64,000 nucleotides of DNA from an uncultured Latescibacterota bacterium. GTDB taxonomy: Bacteria > Latescibacterota > UBA2968 > UBA8231. The stretch is from assembly GCA_951813615.1 (NCBI GenBank), contig OX638377.1, positions 4,800,599-4,864,598 on the forward strand, written 5' to 3'. The notes under the pieces are model-generated. The model did not search any database, had not been told where the DNA came from, and worked only from the letters and a program-made list of their open reading frames with translations. This document shows, one piece after another, positions 1-64,000 of the stretch; the stretch's first letter is position 1; the number at the start of each line of letters is the position of its first letter. A program made the translations under genes and the position numbers.

Positions 1-196
1 TAGCTGTAGCAGCTTCAAAGAGTTCCTCGCCGGCAATACATATACACCGGCCTCGATACTTAGCATAAATCTCTGAAGCATGGACCTGTAGCCAAGCTGC
101 ATTGCGGTCGAATTGCTCGCGCTGCGCCTTGGCTTCCGCAAGTTGGGTCGAATCCGTTATCTCCTCAATGACGATCGGAGGAAACTGTTCGCTCAT
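1..196 (-). CDS. DUF5678-like small protein, 3' end cut off by window edge
   Basis: The first 65 codons of a minus-strand gene are visible; the C-terminus lies outside the window. The protein starts MSEQFPPIVIEEITDSTQLA and continues into a segment with W-x-x-x-H...IYAKYRGRCICIAGEELFEA. The pattern 'helix, then Tyr-x-Gly-(K/R)-x-(V/I)-x-(V/I)-x-G-x-E' resembles DUF5678 proteins, small and often encoded near toxin-antitoxin genes. The start ATG has AAGGAG about 10 nt upstream, which supports it over any alternative. The family call is from memory of the motif; function unknown. Confidence 0.6.
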   Translation of the reverse strand, partial: MSEQFPPIVIEEITDSTQLAEAKAQREQFDRNAAWLQVHASEIYAKYRGRCICIAGEELFEAATA

Positions 197-222
197 GGTC
201 TCGGTCTCCTTCGGAAAGGAAA

Positions 223-248
223 GCCCCGGCCAGCACGCCAGCCGGGGC
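223..248 (-). terminator. Stem-loop between the secreted protein gene and the DUF5678-like gene
   Basis: GCCCCGGC (223-230) and GCCGGGGC (241-248) form a perfect 8-bp GC-rich stem with a 10-nt loop. It lies downstream of the stop of the 818-residue secreted protein gene, both on the minus strand. Past the stem on the minus strand comes TTTCCTTTCC, a broken U-tract, so termination is plausible but not textbook. The TTTTTTCTTTT run lies on the upstream side instead. Confidence 0.45.
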
Positions 249-287
249 AAAAGAAAAAACCCAACCTTTCAACAGGTCAGTGACCAC

Positions 288-2744
288 TTACTTGAGCAGC
301 AGCATCTTCTTGGTTTCGAGAAACTCACCGCCTGCCTCCAAGCGGTAAAAATACATCCCCGAAGACAAACTGTGACCGCTGTCGTTCGTCGCCTCCCATT
401 CCACGACGTAGCGACCCGCGCTCTGATGCTCGGCAACCAGCGTCCGAACTTCCTGACCAACCACATTATACACGGTCAGTTCCACGTCCGCCGCCTGCGG
501 CAGTGAATACTTGATCGTCGTCGCCGGGTTGAACGGGTTCGGATAGTTGTTGGCCAACGCGAACACTTCCGGACGCGTCTGCAACTGCACCGGCGCCGGC
601 AACGCCAGACGGTTGAAGCCGAACTCGCTGTCATACGTCTGGTTGTCGGTGATCTCAATGACCGTATTCTCGATCTCCGTCTTGGCGCGGAAGACCAAGC
701 TCAGCGCCACCTCGCCCTCGGAGATCACATCCCCGTGAGCGACCAGCGCCAACACGCCGCCTTCGTCGCTCAGCACCTGCGGCGCGGCCAATTCGCTGCC
801 ACCCAGCGGCTGATCGGTCAGCACCTCGACGAACTCCAGCTTGTCGGCCTCATACTGCACCTGCAAGCCGTAGCCCTTGATCGCGGCGAAATCCGCCAAG
901 CTCACGTCGAGGACAAAGTCCTCACCCACGATCGGCATGGCCGTCCGCGCGTCCAGATACATCCGCGCACCATCGTTGAGGCCGGCGAACATGGGCACGC
1001 GCTTGCCCGCGGCCGCCGTGCTGCGACCGAAGTTGTCGGCAAAGACGAAGAAATCCTCAAAGTCGATCATCGCATTGGGTGCCAAGTCAAACGCAGGATC
1101 AAACCCAGTGTCTTCCGCCGTCAGACCGAAGAGATCAGCGAGAATGAAGAAGTCGTCGAAGCCCACGTGATTATCGGCACCGAACAGACCGAAGATCGCG
1201 AGACCTTCGCTATCGACCACTATATTGCGCACGGCCATCGCCGTATGCTCGATCTCGGAACCAGTCTCGTTGTCCAAGTCGAAGGGCCGCACCTGATAGG
1301 TGTAGCGCACGCCATGGAGCGCCGTCTCATCGACAAAGGCCGTAACGCCTGCATCGACCTGCCCGACTAGGACGAACTCGTCTTCGCCCGCGGCGCGGCG
1401 ATAGATGTTGTAGCCATGGACGCCGACAACCGGCTCAGTCGCAGCCGGGCCGACAGCTCCAGCAACAGCGCCCTGCAAGAGCTGGTCAGACGGCGAGCGC
1501 GTCCACGTCAGGGCGATGCGGCTGCCCTCGTCGTTGGGCGCATCCAAGACGCTGAACGACGGCACAGCGTCCGGCGCGATGTCGTCAATAGCGCGCACCA
1601 GATTTTCCGTGACGGTGATCTCCGACTGCTGCAGCACGCCTTCGACGCCCTTCAGCTTCGGAGCCACGCCTTGAGCGTAAGCGAGTGCTTCCGGCAGCAG
1701 CGTGGCGATCACCGGTGCATCACCGGCTTGCGCCGCTTCCATGCTGGCCATCAGCGTCTCGGCCATCTGCTCATAGGGCTGGTTCAGGTTTTCAGCACTG
1801 ACGAACGCGGCCTTAGCGGTAACAATGAGCGTGGTTCGACCGTCGCGCTCGGCGGCAATGCCCCAGCGGGTGGCGACATTGTCGAGCGTAGCGACGATGG
1901 TGCGGCCAAGCTGCACGCCCGGCACGGCATCTACCTCGGCCCAAGGAATCATTTCATTGTTCAGCGAGGGTATTTCGCGGAAGATGCGATAGCCGTCCAG
2001 CGTATCGTGGTCTTCCGACAAGGGCCAAGTCAGCATCAAAAAGCCGCCTTGGTCACCACTGCCGTCGGCACCCTTGTAATCTTGGGCCAACAGAATGTTG
2101 GGAGCATCCAACGGAGGCGGCACCACCTCGATGGTGAACGGTAGCATTGAAGCACTCGCGCCATTAACGTCCATAACTGTGATCGTGACTATGGCCGTAC
2201 CTACCTCGGAGGGCGTACCCGAAATTGTCCGCGTGGCCTCGTCATACGATACGCCAGCGGGAAGCCCTGACACGCTGAGTGTATACGGCGGAGTCCCCCC
2301 AAATTGCTGCAACGTAGAGTCGTCCGGCAGCAACAGCGGCTCAATCGCCGCGCCTAGCTCATACGTCCCTTCGGCCATCGGAGCATCTGAATCATCGGAC
2401 GACTCCATCACCTCGATGGTGAACGGTGGCAGTGGAGCACTCGCGCCATTAGCGTCCGTAACCACGATCGTGACTGTGGTCGTACCTACCTCGGAGGGCG
2501 TACCCGAAATTGTCCGCGTGGCCTCGTCATACAATACGCCAGCGGGAAGCCCTGACACGCTGAGTGTATATGGCGGGGTCCCCCCTCCCAACTCCTGCAA
2601 CGTGGCGTCGTCCGGCAGCGGCAGCGGCTCAATCGCCGCGCCGGCCTCATACGTCAGTTCATTGGCCAAGGCGGTATGGGCGGGCAAGAAACCGCTTACT
2701 CCCAAAAGAGCCAGAAAAACGACAAACAACGATGTTTGCTTCAT
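288..2744 (-). CDS. Secreted modular protein: two putative-Ig repeats, FN3-like, cohesin/dockerin-like and FlgD-type C-terminal domains
   Basis: This 818-residue protein has a signal peptide (about residues 1-27, ending HTALANE). Two nearly identical He_PIG-type putative Ig repeats follow (about 28-118 and 122-212, each with YTLSVSGLPAGV and TRTISGTPSEVGT). Next come two FN3-like regions containing GYRIFRE and GYNIYRR. A segment with paired DxN-type loops near 520-580 (GADNHVGFDDFF, NAMIDFEDFF) resembles dockerin or EF-hand loops, and a cohesin-like beta domain follows. The C-terminus (about 730-818) is an Ig-like FlgD/Por sorting-type domain beginning NNYPNPFNPATTIKYSLP and ending KKMLLLK. 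Such a C-terminus usually marks a secreted or surface-attached protein in FCB bacteria. No catalytic domain is recognisable; the role is probably adhesion or scaffolding. An AAGGAGAG Shine-Dalgarno precedes the ATG. Confidence 0.8.
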   Translation of the reverse strand: MKQTSLFVVFLALLGVSGFLPAHTALANELTYEAGAAIEPLPLPDDATLQELGGGTPPYTLSVSGLPAGVLYDEATRTISGTPSEVGTTTVTIVVTDANGASAPLPPFTIEVMESSDDSDAPMAEGTYELGAAIEPLLLPDDSTLQQFGGTPPYTLSVSGLPAGVSYDEATRTISGTPSEVGTAIVTITVMDVNGASASMLPFTIEVVPPPLDAPNILLAQDYKGADGSGDQGGFLMLTWPLSEDHDTLDGYRIFREIPSLNNEMIPWAEVDAVPGVQLGRTIVATLDNVATRWGIAAERDGRTTLIVTAKAAFVSAENLNQPYEQMAETLMASMEAAQAGDAPVIATLLPEALAYAQGVAPKLKGVEGVLQQSEITVTENLVRAIDDIAPDAVPSFSVLDAPNDEGSRIALTWTRSPSDQLLQGAVAGAVGPAATEPVVGVHGYNIYRRAAGEDEFVLVGQVDAGVTAFVDETALHGVRYTYQVRPFDLDNETGSEIEHTAMAVRNIVVDSEGLAIFGLFGADNHVGFDDFFILADLFGLTAEDTGFDPAFDLAPNAMIDFEDFFVFADNFGRSTAAAGKRVPMFAGLNDGARMYLDARTAMPIVGEDFVLDVSLADFAAIKGYGLQVQYEADKLEFVEVLTDQPLGGSELAAPQVLSDEGGVLALVAHGDVISEGEVALSLVFRAKTEIENTVIEITDNQTYDSEFGFNRLALPAPVQLQTRPEVFALANNYPNPFNPATTIKYSLPQAADVELTVYNVVGQEVRTLVAEHQSAGRYVVEWEATNDSGHSLSSGMYFYRLEAGGEFLETKKMLLLK
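2124..2653 (-). repeat. Direct DNA repeat encoding the two putative-Ig domains
   Basis: Two copies of about 242 bp (2124-2365 and 2409-2653) lie about 285 bp apart and are almost identical over long runs, for example around 2203-2290 compared with 2488-2575. The second copy carries one extra codon. Identity at the DNA level, not only the protein level, points to a fairly recent intragenic duplication. Confidence 0.85.
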
Positions 2745-2899
2745 GATTCTCTCCTTAATTAATGAATGTAGCAGGCGCTTGCTCGACGAAGAGCGCCCGC
2801 AAGCGGCTGGCTCTTGACGACTGCCCTAGGATAAGTTCCTTATATACTTATTTAACAAAGATAATAATCACAAGTACTTTTTCGCAATCTGGCAATCGT

Positions 2900-3745
2900 A
2901 TGATTATCGACGTCCACAGCCACACTTGGCAATATCCCGAGCATTTCACCGACCAATTTTGCCAACAAGCAACCCAGGTGGCCAAAGCCAACGAGGCCCT
3001 CGATTTAACCGTAACCTACGCGGCCTATCGCACGGGCGCACAAGCCTGCGGCAAGACCATCGTCTTCGGCGGCAAGGCCCGGCGTTCCGGCATCTGGGTC
3101 GACGACCGCTACGTCGCCGATTACGTAGCCGCGCACCCAGAAGCACTCATCGGCTTCCTCTCGCTCGACCCCACCCAAGACGGCTGGGAGCAGGAAATGG
3201 CCTACGGGCACCAAGAGCTCGGCCTCAAGGGCATCAAGCTGCTCTCCATGTACGCCGGCTTCTATCCGCACGACCAAAGCCTCGACCCGCTGTGGCGCTA
3301 CGCCGCCGAGCACAGCCTGCCCGTGCTGTTGCACACCGGCACCACCTTCGTTTCCCAAGCCCCGCTCGACTGCACCTTGCCGCGCCATCTCGACCCGGTG
3401 GCCATCCGCTTCCCAGCGGTCAAAATCATCATGGCCCACCTAGCGCATCCCTACGAGGGCGAGTGCGTAGCCGTCATCCGCAAACACCCCAACGTGTACG
3501 CCGACGTCAGCGCCCTGCACTACCGGCCTTTCCAGCTCTACCACAGCCTGATGCTGGTGCAGGAATACGGCGTCTGGCACAAATTGCTCTTTGGCAGCGA
3601 CTATCCCTTTACGACGATCGACGCCTCCATTGAAGGTCTGCACGGCTTGAACAAAATGCTCGACGGCACGGCCCTGCCGCGCTTGGACGAGCGCGAGATC
3701 GACGCCTTAATCCACCGCGACAGCCTCGACATTTTAGGGCTTTAA
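2900..3745 (+). CDS. Amidohydrolase_2-family metal-dependent hydrolase
   Basis: This 281-residue TIM-barrel amidohydrolase carries DVHSHTW near its N-terminus (the HxH metal site). It also has LLHTGTTF mid-protein, IIMAHLAHPYEGE with a metal-type His, and LLFGSDYPFTT near the C-terminus with the catalytic Asp. Members of this family hydrolyse or decarboxylate small ring or carboxylate substrates, but the sequence does not show which. An upstream in-frame extension exists, but ATG 2900 gives MIIDVHSH, the usual family start. There is no clear Shine-Dalgarno. The gene is divergent from the secreted protein gene across an AT-rich 155-bp interval. Family confident, substrate unknown. Confidence 0.82.
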   Translation: MIIDVHSHTWQYPEHFTDQFCQQATQVAKANEALDLTVTYAAYRTGAQACGKTIVFGGKARRSGIWVDDRYVADYVAAHPEALIGFLSLDPTQDGWEQEMAYGHQELGLKGIKLLSMYAGFYPHDQSLDPLWRYAAEHSLPVLLHTGTTFVSQAPLDCTLPRHLDPVAIRFPAVKIIMAHLAHPYEGECVAVIRKHPNVYADVSALHYRPFQLYHSLMLVQEYGVWHKLLFGSDYPFTTIDASIEGLHGLNKMLDGTALPRLDEREIDALIHRDSLDILGL

Positions 3746-3829
3746 GAAAAACTTGCGTCAGATCGCCTTTTCTCTTACATCCTATTTTATCTTCCCACGC
3801 ACCCCGCCTCTTCCCAAAGGAGTCTCTCT

Positions 3830-5866
3830 ATGAAGCATTTACTCTTTAGTGCCTTGTCCCTCGTCCTCGTCGCGGCACCCGTGCTGGCTGATGACGAAGC
3901 GGATGAAGCCGATATCTATGAAATGGGCGAGATGATCATCACCGGCTCCAAGCTGCCGCAGACGCCGGGGAATGTGACCCAGAAAATCTCCATTATCACC
4001 GCCGACGAGCTGGGCTCCTTAGTCCTCGGCAACGGCAACCTAGCGGAGATTCTCTCCTACAGCCCGGGCAACTTCGCCAACGTCCTCTCCCGCAACGACG
4101 CCAACTGGGGGTCGTCCGGCGGCTTGGCGCACACCTACAAAGGGTACATGCTCGACGGCCTGCCAATCGACTCCTTCGTCGATCTCCAAAGCCTCGATTC
4201 GTGGGCCTTCCAGCGGGTCGAAGACCAGCGCGGCTCGGCCTCGGTGCTCTATCCGACCTATCTGGCCATGGACTTCGCCGGCAATCAGTCGCCGCTGGCG
4301 GGGACGGCCAACTTCATCCTCAAGGAGCGCGTCGAAAGCACTCGCACCAGTGCCTCGGCGTATTACGGCTCCTACAACACCCTCGGCGGGCGCTTCTTCC
4401 ACCAGCGCGCCGCCGGCAATCTGCACCTCTTCTTCGGCGGGCACCACGAGGACTCGGACTACACCTACTACGGAACCTTTGACGACGACGGCAACAGGAA
4501 CTCCTGGCTGAATATGGATGACGACCCCGAGTACGAGAAAACCAAGATGTACATGCGGGGAACCTACTTCCTCGACGACAGCGGCCAGCGGGCCTCCCTC
4601 TACGCCCACCGCACTTGGCACACCGGCGATGCCGGCCGCATCAATCGAGACTTCGGCCACACCTACACCACCCTAAACGCCGGGTACACGAACCCGATCT
4701 CCGACAAGGCCACCCTCCAAGCCAAGGTCGGCTACCGCGACTACGTGCGCCGCTGGGAGGAGGATGGCATCTGGGAGGATCCCCAAAGCCGCCAACTGCG
4801 CTCGGAGGACGGGGTGGACCAGTCCGTCATGCCGGCTGATCTCTCCCTCTCCATCATAACCCGAGAAGCAGACGTACTCACCGTGGGTGCCGATTATCAA
4901 CTCGCCTCGTACGCGACCTCGCGCGAGATCGGCGAGATAAGTCCCGGCAACGACGCCACCGCCACCGCCGTGGGATTCTACGCCCAAGAAGAGTTCCGCT
5001 TGGATGCACTCATCCTGCGGGCCGGGGCGCGCTACAACATCATATCGCACGACATCGACCTGTTGCAGGGTGCTCCCCCGAACGAGACCAGCAATTCTTG
5101 GAACAAGGTCCTCTACAGCGCCGGGGCGCGCTACAACCAGAGCGATGACCTCTCAGTGTTCGCCAACATCGGCACCAGCTTCAAGGCACCCTCCCTCAAA
5201 TCGGTGGGCGGCACCGTTCCCCCGGACGGCAAGGGCGGCCATCTCCCGAATCCAGATATCAAGCCGGAGTCGGGGACCAGCATCGACGCGGGGGCGAACT
5301 TCCGTCCGACGGAAGGAGTGCAAATCGGCCTGCGCGGCTTCAACATCATTATCGACGACCAGATCGTGCAGCGGGTGGTGCCCGTGGAAGAAGACGATCC
5401 GGCGCAGTCGCAGGATATCAACGCCGGCAACACCGCGACCACCGGCGTGGAGCTAGAGGTCTCCCACCGCCTCGACGAGACCGTGGAGTGGTTCGCCAAC
5501 TACACCTACACCAACGCCGAGGTGAAGGAGCACCTTGATGAGAACCAAGTCGGTGCCAAGATCAACTTCGTACCGGAAAGCGCCATTGGTGCCGGGGTTC
5601 ACCTCACCTTCTCGCAGGGCTTGCGGGCGACGGTCACCGTGCAGTCCTACAGCGGCATTTACCAAGACATCAACAAGGACGCCGAACCCCTCGACGGGTA
5701 CATGCTGGTGAACGCTCGCCTTGAGCAGCGCGTCCGCACCCAAGACGGGTACGACCTGAGTCTCTATCTCGAACCGTACAACATCACCAACCAGGCCTTT
5801 GAGATGCCTTGGGGGTTTGCGGATCCGGGCTTCTCGGTCAACGGCGGCCTGATGGTCTCGTTCTAG
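3830..5866 (+). CDS. TonB-dependent outer-membrane receptor
   Basis: The 678-residue protein has a signal peptide (about 1-20, ending VLADD) and a plug domain near residues 30-165 containing EMIITGSKLPQT and DGLPIDSFVDLQS. A long beta-barrel of alternating aromatic strands follows, ending in NGGLMVSF with the expected terminal Phe. It imports a ligand across the outer membrane using TonB energy. Ahead of the ATG is AAAGGAG at 3816-3822, spacing 7. The ABC importer genes downstream point to one uptake system for a siderophore, corrinoid or haem-like compound. No riboswitch is visible in the 84 bp upstream. The barrel does not reveal the ligand. Confidence 0.9.
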   Translation: MKHLLFSALSLVLVAAPVLADDEADEADIYEMGEMIITGSKLPQTPGNVTQKISIITADELGSLVLGNGNLAEILSYSPGNFANVLSRNDANWGSSGGLAHTYKGYMLDGLPIDSFVDLQSLDSWAFQRVEDQRGSASVLYPTYLAMDFAGNQSPLAGTANFILKERVESTRTSASAYYGSYNTLGGRFFHQRAAGNLHLFFGGHHEDSDYTYYGTFDDDGNRNSWLNMDDDPEYEKTKMYMRGTYFLDDSGQRASLYAHRTWHTGDAGRINRDFGHTYTTLNAGYTNPISDKATLQAKVGYRDYVRRWEEDGIWEDPQSRQLRSEDGVDQSVMPADLSLSIITREADVLTVGADYQLASYATSREIGEISPGNDATATAVGFYAQEEFRLDALILRAGARYNIISHDIDLLQGAPPNETSNSWNKVLYSAGARYNQSDDLSVFANIGTSFKAPSLKSVGGTVPPDGKGGHLPNPDIKPESGTSIDAGANFRPTEGVQIGLRGFNIIIDDQIVQRVVPVEEDDPAQSQDINAGNTATTGVELEVSHRLDETVEWFANYTYTNAEVKEHLDENQVGAKINFVPESAIGAGVHLTFSQGLRATVTVQSYSGIYQDINKDAEPLDGYMLVNARLEQRVRTQDGYDLSLYLEPYNITNQAFEMPWGFADPGFSVNGGLMVSF

Positions 5867-5879
5867 CGCCGCGACCACC

Positions 5880-5941
5880 GTAGGGGTAATCCTTATGATT
5901 GTCCTAAAAAAAGCAAGGGTGCCCACGAGGGATGCCCCTAC
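5880..5941. repeat. Inverted GTAGGGG/CCCCTAC intergenic repeat
   Basis: GTAGGGG(TAATCC) at 5880-5892 pairs imperfectly with (GGGAT)GCCCCTAC ending at 5941. This forms an intergenic palindrome-like repeat just after the TonB receptor stop codon. A similar CCCCTAC-ended sequence lies upstream of pyrD (57874-57897) and a weaker one at 51826-51850, suggesting a REP-like dispersed family. Confidence 0.45.
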
Positions 5942-5964
5942 GATACGGCCTCAACTAATGATTA

Positions 5965-6093
5965 ACGTGAGTTCGGTATAAGGAAGGGCAAAAGCTCGAT
6001 AGCTATTTTTTAGGGAGTGCCTTATCTTCACAATCGTGTGTAATTAAGCAGATCACGCCTCCAGTTAGAAGGTCGCTTAACCCGAACTCACGT
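5965..6093. mobile_element. MITE-like element, 129 bp, 12-bp terminal inverted repeats, 8-bp target duplication
   Basis: ACGTGAGTTCGG at 5965-5976 and its exact reverse complement CCGAACTCACGT at 6082-6093 bound a 129-bp non-coding segment. With one gap the inverted repeat extends a few bases further (TATAAG against GTTAAG). The direct repeat AATGATTA flanks the element at 5957-5964 and 6094-6101, as a transposition target duplication would. The duplication may be 9 bp, because a T precedes both copies. No transposase is encoded. The right-hand duplication contains the start codon of the downstream binding-protein gene. Confidence 0.85.
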
Positions 6094-6094
6094 A

Positions 6095-7117
6095 ATGATT
6101 ACATCCCTCTCCCTTCTTCTCGCTCTCCTGCTCACCGACACTCCGGCGCTCGCAGAAGGCGTGGCGGTCACCGATTTCCGCGGTCGTCGCATCGAACTGG
6201 ACAAGCCGGCCGAGCGCATCGTCTGCCTGCTCGAAAGTGCCCTCACCGGCCTGTACATGCTCGGGGCTGAGTCGCGTCTCGTCGGCATTTCGACCAATAT
6301 CTACCAAGAAAGCGTCTATGCGTACTACGCGGCGATGGACGAACGCATCCGCGAGCGCACCCTGGCGACACCGGGAAACTGGGACTTCGTCAACATCGAG
6401 AGCGTGGTGGCCCTGCAGCCGGACCTAGTCATTATTCGGACGGCTCAGGAGGAGTCGATCGCCGCGCTCGAAGAGAAGGGAATCCCGGTCTTCGGAGTCT
6501 ATATCGAGCGCTTCGCAGACATTCACCGCGAGATCACCGCCCTCGGTGAGCTGACCGACACCCAAGAACGAGCGGCCGAACTCCTCGCCATTGCCCAAGA
6601 GGAGTTGGACGCGGTGCAGCGCAAGACCGCCCTCGGCGCAGGAGAAGCCAAGCCGCGCGTGTACTTCATGTGGGACCAAGGACCGCTGGAGACGGCCGGC
6701 CGCAACAGCACTGCGCAGGAATTGATTGATCTGGCCGGAGGAACCAACGTGGCGGGTGGCAGCGAACTCGAGCACCTCGTCGTCAATCTCGAAAACGTCC
6801 TCGTCTGGAACCCAGAGCTAATCGTCATGTGGTGCAACGACCGGCTCGATGCCGAGGACATCGGCGAGTTGTCCGGCTGGCGCTCGCTTGCAGCCGTGCG
6901 CAACGGGCGGGTGCGCGAACTGCCCGACCCCTTCTCGTGCGACTTCTGGACCCTCAAATACATCTTCACCGTCGATCTCGTCGCCCGCTGGTGCCATCCA
7001 GATCGCTTTTCCGCAAGCGACCTAGAAGAGCTGCGGGCCAACCTGCTGAACAAGCTATACGGGGGACGGCTCGGAGAGCTACCGTCTATCTCATACGGGA
7101 CGGGGGACGGCCCGTGA
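6095..7117 (+). CDS. ABC importer periplasmic binding protein (FepB/BtuF class)
   Basis: This 340-residue secreted protein has a signal peptide at residues 1-20 (MITSLSLLLALLL...ALAEG). A Peripla_BP_2-type two-lobed fold follows, with VTDFRGRRIELDKPAERIVC near the start, VALQPDLVII in lobe one and LVVNLENVLVWNPELIVMW in lobe two. It should carry an iron-chelate, corrinoid or haem-like ligand from the TonB receptor to the membrane permease. The start codon lies inside the duplicated target site of the MITE-like element, so the natural leader has been displaced by 137 bp. The nearest Shine-Dalgarno-like string (AGAAGG, 6068-6073) is too far away to be convincing. Translation may therefore be weak or rely on sequence supplied by the element. 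It overlaps the permease by 4 nt. Confidence 0.87.
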   Translation: MITSLSLLLALLLTDTPALAEGVAVTDFRGRRIELDKPAERIVCLLESALTGLYMLGAESRLVGISTNIYQESVYAYYAAMDERIRERTLATPGNWDFVNIESVVALQPDLVIIRTAQEESIAALEEKGIPVFGVYIERFADIHREITALGELTDTQERAAELLAIAQEELDAVQRKTALGAGEAKPRVYFMWDQGPLETAGRNSTAQELIDLAGGTNVAGGSELEHLVVNLENVLVWNPELIVMWCNDRLDAEDIGELSGWRSLAAVRNGRVRELPDPFSCDFWTLKYIFTVDLVARWCHPDRFSASDLEELRANLLNKLYGGRLGELPSISYGTGDGP

Positions 7118-8121
7118 ATAGCGTTTTCCTCCGCCGGCTTATTTACATCCTGCCACTGCCGGTTCTCTTTGGCTCCCTGCTGCTCGGCCCTTCGGCCAGC
7201 GCCGAGGCGGGAAAGATTCTCTCCTGGCTCTACGGCTTACTCTTTCGCGAGGCAGCCGCCGGGAGCGAAGAGGCGCTGGTGGGGACAATCGTGTGGGAGG
7301 TGCGGATGCCGCGCATCCTCCTCACCTTTCTGGTGGGAGGAGCCTTGGCCGCATCCGGCAATGCCTTGCAGGCGATGTTTCGCAATCCCCTCGTGGCCCC
7401 CTACATCCTCGGGCTTTCCTCCGGTGCCGCCTTTGGCGCAGCTTTAGCCCTAGTTCTGCCGTTCCTACCAGTCCAGCCGACGGCCTTTGGCTTTGGCCTG
7501 TTCGCCGTGGGCTTGGCTTACTTTTTAGCCCGCACCCGCAAGACCGTGTCGGTCGTCTCCCTCATTCTCTCGGGAGTGATCGTCACTGGGATTTTCACCG
7601 CTCTGCTGACCATCGTCCAGTTCCTCTCCGACCCGTACAAGTTGCAAACCATTGTCCATTGGACTATGGGCAACCTGCACAATTCGAGCTGGGCCAAGCT
7701 GCGCTCCGCAGCCCCGGGGGTGGGCATCGGCGTGATCTGGCTCTTTCTCTTTCGCTGGCGCATGAACGTGCTGGCCCAAGGCGACGACGAAGCGCGCGCG
7801 GTTGGCCTAAACCCAGAGCGGGAGCGGGTGCTAATCCTCATTCCAGCGACCTTAGCCGCTTCGGCGGCGATTGCCGTAGCCGGCGTCATCAGCATGATTG
7901 GCCTCGCCGTGCCGCACATGGTGCGCATGATGCTAGGCCCGGACAACCGCCACACCCTGCCGGCCTCCTTTACCTTTGGCGGAGCCTTTCTGCTGCTGGT
8001 CGATACCTGCTCGCGCACGTTGGCCTCCTTTGAAATCCCGGTCGGGGTCTTCACCACCCTGCTCGGTGGGCCGTTCTTCATCTTCCTCCTCAAAAAGGCG
8101 CGGATCGGATGGGAGACCTAA
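7114..8121 (+). CDS. FecCD-family ABC transporter permease
   Basis: A 335-residue polytopic inner-membrane protein of the FecCD/BtuC class. Family signatures are MPRILLTFLVGGALAASGNA, FRNPLVAPYILGLSSGA and the C-terminal ISMIGLAVPHMVRMMLGPDN region, which holds the coupling helix that contacts the ATPase. The start is GTG at 7114, overlapping the stop of the binding protein, with a G-rich GGGGGA about 7 nt upstream. It forms the membrane channel of the importer and overlaps the ATPase gene by 13 nt. This is a tight translationally coupled operon. Confidence 0.92.
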   Translation: MNSVFLRRLIYILPLPVLFGSLLLGPSASAEAGKILSWLYGLLFREAAAGSEEALVGTIVWEVRMPRILLTFLVGGALAASGNALQAMFRNPLVAPYILGLSSGAAFGAALALVLPFLPVQPTAFGFGLFAVGLAYFLARTRKTVSVVSLILSGVIVTGIFTALLTIVQFLSDPYKLQTIVHWTMGNLHNSSWAKLRSAAPGVGIGVIWLFLFRWRMNVLAQGDDEARAVGLNPERERVLILIPATLAASAAIAVAGVISMIGLAVPHMVRMMLGPDNRHTLPASFTFGGAFLLLVDTCSRTLASFEIPVGVFTTLLGGPFFIFLLKKARIGWET

Positions 8122-8882
8122 CACCGGTCATCCAAGTAGAGAATCTCTCCTTTGCCTACGAAGAGCGGCCGATCCTCAACGACATCTCGCTGGAGATCCC
8201 GGCGGGACAGTTCACCGTCCTGCTCGGCAAGAACGGCAGCGGTAAATCGACGCTCATGCGCATTCTCGGCGGTTTCCTCGACTTCAAAAGCGGCAAAGTG
8301 CATATCATGGGGGAAGAGATCCGCTCCTTCTCGTCCCGGCAGCGGGCCCGCATCCTCGGCTTCTTGCCCCAGCACCACCGTCCAGTTTTTCCCTTTTCCG
8401 TGCAGGACGTGGTCCTAACCGGCCGCGCCAGCTATGTCTCCTATATCCCCAAGCAGGAGGACCTAGCGGTCTGCATCACAGCGCTGGAACGGGTCGGCAT
8501 TGTCCATCTGAAGGAGCGTCCCTATACCGATCTGTCGGGGGGGGAGCAACAACTCGTCCACATCGCTCGGGTTCTGGCCCAGCAGCCCCGTCTCATCCTC
8601 CTCGACGAACCGAGTTCGCACCTCGACTTCCTCAACCAAGCGCACCTGCTGCGCCTGATCCGCGAGTTGGTCGATGCCGACCTCACCGTCCTCGCCATCT
8701 TGCACGACCCCAACAGCGCCTTCCTCTATGGAGATCACTTCATTTTCCTCAAGGATGGTGCCGTGGAGCGGCTGTCAGCGGCCGAGCGGCCGTGGGACCG
8801 CGACTTTCTGGAGCGGATCTACGACACTAAAATGGATTCGATTCCCTACGGCGACCGCGCCTTCGTGGTGCCGAAGAGGTGA
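8109..8882 (+). CDS. ABC transporter ATP-binding protein (iron-chelate/cobalamin type)
   Basis: A 257-residue ABC ATPase. Walker A is LLGKNGSGKST near residue 38, the Q-loop is FLPQHHRP, the signature is LSGGEQQLVHIARVL, Walker B is LILLDEPSSHLD, and the H-loop is AILHDPNS. The H-loop has His-Asp-Pro-Asn, a common variation in the FepC/BtuD group. It powers import of the ligand captured by the TonB receptor and binding protein encoded just upstream. Length is normal for the family (about 250-270). Confidence 0.93.
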   Translation: MGDLTPVIQVENLSFAYEERPILNDISLEIPAGQFTVLLGKNGSGKSTLMRILGGFLDFKSGKVHIMGEEIRSFSSRQRARILGFLPQHHRPVFPFSVQDVVLTGRASYVSYIPKQEDLAVCITALERVGIVHLKERPYTDLSGGEQQLVHIARVLAQQPRLILLDEPSSHLDFLNQAHLLRLIRELVDADLTVLAILHDPNSAFLYGDHFIFLKDGAVERLSAAERPWDRDFLERIYDTKMDSIPYGDRAFVVPKR

Positions 8883-8888
8883 GCGGGC

Positions 8889-9965
8889 TCAGCCGCTGTG
8901 CAGGACTATCTCGCGGTCGGCGCCGCGCAACGGCAGTTCGACCCAGCCACCGCCAGCGCGGTGGGAGGCGTGAAAGGCAATGAGCGCCTCTAGCGTGCGC
9001 ACGGCTTCCCTCGCATCGTAGGAGAAGGGGCCCTCCCCCTCGAGCCAATTGACAATCTCGACTACGGCGCGATCCATGCCGCTGTCCGGGGAGTCGTCGG
9101 GCAGGAACTCGCGGTCGTCGCCGCGCACGATCTCAATGTCGCGGTTGCGGCAGATGGCGTAGCCCTCGGTGCCGTGGAAGCGATGGCGCGGTGGTGCGGT
9201 GCCGTAGTCGGCCGCGTCAACCGTGCAGATCAAATCGCCCTGCGGCGCGCCATCGACCGCGGGTAAGTCGCGTCCGAGGCGCAGCAGGCCCCAGCCGCCG
9301 GGATCGGTGAAGGCACCGCCACGGCAGTCGGGTTTCCCCGACAGGTCGAGGGTGCCGGATACCGCGGTCACCGGCAGGCCGGTGGCCATCTGCACGGCGT
9401 CGATCATGTGCGTGCCGACGTTGCCGAGGCGGCCAGAGGTCCACTGGAGCGAGGCCGAGGTCAGCGTGCCGAGGGCACCAGCGGCGATGCGGTCGCGCAG
9501 CGCCCGATAGCCGGGGTGGAAACGCAGGTTGTGGTTGATGACCAGCAGGGCACCGGCCTTGTTGCAGGTGGAGAGCATGCCCTCGGCCTCGGCGACCGTC
9601 GCCGCAATGGGCTTTTCGCAGTAGATGGCGCGGGCACCGGCTTCTATGGCCGCTTGGGTAATCTCGGCGTGGACGGGGGTGTACGTGGCGATCGAGACGA
9701 TGTCCAAGGGCGCGGCTGCGCGGAACATCTCGCGCCAGTCGGCAAATGTGGGCACGCCGTAGCGCGCGTGGAAGCGCTCGCGCCGCCCGTCGTCGCGGCT
9801 GCTGCCGGCGACTAAATCGACCCGGTCGTGGTTGCGCAGTGCCCCCACGTGCGTGCCGTCGAGGTCCTCGACGAGCTGGCCGAGGGCGTCGCCCGAGACC
9901 TGATCTGCACCTCCGATGAAGCCCAATCCTACGATTGCTGCACGGTATTTCGTTTCTCCTGCCAT
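8889..9965 (-). CDS. Gfo/Idh/MocA-family oxidoreductase
   Basis: The 358-residue protein starts at MAGETKYRAAIVGLGFIGGA, with the Rossmann GxGxxG (GLGFIG) and the family motif CEKPIA at about residue 115. The C-terminal half is the usual beta-sheet substrate domain. It probably oxidises or reduces a sugar or inositol-like substrate with NAD(P). An extended reading frame reaches 10169, but the chosen ATG has AGGAGG 6 nt upstream and gives the normal N-terminus. It lies 13 nt behind the amidohydrolase gene on the same strand, so the two probably form an operon for one small-molecule pathway. Confidence 0.88.
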   Translation of the reverse strand: MAGETKYRAAIVGLGFIGGADQVSGDALGQLVEDLDGTHVGALRNHDRVDLVAGSSRDDGRRERFHARYGVPTFADWREMFRAAAPLDIVSIATYTPVHAEITQAAIEAGARAIYCEKPIAATVAEAEGMLSTCNKAGALLVINHNLRFHPGYRALRDRIAAGALGTLTSASLQWTSGRLGNVGTHMIDAVQMATGLPVTAVSGTLDLSGKPDCRGGAFTDPGGWGLLRLGRDLPAVDGAPQGDLICTVDAADYGTAPPRHRFHGTEGYAICRNRDIEIVRGDDREFLPDDSPDSGMDRAVVEIVNWLEGEGPFSYDAREAVRTLEALIAFHASHRAGGGWVELPLRGADREIVLHSG

Positions 9966-9978
9966 GGTATTCCTCCTA

Positions 9979-11127
9979 TCAGACTTTGAGGCCGAGCACG
10001 CGCGCGCAGGTCCCACCCATAATCGCCGCCAGATCCTCGGCCGAGAGGAACTCGCAGTAGTCCTCAATCCAGCGGCGCGACTGGCGATAGGTGCAAAACC
10101 GGTTCTGGAAGGGCATATCCGTGCCCCACAGCAGCCGCTCGGCACCAATGCGCTCGACCATCTGCTCAAGCGTCGGCCACAGTTCGCGGTACGGGTAGTC
10201 GAACAAGTCGCCGAGGCGCACCGGGAAGCAGACTTCTAAGCTCAGATTCGGATTGTCGAAGGGAGCCCATATCTCGTCGGGCAGTTCAATTCGACTCGGA
10301 AAACCGGCGGGATCGTCGTCGAGGAAGAGACGCCACGGGAAGCCGTGCGTGAGGCTGCACAACACGTCCGGGTAACGCTCCATCCAGCGCACCAAGATGT
10401 CGAGCTCGGCCAAGTAACCGCGACGACGGCTCTCCACCGTCTGCAACACCGACGCTTCGCCCGGCCCGGTGCCGAGCGTAAAGAACACGGGCACGCCGAG
10501 CGTGGCCACGGCCTCCCAGAACGGACGCAGGTGCTCCCCGTCCCACGGATCGGAGCGATAGTAGTAGGCGTGAGGCGGGTTGAACTTGATCGCGTGCAGA
10601 CCGTGCTGCTCGACGGCGGCGACCGTCTCGGCGATGACGGCATCAAGTTCACCGGCCAAGCGCCACTCATCAACCGGAGCCATCGAATAAATGCGCGCTG
10701 GATCGACGGCGACCGACTCCGCCTGGAAGACTGGATCACGGCCCAGCATGGCATCGACGTGCAACAGGACTTTATCGACGCCAGCATAGTCCATCTCGGC
10801 CAGCAAGTTGTGAGGCGTGTACTCCAAGTGGGGCAAGTTGGGCGGATAGAACTGCTTGGTGAAATCCTCGCCGTCAATCGTCCACACCACCCGTCCCTTG
10901 TCGTGGTCAACACGAAAGTTGACGTCGGGCAGGTTGTCGAAATCCATGGCCCCACCGGGAGCGGCCAGCACATCGGAAGAGGCCGGTGCGCGGTCGCGGA
11001 TGCGCCAAGCGGGCTGGTGATGGGAGGCCTGACCGCCCTGGACCCAGCGGAGGTGATCAGCAGCCGTAGGGTGCCCGGCAGGAGAGTCGGCGGGAGGGAA
11101 GCAGTAGGCATGAGAATCGATGATCAT
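9979..11127 (-). CDS. Amidohydrolase_2-family protein with altered HxH site
   Basis: A 382-residue TIM-barrel amidohydrolase-like protein. It has DSHAYCFPP at the N-terminus, KFNPPHAYYYRSDP in the middle, CSLTHGFPW with a metal-type His and LLWGTDMPFQNRF near the C-terminus. In most relatives the first motif is D-x-H-x-H; here the second His position is Tyr (HAY). Metal binding may be altered, or another ligand may be used. A long insert at residues 20-100 precedes the core barrel. It is first in a two-gene operon with the Gfo/Idh/MocA oxidoreductase. Substrate unknown. Confidence 0.8.
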   Translation of the reverse strand: MIIDSHAYCFPPADSPAGHPTAADHLRWVQGGQASHHQPAWRIRDRAPASSDVLAAPGGAMDFDNLPDVNFRVDHDKGRVVWTIDGEDFTKQFYPPNLPHLEYTPHNLLAEMDYAGVDKVLLHVDAMLGRDPVFQAESVAVDPARIYSMAPVDEWRLAGELDAVIAETVAAVEQHGLHAIKFNPPHAYYYRSDPWDGEHLRPFWEAVATLGVPVFFTLGTGPGEASVLQTVESRRRGYLAELDILVRWMERYPDVLCSLTHGFPWRLFLDDDPAGFPSRIELPDEIWAPFDNPNLSLEVCFPVRLGDLFDYPYRELWPTLEQMVERIGAERLLWGTDMPFQNRFCTYRQSRRWIEDYCEFLSAEDLAAIMGGTCARVLGLKV

Positions 11128-11573
11128 GGGCAGTACCTTAGTAATCGCGTCAGGAAAGTCGAAGGAAGAGTATATCTCTTTGAGAAGGATGTCAACGAAA
11201 GGAGCTCTAGCGCACCGACTTCAAGGATCTAGCACAGCTTGACCCACCATTAGAAACACTGTTTATTCGGTCCTATCTACTGTCGCCTCCAACCTTGCGC
11301 AACCGGCTCCCATCACCCCAAGACATGCTCTGCGCCGAAATGAAAGCCATTGACCGATACCATAAATGGGTCAGGGTATCGAGTATATATCGGCCAATGT
11401 CCGGACTTGATTGCGGAGATCCACGGTGACGATCCACTGCAAGTTAGGAGGGATTGTGTGAAGTCATAGCAGACGTTATTGCGTCTCAGGGGCGTCCACT
11501 TCCATAACTCCGAGTACGACCTGTACAGAGTGCCGAAGGAGTGACCTCTGGGCCATTACCGTGGAGAAAAACC
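11128..11573. other. 446-bp intergenic region holding a decayed antitoxin
   Basis: The gap between the divergent amidohydrolase and NicO exporter genes has no intact gene. It contains a short broken reading frame at 11340-11469 that looks like a HicB-type antitoxin (listed separately). Nothing else can be assigned. Confidence 0.6.
11340..11469 (+). pseudogene. Degraded HicB-like antitoxin fragment, frameshifted
   Basis: From ATG 11340 one frame reads MKAIDRYHKWVRVSS. The +1 frame then reads VYIGQCPDLIAEIHGDDPLQ and ends at TAG 11467-11469. Together they match the layout I recall for HicB-like antitoxins (HKWVxWSEEDxxYVGxCPxL...HGDDPxxVY), with the few residues between the two pieces lost. 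This suggests a small deletion of a length not divisible by three. No HicA toxin reading frame is visible nearby. It is probably a relic. The call rests on motif memory over about 40 residues. Confidence 0.5.
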
Positions 11574-12764
11574 ATGTTCATAGAACGAGCAATGGCGCGA
11601 ATACTGCTAGCACTAGTAGCGATGGCGATTGCAGCCTCGGCTTGGGGGGATGAGATCGGCGGGTCGGGACGGCTACCCGTCGGGACGGTAGCTGTTGAAG
11701 ACGGAGAAACGGATGCCCTCACCGATATGCTGCGCTCTGAAGAGCTGAGCTTAGGTCTGATCGTAGGGGCGTTGGCGCTGGCCCTTTTCCTCGGCGCGGC
11801 GCACGGCCTAGAGCCGGGGCACGGCAAAACCATCGTCGCCGCCTATCTCGTCGGCGCGCGCGGCACCGTGGGCAATGCCCTTTTCCTCGGCGGGGTAGTC
11901 GCCCTCACGCATACTTCTAGCGTCATTTTGTTGGGTCTAGTAGCACTCTTTGCCTCCCAGTACATCCTGCCGGAACAGATCTTCCCTTGGCTCGGTACGG
12001 CGTCCGGTTTCCTGATCATGGGGCTAGGCACATGGCTTTTGGTCAATCACCTTAGAGGTCGCATCCCTGGTCACAGCCACTCTCATGGGGGACAGCTCCA
12101 CGGACACAGCCATGAAGAAGAGCATCTCCACGAGCACGTCCACAGCCACGCCCATGGAGAGTATCTCCACGGACACAGCCATGAAGAAGAGTTTCTCCAC
12201 CAGCACGTCTATAGCTACTCCCTTGAGGAGCATCTTCACGAACACGGCCATGAAGAAGAGCATCTCCATGAGCACGTCCACAGCCACGCCCATGGGGAAC
12301 ATCATCACGAACCCAGCCATACCCGCGAAGAGGAATATCACCACGGACATGGCCATAGCCATGAAGAAGGGCACCACGGCCACCACGATCACCCTCATGG
12401 GGAACATCATCACGGCCACGGTCATACCCATGAAATACCCGACAAAGTGACCCTCGGCAGTTTGCTAACGCTGGGGATTTCCGGCGGTATCGTGCCTTGT
12501 ACGGGAGCCTTGGTGATCCTGTTGCTGGCGGTGGCCTTGCATCGCGTCGCCTTTGGTTTGCTGCTTTTGGTGGCCTTCAGCGTCGGACTGGCGGCAGTCC
12601 TCATCGCCATCGGCGTGCTCATCGTCAAGGCGCGACCGCTCGTGGAGCGCTTCTCGGGCGATGGCCGCTGGATTCAGCGGCTGCCCATTGCCAGTGCAGC
12701 AGTCATCATCGTCGTCGGCTTCGTCATAACGCTCAGAACGCTAATGCACTCGGGGATTATGTAG
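11574..12764 (+). CDS. NicO/RcnA-type nickel/cobalt transporter with repeated His-rich loop
   Basis: This 396-residue membrane protein has an N-terminal signal-like segment and then HGLEPGHGKTIVAAYLVGAR, the hallmark of the NicO/RcnA family. More transmembrane helices follow, with GIVPCTGALVILLLAVAL and a C-terminal RLPIASAAVIIVVGFVI. Between the helix sets (about residues 165-290) lies a cytosolic or periplasmic loop made almost entirely of His, Gly, Ser and Glu, including three 23-residue repeats. Such loops bind transition metals. RcnA relatives export Ni2+/Co2+, though some family members import. ATG 11574 has GGAG at 11562-11565, spacing 8; an in-frame ATG at 11541 is less likely. No metal-responsive regulator gene is adjacent. 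Confidence 0.85.
   Translation: MFIERAMARILLALVAMAIAASAWGDEIGGSGRLPVGTVAVEDGETDALTDMLRSEELSLGLIVGALALALFLGAAHGLEPGHGKTIVAAYLVGARGTVGNALFLGGVVALTHTSSVILLGLVALFASQYILPEQIFPWLGTASGFLIMGLGTWLLVNHLRGRIPGHSHSHGGQLHGHSHEEEHLHEHVHSHAHGEYLHGHSHEEEFLHQHVYSYSLEEHLHEHGHEEEHLHEHVHSHAHGEHHHEPSHTREEEYHHGHGHSHEEGHHGHHDHPHGEHHHGHGHTHEIPDKVTLGSLLTLGISGGIVPCTGALVILLLAVALHRVAFGLLLLVAFSVGLAAVLIAIGVLIVKARPLVERFSGDGRWIQRLPIASAAVIIVVGFVITLRTLMHSGIM
12099..12305 (+). repeat. Three 69-bp tandem repeats encoding metal-binding His-rich units
   Basis: Units at 12099-12167, 12168-12236 and 12237-12305 each encode 23 residues of the form H-G-H-S-H-E-E-E-x-L-H-x-H-V. Units 1 and 3 are closest. The repeat is in frame, so unit number can change without breaking the transporter. 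Confidence 0.85.
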
Positions 12765-12851
12765 GGGAGCGCCCATTGCATTGGGCACTGATCCCCGCTC
12801 AAGGTCGCCAGCGGCAAATGGCGCCCAATCCCAGTCACTCATACAAAAAAG

Positions 12852-12884
12852 AAGGGGAACCTCGCAAGGAGGTCCCCCTTTTTT
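12852..12884. terminator. Bidirectional intrinsic terminator between the Ni/Co transporter and gltD
   Basis: A 12-bp stem (12852-12863 with 12868-12879, one mismatch) closes on a 4-nt loop. It is flanked by an A-run on the left and CTTTTTT on the right, as expected for a terminator serving two convergent genes. Confidence 0.8.
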
Positions 12885-12902
12885 CGTACAACCTGCCGCC
12901 GC

Positions 12903-14396
12903 TCAGGGTAACTGCGTGCTGCCCATCAGATAGCGGTCCACCTCGCGGGCGGCACCCCTGCCCTCGTTGATCGCCCACACGACCAAGCTCTGGCCGCGCC
13001 GCATGTCGCCAGCGGCGAAGACTCCTTCGACGCTAGTGGCGTATTTCTCGTGCTCAGCACGGGCGTTGGAGCGCTCATCGCGCTCGACGCCTAGCTGTTC
13101 GATCATCGCGTCCTCTGGCCCGCGAAACCCCATCGCCAACAGCACCAAGTCGGCCGGCCAAACCTTCTCGGTGCCCTCGATCGGCACGGGCGTGAAGCGG
13201 CCGTTTTCATCCTTATCCCATTCGATATTGACCGTGTGCAGCTCCTTGACGCGGCCCTCGTCGTTGCCGACGAACCGCTGGGTCATAATCAGATACGTGC
13301 GCGGATCGTCGCCAAAGCGGGCTTTGGCTTCCTCTTGACCGTAGTCGAGCTTATAGACGTTGGGCCACTGCGGCCAGGGGTTGTCGGGCGCGCGCTCGTC
13401 CGGCGGCCGCGGCATGATCTCAAATTGCGAGAGTGTCTTGCATCCGTGGCGCATCGACGTGCCGACGCAGTCAGTGCCGGTGTCGCCGCCGCCGATGACG
13501 ATCACGTGCTTGTCCTTGGCCGAGATGTAGTTGCCGTCCGCGTGATTGGAGTCGAGCAGGCTCTTGGTATTGGCGTGCAAAAAGTCCATCGCAAAGTAGA
13601 TGCCCTGCAGATCCCGCCCTTCAATCGGCAGATCGTTGGGCTTGGTGGCCCCGCCGCAGAGAACCAGCGCGTCGTTTTCTTCCACTAGCTGCGTCGCCGG
13701 GAGATCCGCGCCGATCTCGGTGCGGGTGACGAACTTGACACCCTCCGCCTCCATCAGATCGACCCGACGCTGCACCACTTTTTTCTTGTCGAGCTTCATG
13801 TTAGGTATTCCGTACATCAGCAGGCCGCCAATGCGATCGGCCCGCTCGTACACGGACACCCAGTGGCCAGCGCGATTGAGCTGGGCGGCACAGGCCAAAC
13901 CCGCAGGACCGGAGCCGACGACGGCGACCTTCTTGCCGGTGCGCTTGTCGGGCGGCTCGGGCACAATCCAGCCCATCTCAAAGCCCTTATCGACAATCGC
14001 GCACTCGACGCTCTTGATCGTCACCGGCGGGGCGTTGATCCCCACCACGCAGGCCCCCTCGCAGGGCGCTGGGCAGACCCGGCCAGTAAACTCCGGGAAA
14101 TTGTTGGTCTTGTGCAGCCGCTCCAGCGCTTCCTGCCACAATCCGCGATAAACTAAGTCGTTCCATTCGGGGATTAGGTTGTTGATCGGGCAGCCAGAGC
14201 CTTTGTCGCCCTGACTGACGATGTCGCCCAAGTGGCAGAAGGGGATGCCGCAGTCCATGCAGCGCGCACCCTGATCGCGCAGGCGCTCGTCGGGAAAGTG
14301 CTCGTGGAACTCGTCCCAGTCCGCGACGCGCTCTAACGGGTCGCGGTCTTGCGGCAACTCGCGTGCAAACTCGATGAATCCGGTGGGTTTACCCAT
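12903..14396 (-). CDS. gltD: Glutamate synthase small (beta) subunit
   Basis: This 497-residue subunit passes electrons from NADPH to the large subunit for reductive glutamate synthesis from 2-oxoglutarate and glutamine. The N-terminal iron-sulphur cysteines appear as [10 protein letters not shown], then GSGCPINN, then [12 protein letters not shown]. The FAD-binding motif is [21 protein letters not shown], and the NADPH site is [15 protein letters not shown]. The C-terminal FAD motif is [19 protein letters not shown]. The start at 14396 ([10 protein letters not shown]) matches known GltD N-termini; a longer in-frame extension runs into gltB. It lies 14 nt downstream of gltB in one operon. Confidence 0.96.
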
Positions 14397-14410
14397 TGAT
14401 TTTTTTCCTA

Positions 14411-17400
14411 TTAGGACGCTTCGGCCATGGCCTCGCGGAAGGCGACTAGCGCGGCCTCGTCGCCGGTCAGTCCGCGTTCCTCGACGCGCTTGAAGGCGTT
14501 GAGCATCTTGCGGTAATCGCGCGGCATGACCTTGACGAACTGGGGCAGCACCGCGTCCCATTGGTCCAAGACCCGCTGGCCAAGTGCGCTATTGGTGTGC
14601 TGCACGTGGCGCTCGATCATGGACCGCAACTCGGCGATGTCCTCGGCGTCCTCTACCGGCCCCATATCGGCCATCTCGTCGTTGAAGCGGATCGCAAAGT
14701 CGCCCCCTTCGTCGAGCACGTAGGCAATGCCGCCCGACATCCCAGCGCCAAAATTGCGCCCGGTGAGGCCCAGCACCACGACCCGCCCACCGGTCATGTA
14801 CTCGCAGCCGTGGTCGCCGACGCCCTCTACTACGGCGCGGACGCCGCTGTTGCGCACGCAAAAGCGCTCACCAGCAATACCGTGGATATATGCCTCGCCG
14901 GAGGTAGCGCCATAGAAGGCGACGTTGCCGCAAATGATGTTCTCCCACGGCACGAAGGTTGATCCTTTAGGCGGATAGAGCACCAGCTTGGCTCCCGAAA
15001 GCCCCTTGCCGAAGTAGTCGTTGGCATCGCCTTCGACTTCCATAGTCAGACCCTTCGGAGTGAAGGCGGCAAAGCTCTGGCCAGCGGCACCCGTGAACTT
15101 GAGATGAATGGTGTCCTCGGGTAGCCCCTCGGGACCGTAGCGCCGCGTCACTTCGCTGCCAAGGATCGTGCCTACGACTCGGTTGGTATTCTCGATCGGC
15201 AATTCCGCCACGACCGACTCGCCGTTTTCAAGAGCCGGTTTGCACAACTCCAGCAAGGTGGTATTATCGAGCGCCTCGTCCAGCCCGTGATCCTGCGGGA
15301 TCTGGCAGTAGCGCCCGACTTGAGGGCCGACCTCGGGCTGATGCAAGATCTGCGTCAAGTCGATGCCGGCTGTCTTCCACAACGCAATGGCCTTCTTGGG
15401 CTCGAGCTGGTCGGTGCGGCCAATCATCTCATTGACCGTGCGGAAGCCGAGCGCGGCCATGATTTCGCGCATGTCCTCGGCGACAAAGCGCAGGAAGTTG
15501 ACCACGTGATCGGGGGTCCCCACGAATTTGTCGCGCAGCTCCGGGTTTTGGGTTGCCACGCCCACTGGGCAGGTGTCGAGATGGCAGACCCGCATCATAA
15601 TGCAACCCATCGCCACCAGCGCCGTGGTCGCGAAACCGAATTCCTCCGCGCCCAACAACGCAGCGACGACCACGTCGCGGCCGGTCTTGAGCTGGCCGTC
15701 GGTCTCGACGACGATGCGGCTGCGCAGATCGTTGAGCACCAGCGTCTGATGCGTCTCGGCCAGCCCCAGTTCCCAGGGCAGACCAGCGTGCTTAATCGAG
15801 GTCTGCGGCGAGGCCCCGGTGCCGCCGTCGTGGCCCGAAATCAGCACCACATCCGCGTGGCCCTTGGCTACCCCCGCGGCGACTGTGCCGACCCCGAACT
15901 CGGAGACCAGCTTGACGTTGATCCGCGCATCGACATTTGAATTTTTGAGATCGTGGATTAGCTGTGCCAAATCTTCAATCGAGTAGATGTCGTGGTGCGG
16001 CGGCGGCGAGATCAGTTCGACGCCTGGGGTCGAGTGGCGCACCTTGGCGATCCAGGGATAGACCTTGGGGCCGGGCAACTCGCCGCCCTCGCCCGGCTTG
16101 GCGCCCTGAGCCATCTTGATTTGCAGTTCTTTGGCCTGAGTCAGGTAGTGACTCGTCACACCGAAGCGCCCGGAGGCCACCTGCTTAATGGCACTGTTTT
16201 TGGAGTCGCCGTTGGGCTCGATCACGTAGCGGGCCGGGTCTTCGCCGCCTTCGCCGGTATTGCTCTTGCCGCCGAGGCGGTTCATGGCGATGGCCAAATC
16301 TTCGTGTGCCTCTTTGCTAATCGAGCCGTAGGACATCGCCCCGCTCTTGAAGCGCCGGGTGATCTCCTCGACCGGCTCGACTTCCTCGATGGGTACCGAC
16401 TCGACTTCGCCTTTGAACTCCAACAGGCTCCGCAAGGTCGCCAAGCGCTCGGACTGGTCGTTGATCAACTCGGCGTACTGCTTGTACACCGCGTAGTCAT
16501 TGGCGCGCGACGCCCGCTGCAGCAGGTGGATCGTCTTGGGATTGAAGAGGTGATGCTCGCCGCCCTTGCGCCATTGGTAGTGCCCGCCCACGTCGAGGGT
16601 GCGGCCGTTGGTCGGGATCTGGGGGAAGGCCGCTTCGTGGCGCGCCAGAGCCTCGCGGGCAATGTCCTCAATACCCATGCCCTTCACCTGGGTCGTGGTC
16701 CAAGTAAAGTACTGATCAACCACTTCTTGGTTCAGCCCCACGGTCTCGAAAATCTGCGCCCCCCGATACGACTTGATCGTCGAAATGCCCATCTTGGCCA
16801 TCACCTTGACCGTCCCCTTGATCGCCGCGTAGATGTAGCGCTCCTCGGCCTCCGCGTAGGTATAGTCCTCAAGCATGTTTTCGTGGATCATGTCGTTGAG
16901 GCTCTCAAACGCCATGTAGGGGTTGATCGCCTGCGCGCCGTAGCCCAACAGCAGACAGAAGTGATGTACCTCGCGCGGCTCGCCCGACTCGAGCGCCAAG
17001 CCGACGCGAGTGCGGGTCTCCAGCCGCACCAAGTGATGATGTACCCCGGACACGGCTAACAGCGCCGGGATCGGCACGTTGTCGGCATCTGCTTCCCGGT
17101 CTGAGAGGATGATTAGGTTACACCCCTCGGCGATGGCCGCATCGACTTGGGCGCAAAGCGCGTCCATAGCCTTGGCGAGACCGGCCTCGCCATCCTCGCG
17201 CTTGAACAGGATCGGAATCGTCTCCGCCTTGTGGCCAAAGAGATCGACCTGCCGCAGCTTTTCCAACTCGTCGTTTTTGAGAATGGGCCGCTGCAAGGTG
17301 ATCTGGCGGCAACTCGCCGGCTCGGGCACCAGCAAATTGCGCTCGGGGCCGATCTTGGTCTCGGCCGAGGTAATCAATTCCTCGCGCAGCGGATCAAGCG

Positions 17401-18997
17401 GGGGATTGGTAACCTGGGCGAAGTGCTGCTTGAAGTAGTTGTAGAGAAGCTGCGGCCGCTCCGATAGCGCCGCCAGCGCCGCATCGTTGCCCATAGAGCC
17501 GACCGGATCCTTGAGCACCTGGACCATCGGCTTGAGGAAGACGCGCAGGTCCTCAAAAGTATAGCCAAAAGCCTGCTGCCAGTGGAGCACCTCCTCGTGG
17601 CTTTCCAACAGGGGCGCGCCCTGGACTTCGGGCAGGTCTTCGAGTGCGACTAGGTTGGCGTCGAGCCAAGTCTTATAGGGATGCTCGGTGGCTATCTGGT
17701 GCTTGATCTCCTCATCGCTGATGATCCGGCCCTTCTCCGTATCGATCAAAAGCATCCGGCCCGGTTGCAGCCGGCCTTTGAAGACGACGTCTTCCGGCGG
17801 AATACTCAGCACGCCCGTTTCCGAGGACAGCACCAAAATATCGTCTTTGGCAATGTAGTAGCGCGAGGGCCTGAAGCCGTTGCGGTCGAGCATGCCACCG
17901 ACGACGGTGCCGTCGGTAAAGGCCACCGAAGCCGGCCCGTCCCACGGCTCCATCAGACAGCTATGGTACTCGTAAAAGGCCCGCTTCTCATCGCTCATGG
18001 TCTCGTGGTTTTCCCACGGCTCGGGAATCATCATCATCACCGCGTGCGCCAACGAGCGCCCCCCCAAGGTCAGCAGTTCGAGCGCATTGTCGAACTTGGC
18101 CGAATCAGAGCCGTCTTCGTGGATGATGGGGAAGAGCTTGTCGATGTCATCGCCAAAGTACTCGGACGCCAGCATTCCCTCGCGCGCGTGCATCCAGTTG
18201 CCGTTGCCGCGCACGGTGTTTATCTCGCCGTTGTGGATGATGTAGCGGTAGGGATGCGCCCGCTCCCAGCTTGGGAAGGTGTTGGTGCTAAAGCGCGAAT
18301 GCACCAACGCAATGGCCGCCTCGAAGCGCTCGTCGGTCAAGTCGGGAAAATAGTCCACGACTTGGTCGGAGATCAGCATGCCCTTGTAGACGATGGTTCG
18401 CGAAGAGAGGCTAGCCGGATAGAAGAAGTCTCCACCGGCGACTTCGCCGCTGTAGCGAATCGCGTTTTCAGCGCGCTTACAGATAACGTAGAGTTTGCGC
18501 TCAAAGGCCAGCGCATCGTCGCCTTGCACCTCGCCGCGACCGATGAAGACCTGACGCTGGAACGGCTCGCGCAGCTTGGCGGTGTGGCCCAAGGCGGCGT
18601 TGTGGGTGGGCACGTCTCGCCAGCCGAGGATGTGCTGGCCTTCTTCCTCGACGATGCGGGCGAAGTGGTCCTCGCAGGCTTGACGCGAGGCGGGATCGGG
18701 CGGCAAAAACAACATGCCCACTCCGTACTCACCCGGCGCAGGCAACGCAAAATCGCAGATGGCGCTAAAGAACTTGTGGGGCAACTGCACCAACATGCCG
18801 GCACCATCGCCCGTATTGGCCTCGCAACCGCAGGCACCTCGGTGCTTGAGATGCTCCAAGACCTCTATCGCCTGGCGCACCACTTTGTGCGACTTGTGGC
18901 CCTTGATGTTGACTACAAAGCCAATCCCGCAGGCGTCGCTTTCGCGGGCTGGGTCGTAAAGACCCTGCTTTTGTGGGTATCCGGGAATACGAGTCAT
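14411..18997 (-). CDS. gltB: Glutamate synthase large (alpha) subunit
   Basis: At 1528 residues this has the usual large-subunit length. A short propeptide precedes the catalytic Cys of the glutaminase domain ([13 protein letters not shown], Cys near residue 23), as in other GltB precursors. The central domain follows. The FMN/synthase domain carries [20 protein letters not shown] and the 3Fe-4S cysteines in [19 protein letters not shown]. The C-terminal beta-helix domain includes [21 protein letters not shown]. It produces glutamate together with GltD. AAGGA precedes the ATG by about 10 nt. A strong promoter lies at 19214-19241, leaving a leader of about 210 nt. Confidence 0.97.
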
Positions 18998-19213
18998 TTT
19001 AATTTTCCTTGCTCAAGGTCCTATCGAGGTAACAGCAGAGCATAAGAGATACCTAGGTCGCGCCGACCAAAGGGACGACCTCGCACTCACGCTCGGAAGT
19101 TGCCATCGGTTACTGCAGAAACGCCGCGCGCGCCGGTAGTAGAAAATACGCGCCCAGGCTAATGGACAGGACCGCCGTCTCGGTCTGTTCTGCCAAATTG
19201 TATAAGAGGGCTT

Positions 19214-19241
19214 AATATATGAAGTACCGCTACGTTGTCAA
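19214..19241 (-). promoter_or_regulatory. gltBD promoter, sigma-70 type
   Basis: On the minus strand TTGACA (19236-19241) is followed after 16 bp by TATATT (19214-19219). This is close to consensus and points at gltB. The transcript would start near 19207. Confidence 0.7.
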
Positions 19242-19282
19242 ACACCCTTACGCCACTTTCCACAACTTTCTTCAAACATCCC

Positions 19283-19312
19283 TTGACAGCACTATTGCAT
19301 ATGGCCTAAATT
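19283..19312 (+). promoter_or_regulatory. Promoter of the Lrp-like regulator gene
   Basis: TTGACA at 19283-19288 is a perfect -35. TAAATT at 19307-19312, 18 bp on, is a fair -10. The coding start is at 19349. The -35 boxes of this promoter and the gltB promoter are about 40 bp apart and face away from each other. Confidence 0.5.
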
Positions 19313-19348
19313 GCGCTAACTTTCACTTCAAACCGGATAATTCAGGCC

Positions 19349-19924
19349 ATGAGATGTTTTGACGAACAAGAGCGGCAGATCGTCCGCACCCTCATCCGCA
19401 ACCCCCGCTGCTCGGACAACCGCATCAGCACCTTGACCGGCGTGCCGGTGCGCACCGTCAGCCGCAAGCGCGCCCGCCTCGAACAGGAAGACATCCTCTT
19501 CTACTACGCGGCGGTCGATATGCAGGCCCAGGGCACGGGCCGCTTCGCGACCCAGCACATGCTCACCATCAAGTTCAAATTGGGCATCACCCGCAGCCAG
19601 ATTGTGCAGGAAATCCGCTCCGAACCCAATGTCGCCAACGTCTTTAGCGAGCTAATTCGCGACAGCTATATCGCCGAAGTAGATGGCCACATCGCGCTGG
19701 TGATGGTCGTCGAAGGCGAGTCCGACAGCGACGTGGCCGAAAGTGTCCAAGGCAAGATCATTCCCTCGCTGCAAAAAAACCACGGCGAGGACTCGATCCA
19801 AGAGATGCAAACCATCCGCCTGTTGGACCCCATCAGGCGGCTGCACAACTATTTGCCCATGGTAAATACGCAGGCGGGTTTCATCGTCGAATCTTGGCCC
19901 GACGACGCTATTTTCGTCGAGTAA
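19349..19924 (+). CDS. Lrp/AsnC-like transcription regulator
   Basis: This 191-residue protein has an N-terminal winged helix-turn-helix in the Lrp/AsnC style: residues 1-50 read DEQERQIVRTLIRNPRCSDN then LTGVPVRTVSRKRARLEQE. The rest (about 130 residues) is longer and less typical than the usual RAM effector domain. It includes HIALVMVVEGESDSDVAESV, which could be a divergent RAM-type fold. It faces away from gltBD. Lrp activates gltBD in Escherichia coli, so control of glutamate synthesis here is a reasonable guess from position and family. No effector is known. Confidence 0.65.
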   Translation: MRCFDEQERQIVRTLIRNPRCSDNRISTLTGVPVRTVSRKRARLEQEDILFYYAAVDMQAQGTGRFATQHMLTIKFKLGITRSQIVQEIRSEPNVANVFSELIRDSYIAEVDGHIALVMVVEGESDSDVAESVQGKIIPSLQKNHGEDSIQEMQTIRLLDPIRRLHNYLPMVNTQAGFIVESWPDDAIFVE

Positions 19925-19930
19925 AGGCCC

Positions 19931-21304
19931 CTAGCCACTCTCCTTCACCGCGGCCACCAAATCCAACACCGCCTCTTTGGCGCTGCCGAAAAACATCAGC
20001 GCATTTTCCGCGGCAAAAAGCGGATTGGGCAGCCCGGCAAACCCCGGGCTCAGACTCCGCTTAATCACCACCACCGTGCGTGCATTATCCACGTCGAGGA
20101 TGGGCATACCGGCAATCGGCCCGGAATCCGCGTCGCGGGCGAGGGGGTTGACCACGTCGTTGGCACCGATGATCAACGCCACATCGGTCTGCTGGAAGGT
20201 CGGGTTGATTCGATCCATCTCCACTAACTTGTCGTAGGGCACTTCGGCCTCGGCCAATAGCACGTTCATGTGGCCCGGCATCCGACCCGCCACTGGGTGA
20301 ATCGCGTACTCGACCTCGACGCCGCGCTCTTCGAGCAAATTGGCCAAGTCTCGCACGGCGTGTTGTGCTTGGGCCACGGCCATGCCATAGCCGGGGACTA
20401 CCACCACGCGCCGGGCCGTGTCAAACAGCAGCGCGACTTCCTCGGCCGAGGTTGACTTGATCTTGCCGGCATAGACCTCGTCGTCGCTGGTTCCGCTTGC
20501 GACCTCGGCACCGACGCCGCCGAAGAATACATTGCCCAGCGAGCGGTTCATGGCTCGGCACATGATTTGCGTCAAAATCAGCCCCGAAGCCCCCACCAGT
20601 GACCCCGCGACAATCAGCACGTTGTTGTCGAGCACAAAGCCGGTAGCCGCGGCCGCCAGACCCGAACAAGAATTGAGCAAGGCAATCACCACCGGCATAT
20701 CGGCTCCGCCTATGGGCAATACGAGCAACAAGCCCAACAGCGAGGCCACGCCGACCATGGCCCAGAAGGCATCCGGCTCGCCCAGCACCAGCCAAGCACC
20801 CAAGCCCACACTGCCGAGAACCAGCACCCCGTTGCAAAACTGCTGGCCGGGAAACCGCACCAAGCCCTTGAGCACTTCCATCAGCTTGAGGAAGGCCACG
20901 ATGCTACCCCAGAAAGTAACCGCGCCGATAATTCCAGAGGCAGCCGTAGCAGCCGTGAATTGGTAGGAAGGAGCCTGCGCCTCAATCAACGCCGCGCCAG
21001 CCACCAGCGCGGAGGCACCACCGCCCAAGCCGTTAAAAACCGCCACCAACTCGGGCATAGAGGTCAGGGGAATTTTTACCGCCAGGACCATGCCGACCAG
21101 CGCACCGACGACTACGCCGAGCAAAATGTATTCGCCGGAGAGAATCCGCTGATCCACCAAGGTGGCGACGATGGCCAACAACATCCCCAAGGCACCCAGC
21201 AAGTTGCCGCGCACGGCCGTGCGCGGGTGCGTCAGCCCCTTGAGGCCGAGAATGAAGAGGACCGAGGCGACTAGGTAGGCGAAGTTAATCAGGGTCGCGC
21301 TCAT
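19931..21304 (-). CDS. pntB: NAD(P) transhydrogenase beta subunit
   Basis: The 457-residue beta subunit has nine or so transmembrane helices (about 1-270) and then the NADP-binding domain. The latter carries VVVVPGYGMAVAQAQHAVRD, the dIII signature, plus HPVAGRMPGHMNVLLAEAEV and DVALIIGANDVVNPLARD. With PntA1 and PntA2 it couples hydride transfer between NADH and NADP+ to proton flow, supplying NADPH. It ends the pntA1-pntA2-pntB set, 3 nt after pntA2. Confidence 0.96.
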   Translation of the reverse strand: MSATLINFAYLVASVLFILGLKGLTHPRTAVRGNLLGALGMLLAIVATLVDQRILSGEYILLGVVVGALVGMVLAVKIPLTSMPELVAVFNGLGGGASALVAGAALIEAQAPSYQFTAATAASGIIGAVTFWGSIVAFLKLMEVLKGLVRFPGQQFCNGVLVLGSVGLGAWLVLGEPDAFWAMVGVASLLGLLLVLPIGGADMPVVIALLNSCSGLAAAATGFVLDNNVLIVAGSLVGASGLILTQIMCRAMNRSLGNVFFGGVGAEVASGTSDDEVYAGKIKSTSAEEVALLFDTARRVVVVPGYGMAVAQAQHAVRDLANLLEERGVEVEYAIHPVAGRMPGHMNVLLAEAEVPYDKLVEMDRINPTFQQTDVALIIGANDVVNPLARDADSGPIAGMPILDVDNARTVVVIKRSLSPGFAGLPNPLFAAENALMFFGSAKEAVLDLVAAVKESG

Positions 21305-21307
21305 GCG

Positions 21308-21589
21308 CTAGTCGCGCCTCCTAAACATCCCCAACATGCGGTGCGTCACCATGAACCCACCCACCACGTTAATCGTAGCGAAGATGACGGCCGCCAACCC
21401 CAAATAAGTCGCCAAGGCCGAGTGCTCGGAACCAGCCGAGAGCAGCGCACCGATCAGGGTAATGCCGGAGATGGCGTTGGACCCGGACATCAGCGGCGTG
21501 TGCAGGGTCGGTGGGATCTTGGTGATGATTTCAAAGCCGACGAAGACGGCGAGAGCAAACACCGTCAGCGCGGCTACTAGGACATCCAC
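21308..21589 (-). CDS. pntA2: NAD(P) transhydrogenase alpha-2 (membrane) subunit
   Basis: A 93-residue protein with three transmembrane helices. It includes VFVGFEIITKIPPTLHTPLM and ISGITLIGALL, matching the C-terminal membrane part of PntA. Bacteria with a split alpha subunit encode it separately, as here. It overlaps pntA1 by one base, so the two are translationally coupled. Confidence 0.94.
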   Translation of the reverse strand: MDVLVAALTVFALAVFVGFEIITKIPPTLHTPLMSGSNAISGITLIGALLSAGSEHSALATYLGLAAVIFATINVVGGFMVTHRMLGMFRRRD

Positions 21590-22737
21590 TATGAGCTTCC
21601 TTTGCGAATGCGCGGATGGACGATCTCGCCGTCGCGCAACACCAAGGTCTCGCGCGTGATTTCGTCCTCCATGTCGAATTGCAACTCCCCCTCGCCCGCC
21701 AAGTGACGAAAGAAGGTTGCGATATTGTGCGAGTACATTTGGCTGGCGTGGTGTGGCACGGTCGCCGGTAGATTGAGTGGCCCCATGATCTGTACTCCGC
21801 CCTCTACGACCGTCTCCCCAGGGCGCGTCAGTTCGCAGTTGCCGCCGCGCTCAGCGGCCAAATCGACGATGACCGACCCCGGCCCCATGCTCTGCACGGC
21901 CTCAGCCGTAATCAACAGAGGGGCTGGTTGCCCCGGTATGGCGGCCGTGGTGATGACCACGTCGCTCTGGCCGGCGACCTTGGCCAGCTCCTCGCGCTGG
22001 CGGCGGTAAAACACCTCGTCTTGCGCCCGCGCGTACCCACCCGCGTCCTCGGAATCGCCGGCGTCAATATCCAACTCCACGAACTCGGCCCCGAGGCTCT
22101 CGACCTGTTCTTTGACCGCTGGCCGCACATCGTACGCCCGGATAACCGCTCCTAGGCGGCGGGCCGTGGCAATGGCCTGGAGACCGGCGACCCCTGCGCC
22201 GACGACCAGCACCCGAGACGGGGTCAACGTGCCGGCGGCTGTCATCAAGAGAGGAAACATGCGCGGCAGGGCTTCAGCGGCCAAAAGCACCGCTTTATAG
22301 CCGGCGATCGTAGCCATAGAAGAGAGCACATCCATGCTCTGGGCGCGGGTAATGCGCGGCATCAGTTCCATGGCGAATAGGGTCGCTCCGGCATCGGCCA
22401 GCGCCGACAACTCCGGGCCAGCGGTCAGCGGGTCCGAAGCTCCGATGAGAACTTGCCCAGAGCGGATCCGAGCCAAGTCGACGCGACCGGCCTCTGGATT
22501 CGCGCCGAGCGTGCGCACCTGGAACACCACGTCGGCGCGGCCGAACACCTCGTCGCGGTCCGCGGCGACCTCAGCACCGCGATCAACATAGACCGCATCG
22601 GCATAGCCGGCTGCGTCACCCGCGCCCGGCTCTATTAGGATGTTCGCATTGCAAGCCGATAACCCGGACACAGCCTCCGGGACCAAGGCGACCCGATGCT
22701 CACCAGCGAAGGTCTCTCGTGCGATACCAACGATCAT
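21589..22737 (-). CDS. pntA1: NAD(P) transhydrogenase alpha-1 (NAD-binding) subunit
   Basis: A 382-residue soluble dI subunit, related to alanine dehydrogenase. It has IVGIARETFAGEHRVALVPE at the N-terminus, ITRAQSMDVLSSMATIAGYK, the NAD motif VLVVGAGVAGLQAIATARRLGA, and YDVRPAVKEQVESLGAEFVE. The mobile loop has RAQDEVFYRRQREELAK. The start ATG is 3 nt after the hpf stop. The cluster gltA-hpf-pntA1-pntA2-pntB runs in one direction without room for strong terminators, so co-transcription is likely. Confidence 0.95.
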   Translation of the reverse strand: MIVGIARETFAGEHRVALVPEAVSGLSACNANILIEPGAGDAAGYADAVYVDRGAEVAADRDEVFGRADVVFQVRTLGANPEAGRVDLARIRSGQVLIGASDPLTAGPELSALADAGATLFAMELMPRITRAQSMDVLSSMATIAGYKAVLLAAEALPRMFPLLMTAAGTLTPSRVLVVGAGVAGLQAIATARRLGAVIRAYDVRPAVKEQVESLGAEFVELDIDAGDSEDAGGYARAQDEVFYRRQREELAKVAGQSDVVITTAAIPGQPAPLLITAEAVQSMGPGSVIVDLAAERGGNCELTRPGETVVEGGVQIMGPLNLPATVPHHASQMYSHNIATFFRHLAGEGELQFDMEDEITRETLVLRDGEIVHPRIRKGSS

Positions 22738-22740
22738 TTA

Positions 22741-23031
22741 TCAGTGGTGGGACACCAGTTTGTCGTGGTGTTTTCTGAGCTGGCTCTCGATCTTGGATTC
22801 GGCTTCGGCGAGGGCCTTGTAGAGATTGTCTGCCGCCCCCGTGGCTGCAAACGTGCGCTGCGGCACCTTGACGATGATTTCCACTTTATCGTCGTGTTTT
22901 TCCTTGTCGAGGATGACTTCGCAATCCACGATGCGGTCGAAGTAGTGTTCGAGCTTAGTACAAGAATCTGCAATGTGTGCTTTGGTTTCTTCCGAGATTT
23001 TGCCGTGGCGCATACTTATTCTGGGCTGCAT
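22741..23031 (-). CDS. hpf: Short ribosome hibernation promoting factor
   Basis: The 96-residue protein has the fold and spacing of short HPF/RaiA: MRHGKISEETKAHIADSCTK, then DCEVILDKEKHDDKVEIIVK, then the YKALAEAESKIESQLRKHHD helix. It binds the 30S subunit and silences ribosomes in slow growth. The long-form C-terminal dimerisation domain is absent, so this is the short type. AAAGGA precedes the ATG. It sits between gltA and pntA1. Confidence 0.9.
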   Translation of the reverse strand: MQPRISMRHGKISEETKAHIADSCTKLEHYFDRIVDCEVILDKEKHDDKVEIIVKVPQRTFAATGAADNLYKALAEAESKIESQLRKHHDKLVSHH

Positions 23032-23077
23032 CTCCTAATCCTTTCTCTTTAGACAAAATTTAATCGCTGGCCCGCAC

Positions 23078-24361
23078 TTAGGGCCGCTCTGCGAGCGGCT
23101 GATAAGTCCGCTGCACCGAGCCGGTGTAAATCTGGCGTGGACGGCTGATTTTGGTGGCCTTGCTCTCCTCGTACCAATGCGCGATCCAGCCCGGCATGCG
23201 GCCAATGGCGAAGATCACGGTGAACATCTCCTTGGGAATACCGAGGGCGCGGAGAATGACGCCACTGTAGAAATCCACGTTGGGATAGAGCTTGCGTTGA
23301 ATGAAGTACTCATCCTCCAGCGCTACGGCCTCCAGCTCTTTTGCGATGTCGAGCAGGGGGTCGTTGATGTGGAGCTTGGCCAACACTTTCTCGCAACTCT
23401 TTTTAATGATCTTGGCGCGCGGGTCAAAGTTTTTGTACACCCGATGCCCGAACCCCATCAAGCGGATCCCAGCCTTCTTGTCCTTGACCTGCGCGACGTA
23501 ATCGCCGACCGAGACATTTTCGGCGCGGATTGTCTCCAGCATGTTCACCACCGCCACATTCGCCCCGCCGTGCAGCGGCCCCCATAGAGCGGAGACGCCC
23601 GCCGCCACCGAGGCGAAGAGATTGGCTTCGCTGCTGCCGACCATCCGCACCGTGGAGGTGCTGCAATTTTGCTCGTGGTCGGCGTGGAGGAGGAAAATCA
23701 GATCCAGCGCATCGACCAGCGCCGGGTCCGCATCAAACTCGTTGTACGGCTGGCTGAACATCATGTGCAGGAAATTTTCTGCGTACCGCTTCCTCGGGTG
23801 CGGGTACTCGATGTGGTGGCCCAGTTGCTGGCGATGGGAATAGGCGGCAATGGTGCGGACCTTGGACATGATGCGCGCGGCCGCTTCGGTGAAGGTCTCC
23901 TCGTCTTGAATCTCCAACAACTCGGGATAATAGCAACTCAAGGCGTTGAGCACCGAGGACAACACGGCCATCGGCGGCGAGTTGGGCGGGAAAAGACTGA
24001 AGTGTTGCTTTAACTCCTCGCGCAGCATCTGGTGCTTGGTCAGCAGCGCACTGAACTCGTCTAGTTGCTCGGCATTGGGCAACTCGCCCCAAATCAGCAA
24101 ATAGGCGACCTCGATGAAGCGGCTGTACTCGGCCAAATCCTCGATCGCGTAGCCCCGGTAGCGCAGAATGCCCGCATCGCCGTCGATAAAGGTGATATCG
24201 CTCTGGCAAGAGCCCGTATTGCCGTAGCCGGGATCTAGGGCGATATACCCAGTCTCGGCGCGCAATTTGGCAATGTCGAGCGCCTTTTCGCCCTCGCTGC
24301 CGACGACAACAGGCAATTCGACGATCTGGTCTCCGGCCTGCAAGCGGGCAGTTTCCGCCAT
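23078..24361 (-). CDS. gltA: Citrate synthase
   Basis: This 427-residue enzyme condenses oxaloacetate and acetyl-CoA at the entry of the TCA cycle. Motifs are DPGYGNTGSCQSDITFIDGD, LHADHEQNCSTSTVR (catalytic His), GPLHGGANVAVV (second His) and NVDFYSGVILRALGIP (catalytic Asp). Length and motifs fit the proteobacterial-type long form. The chosen ATG has AAGGAG 8 nt upstream; a longer reading frame adds only seven residues. A near-consensus promoter lies at 24439-24467. Confidence 0.95.
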   Translation of the reverse strand: MAETARLQAGDQIVELPVVVGSEGEKALDIAKLRAETGYIALDPGYGNTGSCQSDITFIDGDAGILRYRGYAIEDLAEYSRFIEVAYLLIWGELPNAEQLDEFSALLTKHQMLREELKQHFSLFPPNSPPMAVLSSVLNALSCYYPELLEIQDEETFTEAAARIMSKVRTIAAYSHRQQLGHHIEYPHPRKRYAENFLHMMFSQPYNEFDADPALVDALDLIFLLHADHEQNCSTSTVRMVGSSEANLFASVAAGVSALWGPLHGGANVAVVNMLETIRAENVSVGDYVAQVKDKKAGIRLMGFGHRVYKNFDPRAKIIKKSCEKVLAKLHINDPLLDIAKELEAVALEDEYFIQRKLYPNVDFYSGVILRALGIPKEMFTVIFAIGRMPGWIAHWYEESKATKISRPRQIYTGSVQRTYQPLAERP

Positions 24362-24438
24362 GTCTTGTTCTCCTTGATGCAACTCGATCGCCGAGGACGA
24401 AAAGACGCCCCAAGCGATGGGTGTGCCGTTTTTATCAG

Positions 24439-24467
24439 ATAGTAGGCTCTAAAATTTGCACTGTCAA
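24439..24467 (-). promoter_or_regulatory. gltA promoter, sigma-70 type
   Basis: On the minus strand TTGACA (24462-24467), a 17-bp spacer and TACTAT (24439-24444). It probably also drives hpf and the pnt genes downstream. Confidence 0.7.
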
Positions 24468-24531
24468 TTGTCGCCGATGCTTGCTACGGGTGCCTGATAC
24501 CCGGGAAAATGGGGTGGCGACCAATCGCTGT

Positions 24532-26211
24532 CTACTGGCGTGGAATCACCGGCAAAAGTACGTGCGACGGATGCGCTCTGGAGTGTTGCACCGTCTGTTG
24601 CGCGCTGCGCATCTCCGTGTCCGTGCCGAGGTCATTGCCGGTGTTGTGGTTTCTGTCGAAGCGCGGGAAGTTGGATGAGGACACTTCGATCCTGATCCTG
24701 TGTCCCTTCTGGAAGACATTGCCGGTGACGGCGAGATCGATCTCGTACTGATACGTTTGATCGGGCTGCAGCAACTTGGGTGCGGTGAAGCCCTCGCGGT
24801 AGCGCGCCCGGACGATGCCATCGCAGAGATTCTTGGCGTACCCGCTTGTTGACACGTCCACCAGCTTGGCGGTCCAGTCGGTATCCAGCCCGTCTGTAGC
24901 CGCGTATAAAACGGCCTTGATCGGCCCCGTCACCTCGAGATCGGCTGCCAAAGGCTCGCTGGTGTAGCAGAGCACATCGCCCCTCATCTCCACATCGCGC
25001 TGGTCGTACGGCCCCCAAGGGACAATGTCGGGCGAGCAACAGTTGTTGCCGCCTGCGGTCTGCACGGGAAAATCGGGGTCATACACAAAGTGATCCGCCG
25101 GCTCGTCGCTCGGCTCCTCCGGCGATAAGCTACCGTCGCCCAACAGCGAGTTGGCATTGCCAGCAGAGTGCAGATACCACTTTTGCCAGTCGGTCCTAGC
25201 CAGCGGCCATTCGCGCTCGTCTCTCCATTCATTAATGCCCATTATGAAGAGCCGCAGCGGAGCCTCGCCGACGATGCCGTTGTCAATGCCCCTCAGCCAG
25301 TAGTCAAACCAACGCAACTCCAAGTCCTCCAAGTCGTACAGCGAGTTCGCGCCGAAATCGATGTCACCCGTCTTGGTAGAAACACTGAGCGCGTGCGGCC
25401 AGGGACCGACGATGAGCTGACTCTGCCTGGCTTCGGGCGTCCGCCCGTGCAGCCTTAGACCGTTGAAGTTGATAAAGGTGTTGTGGGAATAGAGGTCGTA
25501 CCAGCCTCCCATTATCAGGGCGGGGGCCGCGATTTCGCCCCACTTGTTTTCGACGTTGACCTCGTCCCAGTAGGCATTGTATTCGGTGTGCGTCACCCAA
25601 TCCCGCCAGAACTGTAGGGTTCGGCCCGCTTGTTGATCCATGTCGATGAGTGGGATCGAGCGAAAGGCCTCCGTCCAGTTGTGGTACTCGATGCTTTGGG
25701 CGGTGCGGCCATTGGTCCGCATCCCCCACGTGAGGGCGACGTTGAGTTGGAACGCCCCGCCGGGGTGAATTAGGCCCGAGTACAGATCGCCGCACATGAC
25801 CCTCGGTGCTATGCACGTCAGGTGCTGGCTGCGGTGCGGCGCGCTCTGCCACTGCACCCATCCGAGGTAGGAGCCTCCGGCCATGCCGATCTTGCCGTCG
25901 CTCCACTCCTGCTGGCCAATCCATTCCTGCGTATCAAAACCGTCTGGGCCGTGGCCGAACAGCGCGTAGTGCACGCCGTCGGAGTCCCAGCGCCCCCGCA
26001 CATCTTGGATGACGCAGGCATAGCCGGTATTGGCCAACCGCATGGCCTTCTCGATCATGAGCGGCGTGTTGTTGTCGTACGGCGTGCGCATCAACACGGT
26101 CGGGAACCTACCCGACGCCTTCGGCAGATAGATGTCGGAAGAAAGATCGACGCCGTCCCGCATAGGCGTGCGGATGTTCAACCTCATATCGACTGCGTAG
26201 TTTGGCTGCAT
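24532..26211 (-). CDS. CocE/NonD-family (X-Pro dipeptidyl-peptidase type) hydrolase
   Basis: At 559 residues, this is a serine hydrolase of the S15/CocE family. RTPMRDGVDLSSDIYLPK and MRTPYDNN lie at the N-terminus, DVRGRWDSDG forms the oxyanion region, and MAGGSYLGWVQW contains the nucleophile Ser. A C-terminal jelly-roll domain holds DTDWTAKLVDVSTSGYAKN. Family members cleave esters, amides or Xaa-Pro dipeptides. No signal peptide is visible from the chosen start. A longer frame adds 22 residues of low-complexity sequence; MQPNYAVDMRLNIRTPMRDG is the more natural start. Confidence 0.87.
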   Translation of the reverse strand: MQPNYAVDMRLNIRTPMRDGVDLSSDIYLPKASGRFPTVLMRTPYDNNTPLMIEKAMRLANTGYACVIQDVRGRWDSDGVHYALFGHGPDGFDTQEWIGQQEWSDGKIGMAGGSYLGWVQWQSAPHRSQHLTCIAPRVMCGDLYSGLIHPGGAFQLNVALTWGMRTNGRTAQSIEYHNWTEAFRSIPLIDMDQQAGRTLQFWRDWVTHTEYNAYWDEVNVENKWGEIAAPALIMGGWYDLYSHNTFINFNGLRLHGRTPEARQSQLIVGPWPHALSVSTKTGDIDFGANSLYDLEDLELRWFDYWLRGIDNGIVGEAPLRLFIMGINEWRDEREWPLARTDWQKWYLHSAGNANSLLGDGSLSPEEPSDEPADHFVYDPDFPVQTAGGNNCCSPDIVPWGPYDQRDVEMRGDVLCYTSEPLAADLEVTGPIKAVLYAATDGLDTDWTAKLVDVSTSGYAKNLCDGIVRARYREGFTAPKLLQPDQTYQYEIDLAVTGNVFQKGHRIRIEVSSSNFPRFDRNHNTGNDLGTDTEMRSAQQTVQHSRAHPSHVLLPVIPRQ

Positions 26212-26233
26212 AGTTGGCCCCGGTGGGTGTGTC

Positions 26234-26527
26234 CTACTGGTTGCGAATCGCCTCGATTTTGGCGTCGCGCTCGGCAAAAAGCTCGTTGCGGACTTTGCTC
26301 ATTTGCTCCTGTACTTGGCGGCGCGCTTCGGCGAGGGCCTGCGGATCTGCGCCCGTGGCCTGCTCTAACTGGCCCGTAAACGCGATCTCTTGCTCGGCCC
26401 ACTTGGCCTCGTACTCCTTGCGCACTTGGTCTATGGTCTCTTTCTGCTCGTCCGTCAGCTTGATTCCCTCTACATCTCCAACCGCCTCATTGGCCTTTTC
26501 CATGGCCAGTTCCAGTGCCGATTTCAT
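26234..26527 (-). CDS. Small coiled-coil protein of unknown function
   Basis: A 97-residue, highly charged, helical protein with heptad-like repeats throughout (for example LTDEQKETIDQVRKEYEAK and LAEARRQVQEQMSKVRNELF). It has no transmembrane segment, cysteine or known motif. An AGGAGA site precedes the ATG with good spacing, and the reading frame ends cleanly 22 nt before the CocE-type gene, so it is probably real. I do not recognise a family. Confidence 0.65.
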   Translation of the reverse strand: MKSALELAMEKANEAVGDVEGIKLTDEQKETIDQVRKEYEAKWAEQEIAFTGQLEQATGADPQALAEARRQVQEQMSKVRNELFAERDAKIEAIRNQ

Positions 26528-26659
26528 TGCAAAATCTCCTAGGTTGACATCGCCTGACTACGGGCTTAACATCGCAAAAAAGATAGCGGCTGGCCGCAAT
26601 CGCGACAAATTGCGTCGTCCGCCCTCTACTATCCCACTCATCACCCCCAAAGGAATCCC

Positions 26660-27103
26660 ATGTCCAAACAGTGGAAAGTCTATCTATCCGGCGAGATTCA
26701 CAGCGACTGGCGCGAGCGCATCGTCCAAGCGGCCAGCGACCTGTCGGTCGAGTTCACAGCCCCGGTCACCGATCACGCGGCTAGCGACAACTGCGGCGTC
26801 GACCTGCTCGGGCCGGAGGAAAGCAGCTTTTGGAAGGATCACAAAGGCGCGCAGCTCAACGCCATCCGCACCCGCACCCTAATCCGCGACGCCGACGTGG
26901 TGGTGGTGCGCTTCGGCGACCAGTACCGCCAGTGGAACGCAGCTTTTGACGCGGGGTTTGCCGCCGCCAGCAACAAGCCGCTGATCGTCCTCCACCCACC
27001 CGAGTTGCAACACGCGCTCAAGGAAGTGGATGCGGCCGCGCTGGCCGTGGCACAAGAACCCGAACAGGTCGCAGCCATCCTGCGCTACGTCATCGAAAAG
27101 TAG
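26660..27103 (+). CDS. ytoQ: YtoQ-family protein (nucleoside deoxyribosyltransferase-like)
   Basis: A 147-residue protein beginning MSKQWKVYLSGEIHSDWRER. It includes TAPVTDHAASDNCGVDLLG, then IRTRTLIRDADVVVVRFGD and NAAFDAGFAAASNKPLIVLH. These are the conserved blocks of YtoQ, a small protein with a nucleoside 2-deoxyribosyltransferase-like fold whose reaction is not established. AAAGGA lies 8 nt upstream of ATG. It is transcribed alone; the next gene is convergent, with adjoining stops at 27103 and 27104. Confidence 0.88.
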   Translation: MSKQWKVYLSGEIHSDWRERIVQAASDLSVEFTAPVTDHAASDNCGVDLLGPEESSFWKDHKGAQLNAIRTRTLIRDADVVVVRFGDQYRQWNAAFDAGFAAASNKPLIVLHPPELQHALKEVDAAALAVAQEPEQVAAILRYVIEK

Positions 27104-29653
27104 TCAGCGCAGCAGAATCATCTTGTGCTGTGCGCGGTAGGAACCGGCTTTGAGCGCGTAGAAGTAGAGGCCGCTGCGGTAGCCAGCCGCGTCCCATTCC
27201 ACCTCGTGTCGCCCCGATGGCATCCGCCGCTCCACCAGCCGCGCGACCTCCTGCCCCAAGACGTTGTACACCGTTAGTTGCACTAAGCTGGAAGTGGGCA
27301 AATCGAAGCGGATTTTAGTCGTCGGATTGAATGGGTTGGGCGCGTTTGGGTGCAAGGCGTAGTGCTCGGGACGCGGCTGCGCCCCCTTTTGCGCTTCGAC
27401 GTGCTGGTCAGCGCTCAGTTCTAGCGTCCCCTCGCCCGCTAGCTCCAGCACGATCAGGTCGCCTTCTACGACCGTGCTCCACCATTCGCCGCCGAGAAAA
27501 CGAGCTGCGCTCCACTCGTTCCCCGCGTGGGGCATTTGTAACTGATAGCCCGCGTCGGGGCCGCGCACAAAACCCGCATAGTCGTCTCGCTCCATACTCA
27601 CGTCTATCACTTCACTGGCGCGGAACACCGTCTCTCCGTCGGCCAAAAGGTAGGTCGCGTCTTGCGCTACAAAGCGGGTGAGCTGCCCATCGACATAGCG
27701 GACATAACCGAAACGGGCGTCGCTGACCAGGCGGGCGTCCGGCCCGGATACAGTGCCCTCAGACGCATTGCCGTTGCGCAGCCAAGCCAAATCCCGCACC
27801 CCAGCCAATGCCACCAACGCCGCCTCGGCCCCTTGCGCGGATGCGGTTTCAAACGTCGGCTCGGCCTCCCCAATCGCCCGCGGATACAGCACTGCTAGAT
27901 ACCGCCCATCGACGCCCTCTTGCTGCACCCGCAACACCGCGTGGGTCTGCTCTTGGCGATAGTCAAAGGAGTGGATCGCCTCGCTCTCCAGCGCGACCCG
28001 GCCGGGCTGGTCGGGCAAAAACGCCAGCAACTCGGCTTTTTCCCGCGTCCAACGCGCCAAGTTCCCCGCGCGAGCATACGCGCCCCCGCTGGTGCCGCCC
28101 CCGTTGCCGTGCAGCCGCCACTCGTAGGCGTGGCGATGGCCCGGATCGTCGATCTCGTCGGCCACGAAGAAATACCTGTGGTCGGCAAAAAAGACCCGCC
28201 GCCTCAGTTCGACACCCCGGTAGGCAGTGCAGACTTCCGCGTAGTCGCCAGCGGTACTCGTGAAGAATGCCTCGATAAAAGCGTCGTTGCGGTCGCCGAT
28301 GGTCCCCACCACCGGCAAGGTCCGGCGCGGCGGCCCATTGCCATCGATCAGCACTACGTTGTGATTGCGGCCTTTGTTGACCTTGTCGTGGTTGTCAAAA
28401 TTGATGTAACCCGCATCTACGGCCAGCATCTCGCCGCCAGCGTAAATCACAAAGCTGGTCCCGTCGGGGTGCTCGTGCGCGAACCCGTGCTCGCGGGCCG
28501 TGCCGTTTTCGCCGCGCAAGAGCATGTAGGTAGCCGCGGCCGACCAATCGCTGCGGAAGATGGCGTCTCCAGCTCCCGGCATAAAAACCGACGGGCCGTG
28601 CGTCGGCTCTTGCGCGGGCACGCTGTCGTCGTACAGGGCGATGGCGTCCATCTCGGAAAACTGGCGCACGTACAGGCCGCGCTCGTTGTTTTCCCAATCC
28701 CAGCGATGGACCCCCCCGTTGGCTTGCACGGCCGCTAGGTAATGCCCGTAGAAATCGTCTAAGTGGCCGTCGTCGATGTTGGGCCGCCGGCCATTGGGCA
28801 GCCGCAGGTTCAGGGACCATTCGTGCATCTTCTCGATCTTGGGATCGGCAAATAGGTCCAAGCCGGTGCGGTTTTTGAGCGCGAATAAGTAGGGCAAATA
28901 GACATCCGCGGCGTAGCGGCTGTAGAACGGCCCCTCCGCATATCCCCCATCCCTCCCTTCAATCTGGAAGTCGAGGCTGCTAGTGACCATCTCCAAGGCG
29001 CGATCAGCCCATTCCTGCGGCGTGCCTTCGCCGCTGGTGTACTCGCTCAAGGCCATGGCCGCCAACCCGAGGCCGCCGTACGCGCGGATGTGCCAGTTGT
29101 CGAGATGCGGAGTCTCGTGCAAGTGAATTTTGACCGGGAACAGCCCAAACCCCACCTTGCCAATCACAATGCCCTTCCACAGGCGGTCGGCTTCCTCGCC
29201 GAGGATCGACCTCATCTCCTGCAGGGCTTGGGGATCGTTGGCCGCAGCATAGGGGTGCAGGATGTCGTACGCCACGGCGTACTGGGCCACAACCTCTCCC
29301 TCGTTGTGCGGCTCGCCCAAATCGCCGCCCCGCGGCGGGAACGCCACCCCCTGCATTACGGCCAACGCGCGCTCGGCAAACGCGGCATTGTCGGTCATCA
29401 GCCAAGCAAAGGCGAGGGACTTGGCGTAGCGGACCTCGGCGCGCTCGTCAACAAAGGTCGCCGGGGCGTTTCGCGCCCGCTGCAATACGATTCGCCACCA
29501 CGTGGCATACGGTTCGCGCTGGATGCGCTCTTTGAGTAGGGGAATATCTTCAGCGGAAAAAAGCAGGCCCGGATGCACTTCAGCAGATAGCGTCTGCGCG
29601 GCAGCGCCCACAGGCGCGAGAGCCAAGGCGGCGCAAAGGGCCCAGGCGATCAT
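27104..29653 (-). CDS. Secreted heparinase II/III-like polysaccharide lyase with FlgD-type C-terminal domain
   Basis: An 849-residue secreted protein. Its signal peptide is MIAWALCAALALAPVGAAAQ. The N-terminal all-alpha toroid (about 30-330) includes FSAEDIPLLKERIQREPYAT and ETPHLDNWHIRAYGGLGLAA. The heparinase II/III beta-sandwich has GTAREHGFAHEHPDGTSFVI and ARWTREKAELLAFLPDQPG. The C-terminal sorting-type Ig domain starts HPNAPNPFNPTTKIRFDLP and ends HKMILLR. It probably degrades an acidic polysaccharide (uronate-containing) outside the cell. ATG 29653 is chosen because AGAGGA lies just ahead and it gives a proper signal peptide. Longer in-frame extensions run into the next gene. Confidence 0.82.
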   Translation of the reverse strand: MIAWALCAALALAPVGAAAQTLSAEVHPGLLFSAEDIPLLKERIQREPYATWWRIVLQRARNAPATFVDERAEVRYAKSLAFAWLMTDNAAFAERALAVMQGVAFPPRGGDLGEPHNEGEVVAQYAVAYDILHPYAAANDPQALQEMRSILGEEADRLWKGIVIGKVGFGLFPVKIHLHETPHLDNWHIRAYGGLGLAAMALSEYTSGEGTPQEWADRALEMVTSSLDFQIEGRDGGYAEGPFYSRYAADVYLPYLFALKNRTGLDLFADPKIEKMHEWSLNLRLPNGRRPNIDDGHLDDFYGHYLAAVQANGGVHRWDWENNERGLYVRQFSEMDAIALYDDSVPAQEPTHGPSVFMPGAGDAIFRSDWSAAATYMLLRGENGTAREHGFAHEHPDGTSFVIYAGGEMLAVDAGYINFDNHDKVNKGRNHNVVLIDGNGPPRRTLPVVGTIGDRNDAFIEAFFTSTAGDYAEVCTAYRGVELRRRVFFADHRYFFVADEIDDPGHRHAYEWRLHGNGGGTSGGAYARAGNLARWTREKAELLAFLPDQPGRVALESEAIHSFDYRQEQTHAVLRVQQEGVDGRYLAVLYPRAIGEAEPTFETASAQGAEAALVALAGVRDLAWLRNGNASEGTVSGPDARLVSDARFGYVRYVDGQLTRFVAQDATYLLADGETVFRASEVIDVSMERDDYAGFVRGPDAGYQLQMPHAGNEWSAARFLGGEWWSTVVEGDLIVLELAGEGTLELSADQHVEAQKGAQPRPEHYALHPNAPNPFNPTTKIRFDLPTSSLVQLTVYNVLGQEVARLVERRMPSGRHEVEWDAAGYRSGLYFYALKAGSYRAQHKMILLR

Positions 29654-29660
29654 ACGTCCT

Positions 29661-30278
29661 CTAAAAAACGCGGCGCAAATCAAAGCCCCACAGCAGACCC
29701 AAGGTGACATAGCCCTTGCCGAATAGAATCTTGAAACCGCCGACGGTCCGACCCGGCGCATCGAAAAACAACCCCAAGGTTCCATACGCCGTCGCCGGGC
29801 TTAGGTGGCGGTAGCCCACCCCGGCAAACAGCTTGCCCGGTCGGCCAGCAATCCACACTTCGTCGAGGACAATATAGGCCAGATCCGCACTGAGCGAGCG
29901 CAGCCAATCCGTGCCGCCCGAGCAACGGTAGTCCGCCACGCGATATCCAGTCCGCGTATCGAAGCAGTAGCTGCGGGTGGGATAGGGCCGGAAGTACCGC
30001 GGGTCGTAATCGTCGCCTTCGTGAAAGCTCACATCGAGCGCATTGGCCGAACAGATGAGGCGCAAGCGATTGAAGACCGCCCTAAACCCCAAGGGGACGC
30101 GCACGCCCGAGCCGCGATGATCCAAGTTGATGAAACCCAATCCTACCGCCGCATAGTAGCCGTCGTGCTGCCGCTTGGGCACCTCCTCGGCCACGGCGTC
30201 TTGGATGCGCACCGCCTCGGCCCCGCTCGCCAACAGCAAGCCGATCCAGATGAGGTGTATGTATGTGCGCTGTATCAC
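29661..30278 (-). CDS. Putative outer-membrane beta-barrel protein
   Basis: This 205-residue protein has a signal peptide (MIQRTYIHLIWIGLLLASGA, cut near residue 22). It is then rich in alternating short hydrophobic strands: YYAAVGLGFINLDH, GVRVPLGFRAVFNRLRLI, KLFAGVGYRHLS and the end GKGYVTLGLLWGFDLRRVF. A terminal Phe and strand-rich make-up suggest a small outer-membrane barrel. It is located just ahead of the lyase gene (7 nt), in one operon. I do not recognise a named family. Confidence 0.6.
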   Translation of the reverse strand: MIQRTYIHLIWIGLLLASGAEAVRIQDAVAEEVPKRQHDGYYAAVGLGFINLDHRGSGVRVPLGFRAVFNRLRLICSANALDVSFHEGDDYDPRYFRPYPTRSYCFDTRTGYRVADYRCSGGTDWLRSLSADLAYIVLDEVWIAGRPGKLFAGVGYRHLSPATAYGTLGLFFDAPGRTVGGFKILFGKGYVTLGLLWGFDLRRVF

Positions 30279-30447
30279 CCGTTTGTCCTCTACCTCTACC
30301 TATACCTATACAATCTACACGTCCCGGCAAAAATGCCAATGGCTCCGATAAGGGACGGTGCCACGCTTGCTAATTGAGTCGTAGGACGAGCCGACTAGGG
30401 TGGTGTAGATGAGCGTTCTAGGCCGCGTTCAGTGGTGTCGGTGGGCA

Positions 30448-31224
30448 TCAGGCAGATTGGACCAAAATTCTCTCGAATTCATCCGGCCTCGACCAGTGCG
30501 ACACCATGGACAGCGGTTCCATCAACCGGAAGTTCTCATGTGTCCAGACATCGGAGGCATCATCGAAAAGAGAGACGAAATTCAACGCCTCGGGTCCCGC
30601 CGCAAGATGATGCAAATCGAGCCAAGCAGCCAGCACATGTTCCGTCACTCTGTTCGCCGCGAAACGATTCGCCGTACTCAACACATAGACCAAAGAGCTG
30701 CGCTCGTGGGTACGAACGTGAAAATCCACGGTCCAGCCACGTCCCGAGCGACCGACCAGTTTCTCGGAACGTACGAACGGCAGTTCGCGTTCAGTCAAGT
30801 AATCGGCGACTTCATCCGTGATTGATTCGACCGCTCGGGTCCGCAATGTGAACCACAGATCAGATACCCGTAGTGCCGCTTGGGCCACACGAGTGACCAC
30901 CGTAGCCAACTGTTCGTCAGGACGACATCGGGCTAAAAGCATACCTCGGTAGAATTCAACTCCATGAGTTGTAAGGACGTCCGCGATCAGCCGGTTCTGC
31001 TGCGGGGATCGGCGTAGCGACAATGACTGCATCCGAAGCCATCCCGTGGTCTCCGCAAGATCGGTTACCGTAATCGTATCACCTTTGGATTTACAGAATA
31101 AGTCGATATTGTCTCCATCGGGATACAAATACGGGGTGCGAATCCGGTGATAATCACCAAGCTCCGTGCAGGTGAACAGTTCCCCAATCTGCCTCTGTAT
31201 CTCCTCACAGATATTAGTATTCAT
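30448..31224 (-). CDS. DUF1828/DUF1829-domain protein
   Basis: At 258 residues, this has an N-terminal DUF1828-like block (residues 1-100, with YHRIRTPYLYPDGDNIDLFC and ITVTDLAETTGWLRMQSLS) and a C-terminal DUF1829-like block (DEVADYLTERELPFVRSE and WTVDFHVRTHERSSLVYVLS). Both domains are uncharacterised. They occur in phage-related or accessory loci. The ATG at 31224 overlaps the end of the upstream DUF6978-like gene by 11 nt, indicating translational coupling. It is last in the accessory minus-strand cassette. Confidence 0.75.
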   Translation of the reverse strand: MNTNICEEIQRQIGELFTCTELGDYHRIRTPYLYPDGDNIDLFCKSKGDTITVTDLAETTGWLRMQSLSLRRSPQQNRLIADVLTTHGVEFYRGMLLARCRPDEQLATVVTRVAQAALRVSDLWFTLRTRAVESITDEVADYLTERELPFVRSEKLVGRSGRGWTVDFHVRTHERSSLVYVLSTANRFAANRVTEHVLAAWLDLHHLAAGPEALNFVSLFDDASDVWTHENFRLMEPLSMVSHWSRPDEFERILVQSA

Positions 31225-31672
31225 CAAACATCTCCATTTGCATGGGTGGTGGCTTTCTCAGCTCGCCATCGTGTTCAATGTCTGCTTCCTTACAGAACTG
31301 TTTCCAAACCTCCACGGGATCCGAAACCTGTGCGGTGATGTCATTCGGCGCCTAGGCTTCCTTGTCCCGATATTGTTCAGACCATGTATGCTTATGCTTT
31401 TCGCCGACTTGATTGCACTGAGGATTATGGTGGTCCTTGCCTAGATCGAGTCCGTATATCCGACCTGCCGTTTTCAGAATGAGTGCGTAGGTCAGAGTGC
31501 GCGCCAGCGGATTGTATCTGCCTTGAACGAAGAGCGGCCAACCTGCTGCTGACTCGACATCGGCCCTGAATACCCAGGCAGGGGAATGATCCTCATCCTC
31601 GCTCCAATCGATATTGCCTTCAATGCGTTTCGATTTGTCCTGCATGATAGAGGCGAATTCAGTGTTAGTCAA
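31214..31672 (-). pseudogene. DUF6978-like gene interrupted by an in-frame TAG
   Basis: From a TTG start at 31672 the frame encodes 106 residues ending QYRDKEA, then TAG at 31352-31354. The same frame then stays open for 45 more codons, starting APNDITAQVSDPVEVWKQFC and ending MQMEMFDEY, before TAA at 31214. In relatives as I recall them the junction reads DKWAYVPEDI. So TAG here replaces a Tyr codon (TAC or TAT), a single-base change. The post-TAG part keeps its codon pattern and overlaps the next gene by 11 nt. Either this is a recent nonsense mutation or the TAG is read through. The start overlaps the upstream stop by 4 nt (TTGA). The DUF6978 name is from memory. Confidence 0.7.
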
Positions 31673-32276
31673 TGAGATATAGTACTTTCTTGACTTTTTG
31701 ATTCAGTGTCAATTGGCTGTTTCTCCCCATTGGTATCCGACGGGCTTAGATTCTCGATCCAGCCTTTTTGTGACAGCACCTCAACGGCGATCTTGAGTTG
31801 TCGTCTGGAAAACTGCTTCTTCCGCTCATCCCAAGCGTATGTGCGGGCCACCACATCGTCAAAGGTTCGGGCTCCCTCCTTGCAGATGACCCAATGCACG
31901 GTGGAGAGCAGTTCCAAGCCAAACGACGACTCAAAACCCTCAATACAGTCGGCAACCCGCTCAAAACGAGCCTGCGTCTCGGGGTGATTCGCGATGAACG
32001 CGCGTGCATCCTCACGTGCGCCGGGCACCAGATTCAGTTCCTTATCGAGCGCATTCTCACCATCAGCGTAGCCGGATACCAGATGCCCTTCCATGGCTTT
32101 CAGCACATGCCGGAGATTATCGGCATATGGCCCGTAGGGGCCAGCTTCAAAGGCTCGCCTGCGACCTGAACGAAATACATAAGCTTTTGCACCTCAAGCA
32201 GTGTCATAAACGGGTCCAACAAGCCACGAAGATAACAGGCTATCAATTCCACCATAACGGCACGCCCTAGCGTCAT
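31669..32276 (-). pseudogene. DarG C-terminal domain relic, frameshifted and missing its macrodomain
   Basis: From ATG 32276, which has an AAAGGAGA site, frame one reads MTLGRAVMVELIACYLRGLL...EVQKLMYFVQVAGEPLKL and then goes out of frame. About 10 nt later another frame continues with PYGPYADNLRHVLKAMEGHL, then ERVADCIEGFESSFGLELLS and TVHWVICKEG. This is the order of the C-terminal domain of DarG, the ADP-ribosyl glycohydrolase antitoxin of DarTG; Mycobacterium DarG has MTWGRAV, EIQKLMYF and RYGPYSERVRHLLQGMEG in the same order. The macrodomain that should precede it is absent: an in-frame TGA and the UDG gene lie there. No DarT is in the window. Confidence 0.7.
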
Positions 32277-32313
32277 AAGCGATCTCCTTTCATGCCCTCA
32301 CAGATGCTGAGCT

Positions 32314-32946
32314 TTACAGTTTATACAATTCGCACATTTGTGCTAAAAATTGTGTCTGTCCACCATAGCTAGGGTGCCGTAATTGAAAGACTCTAGGCCG
32401 ATACCTTAAGCCCTGTGCTGTTCGCGCCGCATCACTCCCAATCGCAACTAGTCGGCGCGGCTTTAGAAGAAGGATGAGTTGAGAGAGAAATTCCTCCCCG
32501 GTCCTGCGCTCAAGAGAATTATGAGATCGATTGCTGAAAGGATTACCGGGCTCGTGGGGGTGCAATGGGAAAACATTCCACAGAAAGACGGGCACCTCGA
32601 TCTGTGAAAGAACGCTCCAGATAACAGCGGCCGTCTTCTCGGCAACTACGTCACCTTTCGTTGGCCTCTGAATAGATAGCCCCCACCTTGCGGCGTATTC
32701 GTGAATATGCACATCGTCTGTTAAGGCAAGCCCTGTTCGCCTACCGCCGCGATAGCCAAGATCGCGCCCAATCCATATAGAATCAATATCCTGTTTTGTT
32801 GCAGTCTCAAGTACAGTCAATAACGTTTGTAAACGACGTTGCGGTGCATCATCTAGGTCGTGGACGACACAGCGATTTGAATACGGGTTAAAGGAATTCT
32901 CAAATTTCAGCTTACTCAATGCCTCCACAAATTGCGCCGGGTCCAT
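32314..32946 (-). CDS. Uracil-DNA glycosylase-superfamily protein
   Basis: A 210-residue protein with UDG-fold motifs. WIGRDLGYRGGRRTGLALTD resembles the first motif (G-x-D-P-G-x type, here G-R-D-L-G). WNVFPLHPHEPGNPFSNRSH gives the second region and RHPSYGG the third (H-P-S). The superfamily removes uracil or other damaged bases. The position usually occupied by the catalytic or water-activating residue of motif 1 differs from classical family 1, so activity is uncertain. It sits in the accessory cassette, 37 nt ahead of the DarG relic, and may act in conflict rather than repair. Confidence 0.7.
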   Translation of the reverse strand: MDPAQFVEALSKLKFENSFNPYSNRCVVHDLDDAPQRRLQTLLTVLETATKQDIDSIWIGRDLGYRGGRRTGLALTDDVHIHEYAARWGLSIQRPTKGDVVAEKTAAVIWSVLSQIEVPVFLWNVFPLHPHEPGNPFSNRSHNSLERRTGEEFLSQLILLLKPRRLVAIGSDAARTAQGLRYRPRVFQLRHPSYGGQTQFLAQMCELYKL

Positions 32947-33023
32947 GCTCTATTATCCATTCTGGCGAACTTGCGGCTCGGCGTTTCAAATCCGGTAATT
33001 CGCACCTGTCGTGGGGGCATGGC

Positions 33024-33599
33024 CTATGGATTTTCCATTGACGCCATAAATTCTGAGCCGCTAGCGCATGTTCCGCCCGTGCTTGGAGCGAGTGCCCCGT
33101 CGTGGATCATTATGGCCCAGCGAAGCTCTTGATACGACGCAACGAGATCTTTGAACAACGTGTCCAAGCGTTCCAATTCTGCGAAAACCTCAGATCCGTG
33201 TGTTTCTGCGCCCCCTGTTCGCTGCAAGGCGTCCCGGACATCGTGCAATTCTTCCCTTTCCTTGCGGAAGTATTCCTCGCCTTTCTCCAGCGCGGACACA
33301 GCGATGTCGTCAGGGTCCATTTCGCGGCCCGGAGGAAAATCTTCAGCCGCTTTCTGGAGTCGCTCCTGAAAAGTGGAACAGACAGTAGCTACAGCATCGT
33401 GCCGCTCACGAAAGACTTCAGTTAATATCTTTATTGCGTCTCGTAATTTGTCTCTGTTCCGGTTCTCGAGCAGGTCTGCAAGCCAATTCTGGCTCAGCAC
33501 TTCTGATTGTTCAGGAGGCCGTGCCAACCAAATCAATGTTCCGGCGACGTTGCGGACCGTTTCGCCGCTGAATTCAGCAATTTTTTGTTGAGTAGCCAT
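33024..33599 (-). CDS. Unknown protein, first gene of the accessory cassette
   Basis: A 191-residue, mostly helical and charged protein beginning MATQQKIAEFSGETVRNVAG. It has IWLARPPEQSEVLSQNWLAD, then a long coiled segment ALEKGEEYFRKEREELHDVR and LDTLFKDLVASYQELRWAIM. No domain is recognised. A TTG at 33605 is an alternative start, two residues longer. It is on the same strand as the UDG-like gene, 77 nt upstream. Function unknown. Confidence 0.55.
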   Translation of the reverse strand: MATQQKIAEFSGETVRNVAGTLIWLARPPEQSEVLSQNWLADLLENRNRDKLRDAIKILTEVFRERHDAVATVCSTFQERLQKAAEDFPPGREMDPDDIAVSALEKGEEYFRKEREELHDVRDALQRTGGAETHGSEVFAELERLDTLFKDLVASYQELRWAIMIHDGALAPSTGGTCASGSEFMASMENP

Positions 33600-33762
33600 A
33601 TTCAAACCCGCTTTCCGAAGTCCACTATTCGACTCTCAGGCTAAATTAATGACACGGCATGTCGGTGCAAGGATGATGACAAAGCGAATGGCGTGGCGCG
33701 CATCGCAATCGGCAAGCCGCCCCCATCTTGCCCTCCCTACTGCGCCCCATATTTTACCCTAC

Positions 33763-34599
33763 ATGATCCGCAAAGTACAGTCCACTGCCATCGCCTTGCT
33801 CTTGGCGACTAATGCCAGTTGTCTAGCCCCATCTGACGACGGCGCTGAATCCGCTGCCCTCCAGCCGCAACAGCCCGCTGAAATCCCCACGTACTCCTAC
33901 CGAGTCGTCCACTCCTTCCCTCACGACCCCGCAGCTTTCACCCAAGGACTACTCTACGACAACGGCTTTCTCTACGAAAGCACCGGCCAGTACGGCCAGT
34001 CGTCCCTGCGCAAGGTCGAACTCAAAACCGGGACCGTCGTGCAGCTCCACCAGCTAGACGAGCGCTTCTTCGCCGAGGGACTCGCCCTCTTCGGCAATCG
34101 CCTGCTCCAGCTAACTTGGCGGGCCAACAAGGGCTTTGCCTATCGTCTCGATTCTTTTGAGCCGCTAGCAGAGTTCGCCTATCCCACCGAGGGCTGGGGG
34201 CTGACGTACGACGGCGAACTACTCGTTATGAGCGATGGCAGCGCGACCCTGTACTTCCGCGACCCGTTTACCTTTGCCGAGGTGAGCCGAGTCGCCGTTG
34301 TAGCCCAAGGCCGCCCCGTATCTCAGCTCAACGAACTGGAATGGGTCGCCGGCGAGGTCTTTGCCAATATCTGGCAAACCGACACCATTGCCCGCATCGA
34401 TCCGGCGAGCGGCCAAGTCGCGGGGTGGATAGACCTGACCGGGCTGCTAAGCGACGCAGATCGCCGTGGCTCTAACGCCGAGGTACTCAATGGCATTGCC
34501 TACGACCCCGAGGGCGAGCGGCTCTTCGTCACCGGCAAGTGGTGGCCCAAGCTCTACCAAATCGAACTCGTATCCCCTTCACCGAAAGGTACACCATGA
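33763..34599 (+). CDS. Glutaminyl-peptide cyclotransferase (bacterial beta-propeller type)
   Basis: This 278-residue predicted lipoprotein has a signal ending LLLATNASC. The five-bladed beta-propeller has YRVVHSFPHDPAAFTQGLLY, FLYESTGQYGQSSLRKVE, FFAEGLALFGNRLLQLTWR, QLNELEWVAGEVFANIWQTD and LNGIAYDPEGERLFVTGKWW. These are the conserved blocks of bacterial and plant glutamine cyclotransferase, which turns N-terminal Gln into pyroglutamate. Glu in the FTQGL block and in ELEW are typical. ATG 33763 gives the signal peptide; a longer frame starts at 33649 but is non-typical. It overlaps moaB by 4 nt. Confidence 0.9.
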   Translation: MIRKVQSTAIALLLATNASCLAPSDDGAESAALQPQQPAEIPTYSYRVVHSFPHDPAAFTQGLLYDNGFLYESTGQYGQSSLRKVELKTGTVVQLHQLDERFFAEGLALFGNRLLQLTWRANKGFAYRLDSFEPLAEFAYPTEGWGLTYDGELLVMSDGSATLYFRDPFTFAEVSRVAVVAQGRPVSQLNELEWVAGEVFANIWQTDTIARIDPASGQVAGWIDLTGLLSDADRRGSNAEVLNGIAYDPEGERLFVTGKWWPKLYQIELVSPSPKGTP

Positions 34600-35111
34600 C
34601 CCAAGACCGCGTCCCCGTGTGCATCGCCGTGCTCACGGTCTCCGACACCCGCGACGAAGCAACCGACAAATCCGGCAAGCTGCTGGTCGAGCGCCTCGAA
34701 GCGGCCGGCCACGTCCTGCACGAAAAGCAAATCCTGCCCGACGACATCTATCAGCTTCGCGCCCAAGTTTCGCAGTGGATCGCCGAGCCCCGCGTCCAAG
34801 CCATCGTCACCACCGGCGGCACCGGCCTCACGGGCCGCGACGGCACGCCCGAAGCCGTCAGCGTGCTCTTCGACAAGGAAATCGAGGGCTTTGGCGAGGT
34901 CTTTCGCGTGCTCTCTTACGAGGAAATCGGCACTGCGACCTTGCAGTCGCGTTGCGTGGCCGGCGTCGCCAACAGCACCTACATCTTCTGCCTGCCTGGC
35001 TCCTCGGGGGCTTGCGCCACCGGCTGGGACAAGCTCATCGGGCCGCAACTAGATTCCACCAACCAGCCCTGCAACCTCGTCGATCTGATGCCGAGATTGT
35101 CCGAAATTTGA
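34596..35111 (+). CDS. moaB: MoaB/MogA-type molybdopterin adenylyltransferase
   Basis: A 171-residue protein with the MoaB/MogA fold: CIAVLTVSDTRDEATDKSGK at the N-terminus, IVTTGGTGLTGRDGTPEAV with the nucleotide and pterin site, and GEVFRVLSYEEIGTATLQSR with FCLPGSSGACATGWDKLIGP near the C-terminus. It activates molybdopterin by adenylation in molybdenum cofactor synthesis. The start ATG overlaps the preceding stop (ATGA), with AAAGGT upstream. No other moa gene is in the window. Confidence 0.92.
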   Translation: MTQDRVPVCIAVLTVSDTRDEATDKSGKLLVERLEAAGHVLHEKQILPDDIYQLRAQVSQWIAEPRVQAIVTTGGTGLTGRDGTPEAVSVLFDKEIEGFGEVFRVLSYEEIGTATLQSRCVAGVANSTYIFCLPGSSGACATGWDKLIGPQLDSTNQPCNLVDLMPRLSEI

Positions 35112-35140
35112 CGACTGGTGTTGCGCACCGGCCCCTTGGG

Positions 35141-35173
35141 TAGGAGATACTTCGCTGCGCTCAGTATGACAGG
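35141..35173. repeat. Short TTCGCTGCGCTCAG-type intergenic sequence
   Basis: Between the convergent moaB and uvrA genes lies TTCGCTGCGCTCAGTATGAC, the same kind of short string seen in intergenic repeats of many unrelated bacteria. Only one copy is visible here, so repeat status rests on memory. Confidence 0.3.
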
Positions 35174-35184
35174 TGCTGACGTAC

Positions 35185-38058
35185 CTAGCCCAAGAAGTTC
35201 TTCAGGAATTGCCCGGTGTACGACTCACTCACTTCGGCGAGTTCTTCCGGAGTGCCCTGCCCGACGATCTGGCCGCCGTTGTGGCCGCCCTCGGGCCCTA
35301 AGTCGATGATGTAGTCTGCGGTCTTGATGACGTCGAGGTGATGCTCGATGACCAAGACCGTATGACCGGCCTCGACTAGGCGGTTGAGGCTGTCGAGCAG
35401 GCGCTGAATATCTGCTAGGTGCAGCCCGGTGGTAGGCTCGTCGAGCAGGTAGAGGTTGCTCTTGCCGCGCTTGAGCTTGCCCAGCTCGTCGGCCAGCTTG
35501 ACGCGCTGGGCCTCACCGCCCGACAGCAGAGGGGCCGGGTGGCCAATTTGCAAATAACCCAAGCCCAAATCGTTGAGTACGCCTAGCTTGTGGGCGATGA
35601 GCCTATGGTCGGCGAAGAAATCCACCCCATCCTCTATGGTCATCGCCAAGACCTCGGCGATGTTCTTGTCCCGATAGGTTACGTCGAGCGTGTCCTGATT
35701 GTAGCGCGCACCCTTGCAGGTGGGGCAGGGTACCTCCACATCGGCCATCAGGTGCAGCTTGGTAGTGACCGTGCCCTCGCCGCCGCACTCCTCGCAGCGG
35801 CCTCCCTTGACGTTGAAGCTAAAGCGCGAAGCCGTATAGCGGCGCTTCTTGGCCTCGGGCGTCTGGGCGAAGAGGCGGCGGATGTTGTCGTAGAAACCGA
35901 TGTACGTGGCTGGGTTGGAGCGGGGCGAGCGGCCGATGGGTGATTGGTCGATGTTGATCACATCGCTTACGTGCTCGATCCCGTCGAGGCGGTCGTGCGC
36001 GCCCGACAGCACGCGGCTGTCGTGGAAGATGGAGTAGAGCTTCTTGTAGAGAATGTCGTGGACGAGCGTGCTCTTGCCCGAGCCAGAAGCCCCACTGACG
36101 CAGACGAAGACCCCCAAGGGGATTTTGACGTCGAGGTCGTCGAGGTTGTTGGCGCGAGCACCGCGGACATGCAGGTTGCAGCCGTTGAGCGGGCGGCGCT
36201 CGACTGGCACGTCAATGCGCTGGCGGCCCGTGAGAAACTGGCCAGTCAGGGAGTCTGGATTCTTCAATATCTGGCGCATGGTGCCCTCAGCGGCGATGCG
36301 ACCGCCGTGTACACCCGGGCCGGGGCCGAGCTCAATGACGTGATCAGCCGCCCGAATAGTCTCCTCGTCGTGCTCCACTACAATGACCGTATTGCCCACA
36401 TCGCGCAGGCGGCGTAGCGTCTCAATCATCTTGACGTTGTCTTTGGGATGGAGGCCAATGGAAGGCTCGTCGAGTACGTAGAGCATGCCCATCAGGCCGG
36501 AGCCGATCTGCGTGGATAGGCGAATGCGCTGGGCCTCGCCGCCGGAGAGGGTCCCCGCCTTGCGCGTGAGGCTGAGATAATCCAAGCCAATGCCCATGAT
36601 GAGGTCGAGCCGCAGCGCAAGCTCGCGCACTATCTGCTTGCCCGCCTGCTTCCTCTGCACGGGCATAGGCACGTCCTTGAGAAAATCGCGTAGCTCTTGC
36701 AGGTGCATCTCGCACAGGTCGTGGATGGTGCGGCCGGCCACGGTGACGAGCATGCGGGTGGCCTTGAGCCGCGTGCCGCCGCAGTCCGGGCAGTCGTACT
36801 CGACCATGACCTTGCGCAAGTAGTCCTCCATCCCCGAATGCGCCACCCCTTGGCGGCGGTAGCGGCGATAGCGGCGATCGATTTGGTTGATGACCCCATC
36901 GAAAGCAACCTTGCGCCCTTTGTAGCGCCGCCCCTCGGTCGCACCCGGCGGCAGCACAATGGTGAAGCGCTTGCCTTTGGTGCCGTAGAACAGCACGTCG
37001 ACGATGCGGTCGGACAACTCGGCAAAGGGCGTGTCCAAGTCGAAGCCGTAGTGTTGGGCCAAACTGTAGAAGATGCGACCGCCCCATCCATTGCGATCGC
37101 AGTTAATCGCCTCGCGCACAAAGGCACCGTCGAGAATACTCCGGCTCTTGTCGGGTACCAGCAGATCGGGATGGACCTGTAAGTAGGTGCCCAAGCCCGA
37201 ACAGGTGACGCAGGCGGAGAGCGGCTCGTTGAAAGTGAAGTAGCCCTGGGTCAACTCGGCCATGCTGAGGCGATGCTCGGGGCAACCGAAGCCTTCGTAG
37301 AAGGCCGCGACCTCTTGGGCGGAAGCGATTTCAGGGTTTAGCAAGTGGAAGCTGAGAAAGTTCTCGCCCACAACTAGACCGTGCTCAATGGAAGCGAGAA
37401 GTTGCTTTTGCAGGTCGCCGCCGATGACGAAGCGGTCGATGACCGCCTCGATGTGGAAATCCTCGTTCTCGTCGAGCTCGAGCTCCTCGCTCAGGTCGCA
37501 TAGCTCGCCATCAATACGCACCCGCCGATATCCCTTGGTGCGAATATCGTCAAACAGAAATGCGTAGTCCTCGCCGTAGATCTTAAACACCGGAGCGCGG
37601 ATTTCCACCTCGGCCCCGTCCGGCAGAGACAACAAGTGCTCGGCCATCTGGTAGGGCGTGCGGTAGGTGATGGGGCTGCGGCAATAGGGGCAGTGGGCTT
37701 GACCTACCGTGGAGTAGAGCATGCGCAGGTATTCATATAAGTCGGTCATGGTGCCGACGGTCGAGCGCGGATTGTTGAAGATGGTTTTCTGCTCAATGGA
37801 AATGACCGGCGAAAGCCCGGTGACGAAATCGACATCGGGCTTCTTCATCTGCTCGACGAAGCGCTTGGCGTAGGTGGACATGGATTCCATAAAGCGCCGC
37901 TGGCCCTCGGCGTACACCGTGTCAAAGGCCAGCGAGGATTTGCCCGATCCGCTAATGCCGGTAATGACGACCAGTTTATCGCGCGGAATGCTGACGTCGA
38001 TGTTTTGCAGGTTGTTCTCGCGTGCGCCCTTAATGGCGATTGAGTCTCGTATAGCCAT
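35185..38058 (-). CDS. uvrA: Excinuclease ABC subunit A
   Basis: A 957-residue UvrA. Two ABC modules: Walker [21 protein letters not shown] near the N-terminus and [20 protein letters not shown] mid-protein; signatures [20 protein letters not shown] and [19 protein letters not shown]. Zinc fingers appear as [24 protein letters not shown] and [16 protein letters not shown]. It finds bulky DNA lesions with UvrB in nucleotide excision repair. The start at 38058 ([20 protein letters not shown]) is the standard N-terminus. It lies 16 nt downstream of the nucleotidyltransferase gene and probably shares its promoter. Confidence 0.97.
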
Positions 38059-38074
38059 AGTGTATCCTGTTGTG

Positions 38075-39013
38075 CTAGTGCAGGCCCCAATCGGACCCGT
38101 CGCCGTCGTAGTAATAGGCCGCTTCCTGTAGCTCTGTGCGGCTCTTTTCAGTGAGGCGCAGCGGCGCTGACATCTTTTCCAGCAAGCCCTTTTCAACTAG
38201 CCACTCGCAGGCGAAGTCCGCGCCTTCCATCTTGAAGTGCTCCTCTATCTCCGACACCGTGCGCATGGACTCGGCTTCCTCCAAATAGTCGAGTAGGGGG
38301 CGGAACATGTCCCAGAGGTGGTCGTCGAGGTAGGTCTCTACGCGCTGGAGGGCCGCCTTGAGGGTGCGGGCGTTTTTGGGAGCGGCGATCAAATCCGTGT
38401 AGATGGCGTTGAAGAACTCGGGATTGAAGGCGAGGGCTTGGTGAATGACCTCGCGGCCTGGGGCTTGGCCGTTGAGGATGCACTCGACGCTGGCGAGCTG
38501 GTCGGCCACGTTGAGCAGCCATAAGAAGCTGTAGTCGTAATCCTTCTTCACCTGGTACCACTTCTGGGCTTTAGTCAAGGTGGCCAACAGCGGCAGGGCG
38601 CGCCGCAGCAACTGGTAGTCGCGGTCGCGCGCGCCAATGCGCTCGGCGTCTTTGTACCACGCGGCAATGGACTCGTCCTTGGAGAACAGCAAGGTGCTGT
38701 GGGCGAAGGTAAAGTCGAGCCAACCGCCTTGGCGCGAGCCTTCGATGTTCAACTGGAAGCGCTTGCGCGGGATGAGATTGGCGTGGATGATGACGCCTTC
38801 TTCAGTGAGGCAGTGGTCTTCGTAGCGCCGCACCTTGGGGTCGTCGGCCATGACGATCCACAAGTCAATGTCGGACTTCTCCCAAACCTGATCGTACGCA
38901 TAGGAGCCATAGACGATGGCGGCCAAGACTGTGCGATCTTGTCGGAGCTTTTGGGTCAAGGCGTCTAGCGCCCGGCGATAGCGCTTTTGGACGGCCTGTT
39001 GCGACCGAGACAT
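38075..39013 (-). CDS. Nucleotidyltransferase-domain protein
   Basis: A 312-residue protein with an N-terminal nucleotidyltransferase fold: [20 protein letters not shown] has the GS...DxD motif (G-S at about 36-37, DID at about 48-50), and a third acidic residue may lie in the GGWLDFTF strand. The C-terminal part is helical ([20 protein letters not shown]), as in aminoglycoside or HEPN-linked enzymes, ending in a winged-helix-like tail ([20 protein letters not shown]). It probably transfers a nucleotide to a protein or small molecule. A strong promoter sits at 39055-39083. Confidence 0.75.
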
Positions 39014-39054
39014 GGCAGTTCCTGACGTAGAAAATCAACGTGCGAGCGGCACAA

Positions 39055-39083
39055 AATATACTGAACATAAGTATAGCTGTCAA
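39055..39083 (-). promoter_or_regulatory. Promoter of the nucleotidyltransferase and uvrA genes
   Basis: On the minus strand TTGACA (39078-39083), a 17-bp spacer, then TATATT (39055-39060). Close to consensus. The coding start is about 35 nt beyond the predicted transcript start. Confidence 0.75.
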
Positions 39084-39204
39084 GCTGTTGCACGGCCTAG
39101 TACCTATCTCATAAATGCTAATTATCGCGTCGGTGCAAGGCATCGCATTTCTTTGCACGGGTTGGCCCTGTAGCCTATCTTGTCGGCTATAGGCCCCAGA
39201 TGTT

Positions 39205-39245
39205 CCCGGCACTCTACCCGTTCGCCGGGATGTGGAGTAAGACCC
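39205..39245 (+). repeat. Leader repeat shared by the two tandem AAA/PD-(D/E)XK genes
   Basis: The 41 bp ahead of the first copy (39205-39245), including an inverted CCCGGC/GCCGGG pair and a GGAG ribosome site, recur unchanged at 40899-40939 ahead of the second. The offset of 1694 bp equals the offset between the start codons. Confidence 0.85.
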
Positions 39246-40823
39246 ATGCTAAAGAAGGACCCCGAAGCGGGACAGACGGCCAAGCGCAAACTGCCCATCG
39301 GCATTCAGACCTTTCGCCAGATTCGCGAAGAACCCTACTACTACGTCGATAAGACCGCCTACATAAGGCGGTTGGTCGCCGAAGGCAAACACTACTTTCT
39401 GTCGCGCCCACGCCGCTTTGGCAAGAGCCTGTTTCTCGATACGCTCAAGGAACTGTTCGAGGGCAACGAGCTGCTTTTTAAGGGGCTGGCTATTCACGAC
39501 CAGTGGGATTGGTCGGTGCGCCATCCCGTGCTGCGGCTGAGCTTTGGCAGCGGCAACTTCAAGGAGTCAGGCTTCCTGCACGAGAACTTGATGGAGCAGC
39601 TAACCGCCATCGAACGCCGAGCAGGAGTGGTTGCCGAGTCCGTCACAGCACCGGGGCGGTTCGCTCGCTTGCTGGAAGCACTGCACGACGAGGCCGGCCA
39701 GCCGGTGGCGGTGCTAATCGACGAGTACGACAAGCCCATTCTCGACGCGCTGGAGGAACCGGAGATCGCCCGGGCCAACCGCGACTACTTGCGCGGCTTG
39801 TATGCGACGATCAAGGACAGCGACGCACACATCGCGTTCTCCTTCCTCACCGGGGTAAGCAAGTTTTCCAAGGTCAGCCTGTTCTCCGGCCTCAACAACC
39901 TCATCGACATCACCTTGGACCCGCACTACTCGGCCATTTGTGGCTACACCGAGGCGGACTTGGACGTGGTGTTCGCTCCAGAATTGCCCGGGTTGGACCG
40001 CGACACCATCCGTGCTTGGTACAACGGCTACAACTGGCTGGGCGAAGAAGCGGTGTACAATCCGTTTGATGTCCTGTTGCTGTTTCGTCGCCGCGTCTTT
40101 GCCGCCTACTGGTTTGAGACAGGTACGCCGACGTTTCTGCTCGAGACATTGGTGGAGCGCGAGATTAGTTCTTTGGCCTTGGACGACCTGCTCGGCAGCG
40201 AGGAATTGCTGTCGGCGTTTGACGTGGATCACATTGCGACCGAGGCGCTGCTGTTCCAGACCGGCTACCTAACCATTCGCCGCACCGAACTGCGCGGCGG
40301 GCGAATGCACTATCGGCTGGGCTATCCCAACCGGGAGGTGCAGCAAAGCCTGAACGAGAGCCTACTGAACCACCTGACGGGCAACCCCTCGCGTCAGACT
40401 GAGCACAGTGCCCGGCTGTACGACCTGCTGCTGGTCAACGACTTCGATAGCTTGAAAATGCTGTTCGGGGCGTTCTTTGCCAGCATCCCCTACCAATGGC
40501 ATACCAACAACGAGATTGCCAACTACGAAGGCTACTACGCCAGCGTGTTCTACTCGTACTTCGCGTCGCTGGGGCTGGCGATCACAGTAGAGGACAGCAG
40601 CAGGGAGGGTCGCCTCGACATGGCAGTCCTGTTCAATGGGAATGTGTATCTGTTCGAGTTCAAGGTGGTGGAACGGGTGTCTGCGGGGGCGGCGATCAGG
40701 CAGTTGAAGGAGAGAGACTACGCAACTAAGTATCGCGGGCGAGGCGAGCCGATTTACCTGATAGGAGTGGAGTTCAGCCGAGAGACCCGCACCTTGGCGG
40801 GTTTTGAGGTCGAGTGTGTATGA
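39246..40823 (+). CDS. AAA-ATPase-like / PD-(D/E)XK nuclease-family protein, copy 1
   Basis: A 525-residue protein with the AAA-ATPase_like domain (about 15-300). It carries RKLPIGIQTFRQIREEPYYY, a P-loop in SRPRRFGKSLFLDTLKELF, Walker B VAVLIDEYDKPILDAL and a sensor-type ITGVSKF-like string (FLTGVSKFSKVSLFSGLNNL). The C-terminal PDDEXK_9 domain has GRLDMAVLFNGNVYLFEFKV, with the catalytic D...ExK. Its role is unknown; related proteins occur as large paralogous sets in Bacteroidetes and clostridia. It starts at ATG 39246 with GGAG 8 nt upstream. A near-identical copy follows at once. Confidence 0.85.
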   Translation: MLKKDPEAGQTAKRKLPIGIQTFRQIREEPYYYVDKTAYIRRLVAEGKHYFLSRPRRFGKSLFLDTLKELFEGNELLFKGLAIHDQWDWSVRHPVLRLSFGSGNFKESGFLHENLMEQLTAIERRAGVVAESVTAPGRFARLLEALHDEAGQPVAVLIDEYDKPILDALEEPEIARANRDYLRGLYATIKDSDAHIAFSFLTGVSKFSKVSLFSGLNNLIDITLDPHYSAICGYTEADLDVVFAPELPGLDRDTIRAWYNGYNWLGEEAVYNPFDVLLLFRRRVFAAYWFETGTPTFLLETLVEREISSLALDDLLGSEELLSAFDVDHIATEALLFQTGYLTIRRTELRGGRMHYRLGYPNREVQQSLNESLLNHLTGNPSRQTEHSARLYDLLLVNDFDSLKMLFGAFFASIPYQWHTNNEIANYEGYYASVFYSYFASLGLAITVEDSSREGRLDMAVLFNGNVYLFEFKVVERVSAGAAIRQLKERDYATKYRGRGEPIYLIGVEFSRETRTLAGFEVECV

Positions 40824-40828
40824 ATGCA

Positions 40829-40881
40829 TCTCGGCTTCCGGCTCGGAGGCGATAGCGCCTATTGCGCTGCCGCCGAGCCCC
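40829..40881. repeat. Hairpin-forming 3' flank of copy 1, related to the flank of copy 2
   Basis: GGCTCGGAGGC (40840-40850) pairs with GCCGCCGAGCC (40869-40879), one mismatch, around an inner GATAGCGCC. A diverged version of the same sequence lies after copy 2 at about 42522-42572. It may be a terminator or the boundary of the duplicated unit; there is no U-tract. Confidence 0.6.
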
Positions 40882-40939
40882 TCATTCGCATCAGCTTCCC
40901 CGGCACTCTACCCGTTCGCCGGGATGTGGAGTAAGACCC

Positions 40940-42505
40940 ATGCTAAAGAAGGACCCCGAAGCGGGACAGACGGCCAAGCGCAAACTGCCCATCGGCATTC
41001 AGACCTTTCGCCAGATTCGCGAAGAACCTTACTACTACGTCGATAAGACCGCCTATATAAGGCGGTTAATCGCCGAGGGCAAACACTACTTTCTGTCGCG
41101 CCCACGCCGCTTTGGCAAGAGCCTGTTTCTCGATACGCTCAAGGAACTGTTCGAGGGCAACGAGCTGCTTTTTAAGGGGCTGGCTATTCACGACCAGTGG
41201 GATTGGTCGGTGCGCCATCCAGTGCTGCGGCTGAGCTTTGGCAGCGGCAACTTCAAGGAGCCGGGCAATCTGCACAAGGAGACGATGGCCCAATTGGGCA
41301 CCATAGAGAAAGTTGACGGCTACGACACCGCACCGGCTTACTTCCGGCATTTGCTTAGGACGCTGCATCAACGGACCGGCCAGCCGGTGGCGGTGCTAAT
41401 TGACGAGTACGACAAGCCGATTCTCGACGCCATAGAGGAACCAGAGGTCGCCCGGGCCAATCGCGACTACCTGCGCGGCTTGTATGCAACGATCAAGGAC
41501 AGCGACGCGCATATCGCTTTCTCCTTCCTCACTGGGGTCAGCAAGTTCTCTAAGGTCAGCCTATTCTCCGGCCTCAACAATCTTAAGGACATCACCCTAG
41601 ACCCACGCTATTCTGCCATTTGCGGCTATACCGAGGCGGACTTGGACGCGGTGTTCGCCCCGGAACTGCCCGGCTTGGACCGAGAGGAAATCCGGCGCTG
41701 GTACAACGGCTACAACTGGCTGGGCGAGGAACAGGTGTACAACCCCTTTGATGTCCTCCTGCTGTTCGACCGCCGTCAGTTCGGGGCCTATTGGTTCGAG
41801 ACGGGTACGCCGACGTTTCTGCTCGAGATGTTGGTGGAGCGCGAGATCAGTTCCTTGGCCTTGGACGACCTGCTCGGCAGCGAGGAATTGCTGTCGGCGT
41901 TTGACGTGGATCACATTGCGACCGAGGCGCTGCTGTTCCAGACCGGCTACCTGACTATTCGCCGCACCGAGTTCCGCGGCGGGGAGCTATACTACCGGCT
42001 GGGCTACCCGAACCGGGAGGTGCAGCAAAGCCTGAACAAGAGCCTGCTGAATCACCTGACGGGCAACCCGTCGCGCCAAGTCGAGCACAACGCCCGGCTG
42101 TACGACCTGCTGCTGGTCAACGACTTCGACAGCTTGAAAACGCTGTTCGAGGCGTTCTTTGCCAGCATCCCCTACCAGTGGCACACTAACAACGAGATTG
42201 CCAACTACGAGGGCTACTACGCCAGCGTGTTCTACTCGTACTTCGCTTCGCTGGGGCTGACGATCACGGTGGAGGACAGCAGCCAAGCGGGTCGCTTGGA
42301 TATGGCGGTCCTGTTCAATGGGAATGTGTACCTGTTTGAGTTCAAGGTAGTGGAACGAGTGTCGGCGGGGGCAGCGATCAGGCAGCTAAAGGAGAGGGAC
42401 TACGCGGCTAAGTATCGCGGTCGCGGCGAGCCGATTTACCTGATTGGAGTGGAGTTCAGTCGGCAGACCCGCACCTTGGCGGCTTTTGAGGTCGAGCGCG
42501 TGTAA
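40940..42505 (+). CDS. AAA-ATPase-like / PD-(D/E)XK nuclease-family protein, copy 2
   Basis: A 521-residue tandem paralogue of the gene before it, with the same P-loop (RRFGKS), Walker B (LIDEYDKPILD) and nuclease (GRLDMAVLFNGN, EFKV) motifs. Most of the protein is nearly identical to copy 1. Between about residues 107 and 146, however, the sequence is quite different (NLHKETMAQLGTIEKVDGYD) and four residues shorter, with identical DNA on both sides. That pattern suggests recombination or conversion. The leader and start match copy 1. Function unknown. Confidence 0.85.
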   Translation: MLKKDPEAGQTAKRKLPIGIQTFRQIREEPYYYVDKTAYIRRLIAEGKHYFLSRPRRFGKSLFLDTLKELFEGNELLFKGLAIHDQWDWSVRHPVLRLSFGSGNFKEPGNLHKETMAQLGTIEKVDGYDTAPAYFRHLLRTLHQRTGQPVAVLIDEYDKPILDAIEEPEVARANRDYLRGLYATIKDSDAHIAFSFLTGVSKFSKVSLFSGLNNLKDITLDPRYSAICGYTEADLDAVFAPELPGLDREEIRRWYNGYNWLGEEQVYNPFDVLLLFDRRQFGAYWFETGTPTFLLEMLVEREISSLALDDLLGSEELLSAFDVDHIATEALLFQTGYLTIRRTEFRGGELYYRLGYPNREVQQSLNKSLLNHLTGNPSRQVEHNARLYDLLLVNDFDSLKTLFEAFFASIPYQWHTNNEIANYEGYYASVFYSYFASLGLTITVEDSSQAGRLDMAVLFNGNVYLFEFKVVERVSAGAAIRQLKERDYAAKYRGRGEPIYLIGVEFSRQTRTLAAFEVERV

Positions 42506-42521
42506 ATGTCGCCGGACAATA

Positions 42522-42572
42522 CCTCGGCCTCCGGCTCGGTGCGATAGCACCCGTTGCGCTGCCGCCTCTAAG
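42522..42572. repeat. 3' flank of copy 2, diverged version of the copy 1 flank
   Basis: The block CTCGGCCTCCGGCTCGGTGC followed by GATAGCACCCGTTGCGCTGC matches the copy 1 flank with a few substitutions. The stem is weaker because the right arm has changed. Confidence 0.55.
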
Positions 42573-42590
42573 CCCTTATCGTAGCCAACC

Positions 42591-43604
42591 ATGTCCAACA
42601 CACCTACTATCCAAACCACAACCGTCGGCTCCTATCCCATCCCGGACTGGCTCCAAGCCCTACCCTCCGAGCAGGCCCTCGTCGATGCCACTCGCGTGGT
42701 GTTCGACACCCAGCGCCAAGCCGGCATCGACCTGCCTACCGACGGCGAGCTGTACCGCTTCGATATCAACCACCCAGACACCAACGGCATGATCGAGTAC
42801 TTCGTCCGGCCCATGGGCGGCACCCGCGCGGAATTCGGTCGCCGCGAGGCCGAGGAGTTCGCCGCCAAACAAAGCATGGGCTTCCGGGCTAAGCCCGCAG
42901 CCGTGGTGGACGCCGAACTCGGCGCGGGCAGCCTCGACCTATTGGCCGATTGCACCCGAGCCGCAGCCGTAGCCAGCGGCCCCTTCAAGTTCACCCTGAC
43001 CAGCCCCTACATGCTGGCCCGCACTCTGCTCGATCATCACTACGGCGACTTTGCTGAACTCTTGATGGCCGTTGCCCACGTCCTCGCCGACCAAGTCCGC
43101 GGCCTGCCCTGCGCCTGCGTCCAAATTGACGAGGCCAACATCCCCGGCAACCCAGCCGACGGCCCCCTCGCGGCCCGCGCCATCAACGCCGTACTCGACA
43201 GCATCGACTCAGGCACCCAAAAGGCCGTCCACTTCTGCTTTGGCAACTACGGCGGCCAGACCATCCAGCAGGGCGAGTGGCGCGCCCTACTCGACTTTCT
43301 CAACGAACTGCGCGCCGATCACTTGGTGCTCGAACTCGCCCACCGCCCGGCGAGCGACCTGAACGCCCTGCAACAAATCGACTCGCGCATCGGCATCGGC
43401 ATCGGCGTAATCGACATCAAGGTCAACCACATCGAGACAGCCGAAGAAATCGCGCGCCGCATAGAAGCTGCCGCTGCCGCTGCCGGACCCGACCGCATCC
43501 GCTTCATCCACCCAGACTGCGGCTTTTGGATGCTCAAACGCTCCATCGCCGACCGCAAAATTGCGGCACTGGCCGAGGGGCGGGATCTGTATTTGGGGAT
43601 CTAA
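42591..43604 (+). CDS. Cobalamin-independent methionine synthase (MetE C-terminal)-like protein
   Basis: A 337-residue TIM-barrel protein resembling the catalytic C-terminal half of MetE: TIQTTTVGSYPIPDWLQALP, LPTDGELYRFDINHPDTNGM, FKFTLTSPYMLARTLLD, ACVQIDEANIPGNPADGPLA and FIHPDCGFWMLKRSIADRKI. His and Cys residues of the zinc site are partly recognisable (VHFCFGNYGG and HPDCGF). The N-terminal half of true MetE is missing, as in archaeal core-MetE or related methyltransferases. It may use another methyl donor or substrate. Confidence 0.8.
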   Translation: MSNTPTIQTTTVGSYPIPDWLQALPSEQALVDATRVVFDTQRQAGIDLPTDGELYRFDINHPDTNGMIEYFVRPMGGTRAEFGRREAEEFAAKQSMGFRAKPAAVVDAELGAGSLDLLADCTRAAAVASGPFKFTLTSPYMLARTLLDHHYGDFAELLMAVAHVLADQVRGLPCACVQIDEANIPGNPADGPLAARAINAVLDSIDSGTQKAVHFCFGNYGGQTIQQGEWRALLDFLNELRADHLVLELAHRPASDLNALQQIDSRIGIGIGVIDIKVNHIETAEEIARRIEAAAAAAGPDRIRFIHPDCGFWMLKRSIADRKIAALAEGRDLYLGI

Positions 43605-43610
43605 ATAAAC

Positions 43611-44345
43611 TTACGGGCTAGTGCGGCGCATGATGCTGAGAATCTGGCCGGTCATGCCGCTGGCTGGGGGTTGCGCGGCGAGAAAAAGCGCCGAGGCAAC
43701 CACCTGTTCTGGCTCCTTCCACGGTTCGCTTGCCGCGCGAAAGCTGCTGGCCTCTTGCCAAGAAGGTTTTGACAACTCCGTCTTAACCGGACCGGGTATG
43801 AGCACGTTGGCGATGATGCCCTCGCTCCACACTTCTTCTGCAATGGCTTGGGTCAACCCGTGCAAGGCCGCTTTGGACGCGCAATAGACGCTCTGATCCG
43901 CGTGGCCGACTTGGCCCATGCCAGAGCCAACGTTGATAATGTTCCCACTGCCCTGTCGCTGCATAATGGGCAATACCGCGCGGCAACAGCGGACGACACC
44001 CATGACATTAATTTGCCACGCCTGCTCCCACTCTCCATCCGTCGCGTCTAAAAACAGCCCGCGCGGATTGACGCCGGCATTGTTGACGAGAATGTCGATC
44101 CGCCCGAACCGCTCTACTGTTTTCTGCACGAGGCGTTCCACCTCTGCGCTCACCCGCAGATCGGTCGGCACAGCGAGAACCTCTCCGCCCTGCGCGATAA
44201 TCGCCGCGACTACTTCGTCGAGCTGCTCTGTGCTGCGCGCAGCAATGGCGACCTGCGCACCCTCGGCAGCGTAGCCCATAGCGATAGCGCGGCCAATGCC
44301 GCGACCTCCGCCCGTAATCAGGGCAACTTTGTCTTTGAGTTGCAT
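43611..44345 (-). CDS. Short-chain dehydrogenase/reductase
   Basis: This 244-residue SDR has the NAD(P) motif ALITGGGRGIGRAIAMGYA, DILVNNAGVNPRGLF, the Ser of INVGSGMGQVGH and the catalytic YCASKAALHGL (Tyr-x-x-x-Lys), then NVLIPGPVKTEL. The length fits the classical FabG-like class. It probably oxidises or reduces a small alcohol or ketone; the substrate cannot be told. The gene is 7 nt downstream of hemB on the same strand, without a clear Shine-Dalgarno. Confidence 0.9.
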   Translation of the reverse strand: MQLKDKVALITGGGRGIGRAIAMGYAAEGAQVAIAARSTEQLDEVVAAIIAQGGEVLAVPTDLRVSAEVERLVQKTVERFGRIDILVNNAGVNPRGLFLDATDGEWEQAWQINVMGVVRCCRAVLPIMQRQGSGNIINVGSGMGQVGHADQSVYCASKAALHGLTQAIAEEVWSEGIIANVLIPGPVKTELSKPSWQEASSFRAASEPWKEPEQVVASALFLAAQPPASGMTGQILSIMRRTSP

Positions 44346-44352
44346 GGTTGAG

Positions 44353-45324
44353 TTATCCGCGCAAGTACCCGGCGACTTCCTTGGCGAAATAAGTCAAGAT
44401 CATATCCGCGCCAGCCCGCTTGATCCCAGTCAACACCTCCATAACGGCCTGCTCGCGCTGCACCCATCCCCGCTCCACAGCCGCCACAATCATCCCGTAC
44501 TCGCCGGAGACATTATACGCGGCAATCGGCACGTCAAAGGCTTGGCGGGCCGCGGCGATTACGTCGAGATAGGCCAGCGCCGGCTTGACCATCACCACAT
44601 CGGCCCCTTCCTCAATGTCGAGCGCGATTTCCACGAGCGCCTCGCGGCCATTGGCCGGGTCCATCTGATAGGTCTTCTTGTCGCCTTTCTTGGGGGCCGA
44701 CTGAAGCGCGTCGCGGAACGGGCCGTAAAAGCACGAGGCGTACTTAGCCGAATAGGCCAAGATGCCGACGTTTTTATAACCAGCCGCGTCGAGCGCCCGG
44801 CGGATGCCGCCGACCCGGCCATCCATCATGTCTGAGGGCGCGACCCAATCGACGCCCGCTTCGGCGTGCGACAGGGCCATCTTGCACAGCACTTCTATGG
44901 TCTCGTCGTTTACGACCTCGCCATCGACGACCAAGCCGTCGTGGCCGTGATGGGTATAGGGATCGAGAGCCACGTCGGTCTGCACGCAGAGTTCGGGCAC
45001 CGCGGCTTTGAGGCTGCGGATCGCTCGTTGGATCAAGCCCTGTGGGTCGTAGGACTGGGTGGCCTGATCGTCTTTTTCGGTCGAGTAGCCGAAGAGATTG
45101 ATCGCTGGGATGCCCAAGTCCCACAGCTCGCGGCACTCATCAACCAACTCGTCGACTGAGAAGCGATATTGGCCGGGCATGTCGTCGATGGGCGCGCGCG
45201 TTTTTTCGCCTTCAGTGACAAACAGCGGGCAGATCAGATCATCGACGCGCAGGTGGGTCTCGCGCACCAAGCTGCGCACCGCTTCCGAGCGCCTGAGTCG
45301 TCGGGGTCTCTTGGTCAATTCCAC
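44353..45324 (-). CDS. hemB: Porphobilinogen synthase (delta-aminolevulinate dehydratase), Mg-type
   Basis: A 323-residue enzyme joining two aminolevulinates into porphobilinogen for haem and corrinoid synthesis. The active-site lysines lie in AYSAKYASCFYGPFRDAL and ADVVMVKPALAYLDVIAAAR. The metal region reads QTDVALDPYTHHGHDGLVVD: Asp and Ala instead of the Cys triad, which marks the magnesium-dependent rather than zinc-dependent form. Start is GTG at 45324 with AGGAG 6 nt upstream, giving MELTKRPRRLRRS. Good match to family length. Confidence 0.96.
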   Translation of the reverse strand: MELTKRPRRLRRSEAVRSLVRETHLRVDDLICPLFVTEGEKTRAPIDDMPGQYRFSVDELVDECRELWDLGIPAINLFGYSTEKDDQATQSYDPQGLIQRAIRSLKAAVPELCVQTDVALDPYTHHGHDGLVVDGEVVNDETIEVLCKMALSHAEAGVDWVAPSDMMDGRVGGIRRALDAAGYKNVGILAYSAKYASCFYGPFRDALQSAPKKGDKKTYQMDPANGREALVEIALDIEEGADVVMVKPALAYLDVIAAARQAFDVPIAAYNVSGEYGMIVAAVERGWVQREQAVMEVLTGIKRAGADMILTYFAKEVAGYLRG

Positions 45325-45441
45325 GGCAGTCTCCTAGTCAAATTTCTCTTCGAGCAGGTAAAGCAAATTGGGGTTATCACACAGACCTTAATGTTAAAAA
45401 ATCACCTAGCGGATGGAAAATCCAGCGCTGATCGACCGCGC

Positions 45442-46737
45442 TCACATGCAAAACCTCAAAAACTCGTCCTCTGTCTTTTCGCACCATGCTCGCAGGCGAC
45501 GGCGATGATCGTCGAGTTCGTCCTTGAACCGCGCGTTGACGGCGAGGTTGACCATTTCGCCCGGGTCTGTTTGTAGATCAACGAGCTGTTCGCGGTAGCG
45601 GCCCATGGGGTAGGCGCTGTATTTGTAGCGGTCGGTGAGCACGGCGCGCGAAGCTCCGCCACCACCTGGCCCCGCGCCAATGTCCATGATGGTTTCAACG
45701 ACGAGTTCCCTGCGCCAATCGTCGGGCGCGTTGCCCTCGGCAAGCGGTCGCAGGCTCAGCCCTTCAAGGCCATCGGGAACGCTCGCACCGCCGACATCGC
45801 ATAGCGTGGGCAGCAAATCGAGGCCAAGGGAGACGAGGTGGGTATTGTCAACGCTGCCAGCCCGCGTGATCCCTTTGTGACTGATGATAAAAGGAATGTT
45901 GATGACTTCCTCGTAGAGGCTGGTTTTTTGATTCCAGTTGTGCGCGCCGTGCCCGTCGCCGTGATCTGAGGTGAAGACGATATAGGTCTCTTCTTCGAGG
46001 CCGAGGTCGCGCAGGCCATTGAGCAGCACGCCGATTTCAGCATCGACTTTTTCGCACAGGCGATAGTAGTAAAATCGCAGCAGCCGCCAGTCGTCTTCCG
46101 TGTATTCGATGGTGGAATAGATGCGGCGGTTGGCCTGCCGCAGCATATGCAGGATGTCGGGTGCATAGGGTGGGATGGCGAAGTTTGCGGGCAGACTTGG
46201 GCATTCTTCTACCGTAGCCGGTTCCGGCACTGAGCCTTGTGGCAGGGGCTGATTGCGGGCGACTTGGCAGATGTCGTGGGGATTGAGGAAGGACGCGAAG
46301 AGGAAGAAGGGATTGTCGCGGTCGCGCTGCATGAATTCGATGGCGCGCAGCGGCACCTCGTCGTCGCGGCTGCCGCAAATGACTTCGAGGCCGCTTTCTT
46401 CGGGCGTGGTACCGGGGACGTGCCATTTTCCCGACAGGGCGCAATCATACCCTGCGTTGGCGAGGAGGTTGCCAAGCGTTCGGCCTTTGTATTCGGGATT
46501 GATTGGTGTGTTGTTACTGATCGCGCCATTTTGATGGGAGAACAGACCGGTCATAAAGCTGGCGCGTTGAGGACCGCATAAGGGAAATGTGCAATAGGCG
46601 CGGGTGAATCGCACCCCCGTTTCGGCGAGACCGTCCATATTGGGAGTGTACACATCGGGATTGCCGACACAGGACATGGCCCCGGCGTATTGCTGGTCCG
46701 TGATGATGAAGAGAATATTGGGACGACGTTTTGGCAT
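45442..46737 (-). CDS. Sulfatase-family hydrolase
   Basis: A 431-residue cytoplasmic-looking sulfatase. It begins PKRRPNILFIITDQQYAGAM with the metal Asp. The C-x-P-x-R active-site motif is FPLCGPQRASFMTGLFSHQN, so the Cys would need conversion to formylglycine. GKWHVPGTTP and VFTSDHGDGHGAHN supply further metal ligands. No signal peptide is visible. It probably removes sulfate from an organic sulfate ester, or acts on a related phosphonate. No anaerobic or FGE-type maturase is in the window. Alternative: a phosphonate hydrolase of the same superfamily. Confidence 0.87.
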   Translation of the reverse strand: MPKRRPNILFIITDQQYAGAMSCVGNPDVYTPNMDGLAETGVRFTRAYCTFPLCGPQRASFMTGLFSHQNGAISNNTPINPEYKGRTLGNLLANAGYDCALSGKWHVPGTTPEESGLEVICGSRDDEVPLRAIEFMQRDRDNPFFLFASFLNPHDICQVARNQPLPQGSVPEPATVEECPSLPANFAIPPYAPDILHMLRQANRRIYSTIEYTEDDWRLLRFYYYRLCEKVDAEIGVLLNGLRDLGLEEETYIVFTSDHGDGHGAHNWNQKTSLYEEVINIPFIISHKGITRAGSVDNTHLVSLGLDLLPTLCDVGGASVPDGLEGLSLRPLAEGNAPDDWRRELVVETIMDIGAGPGGGGASRAVLTDRYKYSAYPMGRYREQLVDLQTDPGEMVNLAVNARFKDELDDHRRRLRAWCEKTEDEFLRFCM

Positions 46738-46791
46738 ACTTGATCTTTGCTCCTAGTTGAAATTTACGCGATCAGTCTCCTGCTCGACCCG

Positions 46792-47694
46792 CTACCACCC
46801 GTTCTCATCTCGCAGCCGTTCCCACTGTTCCCATTCGAGGCCGGCTTCACCCAGCCGATTGGTTTTACGCTCGCCGTGATAGTCGCTGCCGCCGGTAGCA
46901 AACAAACCAAAACGCGCTGCGAGTTCAGCAAAGCGTGCGGTATAGGTATAATTGTCTGCTCCGCCACCTCTGGCCTCGGAACCATAGGGATAATACACTT
47001 CGAGACCGGCGAGGCCGGCGTCAACCATCCGGTGCAGAGCATCTTCGAGATTGCGCACCCGCTTATAGATCCCCGGATGAGCCAACACGGCCTTCCCGCC
47101 TGCTGCATGGGTCAGTTCAATGGCATCCTCCACCCGCAGATTGAAACGACGGGGTACGTATGTAGGGTTTTCCGCATCGGAAGCTAAGTACTGTTGGAAG
47201 ACGTCATTGAGGGAGGAAAACTTATGGGGATTATGTTTGAGGGCAATCTGTGCGATGTGCGGACGCCCTGGAACACCGCCAGCCAGAGCCAGTACTTCCT
47301 CCACCGGCACGTGCAAGCCATAGGTGTGTAGGCGCTCCACTTGACGGATCTTCTGCTCCACCCGGCTTTTGATTACCCGATCCAACGTCTCCAGCAGCGT
47401 CGAGTCGGTCGGATTGATGGCGTATCCCAGAATGTTGATGTCCAGAAAGTCCCGCTCAGGCTCGCGGGCAGTGCTGAATTCAATGGCCGGGAGTATCTGC
47501 ACTCCTGCTTTCATGCCGGCGGCTTGGGCTTCGGCCACACCGAGAACGCTGTCGTGATCCGTTACCGCCAGCACGCGGATGCCAGCCGCAGCCGCTTTGG
47601 TGATTAGCTTTTCCGGCGTGTCCGTTCCGTCGGAATAGGTACTGTGGGTTTGCAAATCTACAGGATAGATTCGGTCCATATGTCTGCCTTTCAT
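46792..47694 (-). CDS. PHP-domain phosphoesterase (RNase AM/YciV-like)
   Basis: A 300-residue PHP protein: VDLQTHSTYSDGTDTPEKLI, LAVTDHDSVLGVAEAQAAG, ILPAIEFSTAREPERDFLDI and GGKAVLAHPGIYKRVRNLED supply the metal-binding His and Asp residues. The C-terminus ends TGGSDYHGERKTNRLGE, giving the last DxH. Relatives cleave 3',5'-nucleoside bisphosphates or trim RNA ends. Two in-frame starts exist: ATG 47694, just behind AAGGAGG at close spacing, and ATG 47679, which fits the family N-terminus. Confidence 0.87.
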   Translation of the reverse strand: MKGRHMDRIYPVDLQTHSTYSDGTDTPEKLITKAAAAGIRVLAVTDHDSVLGVAEAQAAGMKAGVQILPAIEFSTAREPERDFLDINILGYAINPTDSTLLETLDRVIKSRVEQKIRQVERLHTYGLHVPVEEVLALAGGVPGRPHIAQIALKHNPHKFSSLNDVFQQYLASDAENPTYVPRRFNLRVEDAIELTHAAGGKAVLAHPGIYKRVRNLEDALHRMVDAGLAGLEVYYPYGSEARGGGADNYTYTARFAELAARFGLFATGGSDYHGERKTNRLGEAGLEWEQWERLRDENGW

Positions 47695-47730
47695 TTACCT
47701 CCTTCCAAGGTGTCGTTAAGGAAGCGGCGT

Positions 47731-47759
47731 AACCTATGCGGATATCGAGGGCGTGTCAA
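47731..47759 (-). promoter_or_regulatory. Promoter of the PHP gene
   Basis: Minus strand TTGACA (47754-47759), 17-bp spacer, TAGGTT (47731-47736). A perfect -35 and a weaker -10. Confidence 0.5.
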
Positions 47760-47915
47760 TTCTCAGACTTCTCACCAGACGCCGTCCTTTTGCTGGACGA
47801 CATTATTGTGAGTGTTTAACTATCTTCCCACGTCGAAGTAACAAACCGCCCTCGACATCGTTCTATAAGCGTGTGCACACGAGAATTGTTCAACACCTGA
47901 CATCATGGAGATACA

Positions 47916-48437
47916 ATGCACGTAGAACAGGCGGTTGAAAGATACGGGCCGCTGGTCATGAGTCTGATCTGGCGGATCAACGGAAACCACGACGAGACAG
48001 CCGACCTCTACCAAGAAGTATTCGTGAAGTTCCACGAGACTACGAGCGAGCGCGGTCCACTGCAACGGCCCAAGGCGTGGTTGTGCCGCACGGCGATCAA
48101 TGCCGCTCTCGACTTCAACCGCCAGCGAGCGAAGTTTGTCTCCTGGACAGAATCGGCGGAGCAACCTTACAACTGGGAGGCGAACGATGCGGCCGAAAAT
48201 GGCCTTATGGTCGAAAAAATTCGCCGTCTCACGGTGGATTTGCCCGAGCGTCGCAGAGAAGTCTTCGTCCTCCGCTACTTCCAGGGCTATTCCTTCGCGC
48301 AGATCGCCCAGTTGCTAAATTGCTCTGCAGGAGCAGCGCGAGCCGCAGCATTCCAAGCCGCAAAACAGATTCGCGGGTGGCTCGCCTGCGACCACCCACC
48401 CGCAACGACATCAAACCCCAAGGAAGCTAACCGATGA
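47916..48437 (+). CDS. ECF-type RNA polymerase sigma factor
   Basis: A 173-residue sigma-70-family regulator. Region 2 has SLIWRINGNHDETADLYQEVFVKFHE-like helices with AKAWLCRTAIN-type content (RPKAWLCRTAINAALDFNRQ). Region 4 has LPERRREVFVLRYFQGYSFA and a helix-turn-helix QIAQLLNCSAGAARAAAFQA. It directs polymerase to a small regulon. GGAG lies 5 nt before ATG. It overlaps the next gene by 4 nt, and that gene looks like its anti-sigma factor. Confidence 0.9.
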   Translation: MHVEQAVERYGPLVMSLIWRINGNHDETADLYQEVFVKFHETTSERGPLQRPKAWLCRTAINAALDFNRQRAKFVSWTESAEQPYNWEANDAAENGLMVEKIRRLTVDLPERRREVFVLRYFQGYSFAQIAQLLNCSAGAARAAAFQAAKQIRGWLACDHPPATTSNPKEANR

Positions 48438-49237
48438 TTACGACTGAGCAGTTTGAACACAAACTCATCGAATACCTCGACGGCGAACTGTCCGACGCCG
48501 AAAAGCGAGAAGTAGAAGAGTACCTGCAGGCCCATCCCGAAGCCATCGAGCTCAAAGGCGATTTCTCCCTGCTGTGCGCGGCAGGAAGATCAATCCGCGA
48601 GTCCGCCTTTCCCGCGGATTTGCTCTTGGAGGCCAATCGCAAGCTCGCCGCTCGCCTAGCCGATTCGCGTCCCGAAGATGTGGCTTTCACCCCCGTCGCG
48701 TCCGACAATGGATCGCCAGAGATCGCCCCCAACCAGACCTTGCAGTCGAACCGCCGAAGACGATTACGGCCACCCGTGCTCGCCGCCGTACTCGCCGCGT
48801 TAGCGATCCTCACAGTAGGTGCCGTCACTCAGAGGGCAGCCCTCGCCGACATTGCCAGCAGCCTGCTGCAAATCGTGGTGACCCTCAACGACGAGCCCCT
48901 GTCCGATAGCCAAGAGCAGGCGTTCGACGAACTTGTTCAGATCACGGAAACCGTGGATGAGAATGGCGATCGGGTTGTCACCCTCAACGTCAACGCCGCG
49001 ACCCCCGATCAAATCCTCCAAGATCTCGGAGACGAAGACGGTGTCCTATTAGTGACGGTCCACGGCCCTGAAAGCAGTGAAGCAGTAAGCTCCGATTCAG
49101 AGCCAGATTCTATTGTGGTGAACTTCGATTCGCTGAGCGCGGCGAAGATCGGCTCCCAGTCTCCAGGCGTCACCGAGGATCAAAGCTGGGGCGACATCAA
49201 GAGAACCGCCGGTTCCACCACGGACGACGCTCCCTGA
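48434..49237 (+). CDS. Membrane anti-sigma factor-like protein
   Basis: A 267-residue protein. Residues 1-40 (MITTEQFEHKLIEYLDGELS, then EKREVEEYLQAHPE) form a zinc-less anti-sigma-type N-terminal domain. A single transmembrane helix lies at about 113-131 (PPVLAAVLAALAILTVGAV), and an acidic C-terminal part of about 130 residues would be periplasmic. The canonical HxxxCxxC zinc motif is absent. The 4-nt overlap (ATGA) with the sigma gene indicates coupled synthesis. It probably holds the sigma factor at the membrane until a signal arrives. Confidence 0.8.
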   Translation: MITTEQFEHKLIEYLDGELSDAEKREVEEYLQAHPEAIELKGDFSLLCAAGRSIRESAFPADLLLEANRKLAARLADSRPEDVAFTPVASDNGSPEIAPNQTLQSNRRRRLRPPVLAAVLAALAILTVGAVTQRAALADIASSLLQIVVTLNDEPLSDSQEQAFDELVQITETVDENGDRVVTLNVNAATPDQILQDLGDEDGVLLVTVHGPESSEAVSSDSEPDSIVVNFDSLSAAKIGSQSPGVTEDQSWGDIKRTAGSTTDDAP

Positions 49238-49277
49238 TCAAGCGGATTGCTCGGCTTCAAACCGAACCTTTAAAGAG

Positions 49278-49312
49278 AACGGGCCCTAGGTCGTCATCGA
49301 CCGGAGCCCGTT
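49278..49312. terminator. Stem-loop terminator between the anti-sigma and alpha/beta hydrolase genes
   Basis: AACGGGC (49278-49284) pairs with GCCCGTT (49306-49312), with an inner GGTCG/CGACC stem. It lies between convergent genes. The plus-strand tail is only TGTC, so strength is uncertain. Confidence 0.55.
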
Positions 49313-49346
49313 TGTCATCCTGTTTCCTGTACGTCGATTCAGCGGA

Positions 49347-50201
49347 TCAAGCGCCCAAGGCGATCCCAGCGGATGGAATATCCATCGCTGATTGCGTCGC
49401 GCTTGCTTGCAGGGATTCAAGCGTTGCGAGTATTTCTTCGAGTGTACGGCGCTGTTGTTCGGTGCGATCGATTGTCGCATGACCATCGAGGAACTGATGT
49501 CCGTAGTAACCAAACTGCGAGTGATTGCCGCCGACGATTTCGATCCATTGCGTGTGTTCTGGAAGATTCCGCTTCGTCGATTCGATCATTTCCACCGTTG
49601 CAATACCGTCATTGCTGGCGAAGACCTTCTTTACTGGAATCACAATGTTGGATAGATCGAAGTCCTTTGGATGCGAAGTGCCGATCAAAATGAGTGCGCT
49701 TGCCAATGATCGATCAGCGTGGACAAGTTCGGCCGCTATTTTGCCGCCTTTGGAATGTCCAGCGACAACCCACTTATCCACGGTTTCAGTTTGAGCAACG
49801 ATCTGTTGCGCACGGCTAATCGCTTCGCGTCTGTGGGATTTGAACGGAGCAACGCGATAGGGCAGCTTCACGATTACCGCAATAAAGCCATTTTCCGCAA
49901 CAGCACGGATGAGGGGTGCGTAGGCGGTAGGCTCAACACCACCACCGTGAAAGAACAGTAAGCCCATCGGATCTTTCGGCTCTACAGGCGTAAACACAAT
50001 CGCCTCGTCAGTGTCGGCGACCGTAATTTGGGCGTTGCTTTGGAGTGTTTTCTCGTCGATGCCTCTTGCGCGGAGTGAATCGTATAGCCAAAGTGTGAAT
50101 GCAATACCAGCGGAGATCCAGACAATCCGAAAGATCCTCCAGATTCGCCGTCCAAGTCGCTTCGGGGGCTTCGCGGGAGTTTCAGACTCAGTGCGATTCA
50201 C
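49347..50201 (-). CDS. Membrane-anchored alpha/beta hydrolase
   Basis: A 284-residue protein with an N-terminal signal anchor (about residues 15-40, RIWRIFRIVWISAGIAFTLW) and an alpha/beta-hydrolase domain. GLLFFHGGGVEPTAYAPLIR is the oxyanion region, VVAGHSKGGKIAAELVH has the nucleophile Ser in G-H-S-K-G, and IVGGNHSQFGYYGHQFLDGH carries a likely catalytic His. The domain is most like the abhydrolase_5 type. The start is uncertain: GTG 50201 is chosen because it begins a sensible protein. In-frame ATGs at 50297 and 50372 lie in or beyond the long inverted repeat. Confidence 0.72.
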   Translation of the reverse strand: MNRTESETPAKPPKRLGRRIWRIFRIVWISAGIAFTLWLYDSLRARGIDEKTLQSNAQITVADTDEAIVFTPVEPKDPMGLLFFHGGGVEPTAYAPLIRAVAENGFIAVIVKLPYRVAPFKSHRREAISRAQQIVAQTETVDKWVVAGHSKGGKIAAELVHADRSLASALILIGTSHPKDFDLSNIVIPVKKVFASNDGIATVEMIESTKRNLPEHTQWIEIVGGNHSQFGYYGHQFLDGHATIDRTEQQRRTLEEILATLESLQASATQSAMDIPSAGIALGA

Positions 50202-50514
50202 AGCAGCACCATGCAATGTTTTGCTGCTTAAGCGTAAAGCGCGGAGGTATCGACGATGACGCTCACCTGCGGTAGGCTTCCTGCAGGTGAGCGTCATGTT
50301 GCGCAGCCCCATCGCCGCCGCCGGATCGGAATTGGCCGGCCACCGAGGTCGCGCGTTCAATGCGCTCGTCATCGGTTACGGCTGTCTCCGCCGACCGACA
50401 AGGACAAGAGCCCGCCTCGGCGTGCAGGACTGAGCGCGGGATTGAACCATAGGTGTGCCGGGTCGAGAGGGTGTGCATATATCACCGGGTGTGGAACTCT
50501 AAGAAGAGCCTTTA
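50202..50514. other. 313-bp stretch without a confident gene
   Basis: This interval lies between the hydrolase start and the toxin stop. It holds a perfect inverted repeat (50256-50297, listed separately). A minus-strand frame of about 71 codons covers much of it but has no recognisable protein features, so I do not call a gene. Confidence 0.5.
50256..50297. repeat. Perfect 15-bp inverted repeat with 12-nt loop
   Basis: ATGACGCTCACCTGC (50256-50270) and its exact complement GCAGGTGAGCGTCAT (50283-50297) surround a 12-nt spacer. No U-tract follows on either strand, so it is not a typical terminator. It could be a transposon end, a REP-type element or a leader hairpin. Confidence 0.85.
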
Positions 50515-50781
50515 TTATCGAATCAACTTATCGTATTCTGCGTGTGTTCCAATCCAGAACCAAACCAAGCCTTCCTCAACTTCCACGGCGACAGTCCGGT
50601 ATTTGATTCCTACTCTTGCAGACCAATACCTTCCAACTTTCTTCAAATGTAAGGATGGATGTCTCGTATCTCGTTTCATCAATTTGAAATTTTCATCTGC
50701 CAGTTTCTGAATATTTTGCGGGAGTTTTCGATAACACTCCCAAAACGAAGGATTTGCAAAGTGCTTCACAATTCTTTGCAC
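50515..50781 (-). CDS. RelE/ParE-type toxin
   Basis: An 88-residue protein of the RelE/ParE fold: IVKHFANPSFWECYRKLPQN, then SLHLKKVGRYWSARVGIKYR and TVAVEVEEGLVWFWIGTHAE. It has the usual pattern of basic residues and a central R-V-G-x-x-Y-R strand. Relatives cut mRNA on the ribosome or poison gyrase. It follows its antitoxin gene with a 16-nt overlap, standard for a type II toxin-antitoxin pair. Confidence 0.85.
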   Translation of the reverse strand: MQRIVKHFANPSFWECYRKLPQNIQKLADENFKLMKRDTRHPSLHLKKVGRYWSARVGIKYRTVAVEVEEGLVWFWIGTHAEYDKLIR

Positions 50782-50966
50782 TTCCCCGCCCGAAAGTCTA
50801 CAGTTGCTTGATCAGCGAATTGATCTAACCTTCCTGATTTCACATCTTTCTCAAACTGTCGATCCCAAACTTCGGCATCGAATTCATCAAACCATTCCCT
50901 GAAACGGGCAAGTTCATCCGCCGAAAGTTGGGAAACGGCTGATTGAAGTTCTTGCACGGCTTGCAT
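50766..50966 (-). CDS. Antitoxin of a RelE-type pair
   Basis: A 66-residue acidic protein: MQAVQELQSAVSQLSADELA, then FREWFDEFDAEVWDRQFEKD and LDQFADQATVDFRAGKC. This is the form of short antitoxins that bind RelE-like toxins through a flexible acidic helix. AAAGGGG precedes the ATG. No DNA-binding domain is obvious, so autoregulation may depend on the N-terminal helix. Confidence 0.82.
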   Translation of the reverse strand: MQAVQELQSAVSQLSADELARFREWFDEFDAEVWDRQFEKDVKSGRLDQFADQATVDFRAGKCKEL

Positions 50967-51120
50967 GGCTAAATCCCCTTTTCACTAAAATCTCTTCGTT
51001 CACCCCACGTCTCTTCTGATCGTCTCACGGCCTTCCGGCTGGAGATGATCGTTTTGTAAGATACCCAAAACAGACGACCCCGCAACGAAGGTCACCCCAC
51101 AAAAGTCCACTATAAAACCA

Positions 51121-51804
51121 ATGAGCCATTCCGTCCGACGCCATCTGCGCCTTGAAATCGAGGCGTACGATAAGACCATCCGCGCTTTCATTCCCGCGTA
51201 CGAAGAAATGCTGACGCGAGCCGCAGATGCCGTTGCCGCAACCAAGCCGAAAAAAGTGATCGACCTCGGCGCTGGCACGGGCGCGTTGGCGCAAGCCATA
51301 TTGCAGCGATGCGAAGAAGCCACGGTCGAGTTGATCGACGCCGACGCCGAGATGCTCGCTCAGGCCCGCGAGCGGCTTGCCCCCTTTGCTGCACGAGTGC
51401 AGTACACCGTGCGAGCGTTCCAAGGCCCACTACCTGCTTGCGACGCAGTGGTCGCCTCCCTCGCGCTGCACCACGTTCCCACCCTAGCCGAAAAACGAAC
51501 TGTCTTCAGCGCAATTCACACTGCGTTGCGCCCAGGCGGCGTATTCATCAACGCGGATGCAACCATGCCCGCCGACCCATCCACTCGCCAAGCCGAATAC
51601 GAGACCTGGGCGGCCCACCTCGTCTCCTGCGGCATCGCCGAGGAACGCGCCTATAGCCATTTCGCGGAATGGGCCGACGAAGACACTTATTTTCCAGTGG
51701 AAGACGAACTCGCCGCGCTGACCGACGCAGGTTTTGATGCGACCTGCCTGTGGCGCGTCGTACCGGTCACAGTCGTAAAAGCGGTCAAAGCCACAGCAGC
51801 TTAG
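51121..51804 (+). CDS. Class I SAM-dependent methyltransferase
   Basis: A 227-residue enzyme with the SAM-binding motif I KKVIDLGAGTGALAQAIL, motif II VELIDADAEMLAQARERL, and CDAVVASLALHHVPTLAEK as motif IV region. The C-terminal part has FAEWADEDTYFPVEDELAAL. It resembles Methyltransf_25/12 proteins that methylate small molecules. The substrate is unknown. No clear Shine-Dalgarno; the start ATG gives MSHSVRRHLRLEI. Confidence 0.85.
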   Translation: MSHSVRRHLRLEIEAYDKTIRAFIPAYEEMLTRAADAVAATKPKKVIDLGAGTGALAQAILQRCEEATVELIDADAEMLAQARERLAPFAARVQYTVRAFQGPLPACDAVVASLALHHVPTLAEKRTVFSAIHTALRPGGVFINADATMPADPSTRQAEYETWAAHLVSCGIAEERAYSHFAEWADEDTYFPVEDELAALTDAGFDATCLWRVVPVTVVKAVKATAA

Positions 51805-51825
51805 TACGTGGCAAGTCGCGGCAGG

Positions 51826-51850
51826 AGACACCCGTAGCGGTCGCCCCTAA
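51826..51850. repeat. GTAGCGG/CGCCCCTAA sequence, possible REP-like copy
   Basis: GACACCCGTAGCGGTCGCCC followed by CTAA resembles the CCCCTAC-ended repeats at 5935 and 57891 but has changes. Assignment is tentative. Confidence 0.3.
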
Positions 51851-51889
51851 TCGATCAGGAGACGCTAGCGAGCCCTAAATGCCGAGCGG

Positions 51890-52873
51890 CTACAGCAGCT
51901 TGGGCAGCAGCAGGGCGAGTGCGACGCTGACGACGAGGCCAGCGAGAATTTTTGCGAAGTCGGAAAGCACCAGCCGGGACACCTCCTGACGGCTGCGGTG
52001 CTTCTCGTTCCAAGCGATGGCGATCTCGCGTCCGGCCAGCAGACCGACGAAGACCCAAGTCGTGCTCATCGGGATGTGGCTGAGCTCCTTGAACACAAAC
52101 AGCACGATCCCGTAGATCAGGTCCACAAACGTCGCCGAGCGGATGTCGGTGGTGTTTGTCTTTGTCAGCACCACCCTCTGGATGGCACCGCCATGGTTGT
52201 AAAAGATGAAGGCGAGCAAGCCCAGTATAACGGCGATACTGACTATGAACCATCCCAAGGCCAGCTCTGGCGTCCGACTAACCGGGTCTCGCGGCAGGAA
52301 AACATAGATATTGGCCAAGTCCTGGATCAGCCACTGGCTCCAGAGGAAACCAGTCGAGCACCACTGAGCCACAATCCACCAAGGGCTCGTCGCCCCCTCC
52401 GTCCGATTGAAGCGAGACTCTAGGCCCCGGGTGACCAACTTGTACACGATAATGGCGACCACAAAAGCCGTCGCATACCCCAGCAACGACTTGAGCAACA
52501 TGCTCTCCAGCGCCTTCGGCGCGAAGATAGTCAGGGTCAGGAAGGTGGTGCTGACCGGGATGCCCCAGCGGGTCAGCAAGAGCAGGGCGAAGGGAGGGAC
52601 GCAGTAAATCCAACTAAAGTGATCCGGCACCGGAATCGCCTCCAGCCTGCCATAAGAGACATCCCCGCTATGTGCCACCCACCCATACACCAGCACCACC
52701 GTTATGATGCTGCCGGCAAAGAGCCAGAGCACCCACCACGGACGGTGGGAGTTGGAACTAAGAAAGGTCCCCAAAGTCTGAATTGCATCGTTGCCGACGA
52801 TCGAATACGAGCCGAGCACGAACCCGAACGAGCCGAGCACGAACCCGACGATCATCAGTACTTCCTGATTCAT
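51890..52873 (-). CDS. PiT-like inorganic phosphate transporter homologue
   Basis: A 327-residue polytopic membrane protein with about nine helices. The N-terminal half has FGFVLGSYSIVGNDAIQTLG, which recalls the PiT motif G-x-N-D; the C-terminal half has FKELSHIPMSTTWVFVGLLA, similar to the second PiT repeat. SIPVSTT-like text in the first half (RWGIPVSTTFLTLTIFAPKA) supports an internal duplication. It may be a divergent PHO4-family phosphate or sulfate carrier. No phosphate regulator (PhoU-like) gene is adjacent. Confidence 0.6.
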   Translation of the reverse strand: MNQEVLMIVGFVLGSFGFVLGSYSIVGNDAIQTLGTFLSSNSHRPWWVLWLFAGSIITVVLVYGWVAHSGDVSYGRLEAIPVPDHFSWIYCVPPFALLLLTRWGIPVSTTFLTLTIFAPKALESMLLKSLLGYATAFVVAIIVYKLVTRGLESRFNRTEGATSPWWIVAQWCSTGFLWSQWLIQDLANIYVFLPRDPVSRTPELALGWFIVSIAVILGLLAFIFYNHGGAIQRVVLTKTNTTDIRSATFVDLIYGIVLFVFKELSHIPMSTTWVFVGLLAGREIAIAWNEKHRSRQEVSRLVLSDFAKILAGLVVSVALALLLPKLL

Positions 52874-53131
52874 TTTTTAATATTCCTCAAGAGTTTTCGC
52901 CAATATCTAGAAAATGAAGGTCGGCCGCCTCAGCCGTGAAACGTATCTACTCGACCACATCCGAGCAATGGCCAGGCCTTGCTGTTGTCTTGCGTTGCAC
53001 AAGACGTTTTCGAGACGTTTTTATTTTCTTCGGCTAGGCCGTACCCCGGCTGCACCCGGCAAAGCAATTTGGCCTCGCCCCGTTGCGCCATTATTTTCTC
53101 AAGCCATCATTCACCACAGCCCCGAGACTTT

Positions 53132-54877
53132 ATGACCGCTAAAATCCTCGCCGTCCTTCTCCTATTCGCCCTACCCATTCAAGCCAAGACCCTGATTGAA
53201 AAGGCCTATGAAGCCGGCGAACTCGACTTAGAAACGGCCCTGATCTACCAAGTCCTCAGCGTGCGCGCTCCCGACCAACTGCCGGCCATCTACCGGGAGT
53301 CCGGCGGGCTGGCGGTTTGCGGAACCCCACACCTAGTCCAAGCCATGAGCGCGGCTCCCAACCTGAGCGCCGAGTTCCAAGCGCGCTTGGGCAAGCTGGC
53401 ACAGCGCCGGCCGGACGTCCAACACAATCTTCTCTCGCCATCGGGGCGCTTTCGCGTCCACTACGATACCGAGGGGCGCCACGCGGTTTCGCCTACGGAC
53501 GACGACGCCAACGGCATCCCGGACTACATCGACCTCACTATGGCCGTCCTCGACAGCGTTTGGGTGCTCGAAATCGATCAACTCGGCTACAATCCGCCTC
53601 CTTCGGACAAAGGCTTGGGCGGCGGCGATGAATACGACGCGTACGTCATCGAACTAGACGGGGGATATTATGGGTTCGCCTATCCCGAATCGGCCGGCGC
53701 GGTCACCACTTCTAGCTATCTCGAAATCGACAACAACTTTACCGATTCCGGCTACAAGCAGACCCGCGAACTGGACGCCCTACGGGTGACCATTGCCCAC
53801 GAATTTCACCACGCCCTTCAGTTCGGCTACTACGCGACCTTCGACGGCAGTTGGTGGCAGGAGTCAACCTCGACCTGGATGGAGGAAGTAGCCTATCCGC
53901 ACATTGACGATTACCTCCAGTATTTGACCTACTTCCTCGGCGAACCCCAACGCTCCCTCAACTCCGGCGTTTATCGCAGCCTCCACACCTACGGCTCCGC
54001 GATTTTTTCTCTCTTCCTCGATCAGCGCTACGGCCGCGAACTCAACCGCTTGATCTGGGAAGAAGTAGGCCAGCGCAAAAGCGTCGATCTCGCTCATTTC
54101 GACCGCGTCATCCGCCAAGTCGAGCCGGGAGGATTAGGCGTCGCTATGAGCGAATTTGCCGTGTGGAACTATTTCACCGGCAATCGCCACCACGGCGAAT
54201 ACTATGCCGAAGGGGACAAATATCCGACCGTCCCCACCCGCGACATCGCCGTCACCGCCGAAGCAGTCGTCCGCGACACCAGCCTAGTAGTCGAAGCCAC
54301 CGGCAGCGTCTATCTGCGCCTTGAACCGCAACTGCGCGCGGGCGGGGTCGATCTGTTCTTCGACGCCAGCCAAGGGGCGTGGCGTCGCCACTTGCTCTTA
54401 GTCGGTCCGGACAGCGTCTCCGCGCAGCTCGTTTCCGAGTCGCCAGTCCGCGTCAACGGCTGGGACCAGTTCGACGAGGTCGTCCTGGTCGCCACCTCGA
54501 CCGAGCACACGGGCCTCGCCTCCCAGCACCTGTTTACCGCGCAATTCGATCCCAATCTGACCGACCGCCCGACCGCCGTCGCCACCCTGCTCAAGCCCAA
54601 CTACCCCAACCCGTTCCGTCCCAGCCAACACCCGCACACTCGGCTGGCGTTCGACCTAGCCACGCCCAGCGCGGAAACCCGCCTCGCGCTCTTTACTGCC
54701 GACGGCAGGCTCGTCTGGGAAAAAGATCTAGGCCCACGCGCGGCACGCGCAGGCTACGAGGAGGAATGGGACGGCCGCAACCTCGCCGGCAACCTCGTAG
54801 CCAGCGGCATCTATCACCTGCTCCTCGAAGCCGATGGCGCGGCGGCCAAGCGCACGCTAGCCGTGGTACGCGATTGA
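53132..54877 (+). CDS. Secreted putative metalloprotease (MXAN_6640-like) with FlgD-type C-terminal domain
   Basis: A 581-residue secreted protein with signal peptide MTAKILAVLLLFALPIQAKT. The zinc motif is VTIAHEFHHALQFGYYATFD (HExxH), followed by WWQESTSTWMEEVAYPHIDD with a third ligand candidate Glu. FRVHYDTEG and NGIPDYIDLTMAVLDSVW are conserved in MXAN_6640-type putative metalloproteases. The C-terminus (LKPNYPNPFRPSQHPHTRLA to AAKRTLAVVRD) is the FlgD-like sorting domain. The frame is open upstream, but ATG 53132 gives a signal peptide. It overlaps the next gene by 4 nt (TTGA). Confidence 0.83.
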   Translation: MTAKILAVLLLFALPIQAKTLIEKAYEAGELDLETALIYQVLSVRAPDQLPAIYRESGGLAVCGTPHLVQAMSAAPNLSAEFQARLGKLAQRRPDVQHNLLSPSGRFRVHYDTEGRHAVSPTDDDANGIPDYIDLTMAVLDSVWVLEIDQLGYNPPPSDKGLGGGDEYDAYVIELDGGYYGFAYPESAGAVTTSSYLEIDNNFTDSGYKQTRELDALRVTIAHEFHHALQFGYYATFDGSWWQESTSTWMEEVAYPHIDDYLQYLTYFLGEPQRSLNSGVYRSLHTYGSAIFSLFLDQRYGRELNRLIWEEVGQRKSVDLAHFDRVIRQVEPGGLGVAMSEFAVWNYFTGNRHHGEYYAEGDKYPTVPTRDIAVTAEAVVRDTSLVVEATGSVYLRLEPQLRAGGVDLFFDASQGAWRRHLLLVGPDSVSAQLVSESPVRVNGWDQFDEVVLVATSTEHTGLASQHLFTAQFDPNLTDRPTAVATLLKPNYPNPFRPSQHPHTRLAFDLATPSAETRLALFTADGRLVWEKDLGPRAARAGYEEEWDGRNLAGNLVASGIYHLLLEADGAAAKRTLAVVRD

Positions 54878-56808
54878 TAGCTTCACCCCCGCGCCGCGTC
54901 TCCCTCCGCGCCATTGCCATCGGGGCCATCGGCTGCCTCGCCATCGCCGTGGGCGAGCCTTTCAGCGTCTTGGTGATGCGCAGTTCGCCCATGGCCGCCG
55001 ACTACTCGACCGGCGCGGCCCTGTTCCTGTTTTTTCTTTTCACCTTGCTCATAAACCCGCTCGCCAAATTGCTCACCGGCACCAACCTACACACCGGCGA
55101 GCTAGCCACCGTGTACATCATGATGGTCGTGGGGGCCGCCATTCCCTCTTGGGGCCTGACCATGAACCTGATCCCGCTCCTCGGCGGGTTCTTTTACTAC
55201 GCCACCCCAGAAAACGACTGGGCCAATATCATCCAGCCCTACATATCACATCTCTTCGTGCCGGAAGACAGCGCGGCCATCCAAAAGCTGTTCGAAGGCA
55301 ACGCCCAAGGCGAACGCATCCCTTGGGGGGCTTGGGCGACGCCGCTGATGGCGTGGAGCCTGTTTGTCGTCAACATGTACTTCATCACGCTGTGCGTGCT
55401 CGTCGTGCTGCGCAAGCAGTGGGTCGAGCGCGAGCGGCTCAACTTTCCGCTGGCCACCTTGCCCATAGAAATGAGCACCCGTGCCAAAGACCAAGCCCTC
55501 GCGCCTTTTTACCGCAATTACCTGACTTGGGTCGGCTTTGCCATTCCCGCGCTCATCAGCTCGGTCAACGCCCTGCACCGCTATTTCAACTTCATCCCAG
55601 GAATCGACCTCAACCTCTGGGTGCCCTTTTTGCGCAACTCCATCTGGGTCAACTTTCGCCCGCACTTTGAGGTCATCGGCCTCTCCTACTTGCTCAACCT
55701 CGACATCTCCATGGGCATATGGGTCTTTGCCCTGCTCAACATGTTGGCCATCGGCTTGTGCCGCATGACGGGGTGGAACATCGGCCCAGAGCAACCCTAC
55801 TCCTCGCCCTCCCCGCCCAGCATCGCCCATATCGCCCTTGGTGCGTTGTTCTTCTTAGTGCTGTCCAGCTTGTGGAGTGGGCGGCAGCACCTGCGCCAAG
55901 TCTGGCGCAAAGCTCTGCACGGCGACGACTCCATCGACGACAGCGGGGAATTGCTCCCGTACCGCGTCGCGGTCTTTGGCTTTATCGCGAGCTTTTCCCT
56001 TGGCCTGTTCGCGCTCTACGCCACCAACATGAACCTAGCGACCGCCTTTGTCTTTCAGCTCTCGGCTCTCGTGATCTTCGTTGGCTTGGCCCGCATCATC
56101 TCGCAGGCCGGGCTGGCCTATTGCCGCGCTCCAGTGGCTCCGGCCGTGTTCACCGTCAACACGCTCGGGTCGTCGTCAGTGGGAGCCCCGGGCCTGACGG
56201 CGCTGGCGCTCAACTTCCCGTGGTCTGCCGACATCCGCACCTTCGTCATGGCCTCGGCCGCCACGGGCCTCAAGCTGGCGGAAGTGACGCGCCTCGAATA
56301 CCGGCGCGTATTCTGGGCCATTGCCGCGGCCATCGTCGTCACCCTCGTCGGCTCAATCATCGCGGTCATCCACCTCGCGTACACCTATGGGGGTATCAAC
56401 CTGAGCAGTTGGCAATTCGGCTATATGACGACCTATACCGGCAACTGGATCACCAACAACATCAACAACACGCAGCCCACCCACGTTTGGCATTTATCCT
56501 TTGCCGGCCTCGGCGCGTTCTTGATGGGCCTGTTGACATTTATCAAAAACCGCTTCGTCGGCTTTCCCATCCACCCCATCGGCTTGGCCATTGGGCTGCC
56601 GCACCCCGTGCAGCTAATCTGGCCGTCGGTTTTTTTCGCTTGGCTGCTCAAGGCGCTCATTCTCAAATACGGCGGCCCCCGGCTCTACACGCGCTTGCGA
56701 CCGTTCTTTTTGGGGCTGGTGCTGGGTGCGTTTGGCTCAGCCGGGCTGTGGCTTCTCATTGATATCTGCACCGGTATGACGGGTAACCGACTGATTAATA
56801 TCGGCTAA
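54874..56808 (+). CDS. DUF6784/DUF6785 multi-spanning membrane protein
   Basis: A 644-residue protein with about 12-14 transmembrane segments. Markers are AVGEPFSVLVMRSSPMAADY, HTGELATVYIMMVVGAAIPS, WGAWATPLMAWSLFVVNMYF and RLNFPLATLPIEM. Near the end are HVWHLSFAGLGAFLMGLLTF and HPIGLAIG. These match the DUF6785 and DUF6784 pair, a transporter-like protein related to OPT oligopeptide transporters and common in Latescibacterota and Planctomycetes-like genomes. The start is TTG 54874, overlapping the stop of the protease; no better start fits the frame. Function uncertain, probably uptake of a small organic compound. Confidence 0.75.
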   Translation: MIASPPRRVSLRAIAIGAIGCLAIAVGEPFSVLVMRSSPMAADYSTGAALFLFFLFTLLINPLAKLLTGTNLHTGELATVYIMMVVGAAIPSWGLTMNLIPLLGGFFYYATPENDWANIIQPYISHLFVPEDSAAIQKLFEGNAQGERIPWGAWATPLMAWSLFVVNMYFITLCVLVVLRKQWVERERLNFPLATLPIEMSTRAKDQALAPFYRNYLTWVGFAIPALISSVNALHRYFNFIPGIDLNLWVPFLRNSIWVNFRPHFEVIGLSYLLNLDISMGIWVFALLNMLAIGLCRMTGWNIGPEQPYSSPSPPSIAHIALGALFFLVLSSLWSGRQHLRQVWRKALHGDDSIDDSGELLPYRVAVFGFIASFSLGLFALYATNMNLATAFVFQLSALVIFVGLARIISQAGLAYCRAPVAPAVFTVNTLGSSSVGAPGLTALALNFPWSADIRTFVMASAATGLKLAEVTRLEYRRVFWAIAAAIVVTLVGSIIAVIHLAYTYGGINLSSWQFGYMTTYTGNWITNNINNTQPTHVWHLSFAGLGAFLMGLLTFIKNRFVGFPIHPIGLAIGLPHPVQLIWPSVFFAWLLKALILKYGGPRLYTRLRPFFLGLVLGAFGSAGLWLLIDICTGMTGNRLINIG

Positions 56809-57833
56809 CTGTGGTCGATGCCGAGCTTGATCGAACGCTCGGGATACTGATCAATCTCTTGATAAGCGTCAGCGGCTGCGGCAAAGGGCACGATCGGGTC
56901 AATGAGGTCGTCGGCTTGCAAGCGGCCCTCGACCAACAGAGCCAGCGACTCCGCGCGGATGCGGGCAAAATTCCAACTCGCCTGCGGCAACGGCTCGCTG
57001 CAAGCGCGGCTGGAGATGACCTGAATGCGGTTGCGGTGCCACTCGCCAGCCAAGCGCAAGCCCTGCTCCCCGTGGTAATACGCGGTCGAGACCAAGGTGC
57101 CGGCGTAACAGGTGGCGCGCATGGCGTCTTCAAACGCGCGGTAGGAACCGCTCGTCTCAAAGGTGATGTCCGCGCCGATTTTGTCGGTGTGCTGCTTGAT
57201 CTCCAAACCGGCGTCCATGGCCACCGGGTCCAGCGCCAAGTCAGCGGCGTGTCGCAAGGCTGCAACGCGCCGTCGCTCAATGGGATCGACCACCACCACC
57301 CAGCGCGCCCCGCACAGACGCGCGGCCTGAGCGACCATCAGCCCAATGGCACCGAGTCCAAAGACGGCGACGCGGTCCCCCAAGCGCACCGCACCATCGC
57401 GCACCGCACCCACGGCAAAGTCGGCCGGGTCCCAATACATGATGGCTTGCGGCGAGATTCCGTCGGGGGCCTTTTGCACGCGTGCCGCCGCGACGGTGTG
57501 CGTCTCTCGGATGGGCAAATGCGCGAAGACCCGGTCGCCTTCGCGCAGCGTGGTGACCTCAGCGCCCACTTCGACGACCTCACCCAAGCACATGTTGCCG
57601 AGGCGGCGGGGAAAGCCAGTGTCCACCGATTCGCCGCGGCGGTGCAGGCGCAGTTCGCCGTCCCAGCGGTCAGAGGCATCGGGCGTGTCGGCGCGGAAGC
57701 CGCGCAGCTCCGTGCCGTGCTTGACCGAACTGAAGAGGCTTTGGACGCGGATTTCGTCCGGGGCTAAGGGCGGTTCTTGGTACGAACTGAGGACCGCGTG
57801 GCCGGGGCGATCGGCAATCAATTCGAGCGGCAT
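56805..57833 (-). CDS. MDR-superfamily dehydrogenase lacking the usual zinc residues
   Basis: A 342-residue medium-chain dehydrogenase/reductase. The Rossmann motif is VAVFGLGAIGLMVAQAARLCGA, with VVVVDPIERRRVAALRHAAD after it. In the catalytic domain, the usual G-x-C-x-x-D site is replaced by SSVKHGTELRGFRADTP, and the four-Cys structural zinc lobe is missing. This suggests a zinc-free member like the BchC or quinone-reductase-type groups. It overlaps the stop of the preceding convergent gene by 4 nt. Substrate unknown. Confidence 0.83.
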   Translation of the reverse strand: MPLELIADRPGHAVLSSYQEPPLAPDEIRVQSLFSSVKHGTELRGFRADTPDASDRWDGELRLHRRGESVDTGFPRRLGNMCLGEVVEVGAEVTTLREGDRVFAHLPIRETHTVAAARVQKAPDGISPQAIMYWDPADFAVGAVRDGAVRLGDRVAVFGLGAIGLMVAQAARLCGARWVVVVDPIERRRVAALRHAADLALDPVAMDAGLEIKQHTDKIGADITFETSGSYRAFEDAMRATCYAGTLVSTAYYHGEQGLRLAGEWHRNRIQVISSRACSEPLPQASWNFARIRAESLALLVEGRLQADDLIDPIVPFAAAADAYQEIDQYPERSIKLGIDHS

Positions 57834-57873
57834 GAGCTAAACTCCTATGAGAGAGGTTAAGTCGCGTTGACAT

Positions 57874-57897
57874 GGACGGGCGTTTGCAACCCGCCCC
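57874..57897. repeat. Palindromic GGGCG...CGCCCCTAC repeat upstream of pyrD
   Basis: GACGGGCGTTTGCAACCCGC then CCCTAC forms an imperfect GGGCG/CGCCC hairpin. Sequences of this shape (GTAGGGGCGGG...) are common dispersed intergenic repeats in related genomes. Only a few copies are in this window. Confidence 0.5.
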
Positions 57898-57923
57898 TAC
57901 AAATGCGTATCCTGATTATAGTA

Positions 57924-59033
57924 ATGAACGCATACCAACGCTTCGTCCGCCCCCTCCTGTTCCGCTGCGATCCAGAGCGCATCCACGAGCAAACCCTCGC
58001 GCTTGCCGAGCGAGTCGGTTCTTCCGCACTTGGCCGCCATCTGCTTTCCAGTCTCTTTGCCTTTGCAGACGCGCGGTTGGCGACCCAAGTGGGCGGCTTG
58101 CACTTTGCCAATCCGCTGGGCATGGCCGCGGGGTTCGACAAAAACGGCCGGGTGATCCAAGCGCTTGCAGCCATGGGCTTTGGGTTCGTCGAGGTGGGGT
58201 CGATATCGGCGCATCCTTCGGCTGGCAATCCGCGGCCGCGCTTGTTCCGCCTGCCGTTGGACGAGGCCATTGTAGTCAACTACGGGGTGCCCAATGACGG
58301 AGCCGCAGTCGTGGCCGATCGCGTGTCCCAGCGACCAATCGCCGTGCCCTTGGGAATCAACCTCGTCGAAACCAATACCGGACAGGCTATCGAGCCAGAT
58401 GCAATCGTAGCAGAGCTAGCCGCAGCCCTAGTGCCCTTTGTCGAGCGGGCCGACTACATCGCATTCAACCTCAATTGTCCGAACACCACCGGCGGCGTAA
58501 GCCCATTTACCGGCGGGGAACACTTGCGCGACTTGCTGCGGGAATGCGCGGCCATCGACGACCTACCCCCGGTCTTTCTCAAGCTCACCGCGCACACCGA
58601 CCCGGCGCGGCTGGACTGGATGCTAGAAGCGGTCGATCCTTTTGCCTTCGTCAAGGGCTTCATCTTCAACCTACCGCCGGGAACGAACTACCCTCTTAGG
58701 TCGCCAGCCCATCTCCTATCCTCCCTGCCCGGAACCTTGTGCGGCCGGCCCGTTCAAGCCCTGATCGACGAAACCGTGCGCTTCTGGTACGGGCGCATCG
58801 ACCGCCAGCGGCACGCGATCATCGGCGTGGGGGGGATTTCATCGGCCCGCGACGCGTACCGCAAAATCCGCCTCGGGGCTTCGCTGGTGCAGCTATACTC
58901 AGCGCTGGTTTTCAGAGGGCCGGGCGTCGTGCGGCAAATCAACGCGGGGTTATCACACTTGTTAGAGCGCGATGGGTTCGCCCGGGTGGCAGATGCAGTC
59001 GGCATCGACAACCAAGCTAAAGCAGCGGTATAG
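57924..59033 (+). CDS. pyrD: Dihydroorotate dehydrogenase (quinone type)
   Basis: A 369-residue class 2 enzyme that oxidises dihydroorotate to orotate in pyrimidine synthesis and passes electrons to quinone. Motifs: VGGLHFANPLGMAAGFDKNG, GFVEVGSISAHPSAGNPRPR, DYIAFNLNCPNTTGGVSPFT (with a Thr/Ser catalytic region), and the FMN-binding IIGVGGISSARDAYRKIRLG. The N-terminal membrane-associating helix MNAYQRFVRPLLFRCDPERI identifies class 2 and guides the start. A GGGCG repeat lies just upstream. Confidence 0.95.
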   Translation: MNAYQRFVRPLLFRCDPERIHEQTLALAERVGSSALGRHLLSSLFAFADARLATQVGGLHFANPLGMAAGFDKNGRVIQALAAMGFGFVEVGSISAHPSAGNPRPRLFRLPLDEAIVVNYGVPNDGAAVVADRVSQRPIAVPLGINLVETNTGQAIEPDAIVAELAAALVPFVERADYIAFNLNCPNTTGGVSPFTGGEHLRDLLRECAAIDDLPPVFLKLTAHTDPARLDWMLEAVDPFAFVKGFIFNLPPGTNYPLRSPAHLLSSLPGTLCGRPVQALIDETVRFWYGRIDRQRHAIIGVGGISSARDAYRKIRLGASLVQLYSALVFRGPGVVRQINAGLSHLLERDGFARVADAVGIDNQAKAAV

Positions 59034-59039
59034 CCATAC

Positions 59040-59927
59040 CTACCGAATGCGGGGGTTGATCTGCAAATCCCACGCGCGCCAGTAGTACTTGAGCGGGTCG
59101 TCCGCGTCCCACTTGGCGTAAAGGTCCTCCCAATCCGTAAAGTGCATGTGCGGCTCCAGCGAGTCTTCGCGGACGGGGTGGCTCATGGGCTGGTAGCGAT
59201 AGTCGAGCGAAATGCGCAGGCGGTCGCCGCTTTCGTTGTCTTGGCCCTGATGTGCGGTGAGACTGTGGCATATCAGCACATCGCCAGCGACAAAGTCGCC
59301 ACCCGCCCACAGCGTGTCATCGGGCAGCTCGACCGCGTGGCCGCCCGCACCAGTCGCCTTTTGCACGTCTAGCTTGCCCAGCTTGTGGCTACCCGGCGCC
59401 ACCGCCAAGCTGCCCAGCGTGGTCGGACAGTCGCCGGCCGGAATCCAAGTGGTCCACGTCTCGTCGGTACCGCCGATGTAGAGATTGTCTTGGTGCGGCG
59501 GAGTGGTGTGAGTCAGGGCGTTGGGAAAAATTACCCGGCAGATATTGCGGCTGTGAGGCAGGGCCTCCTCGCCGAAGAGCGTGGCGAACATCGCCATGAT
59601 CGCCGGGTGCAGCGCCAAGGAGTTGAAGGCGCGCAACCGCTGGACATCCGTGTAAAAGGCGATCCATTCGGGCGAATTGCCTTCGACGAAAAGCTCCCCG
59701 TCGCGCGCGACTCCCTCCATCAAGGGCGCGTCGTCGTCGAGCCAGCCGTGCTGCTGACAAACTTCGAGAATCTGACGTCGCAGGTTGAGCACCGACTCTG
59801 TATCCAACAGCGAGCGGAAGAACAAATAGCCCTGCTCGGCCGCGCGCTCGCGCAAGGCGTCGGGTGCATCGAGCAAGGGGGTGGAATCGACAAAAGGTTC
59901 GACGTTGATCATAGTTTGCTGGGCCAT
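59040..59927 (-). CDS. Phytanoyl-CoA dioxygenase-family protein
   Basis: A 295-residue Fe(II)/2-oxoglutarate-dependent oxygenase. The iron-binding H-x-D lies in THTTPPHQDNLYIGGTDETW and the distal His in DVLICHSLTAHQGQDNESGD, with Arg of RLRISLDYRYQP likely to bind 2-oxoglutarate. The family hydroxylates lipids, amino acids or ectoine-like compounds; the substrate is unknown. ATG 59927 has GAGGAG 7 nt upstream. It follows the GGCT-like gene by 4 nt. Confidence 0.88.
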   Translation of the reverse strand: MAQQTMINVEPFVDSTPLLDAPDALRERAAEQGYLFFRSLLDTESVLNLRRQILEVCQQHGWLDDDAPLMEGVARDGELFVEGNSPEWIAFYTDVQRLRAFNSLALHPAIMAMFATLFGEEALPHSRNICRVIFPNALTHTTPPHQDNLYIGGTDETWTTWIPAGDCPTTLGSLAVAPGSHKLGKLDVQKATGAGGHAVELPDDTLWAGGDFVAGDVLICHSLTAHQGQDNESGDRLRISLDYRYQPMSHPVREDSLEPHMHFTDWEDLYAKWDADDPLKYYWRAWDLQINPRIR

Positions 59928-59931
59928 TGGA

Positions 59932-60384
59932 TCACTCCTCTGCTTTGTCCCAAAAAGCGTGTAAGATGGCGATGTACTCGTCGGAAAGTCCGTGCTCAAT
60001 CGCACCTTGAATGACGGCGTTGAGATACTCCTCTGAGGGCGGGTAGTGGTGTCCGGCGTCGAGGCGAGAGAGATACGTCCAAACTTCGCCGAGTTCAGGT
60101 ATCGTTATTTCCTCCCGTCGGTACTTGGTACCCTCGCTTTCGTAGTGGTCGAGGCGTCTGAAGTCGTCCTCGGTCATTGCATAGACAACGCCTTCGACGT
60201 ACGCGTCTTCGTTGGGCCGGATGCTGGCCACGCCCATGCCGCTGCGCGTGAAGGAGATCATCGGGAAGCATAACTCGTAACCTTCCAGGCGCACCACAGA
60301 GTGGACGCGGGCACCCGGGCAGCGGGCCTGCATCTGGCTCCTGAGCAAGTTGGACCCGTAGGTGAAGTAAAGCATTTCGGCCAT
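59932..60384 (-). CDS. Gamma-glutamylcyclotransferase-like protein
   Basis: A 150-residue AIG2/GGCT-like fold: MLYFTYGSNLLRSQMQARCP (the YGSN nucleotide-like loop), then FTRSGMGVASIRPNEDAYVE and GVVYAMTEDDFRRLDHYESE (catalytic Glu candidate). It probably acts on gamma-glutamyl amines or dipeptides. GAAGGAG lies upstream of the start. It precedes the PhyH gene and may form an operon with it. Confidence 0.85.
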   Translation of the reverse strand: MAEMLYFTYGSNLLRSQMQARCPGARVHSVVRLEGYELCFPMISFTRSGMGVASIRPNEDAYVEGVVYAMTEDDFRRLDHYESEGTKYRREEITIPELGEVWTYLSRLDAGHHYPPSEEYLNAVIQGAIEHGLSDEYIAILHAFWDKAEE

Positions 60385-60426
60385 TACTCGATCTCCTTCG
60401 GTTGGGGAAGATCCACACCGCGCAAG

Positions 60427-61599
60427 CTACCACCCCTTCCACGAGCCATCGGCGTGCCGGTACTGGCGATAGGCCATCGGCTCGTAGGACAGCGCGGCTA
60501 GATCGGCTTCCTTGACCTCAACGCCAAGGCCAGGCGCGTCGGACAAAGCAATATAACCATCCTCAACGCGCCAATCGTGCTCGACATAGCGGTCGTAGAT
60601 CGAAAGCCAGAAGTGGTTGGTCTCCTGGATGAGAAAATTGCCCATCAGCGCGTCGGCCTGGAGGGTCGCCGCCGTGCAGAGCGGGCCGCCAGCGTTGTGC
60701 GGAGCCATTAGCATCTGTTCGGCTTCGGCGGCGCGGGCGATTTCGAGCAGATGCGCGATGCCGAAACAATGCGTGAGATCCGGCTGCAAATAGGCGCAGG
60801 CGCGCTCGGCAATTAGGGGGCGAAATTGTCCTAACGTAAAGAGCTTCTCGCCGGTGGCGATGGGAACGGGGCTTTTGCGCGTCACTTCTAAGAGGGCCTC
60901 CACCGAGCCTGTTTTGACCGGCTCTTCGAGCAGCAGCGGGCGGCAGGCCGCGGTGCGCCGTGCAAATTCGACGCTCATTTCGGGAGTGGGACTACCGTGG
61001 GCGTCGAGCAGGATGTCGAACTCGGCATCCACTTCCCGACGCATCGCTTCGACGCAAGCGACCGAGTGGTCGATCGCCGCGCCATCCATCGGCCACGTGC
61101 GGCCCTCTAAAGGATTGCCTTTGACGCCGGCAAAACCCTGGTCTTGGATCCGACGCGCGCCCGAGGCAGCTTCCTCCGGCGCGGCAAAACTGCCACCGTT
61201 GCTATAGACGCGAATTTTGTCGCGCCGCCGGCCGCCCAGCAGGGTGTGCACCGGCACGCCCCAAGCTTTGCCCGCTAGGTCGTGCAGCGCAGCGTCAATC
61301 GCGGCGATGGCTGTGCCAAAGACCGGACCGCCCTTCCACGGCAGGCGGTTTTGGATATCCTCGGTTAGCGCGCGGTAGTGAAGCGGGTCGCGGTCCAAGA
61401 GCAGCTCTTCCCACGCGGCAAGCGTAGCTTCAACCGAGGGCACCAGCCACTCGCCACTGCCCTCACCCCAGCCGCTGAGGCCGACATCCGTCTCTATCTT
61501 AAAGAACAGCCACGTCTTGGAAGAACTGGCAATTAGCGCGTCGGTGTCTTGGCCCGTGGGGACGCTGAACTTGTAGGTTTTGGTTGCGGTAATTTTCAC
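60427..61599 (-). CDS. Enolase-superfamily (mandelate racemase/muconate lactonizing) enzyme
   Basis: A 390-residue sugar-acid dehydratase-like enzyme. Metal ligands: FDILLDAHGSPTPEMSVEFA (Asp), RPLLLEEPVKTGSVEALLEV (Glu) and PIATGEKLFTLGQF (Glu). QGFAGVKGNPLEG holds a Lys of the K-x-K type, although the second Lys is not obvious. DLTHCFGIAHLLEIA and MLMAPHNAGGPLC resemble the galactonate/gluconate dehydratase C-terminal His loop. The start is GTG 61599 with AAAGGA 9 nt upstream. It is divergent from a Gfo/Idh-like gene, which fits a sugar-acid pathway. Confidence 0.87.
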   Translation of the reverse strand: MKITATKTYKFSVPTGQDTDALIASSSKTWLFFKIETDVGLSGWGEGSGEWLVPSVEATLAAWEELLLDRDPLHYRALTEDIQNRLPWKGGPVFGTAIAAIDAALHDLAGKAWGVPVHTLLGGRRRDKIRVYSNGGSFAAPEEAASGARRIQDQGFAGVKGNPLEGRTWPMDGAAIDHSVACVEAMRREVDAEFDILLDAHGSPTPEMSVEFARRTAACRPLLLEEPVKTGSVEALLEVTRKSPVPIATGEKLFTLGQFRPLIAERACAYLQPDLTHCFGIAHLLEIARAAEAEQMLMAPHNAGGPLCTAATLQADALMGNFLIQETNHFWLSIYDRYVEHDWRVEDGYIALSDAPGLGVEVKEADLAALSYEPMAYRQYRHADGSWKGW

Positions 61600-61617
61600 G
61601 GCCGCATCCTTTGGATT

Positions 61618-61645
61618 TTGACAAAGAGTGCGGATATAGTACCAT
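61618..61645 (+). promoter_or_regulatory. Promoter candidate for the Gfo/Idh-like gene
   Basis: TTGACA at 61618-61623, 16 bp, then TACCAT at 61640-61645. The -10 is weak. Confidence 0.4.
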
Positions 61646-61687
61646 TCAGACCCGCCGCACGCAAACCCTCGTCTCCTCGGAGGAATC

Positions 61688-62776
61688 ATGGCCCAACAAC
61701 GCTTTCAGCGCACCGCGCCCAGCGACCTGCTCCGCGTCGGAATGATCACCGGCCCCGGCGGCCACACCTTCAATATCTGGGGCGAAAAGATGAATCCCCC
61801 GCCCGGTGCCCTCCGCACAACGGGCATGCTGATGACCTGCGCTTGGTGCCTCAACGCGGAGATGAGCCAGCGCTTTGCAGAAAAGTACCCCGAAGTCCGC
61901 ATGGTCGCCGACCCCCGGGACCTGATCGGCCAAATCGACGGGGTGTACATCGACGACATCAACGCGATTTCGCTCTATCCCCTGTTGGCCCGGCCCTTTT
62001 TAGAAGCAGGCATTCCGACTTTTGTCAATCGGCCCTTTGCCACTTCTATGGCCAAGGGACGGGAGATGGTGGCAACGGCCGACCAACACGGTACGGCGCT
62101 GTTGACCGCCTCGACCTGGGAGTTTTCCGAGAGTGTGGGCGACTTGCGCGCCAAGGCCGCGGACCTGCCCGACATCAAGGGCTATGTGGCGCACAACTCC
62201 ATGAGCGACTACTACTCGCACGGCCTGCACGGCGTCTGGTACATCCACTCAATTCTGCGCGACGAGATCGCCAAGGGACGGGGACGGCTGCGCGCCGCTG
62301 CGTACCACACCCCCAACTGGCGGGTGCCCGGCGGGATGATCGCCTACGAACACGAGAGTCCAACGCGCCCGTACTACGGGGCGCTACACATGAGCTCGGG
62401 TGCCGACGGCAACGCCTACATGCGGATCTTCGGCGACCACCGAGGCGATGCCGAGGGGAGGATTCCGAGTCGGGCCGGCTATTTCATGTACAACACTTGG
62501 AACGCGCTCCAACTCGGCATTCAAGAAATGTTCGAGACCGGCCAATCACCGGAGACGGGCGAGCAGCTTTTGGAGAAGCTGATGATGTTTCTCCTGCCCT
62601 TTTATTCGGCGTTGGAGCGCGACGGTGCCATGGTACAGCGGGAGGAATTGGGCGACTGGGAGCTGCCACCCCCGTCCGCCGTGCTCATAGAAGACGGCCA
62701 GCCGACTGACAGCGCCTTTGCGTCGCCCTACACCCAAGCCCAGCTCGCAGAAGCAGTGCAGATGCTGGGTGGGTAA
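61688..62776 (+). CDS. Gfo/Idh/MocA-like oxidoreductase with altered nucleotide loop
   Basis: A 362-residue protein resembling Gfo/Idh/MocA enzymes. VRMVADPRDLIGQIDGVYID and PFLEAGIPTFVNRPFATSMA occupy the place of the E-K-P block (here N-R-P-F). The N-terminal dinucleotide loop reads RVGMITGPGGHTFNIWGEKM instead of GxGxxG, so cofactor binding may differ or be lost. GGAGG precedes the ATG. Its divergent partner is the enolase-superfamily gene. Possibly a non-catalytic or reorganised member of the family. Confidence 0.75.
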   Translation: MAQQRFQRTAPSDLLRVGMITGPGGHTFNIWGEKMNPPPGALRTTGMLMTCAWCLNAEMSQRFAEKYPEVRMVADPRDLIGQIDGVYIDDINAISLYPLLARPFLEAGIPTFVNRPFATSMAKGREMVATADQHGTALLTASTWEFSESVGDLRAKAADLPDIKGYVAHNSMSDYYSHGLHGVWYIHSILRDEIAKGRGRLRAAAYHTPNWRVPGGMIAYEHESPTRPYYGALHMSSGADGNAYMRIFGDHRGDAEGRIPSRAGYFMYNTWNALQLGIQEMFETGQSPETGEQLLEKLMMFLLPFYSALERDGAMVQREELGDWELPPPSAVLIEDGQPTDSAFASPYTQAQLAEAVQMLGG

Positions 62777-62796
62777 TCCCAACGGAGGATGCGCCC

Positions 62797-64000
62797 ATGA
62801 ACAAACGCAGACTGCCTATCGGCATTCAGACCTTCCGCAAAATTCGGGAAGAGGACTGCTACTACGTCGATAAAACCGCCTACATCCGCCGGCTGCTCGA
62901 CGAGGGTACGCACTATTTCCTGTCGCGCCCCCGGCGCTTCGGCAAGAGCCTGTTCCTCGACACCTGCAAGGAGCTGTTCGAGGGCAACGAGCCGCTGTTC
63001 GAGGGGCTTTACATCCACGACCGCTGGGATTGGTCGATTCACTATCCGGTCCTGCGGCTCAGTTTTGGCAGCGGCAACTTCAAGGTGCCCGGTTACGTGG
63101 AGACAAACCTGATGGCGCAATTGGACGCCGTCGAACGTCGAACCGGTGTGGCGTCGGACTACGCCACCGGAGCGGAGCGATTTGCTCACTTGCTGGAGGC
63201 ACTGCACGACCACGCCGGGCAGCCGGTCGCCGTGCTGATCGACGAATACGACAAGCCGATTCTCGATGCGCTGGAGGTGCCGGACATAGCCCGCGCCAAC
63301 CGCGACTTTCTGCGCGGCCTCTATGCGGTCATCAAGGACAGCGACGCGCACGTCCGCTTCACATTTATCACCGGGGTAAGCAAGTTTTCTAAAGTGCGCC
63401 TGTTTTCGGGCCTCAACAATCTCACCGACATCACTTTAGATCCGCGCTACTCAGCCATCTGCGGCTACACCGACGCGGACTTGGATACCGTGTTCGCGCC
63501 GGAACTCCCCGGCTTGGACCGGGACCAGATCCGCAACTGGTACAATGGCTACAGTTGGGCTTCGACGTTGAGCTCAGCCGAAACGATCAGCGACGAGAAG
63601 GTGTACAATCCCTTCGACATCCTGCTGCTGTTCGACAAGCGCACCTTCGGGGCCTACTGGTTTGAGACCGGCACGCCGACGTTTCTGGTCGAAACGCTGT
63701 TCAAGCGGCAGGTGAGTTCCCTCGAACTCGACGCTATGATCGGCAGCGACGAGTTGCTCTCGACCTTTGACGTGGATGACATAGCGACCGAGGCCCTGCT
63801 ATTCCAGACTGGCTACCTGACCATCAAGAACGCCGAAGATCTGGGGGGCAAGAGGCTCTATCAATTGGGCTATCCCAACCAAGAGGTGCTACAGAGTCTC
63901 AACGAGAGCCTGCTGCGCTACCTCGTGCAGGATTCGACTCAGCAGATGGCCAACAGCGTGCGGCTGTATCGGCTGCTGGAGGCCAACGACTTCGCCGGGC
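62797..64000 (+). CDS. AAA-ATPase-like / PD-(D/E)XK family protein, third copy (cut by window end)
   Basis: A partial gene of 401 codons with the same architecture as the two tandem copies: MNKRRLPIGIQTFRKIREED, SRPRRFGKSLFLDTCKELFE (P-loop) and VAVLIDEYDKPILDALEVPD (Walker B). It diverges more from those two and has an insertion of about ten residues (SSAETISDEK) before VYNPFDI. In the variable segment it groups with copy 1 (LMAQLDAVERRTGV). The nuclease end is beyond the window. GGAGG (62784-62788) precedes the ATG. Confidence 0.85.
   Translation, partial: MNKRRLPIGIQTFRKIREEDCYYVDKTAYIRRLLDEGTHYFLSRPRRFGKSLFLDTCKELFEGNEPLFEGLYIHDRWDWSIHYPVLRLSFGSGNFKVPGYVETNLMAQLDAVERRTGVASDYATGAERFAHLLEALHDHAGQPVAVLIDEYDKPILDALEVPDIARANRDFLRGLYAVIKDSDAHVRFTFITGVSKFSKVRLFSGLNNLTDITLDPRYSAICGYTDADLDTVFAPELPGLDRDQIRNWYNGYSWASTLSSAETISDEKVYNPFDILLLFDKRTFGAYWFETGTPTFLVETLFKRQVSSLELDAMIGSDELLSTFDVDDIATEALLFQTGYLTIKNAEDLGGKRLYQLGYPNQEVLQSLNESLLRYLVQDSTQQMANSVRLYRLLEANDFAG

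Follow-up and report, generated by a model that had tools for sequence, protein, structure and literature searches.

We found a 129-bp MITE inserted across the start codon of an ABC periplasmic binding-protein gene in a Latescibacterota genome, within a 64-kb stretch of DNA that we refer to as the window and from which positions are counted unless the genome is named. The element occupies 5965-6093 on the forward strand, and the ATG (6095-6097) lies inside the right-hand copy of the duplicated target (6094-6101), as the initial annotation had noticed. We are highly confident in the overall account, in which an IS982-derived MITE, presumably mobilised in trans in the past, entered an AT-rich start site, as a target preference would predict, and would thereby have weakened translational coupling within a transporter operon.

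The sequence at 5957-6101 reads, in order, AATGATTA, ACGTGAGTTCGG...CCGAACTCACGT and AATGATTA, in agreement with the earlier description of a 129-bp segment with perfect 12-bp terminal inverted repeats between 8-bp flanking repeats. The left inverted repeat, ACGTGAGTTCGG (5965-5976, forward strand), continues into TATAAG, while the right one (6082-6093, reverse strand; ACGTGAGTTCGGGTTAAG from the outside inward) carries TTAAG, each as in the corresponding end of the parental insertion sequence (IS) described below. The end 12-mer has no other perfect match anywhere in the 64-kb window. As a T precedes both the left and the right flanking repeat, the forward-strand duplication allows two readings: 8 bp (AATGATTA; 5957-5964 and 6094-6101), with 6093T assigned to the element, or 9 bp (TAATGATTA; 5956-5964 and 6093-6101), with 6093T assigned to the target. 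The element holds no ORF of at least 80 aa and no transposase gene. With a length below 300 bp, inverted ends, a target duplication matched by an empty site, dispersed copies and ends like those of a parental IS, the 129-bp segment is a MITE.

Its host gene belongs to a tight operon, as had been stated before. The upstream gene encodes a TonB-dependent receptor (3830-5866, forward strand; PF00593 and PF07715), the stop codon of which serves below as the reference for start spacing. The binding-protein gene (6095-7117, forward strand; Peripla_BP_2, PF01497) is followed on the same strand by 7114-8121, which, from the type of operon, we take to encode an ABC permease, and by an ABC ATPase gene (8109-8882) with the Walker A motif GKNGSGKST in its translation. 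Both downstream genes have overlapping starts, the permease GTG overlapping the binding-protein stop as GTGA (7114-7117). The binding protein itself is an intact ORF of 340 aa, which bears out the claim that the insertion left the protein unchanged. In three relatives (L072, L073 and L074), the homologous ATG is the sole ATG, GTG or TTG start of its open frame, which supports 6095 as the true start. Two in-frame starts farther upstream, which appear when the flanks of the MITE are joined (ATG 5897 and GTG 5919), were rejected as the native start, as the aligned leaders of the same three relatives contain no in-frame ATG, GTG or TTG upstream.

Relatives also preserve the empty site. The closest comparison is with L074, deposited as Gemmatimonadetes bacterium SB0661_bin_36, in which the binding protein is 92% identical over residues 1-340 and a clean single-copy site, GGCCCCAACTGATGGTTACATCCC, stands where the window has GGCCTCAACTAATGATTA, the element and TAATGATTACATCCC; the target occurs once in the relatives, as TGATGGTTA in L074. 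The element is likewise absent from the orthologous site in the aligned relatives L072, L073, L075 and L076. As it is missing in all relatives seen, the insertion is specific to the lineage of the window, and this, together with the perfect duplication, indicates a fairly young event.

Searching the 6.27-Mb single-contig genome (metagenome-derived, judging by its relatives, with an estimated contamination of 7%) with a 145-bp BLAST query returned 43 hits with E<=1, which cover the element or its ends, and the genome contains ~25 16-bp end matches with at most 2 mismatches. Several complete copies carry perfect AT-rich duplications of 6-9 bp: 219 bp at genome positions 137876-138094 (TTAGAGTA), 173 bp at 1461559-1461731 (TAATAAT) and 418 bp at 4741980-4742397 (TTTTTA), as well as two copies in the same genus (L136, AAAGATTA; L152, TAAAAATA). 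Around other well-ended copies, no duplication can be made out clearly, and we take these to be older or rearranged. Of 100 genomes from the phylum and beyond, 6 gave matches to the MITE family, all of them in the genus of the window. The 43 matches, the near-exact ends, the copies with their own duplications and the empty site in relatives rule out a chance arrangement, and what had been called a MITE-like insertion is borne out.

Some copies lie in more complex settings. At 4133357-4134307 of the genome (G000:C1; L063), two 151-bp copies flank ~650 bp with a truncated reading frame that looks MarR-like by eye; both outer flanks read GGGACA, the two neighbouring genes sit close together without this unit in the relative G001, and the whole is possibly a composite MITE-MITE unit. 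One MITE end piece is found at two positions separated by 2.77 kb, each time with attatttaac as its left flank (G000:C1:3195483 and 3198254; L064), and with an IS5-like transposase frame in between, which suggests a local duplication. In another same-genus sequence (L139, position 1218), a copy seemingly ends the preceding 400-aa ORF, the TAA being formed by a flanking TA and the first A of the element.

The parent of the MITE is an IS982-family insertion sequence. A near-complete member lies in a genome of the same genus (G003; L133, 3470-4472): a 1003-bp element with the ends ACGTGAGTTCGGTATAAG / ACGTGATTTCGGTTTAAG, of which the left is identical to that of the window MITE over 18 bp, flanked by TATATTA and containing a frame of 291 codons with one premature stop (TAG). 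Translated with X at the stop, this frame scores 160.6 bits against the IS982 transposase model NF033520 (cut-off 130) and 154.2 bits against PF13612. A subterminal asymmetry, ATAAG on the left and TTAAG on the right, recurs in the 1003-bp IS, in the window MITE and in the majority of complete copies. IS982 elements average 996 bp (range 845-1282 bp), with inverted repeats mostly starting AC and direct repeats of 2-10 bp (PMC7335449), and the 1003-bp element, with ends ACGTGAG... and the duplication TATATTA, agrees in each respect. The likeness to this family lies in the parental element of the genus, with its 1003-bp length, 291-codon DDE transposase, AC-start ends and 6-9 bp duplications (2-10 bp in the family; PMC7335449), whereas the window element is 129 bp long without a transposase gene, and even the near-complete parent has its premature stop. 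The 173-bp copy, a direct intermediate on the way from IS to MITE, keeps the 3' end of the transposase in frame (14/28 aa identical). Similarly short, transposase-less elements with IS982-parent ends and with intermediates keeping part of the parent are known as MITECca01 of Cardinium, derived from the IS982 element ISCca4 (PMC9769881). That family, however, comprises 169 copies of ~240 bp with intact parents (PMC9769881), as opposed to the 129 bp and diverged copies observed here, in a genome with no transposase over cut-off.

The possibility had been raised of an active non-autonomous element in this genome, and this is doubtful. The closest sibling of the window copy in its own genome is 82% identical over 134 bp; no near-identical one was found there, so the direct donor was not seen. 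This genome yielded only fragments, with neither a complete parental IS nor an IS982 transposase scoring above the curated cut-off, and none of 64 genomes of the phylum had an intact parent. Among the fragments, a 68-aa transposase N-terminus lies within an identical end at 4621554. Given the absence of an own-genome transposase over cut-off, the MITE family looks stranded in this genome. The IS5/IS982-like transposases of the genome (292- and 297-aa frames) were rejected as its mobiliser, as they fall below the threshold for IS982 and only 3195920-3196222 is near a matching end. In the own genome, a 2.77-kb segment between both inverted ends (G000:C1:4621554-4624326; L061, 1055-3827) contains a transposase N-terminal remnant and a 775-aa ORF of Ig-like repeats, with no matching duplication, and contig C13 of G003 (L133) contains, within ~4 kb, a cluster of several IS982-type ends together with pieces of decayed transposase.

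The position of the insertion may reflect target choice. The duplications given above are 93% A/T, the genome is 58-60% GC, and 0.39% of the 9-mers in the window have at least 8 A/T. AT-rich targets are few, and one would naturally expect them in intergenic gaps and at start and stop codons. We infer from a small number of sites that a preference of the transposase for AT-rich targets of 6-9 bp, rare at this GC content, placed the ATG inside the duplication. We propose that an IS982-type DDE transposase sharing the ends of the MITE mobilised it in trans, as the shared ends and the fragments suggest, and that this source survives in the own genome only as fragments. The non-autonomous MITE transposed into AT-rich TAATGATTA (ancestrally about TGATGGTTA) across the start codon; as the target was duplicated, neither the ATG nor any part of the protein was lost.

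Comparison of the leaders points to an effect on spacing. Counted from the TonB stop, the start lies 3 nt away in L076, 8 nt in L075 and 58-59 nt in L072-L074, where a palindrome intervenes; in the window it is 91 nt away with the flanks joined and 228 nt with the MITE. The window palindrome is an older REP-like repeat, GTAGGGG...CCCCTAC (5879-5942, no strand assigned), in the gap that separates the TonB stop from the insertion; such a palindrome precedes the start in L072, L073 and L074, each time with a different inner sequence, and L075 has none. Bounded by GTAG and placed in an intergenic gap, the window palindrome resembles GTAG-tagged REP palindromes (PMC3733652). Shine-Dalgarno motifs precede ~40% of the window genes (longest-ORF starts) versus 8-10% at control offsets. 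For the window gene, the Shine-Dalgarno duplex energy is +0.1 kcal/mol, compared to -2.7 in L074, +0.7 in L075, -2.2 in L076 and -5.4 in L072. Hence, no clear Shine-Dalgarno precedes the homologous ATG in L074, L075 or L076, and L072, where the value is ambiguous, may belong to a lineage with a weak native one.

These data give no support to the earlier view that the insertion replaced a native leader with its ribosome site: a recognisable Shine-Dalgarno is missing in every relative, the leader before the insertion was already a palindromic repeat, and in the more distant relatives the start follows the TonB stop by 3-8 nt, the ancestral spacing. A related claim was that the element must supply translation signals or that expression now depends on a weaker mechanism. 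The element brings no Shine-Dalgarno; it is more likely that ancestral stop-start coupling was loosened, by the palindrome first and the MITE second. By moving the start farther from the TonB stop, the MITE would weaken such reinitiation as still follows translation of the TonB gene, and the binding protein would now be translated by initiation without a Shine-Dalgarno, at an AT-rich start region of moderate structure. Spacing and Shine-Dalgarno absence are no measure of expression, and most likely the insertion was near-neutral while weakening translational coupling.

A stronger role for the MITE has some predicted structure in its favour. Its 12-bp ends and the near-palindromic duplication (TAAT-G-ATTA) could fold as an mRNA hairpin over the start and repress translation: the DNA fold has z = -3.86, the 20 nt leading up to the ATG are predicted to be 17% unpaired in RNA with the MITE versus 62% with the flanks joined, and the opening energy rises from 1.9 to 6.9-7.5 kcal/mol. 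The same energy, however, is 8.7-14.7 kcal/mol in the MITE-less relatives and has a median of 11.4 in the other window genes, placing this gene at the 15th percentile. As these values are higher, the start is not unusually closed and no strong repression is predicted; occlusion by a hairpin was set aside, and we regard control of the gene by the MITE as unlikely. Equally unlikely is a broader scenario in which the palindrome and then the MITE switched the gene from stop-start coupling to independent initiation lacking a Shine-Dalgarno, while a hairpin of the MITE tuned its expression, so that the stoichiometry of the transporter operon was rewired stepwise. It is still less probable that the MITE imported a promoter or ribosome site in place of native signals. 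Admittedly, the element sits immediately before the start codon, and IS982 elements can influence how neighbouring genes are expressed (PMC7335449), yet a promoter and terminator scan of 5700-6300 found nothing, including no sigma-70-like promoter (a scan that may not cover the promoters of this phylum), and the MITE end has no Shine-Dalgarno (+0.1 kcal/mol). A conserved regulatory RNA or leader, to which the stable fold directly before a transporter gene might point, has virtually no standing, as the 64-kb window has no Rfam match and the reading is ruled out both by the relatives seen, every one of which lacks the segment at the orthologous position, and by its copies with duplications, dispersed over unrelated places.

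Overall, the insertion of an IS982-derived MITE at a start codon is neat but ordinary and needs no new mechanism; precedent for such MITEs exists in Cardinium (PMC9769881). The case brings to light, within a single Latescibacterota genus, an IS982-derived MITE family for which a near-complete parent, intermediates and empty sites can all be seen. Furthermore, the stop-to-start distances of 3-8, 58-59 and 228 nt offer a natural series in which to study the loosening of translational coupling by repeats within an operon.
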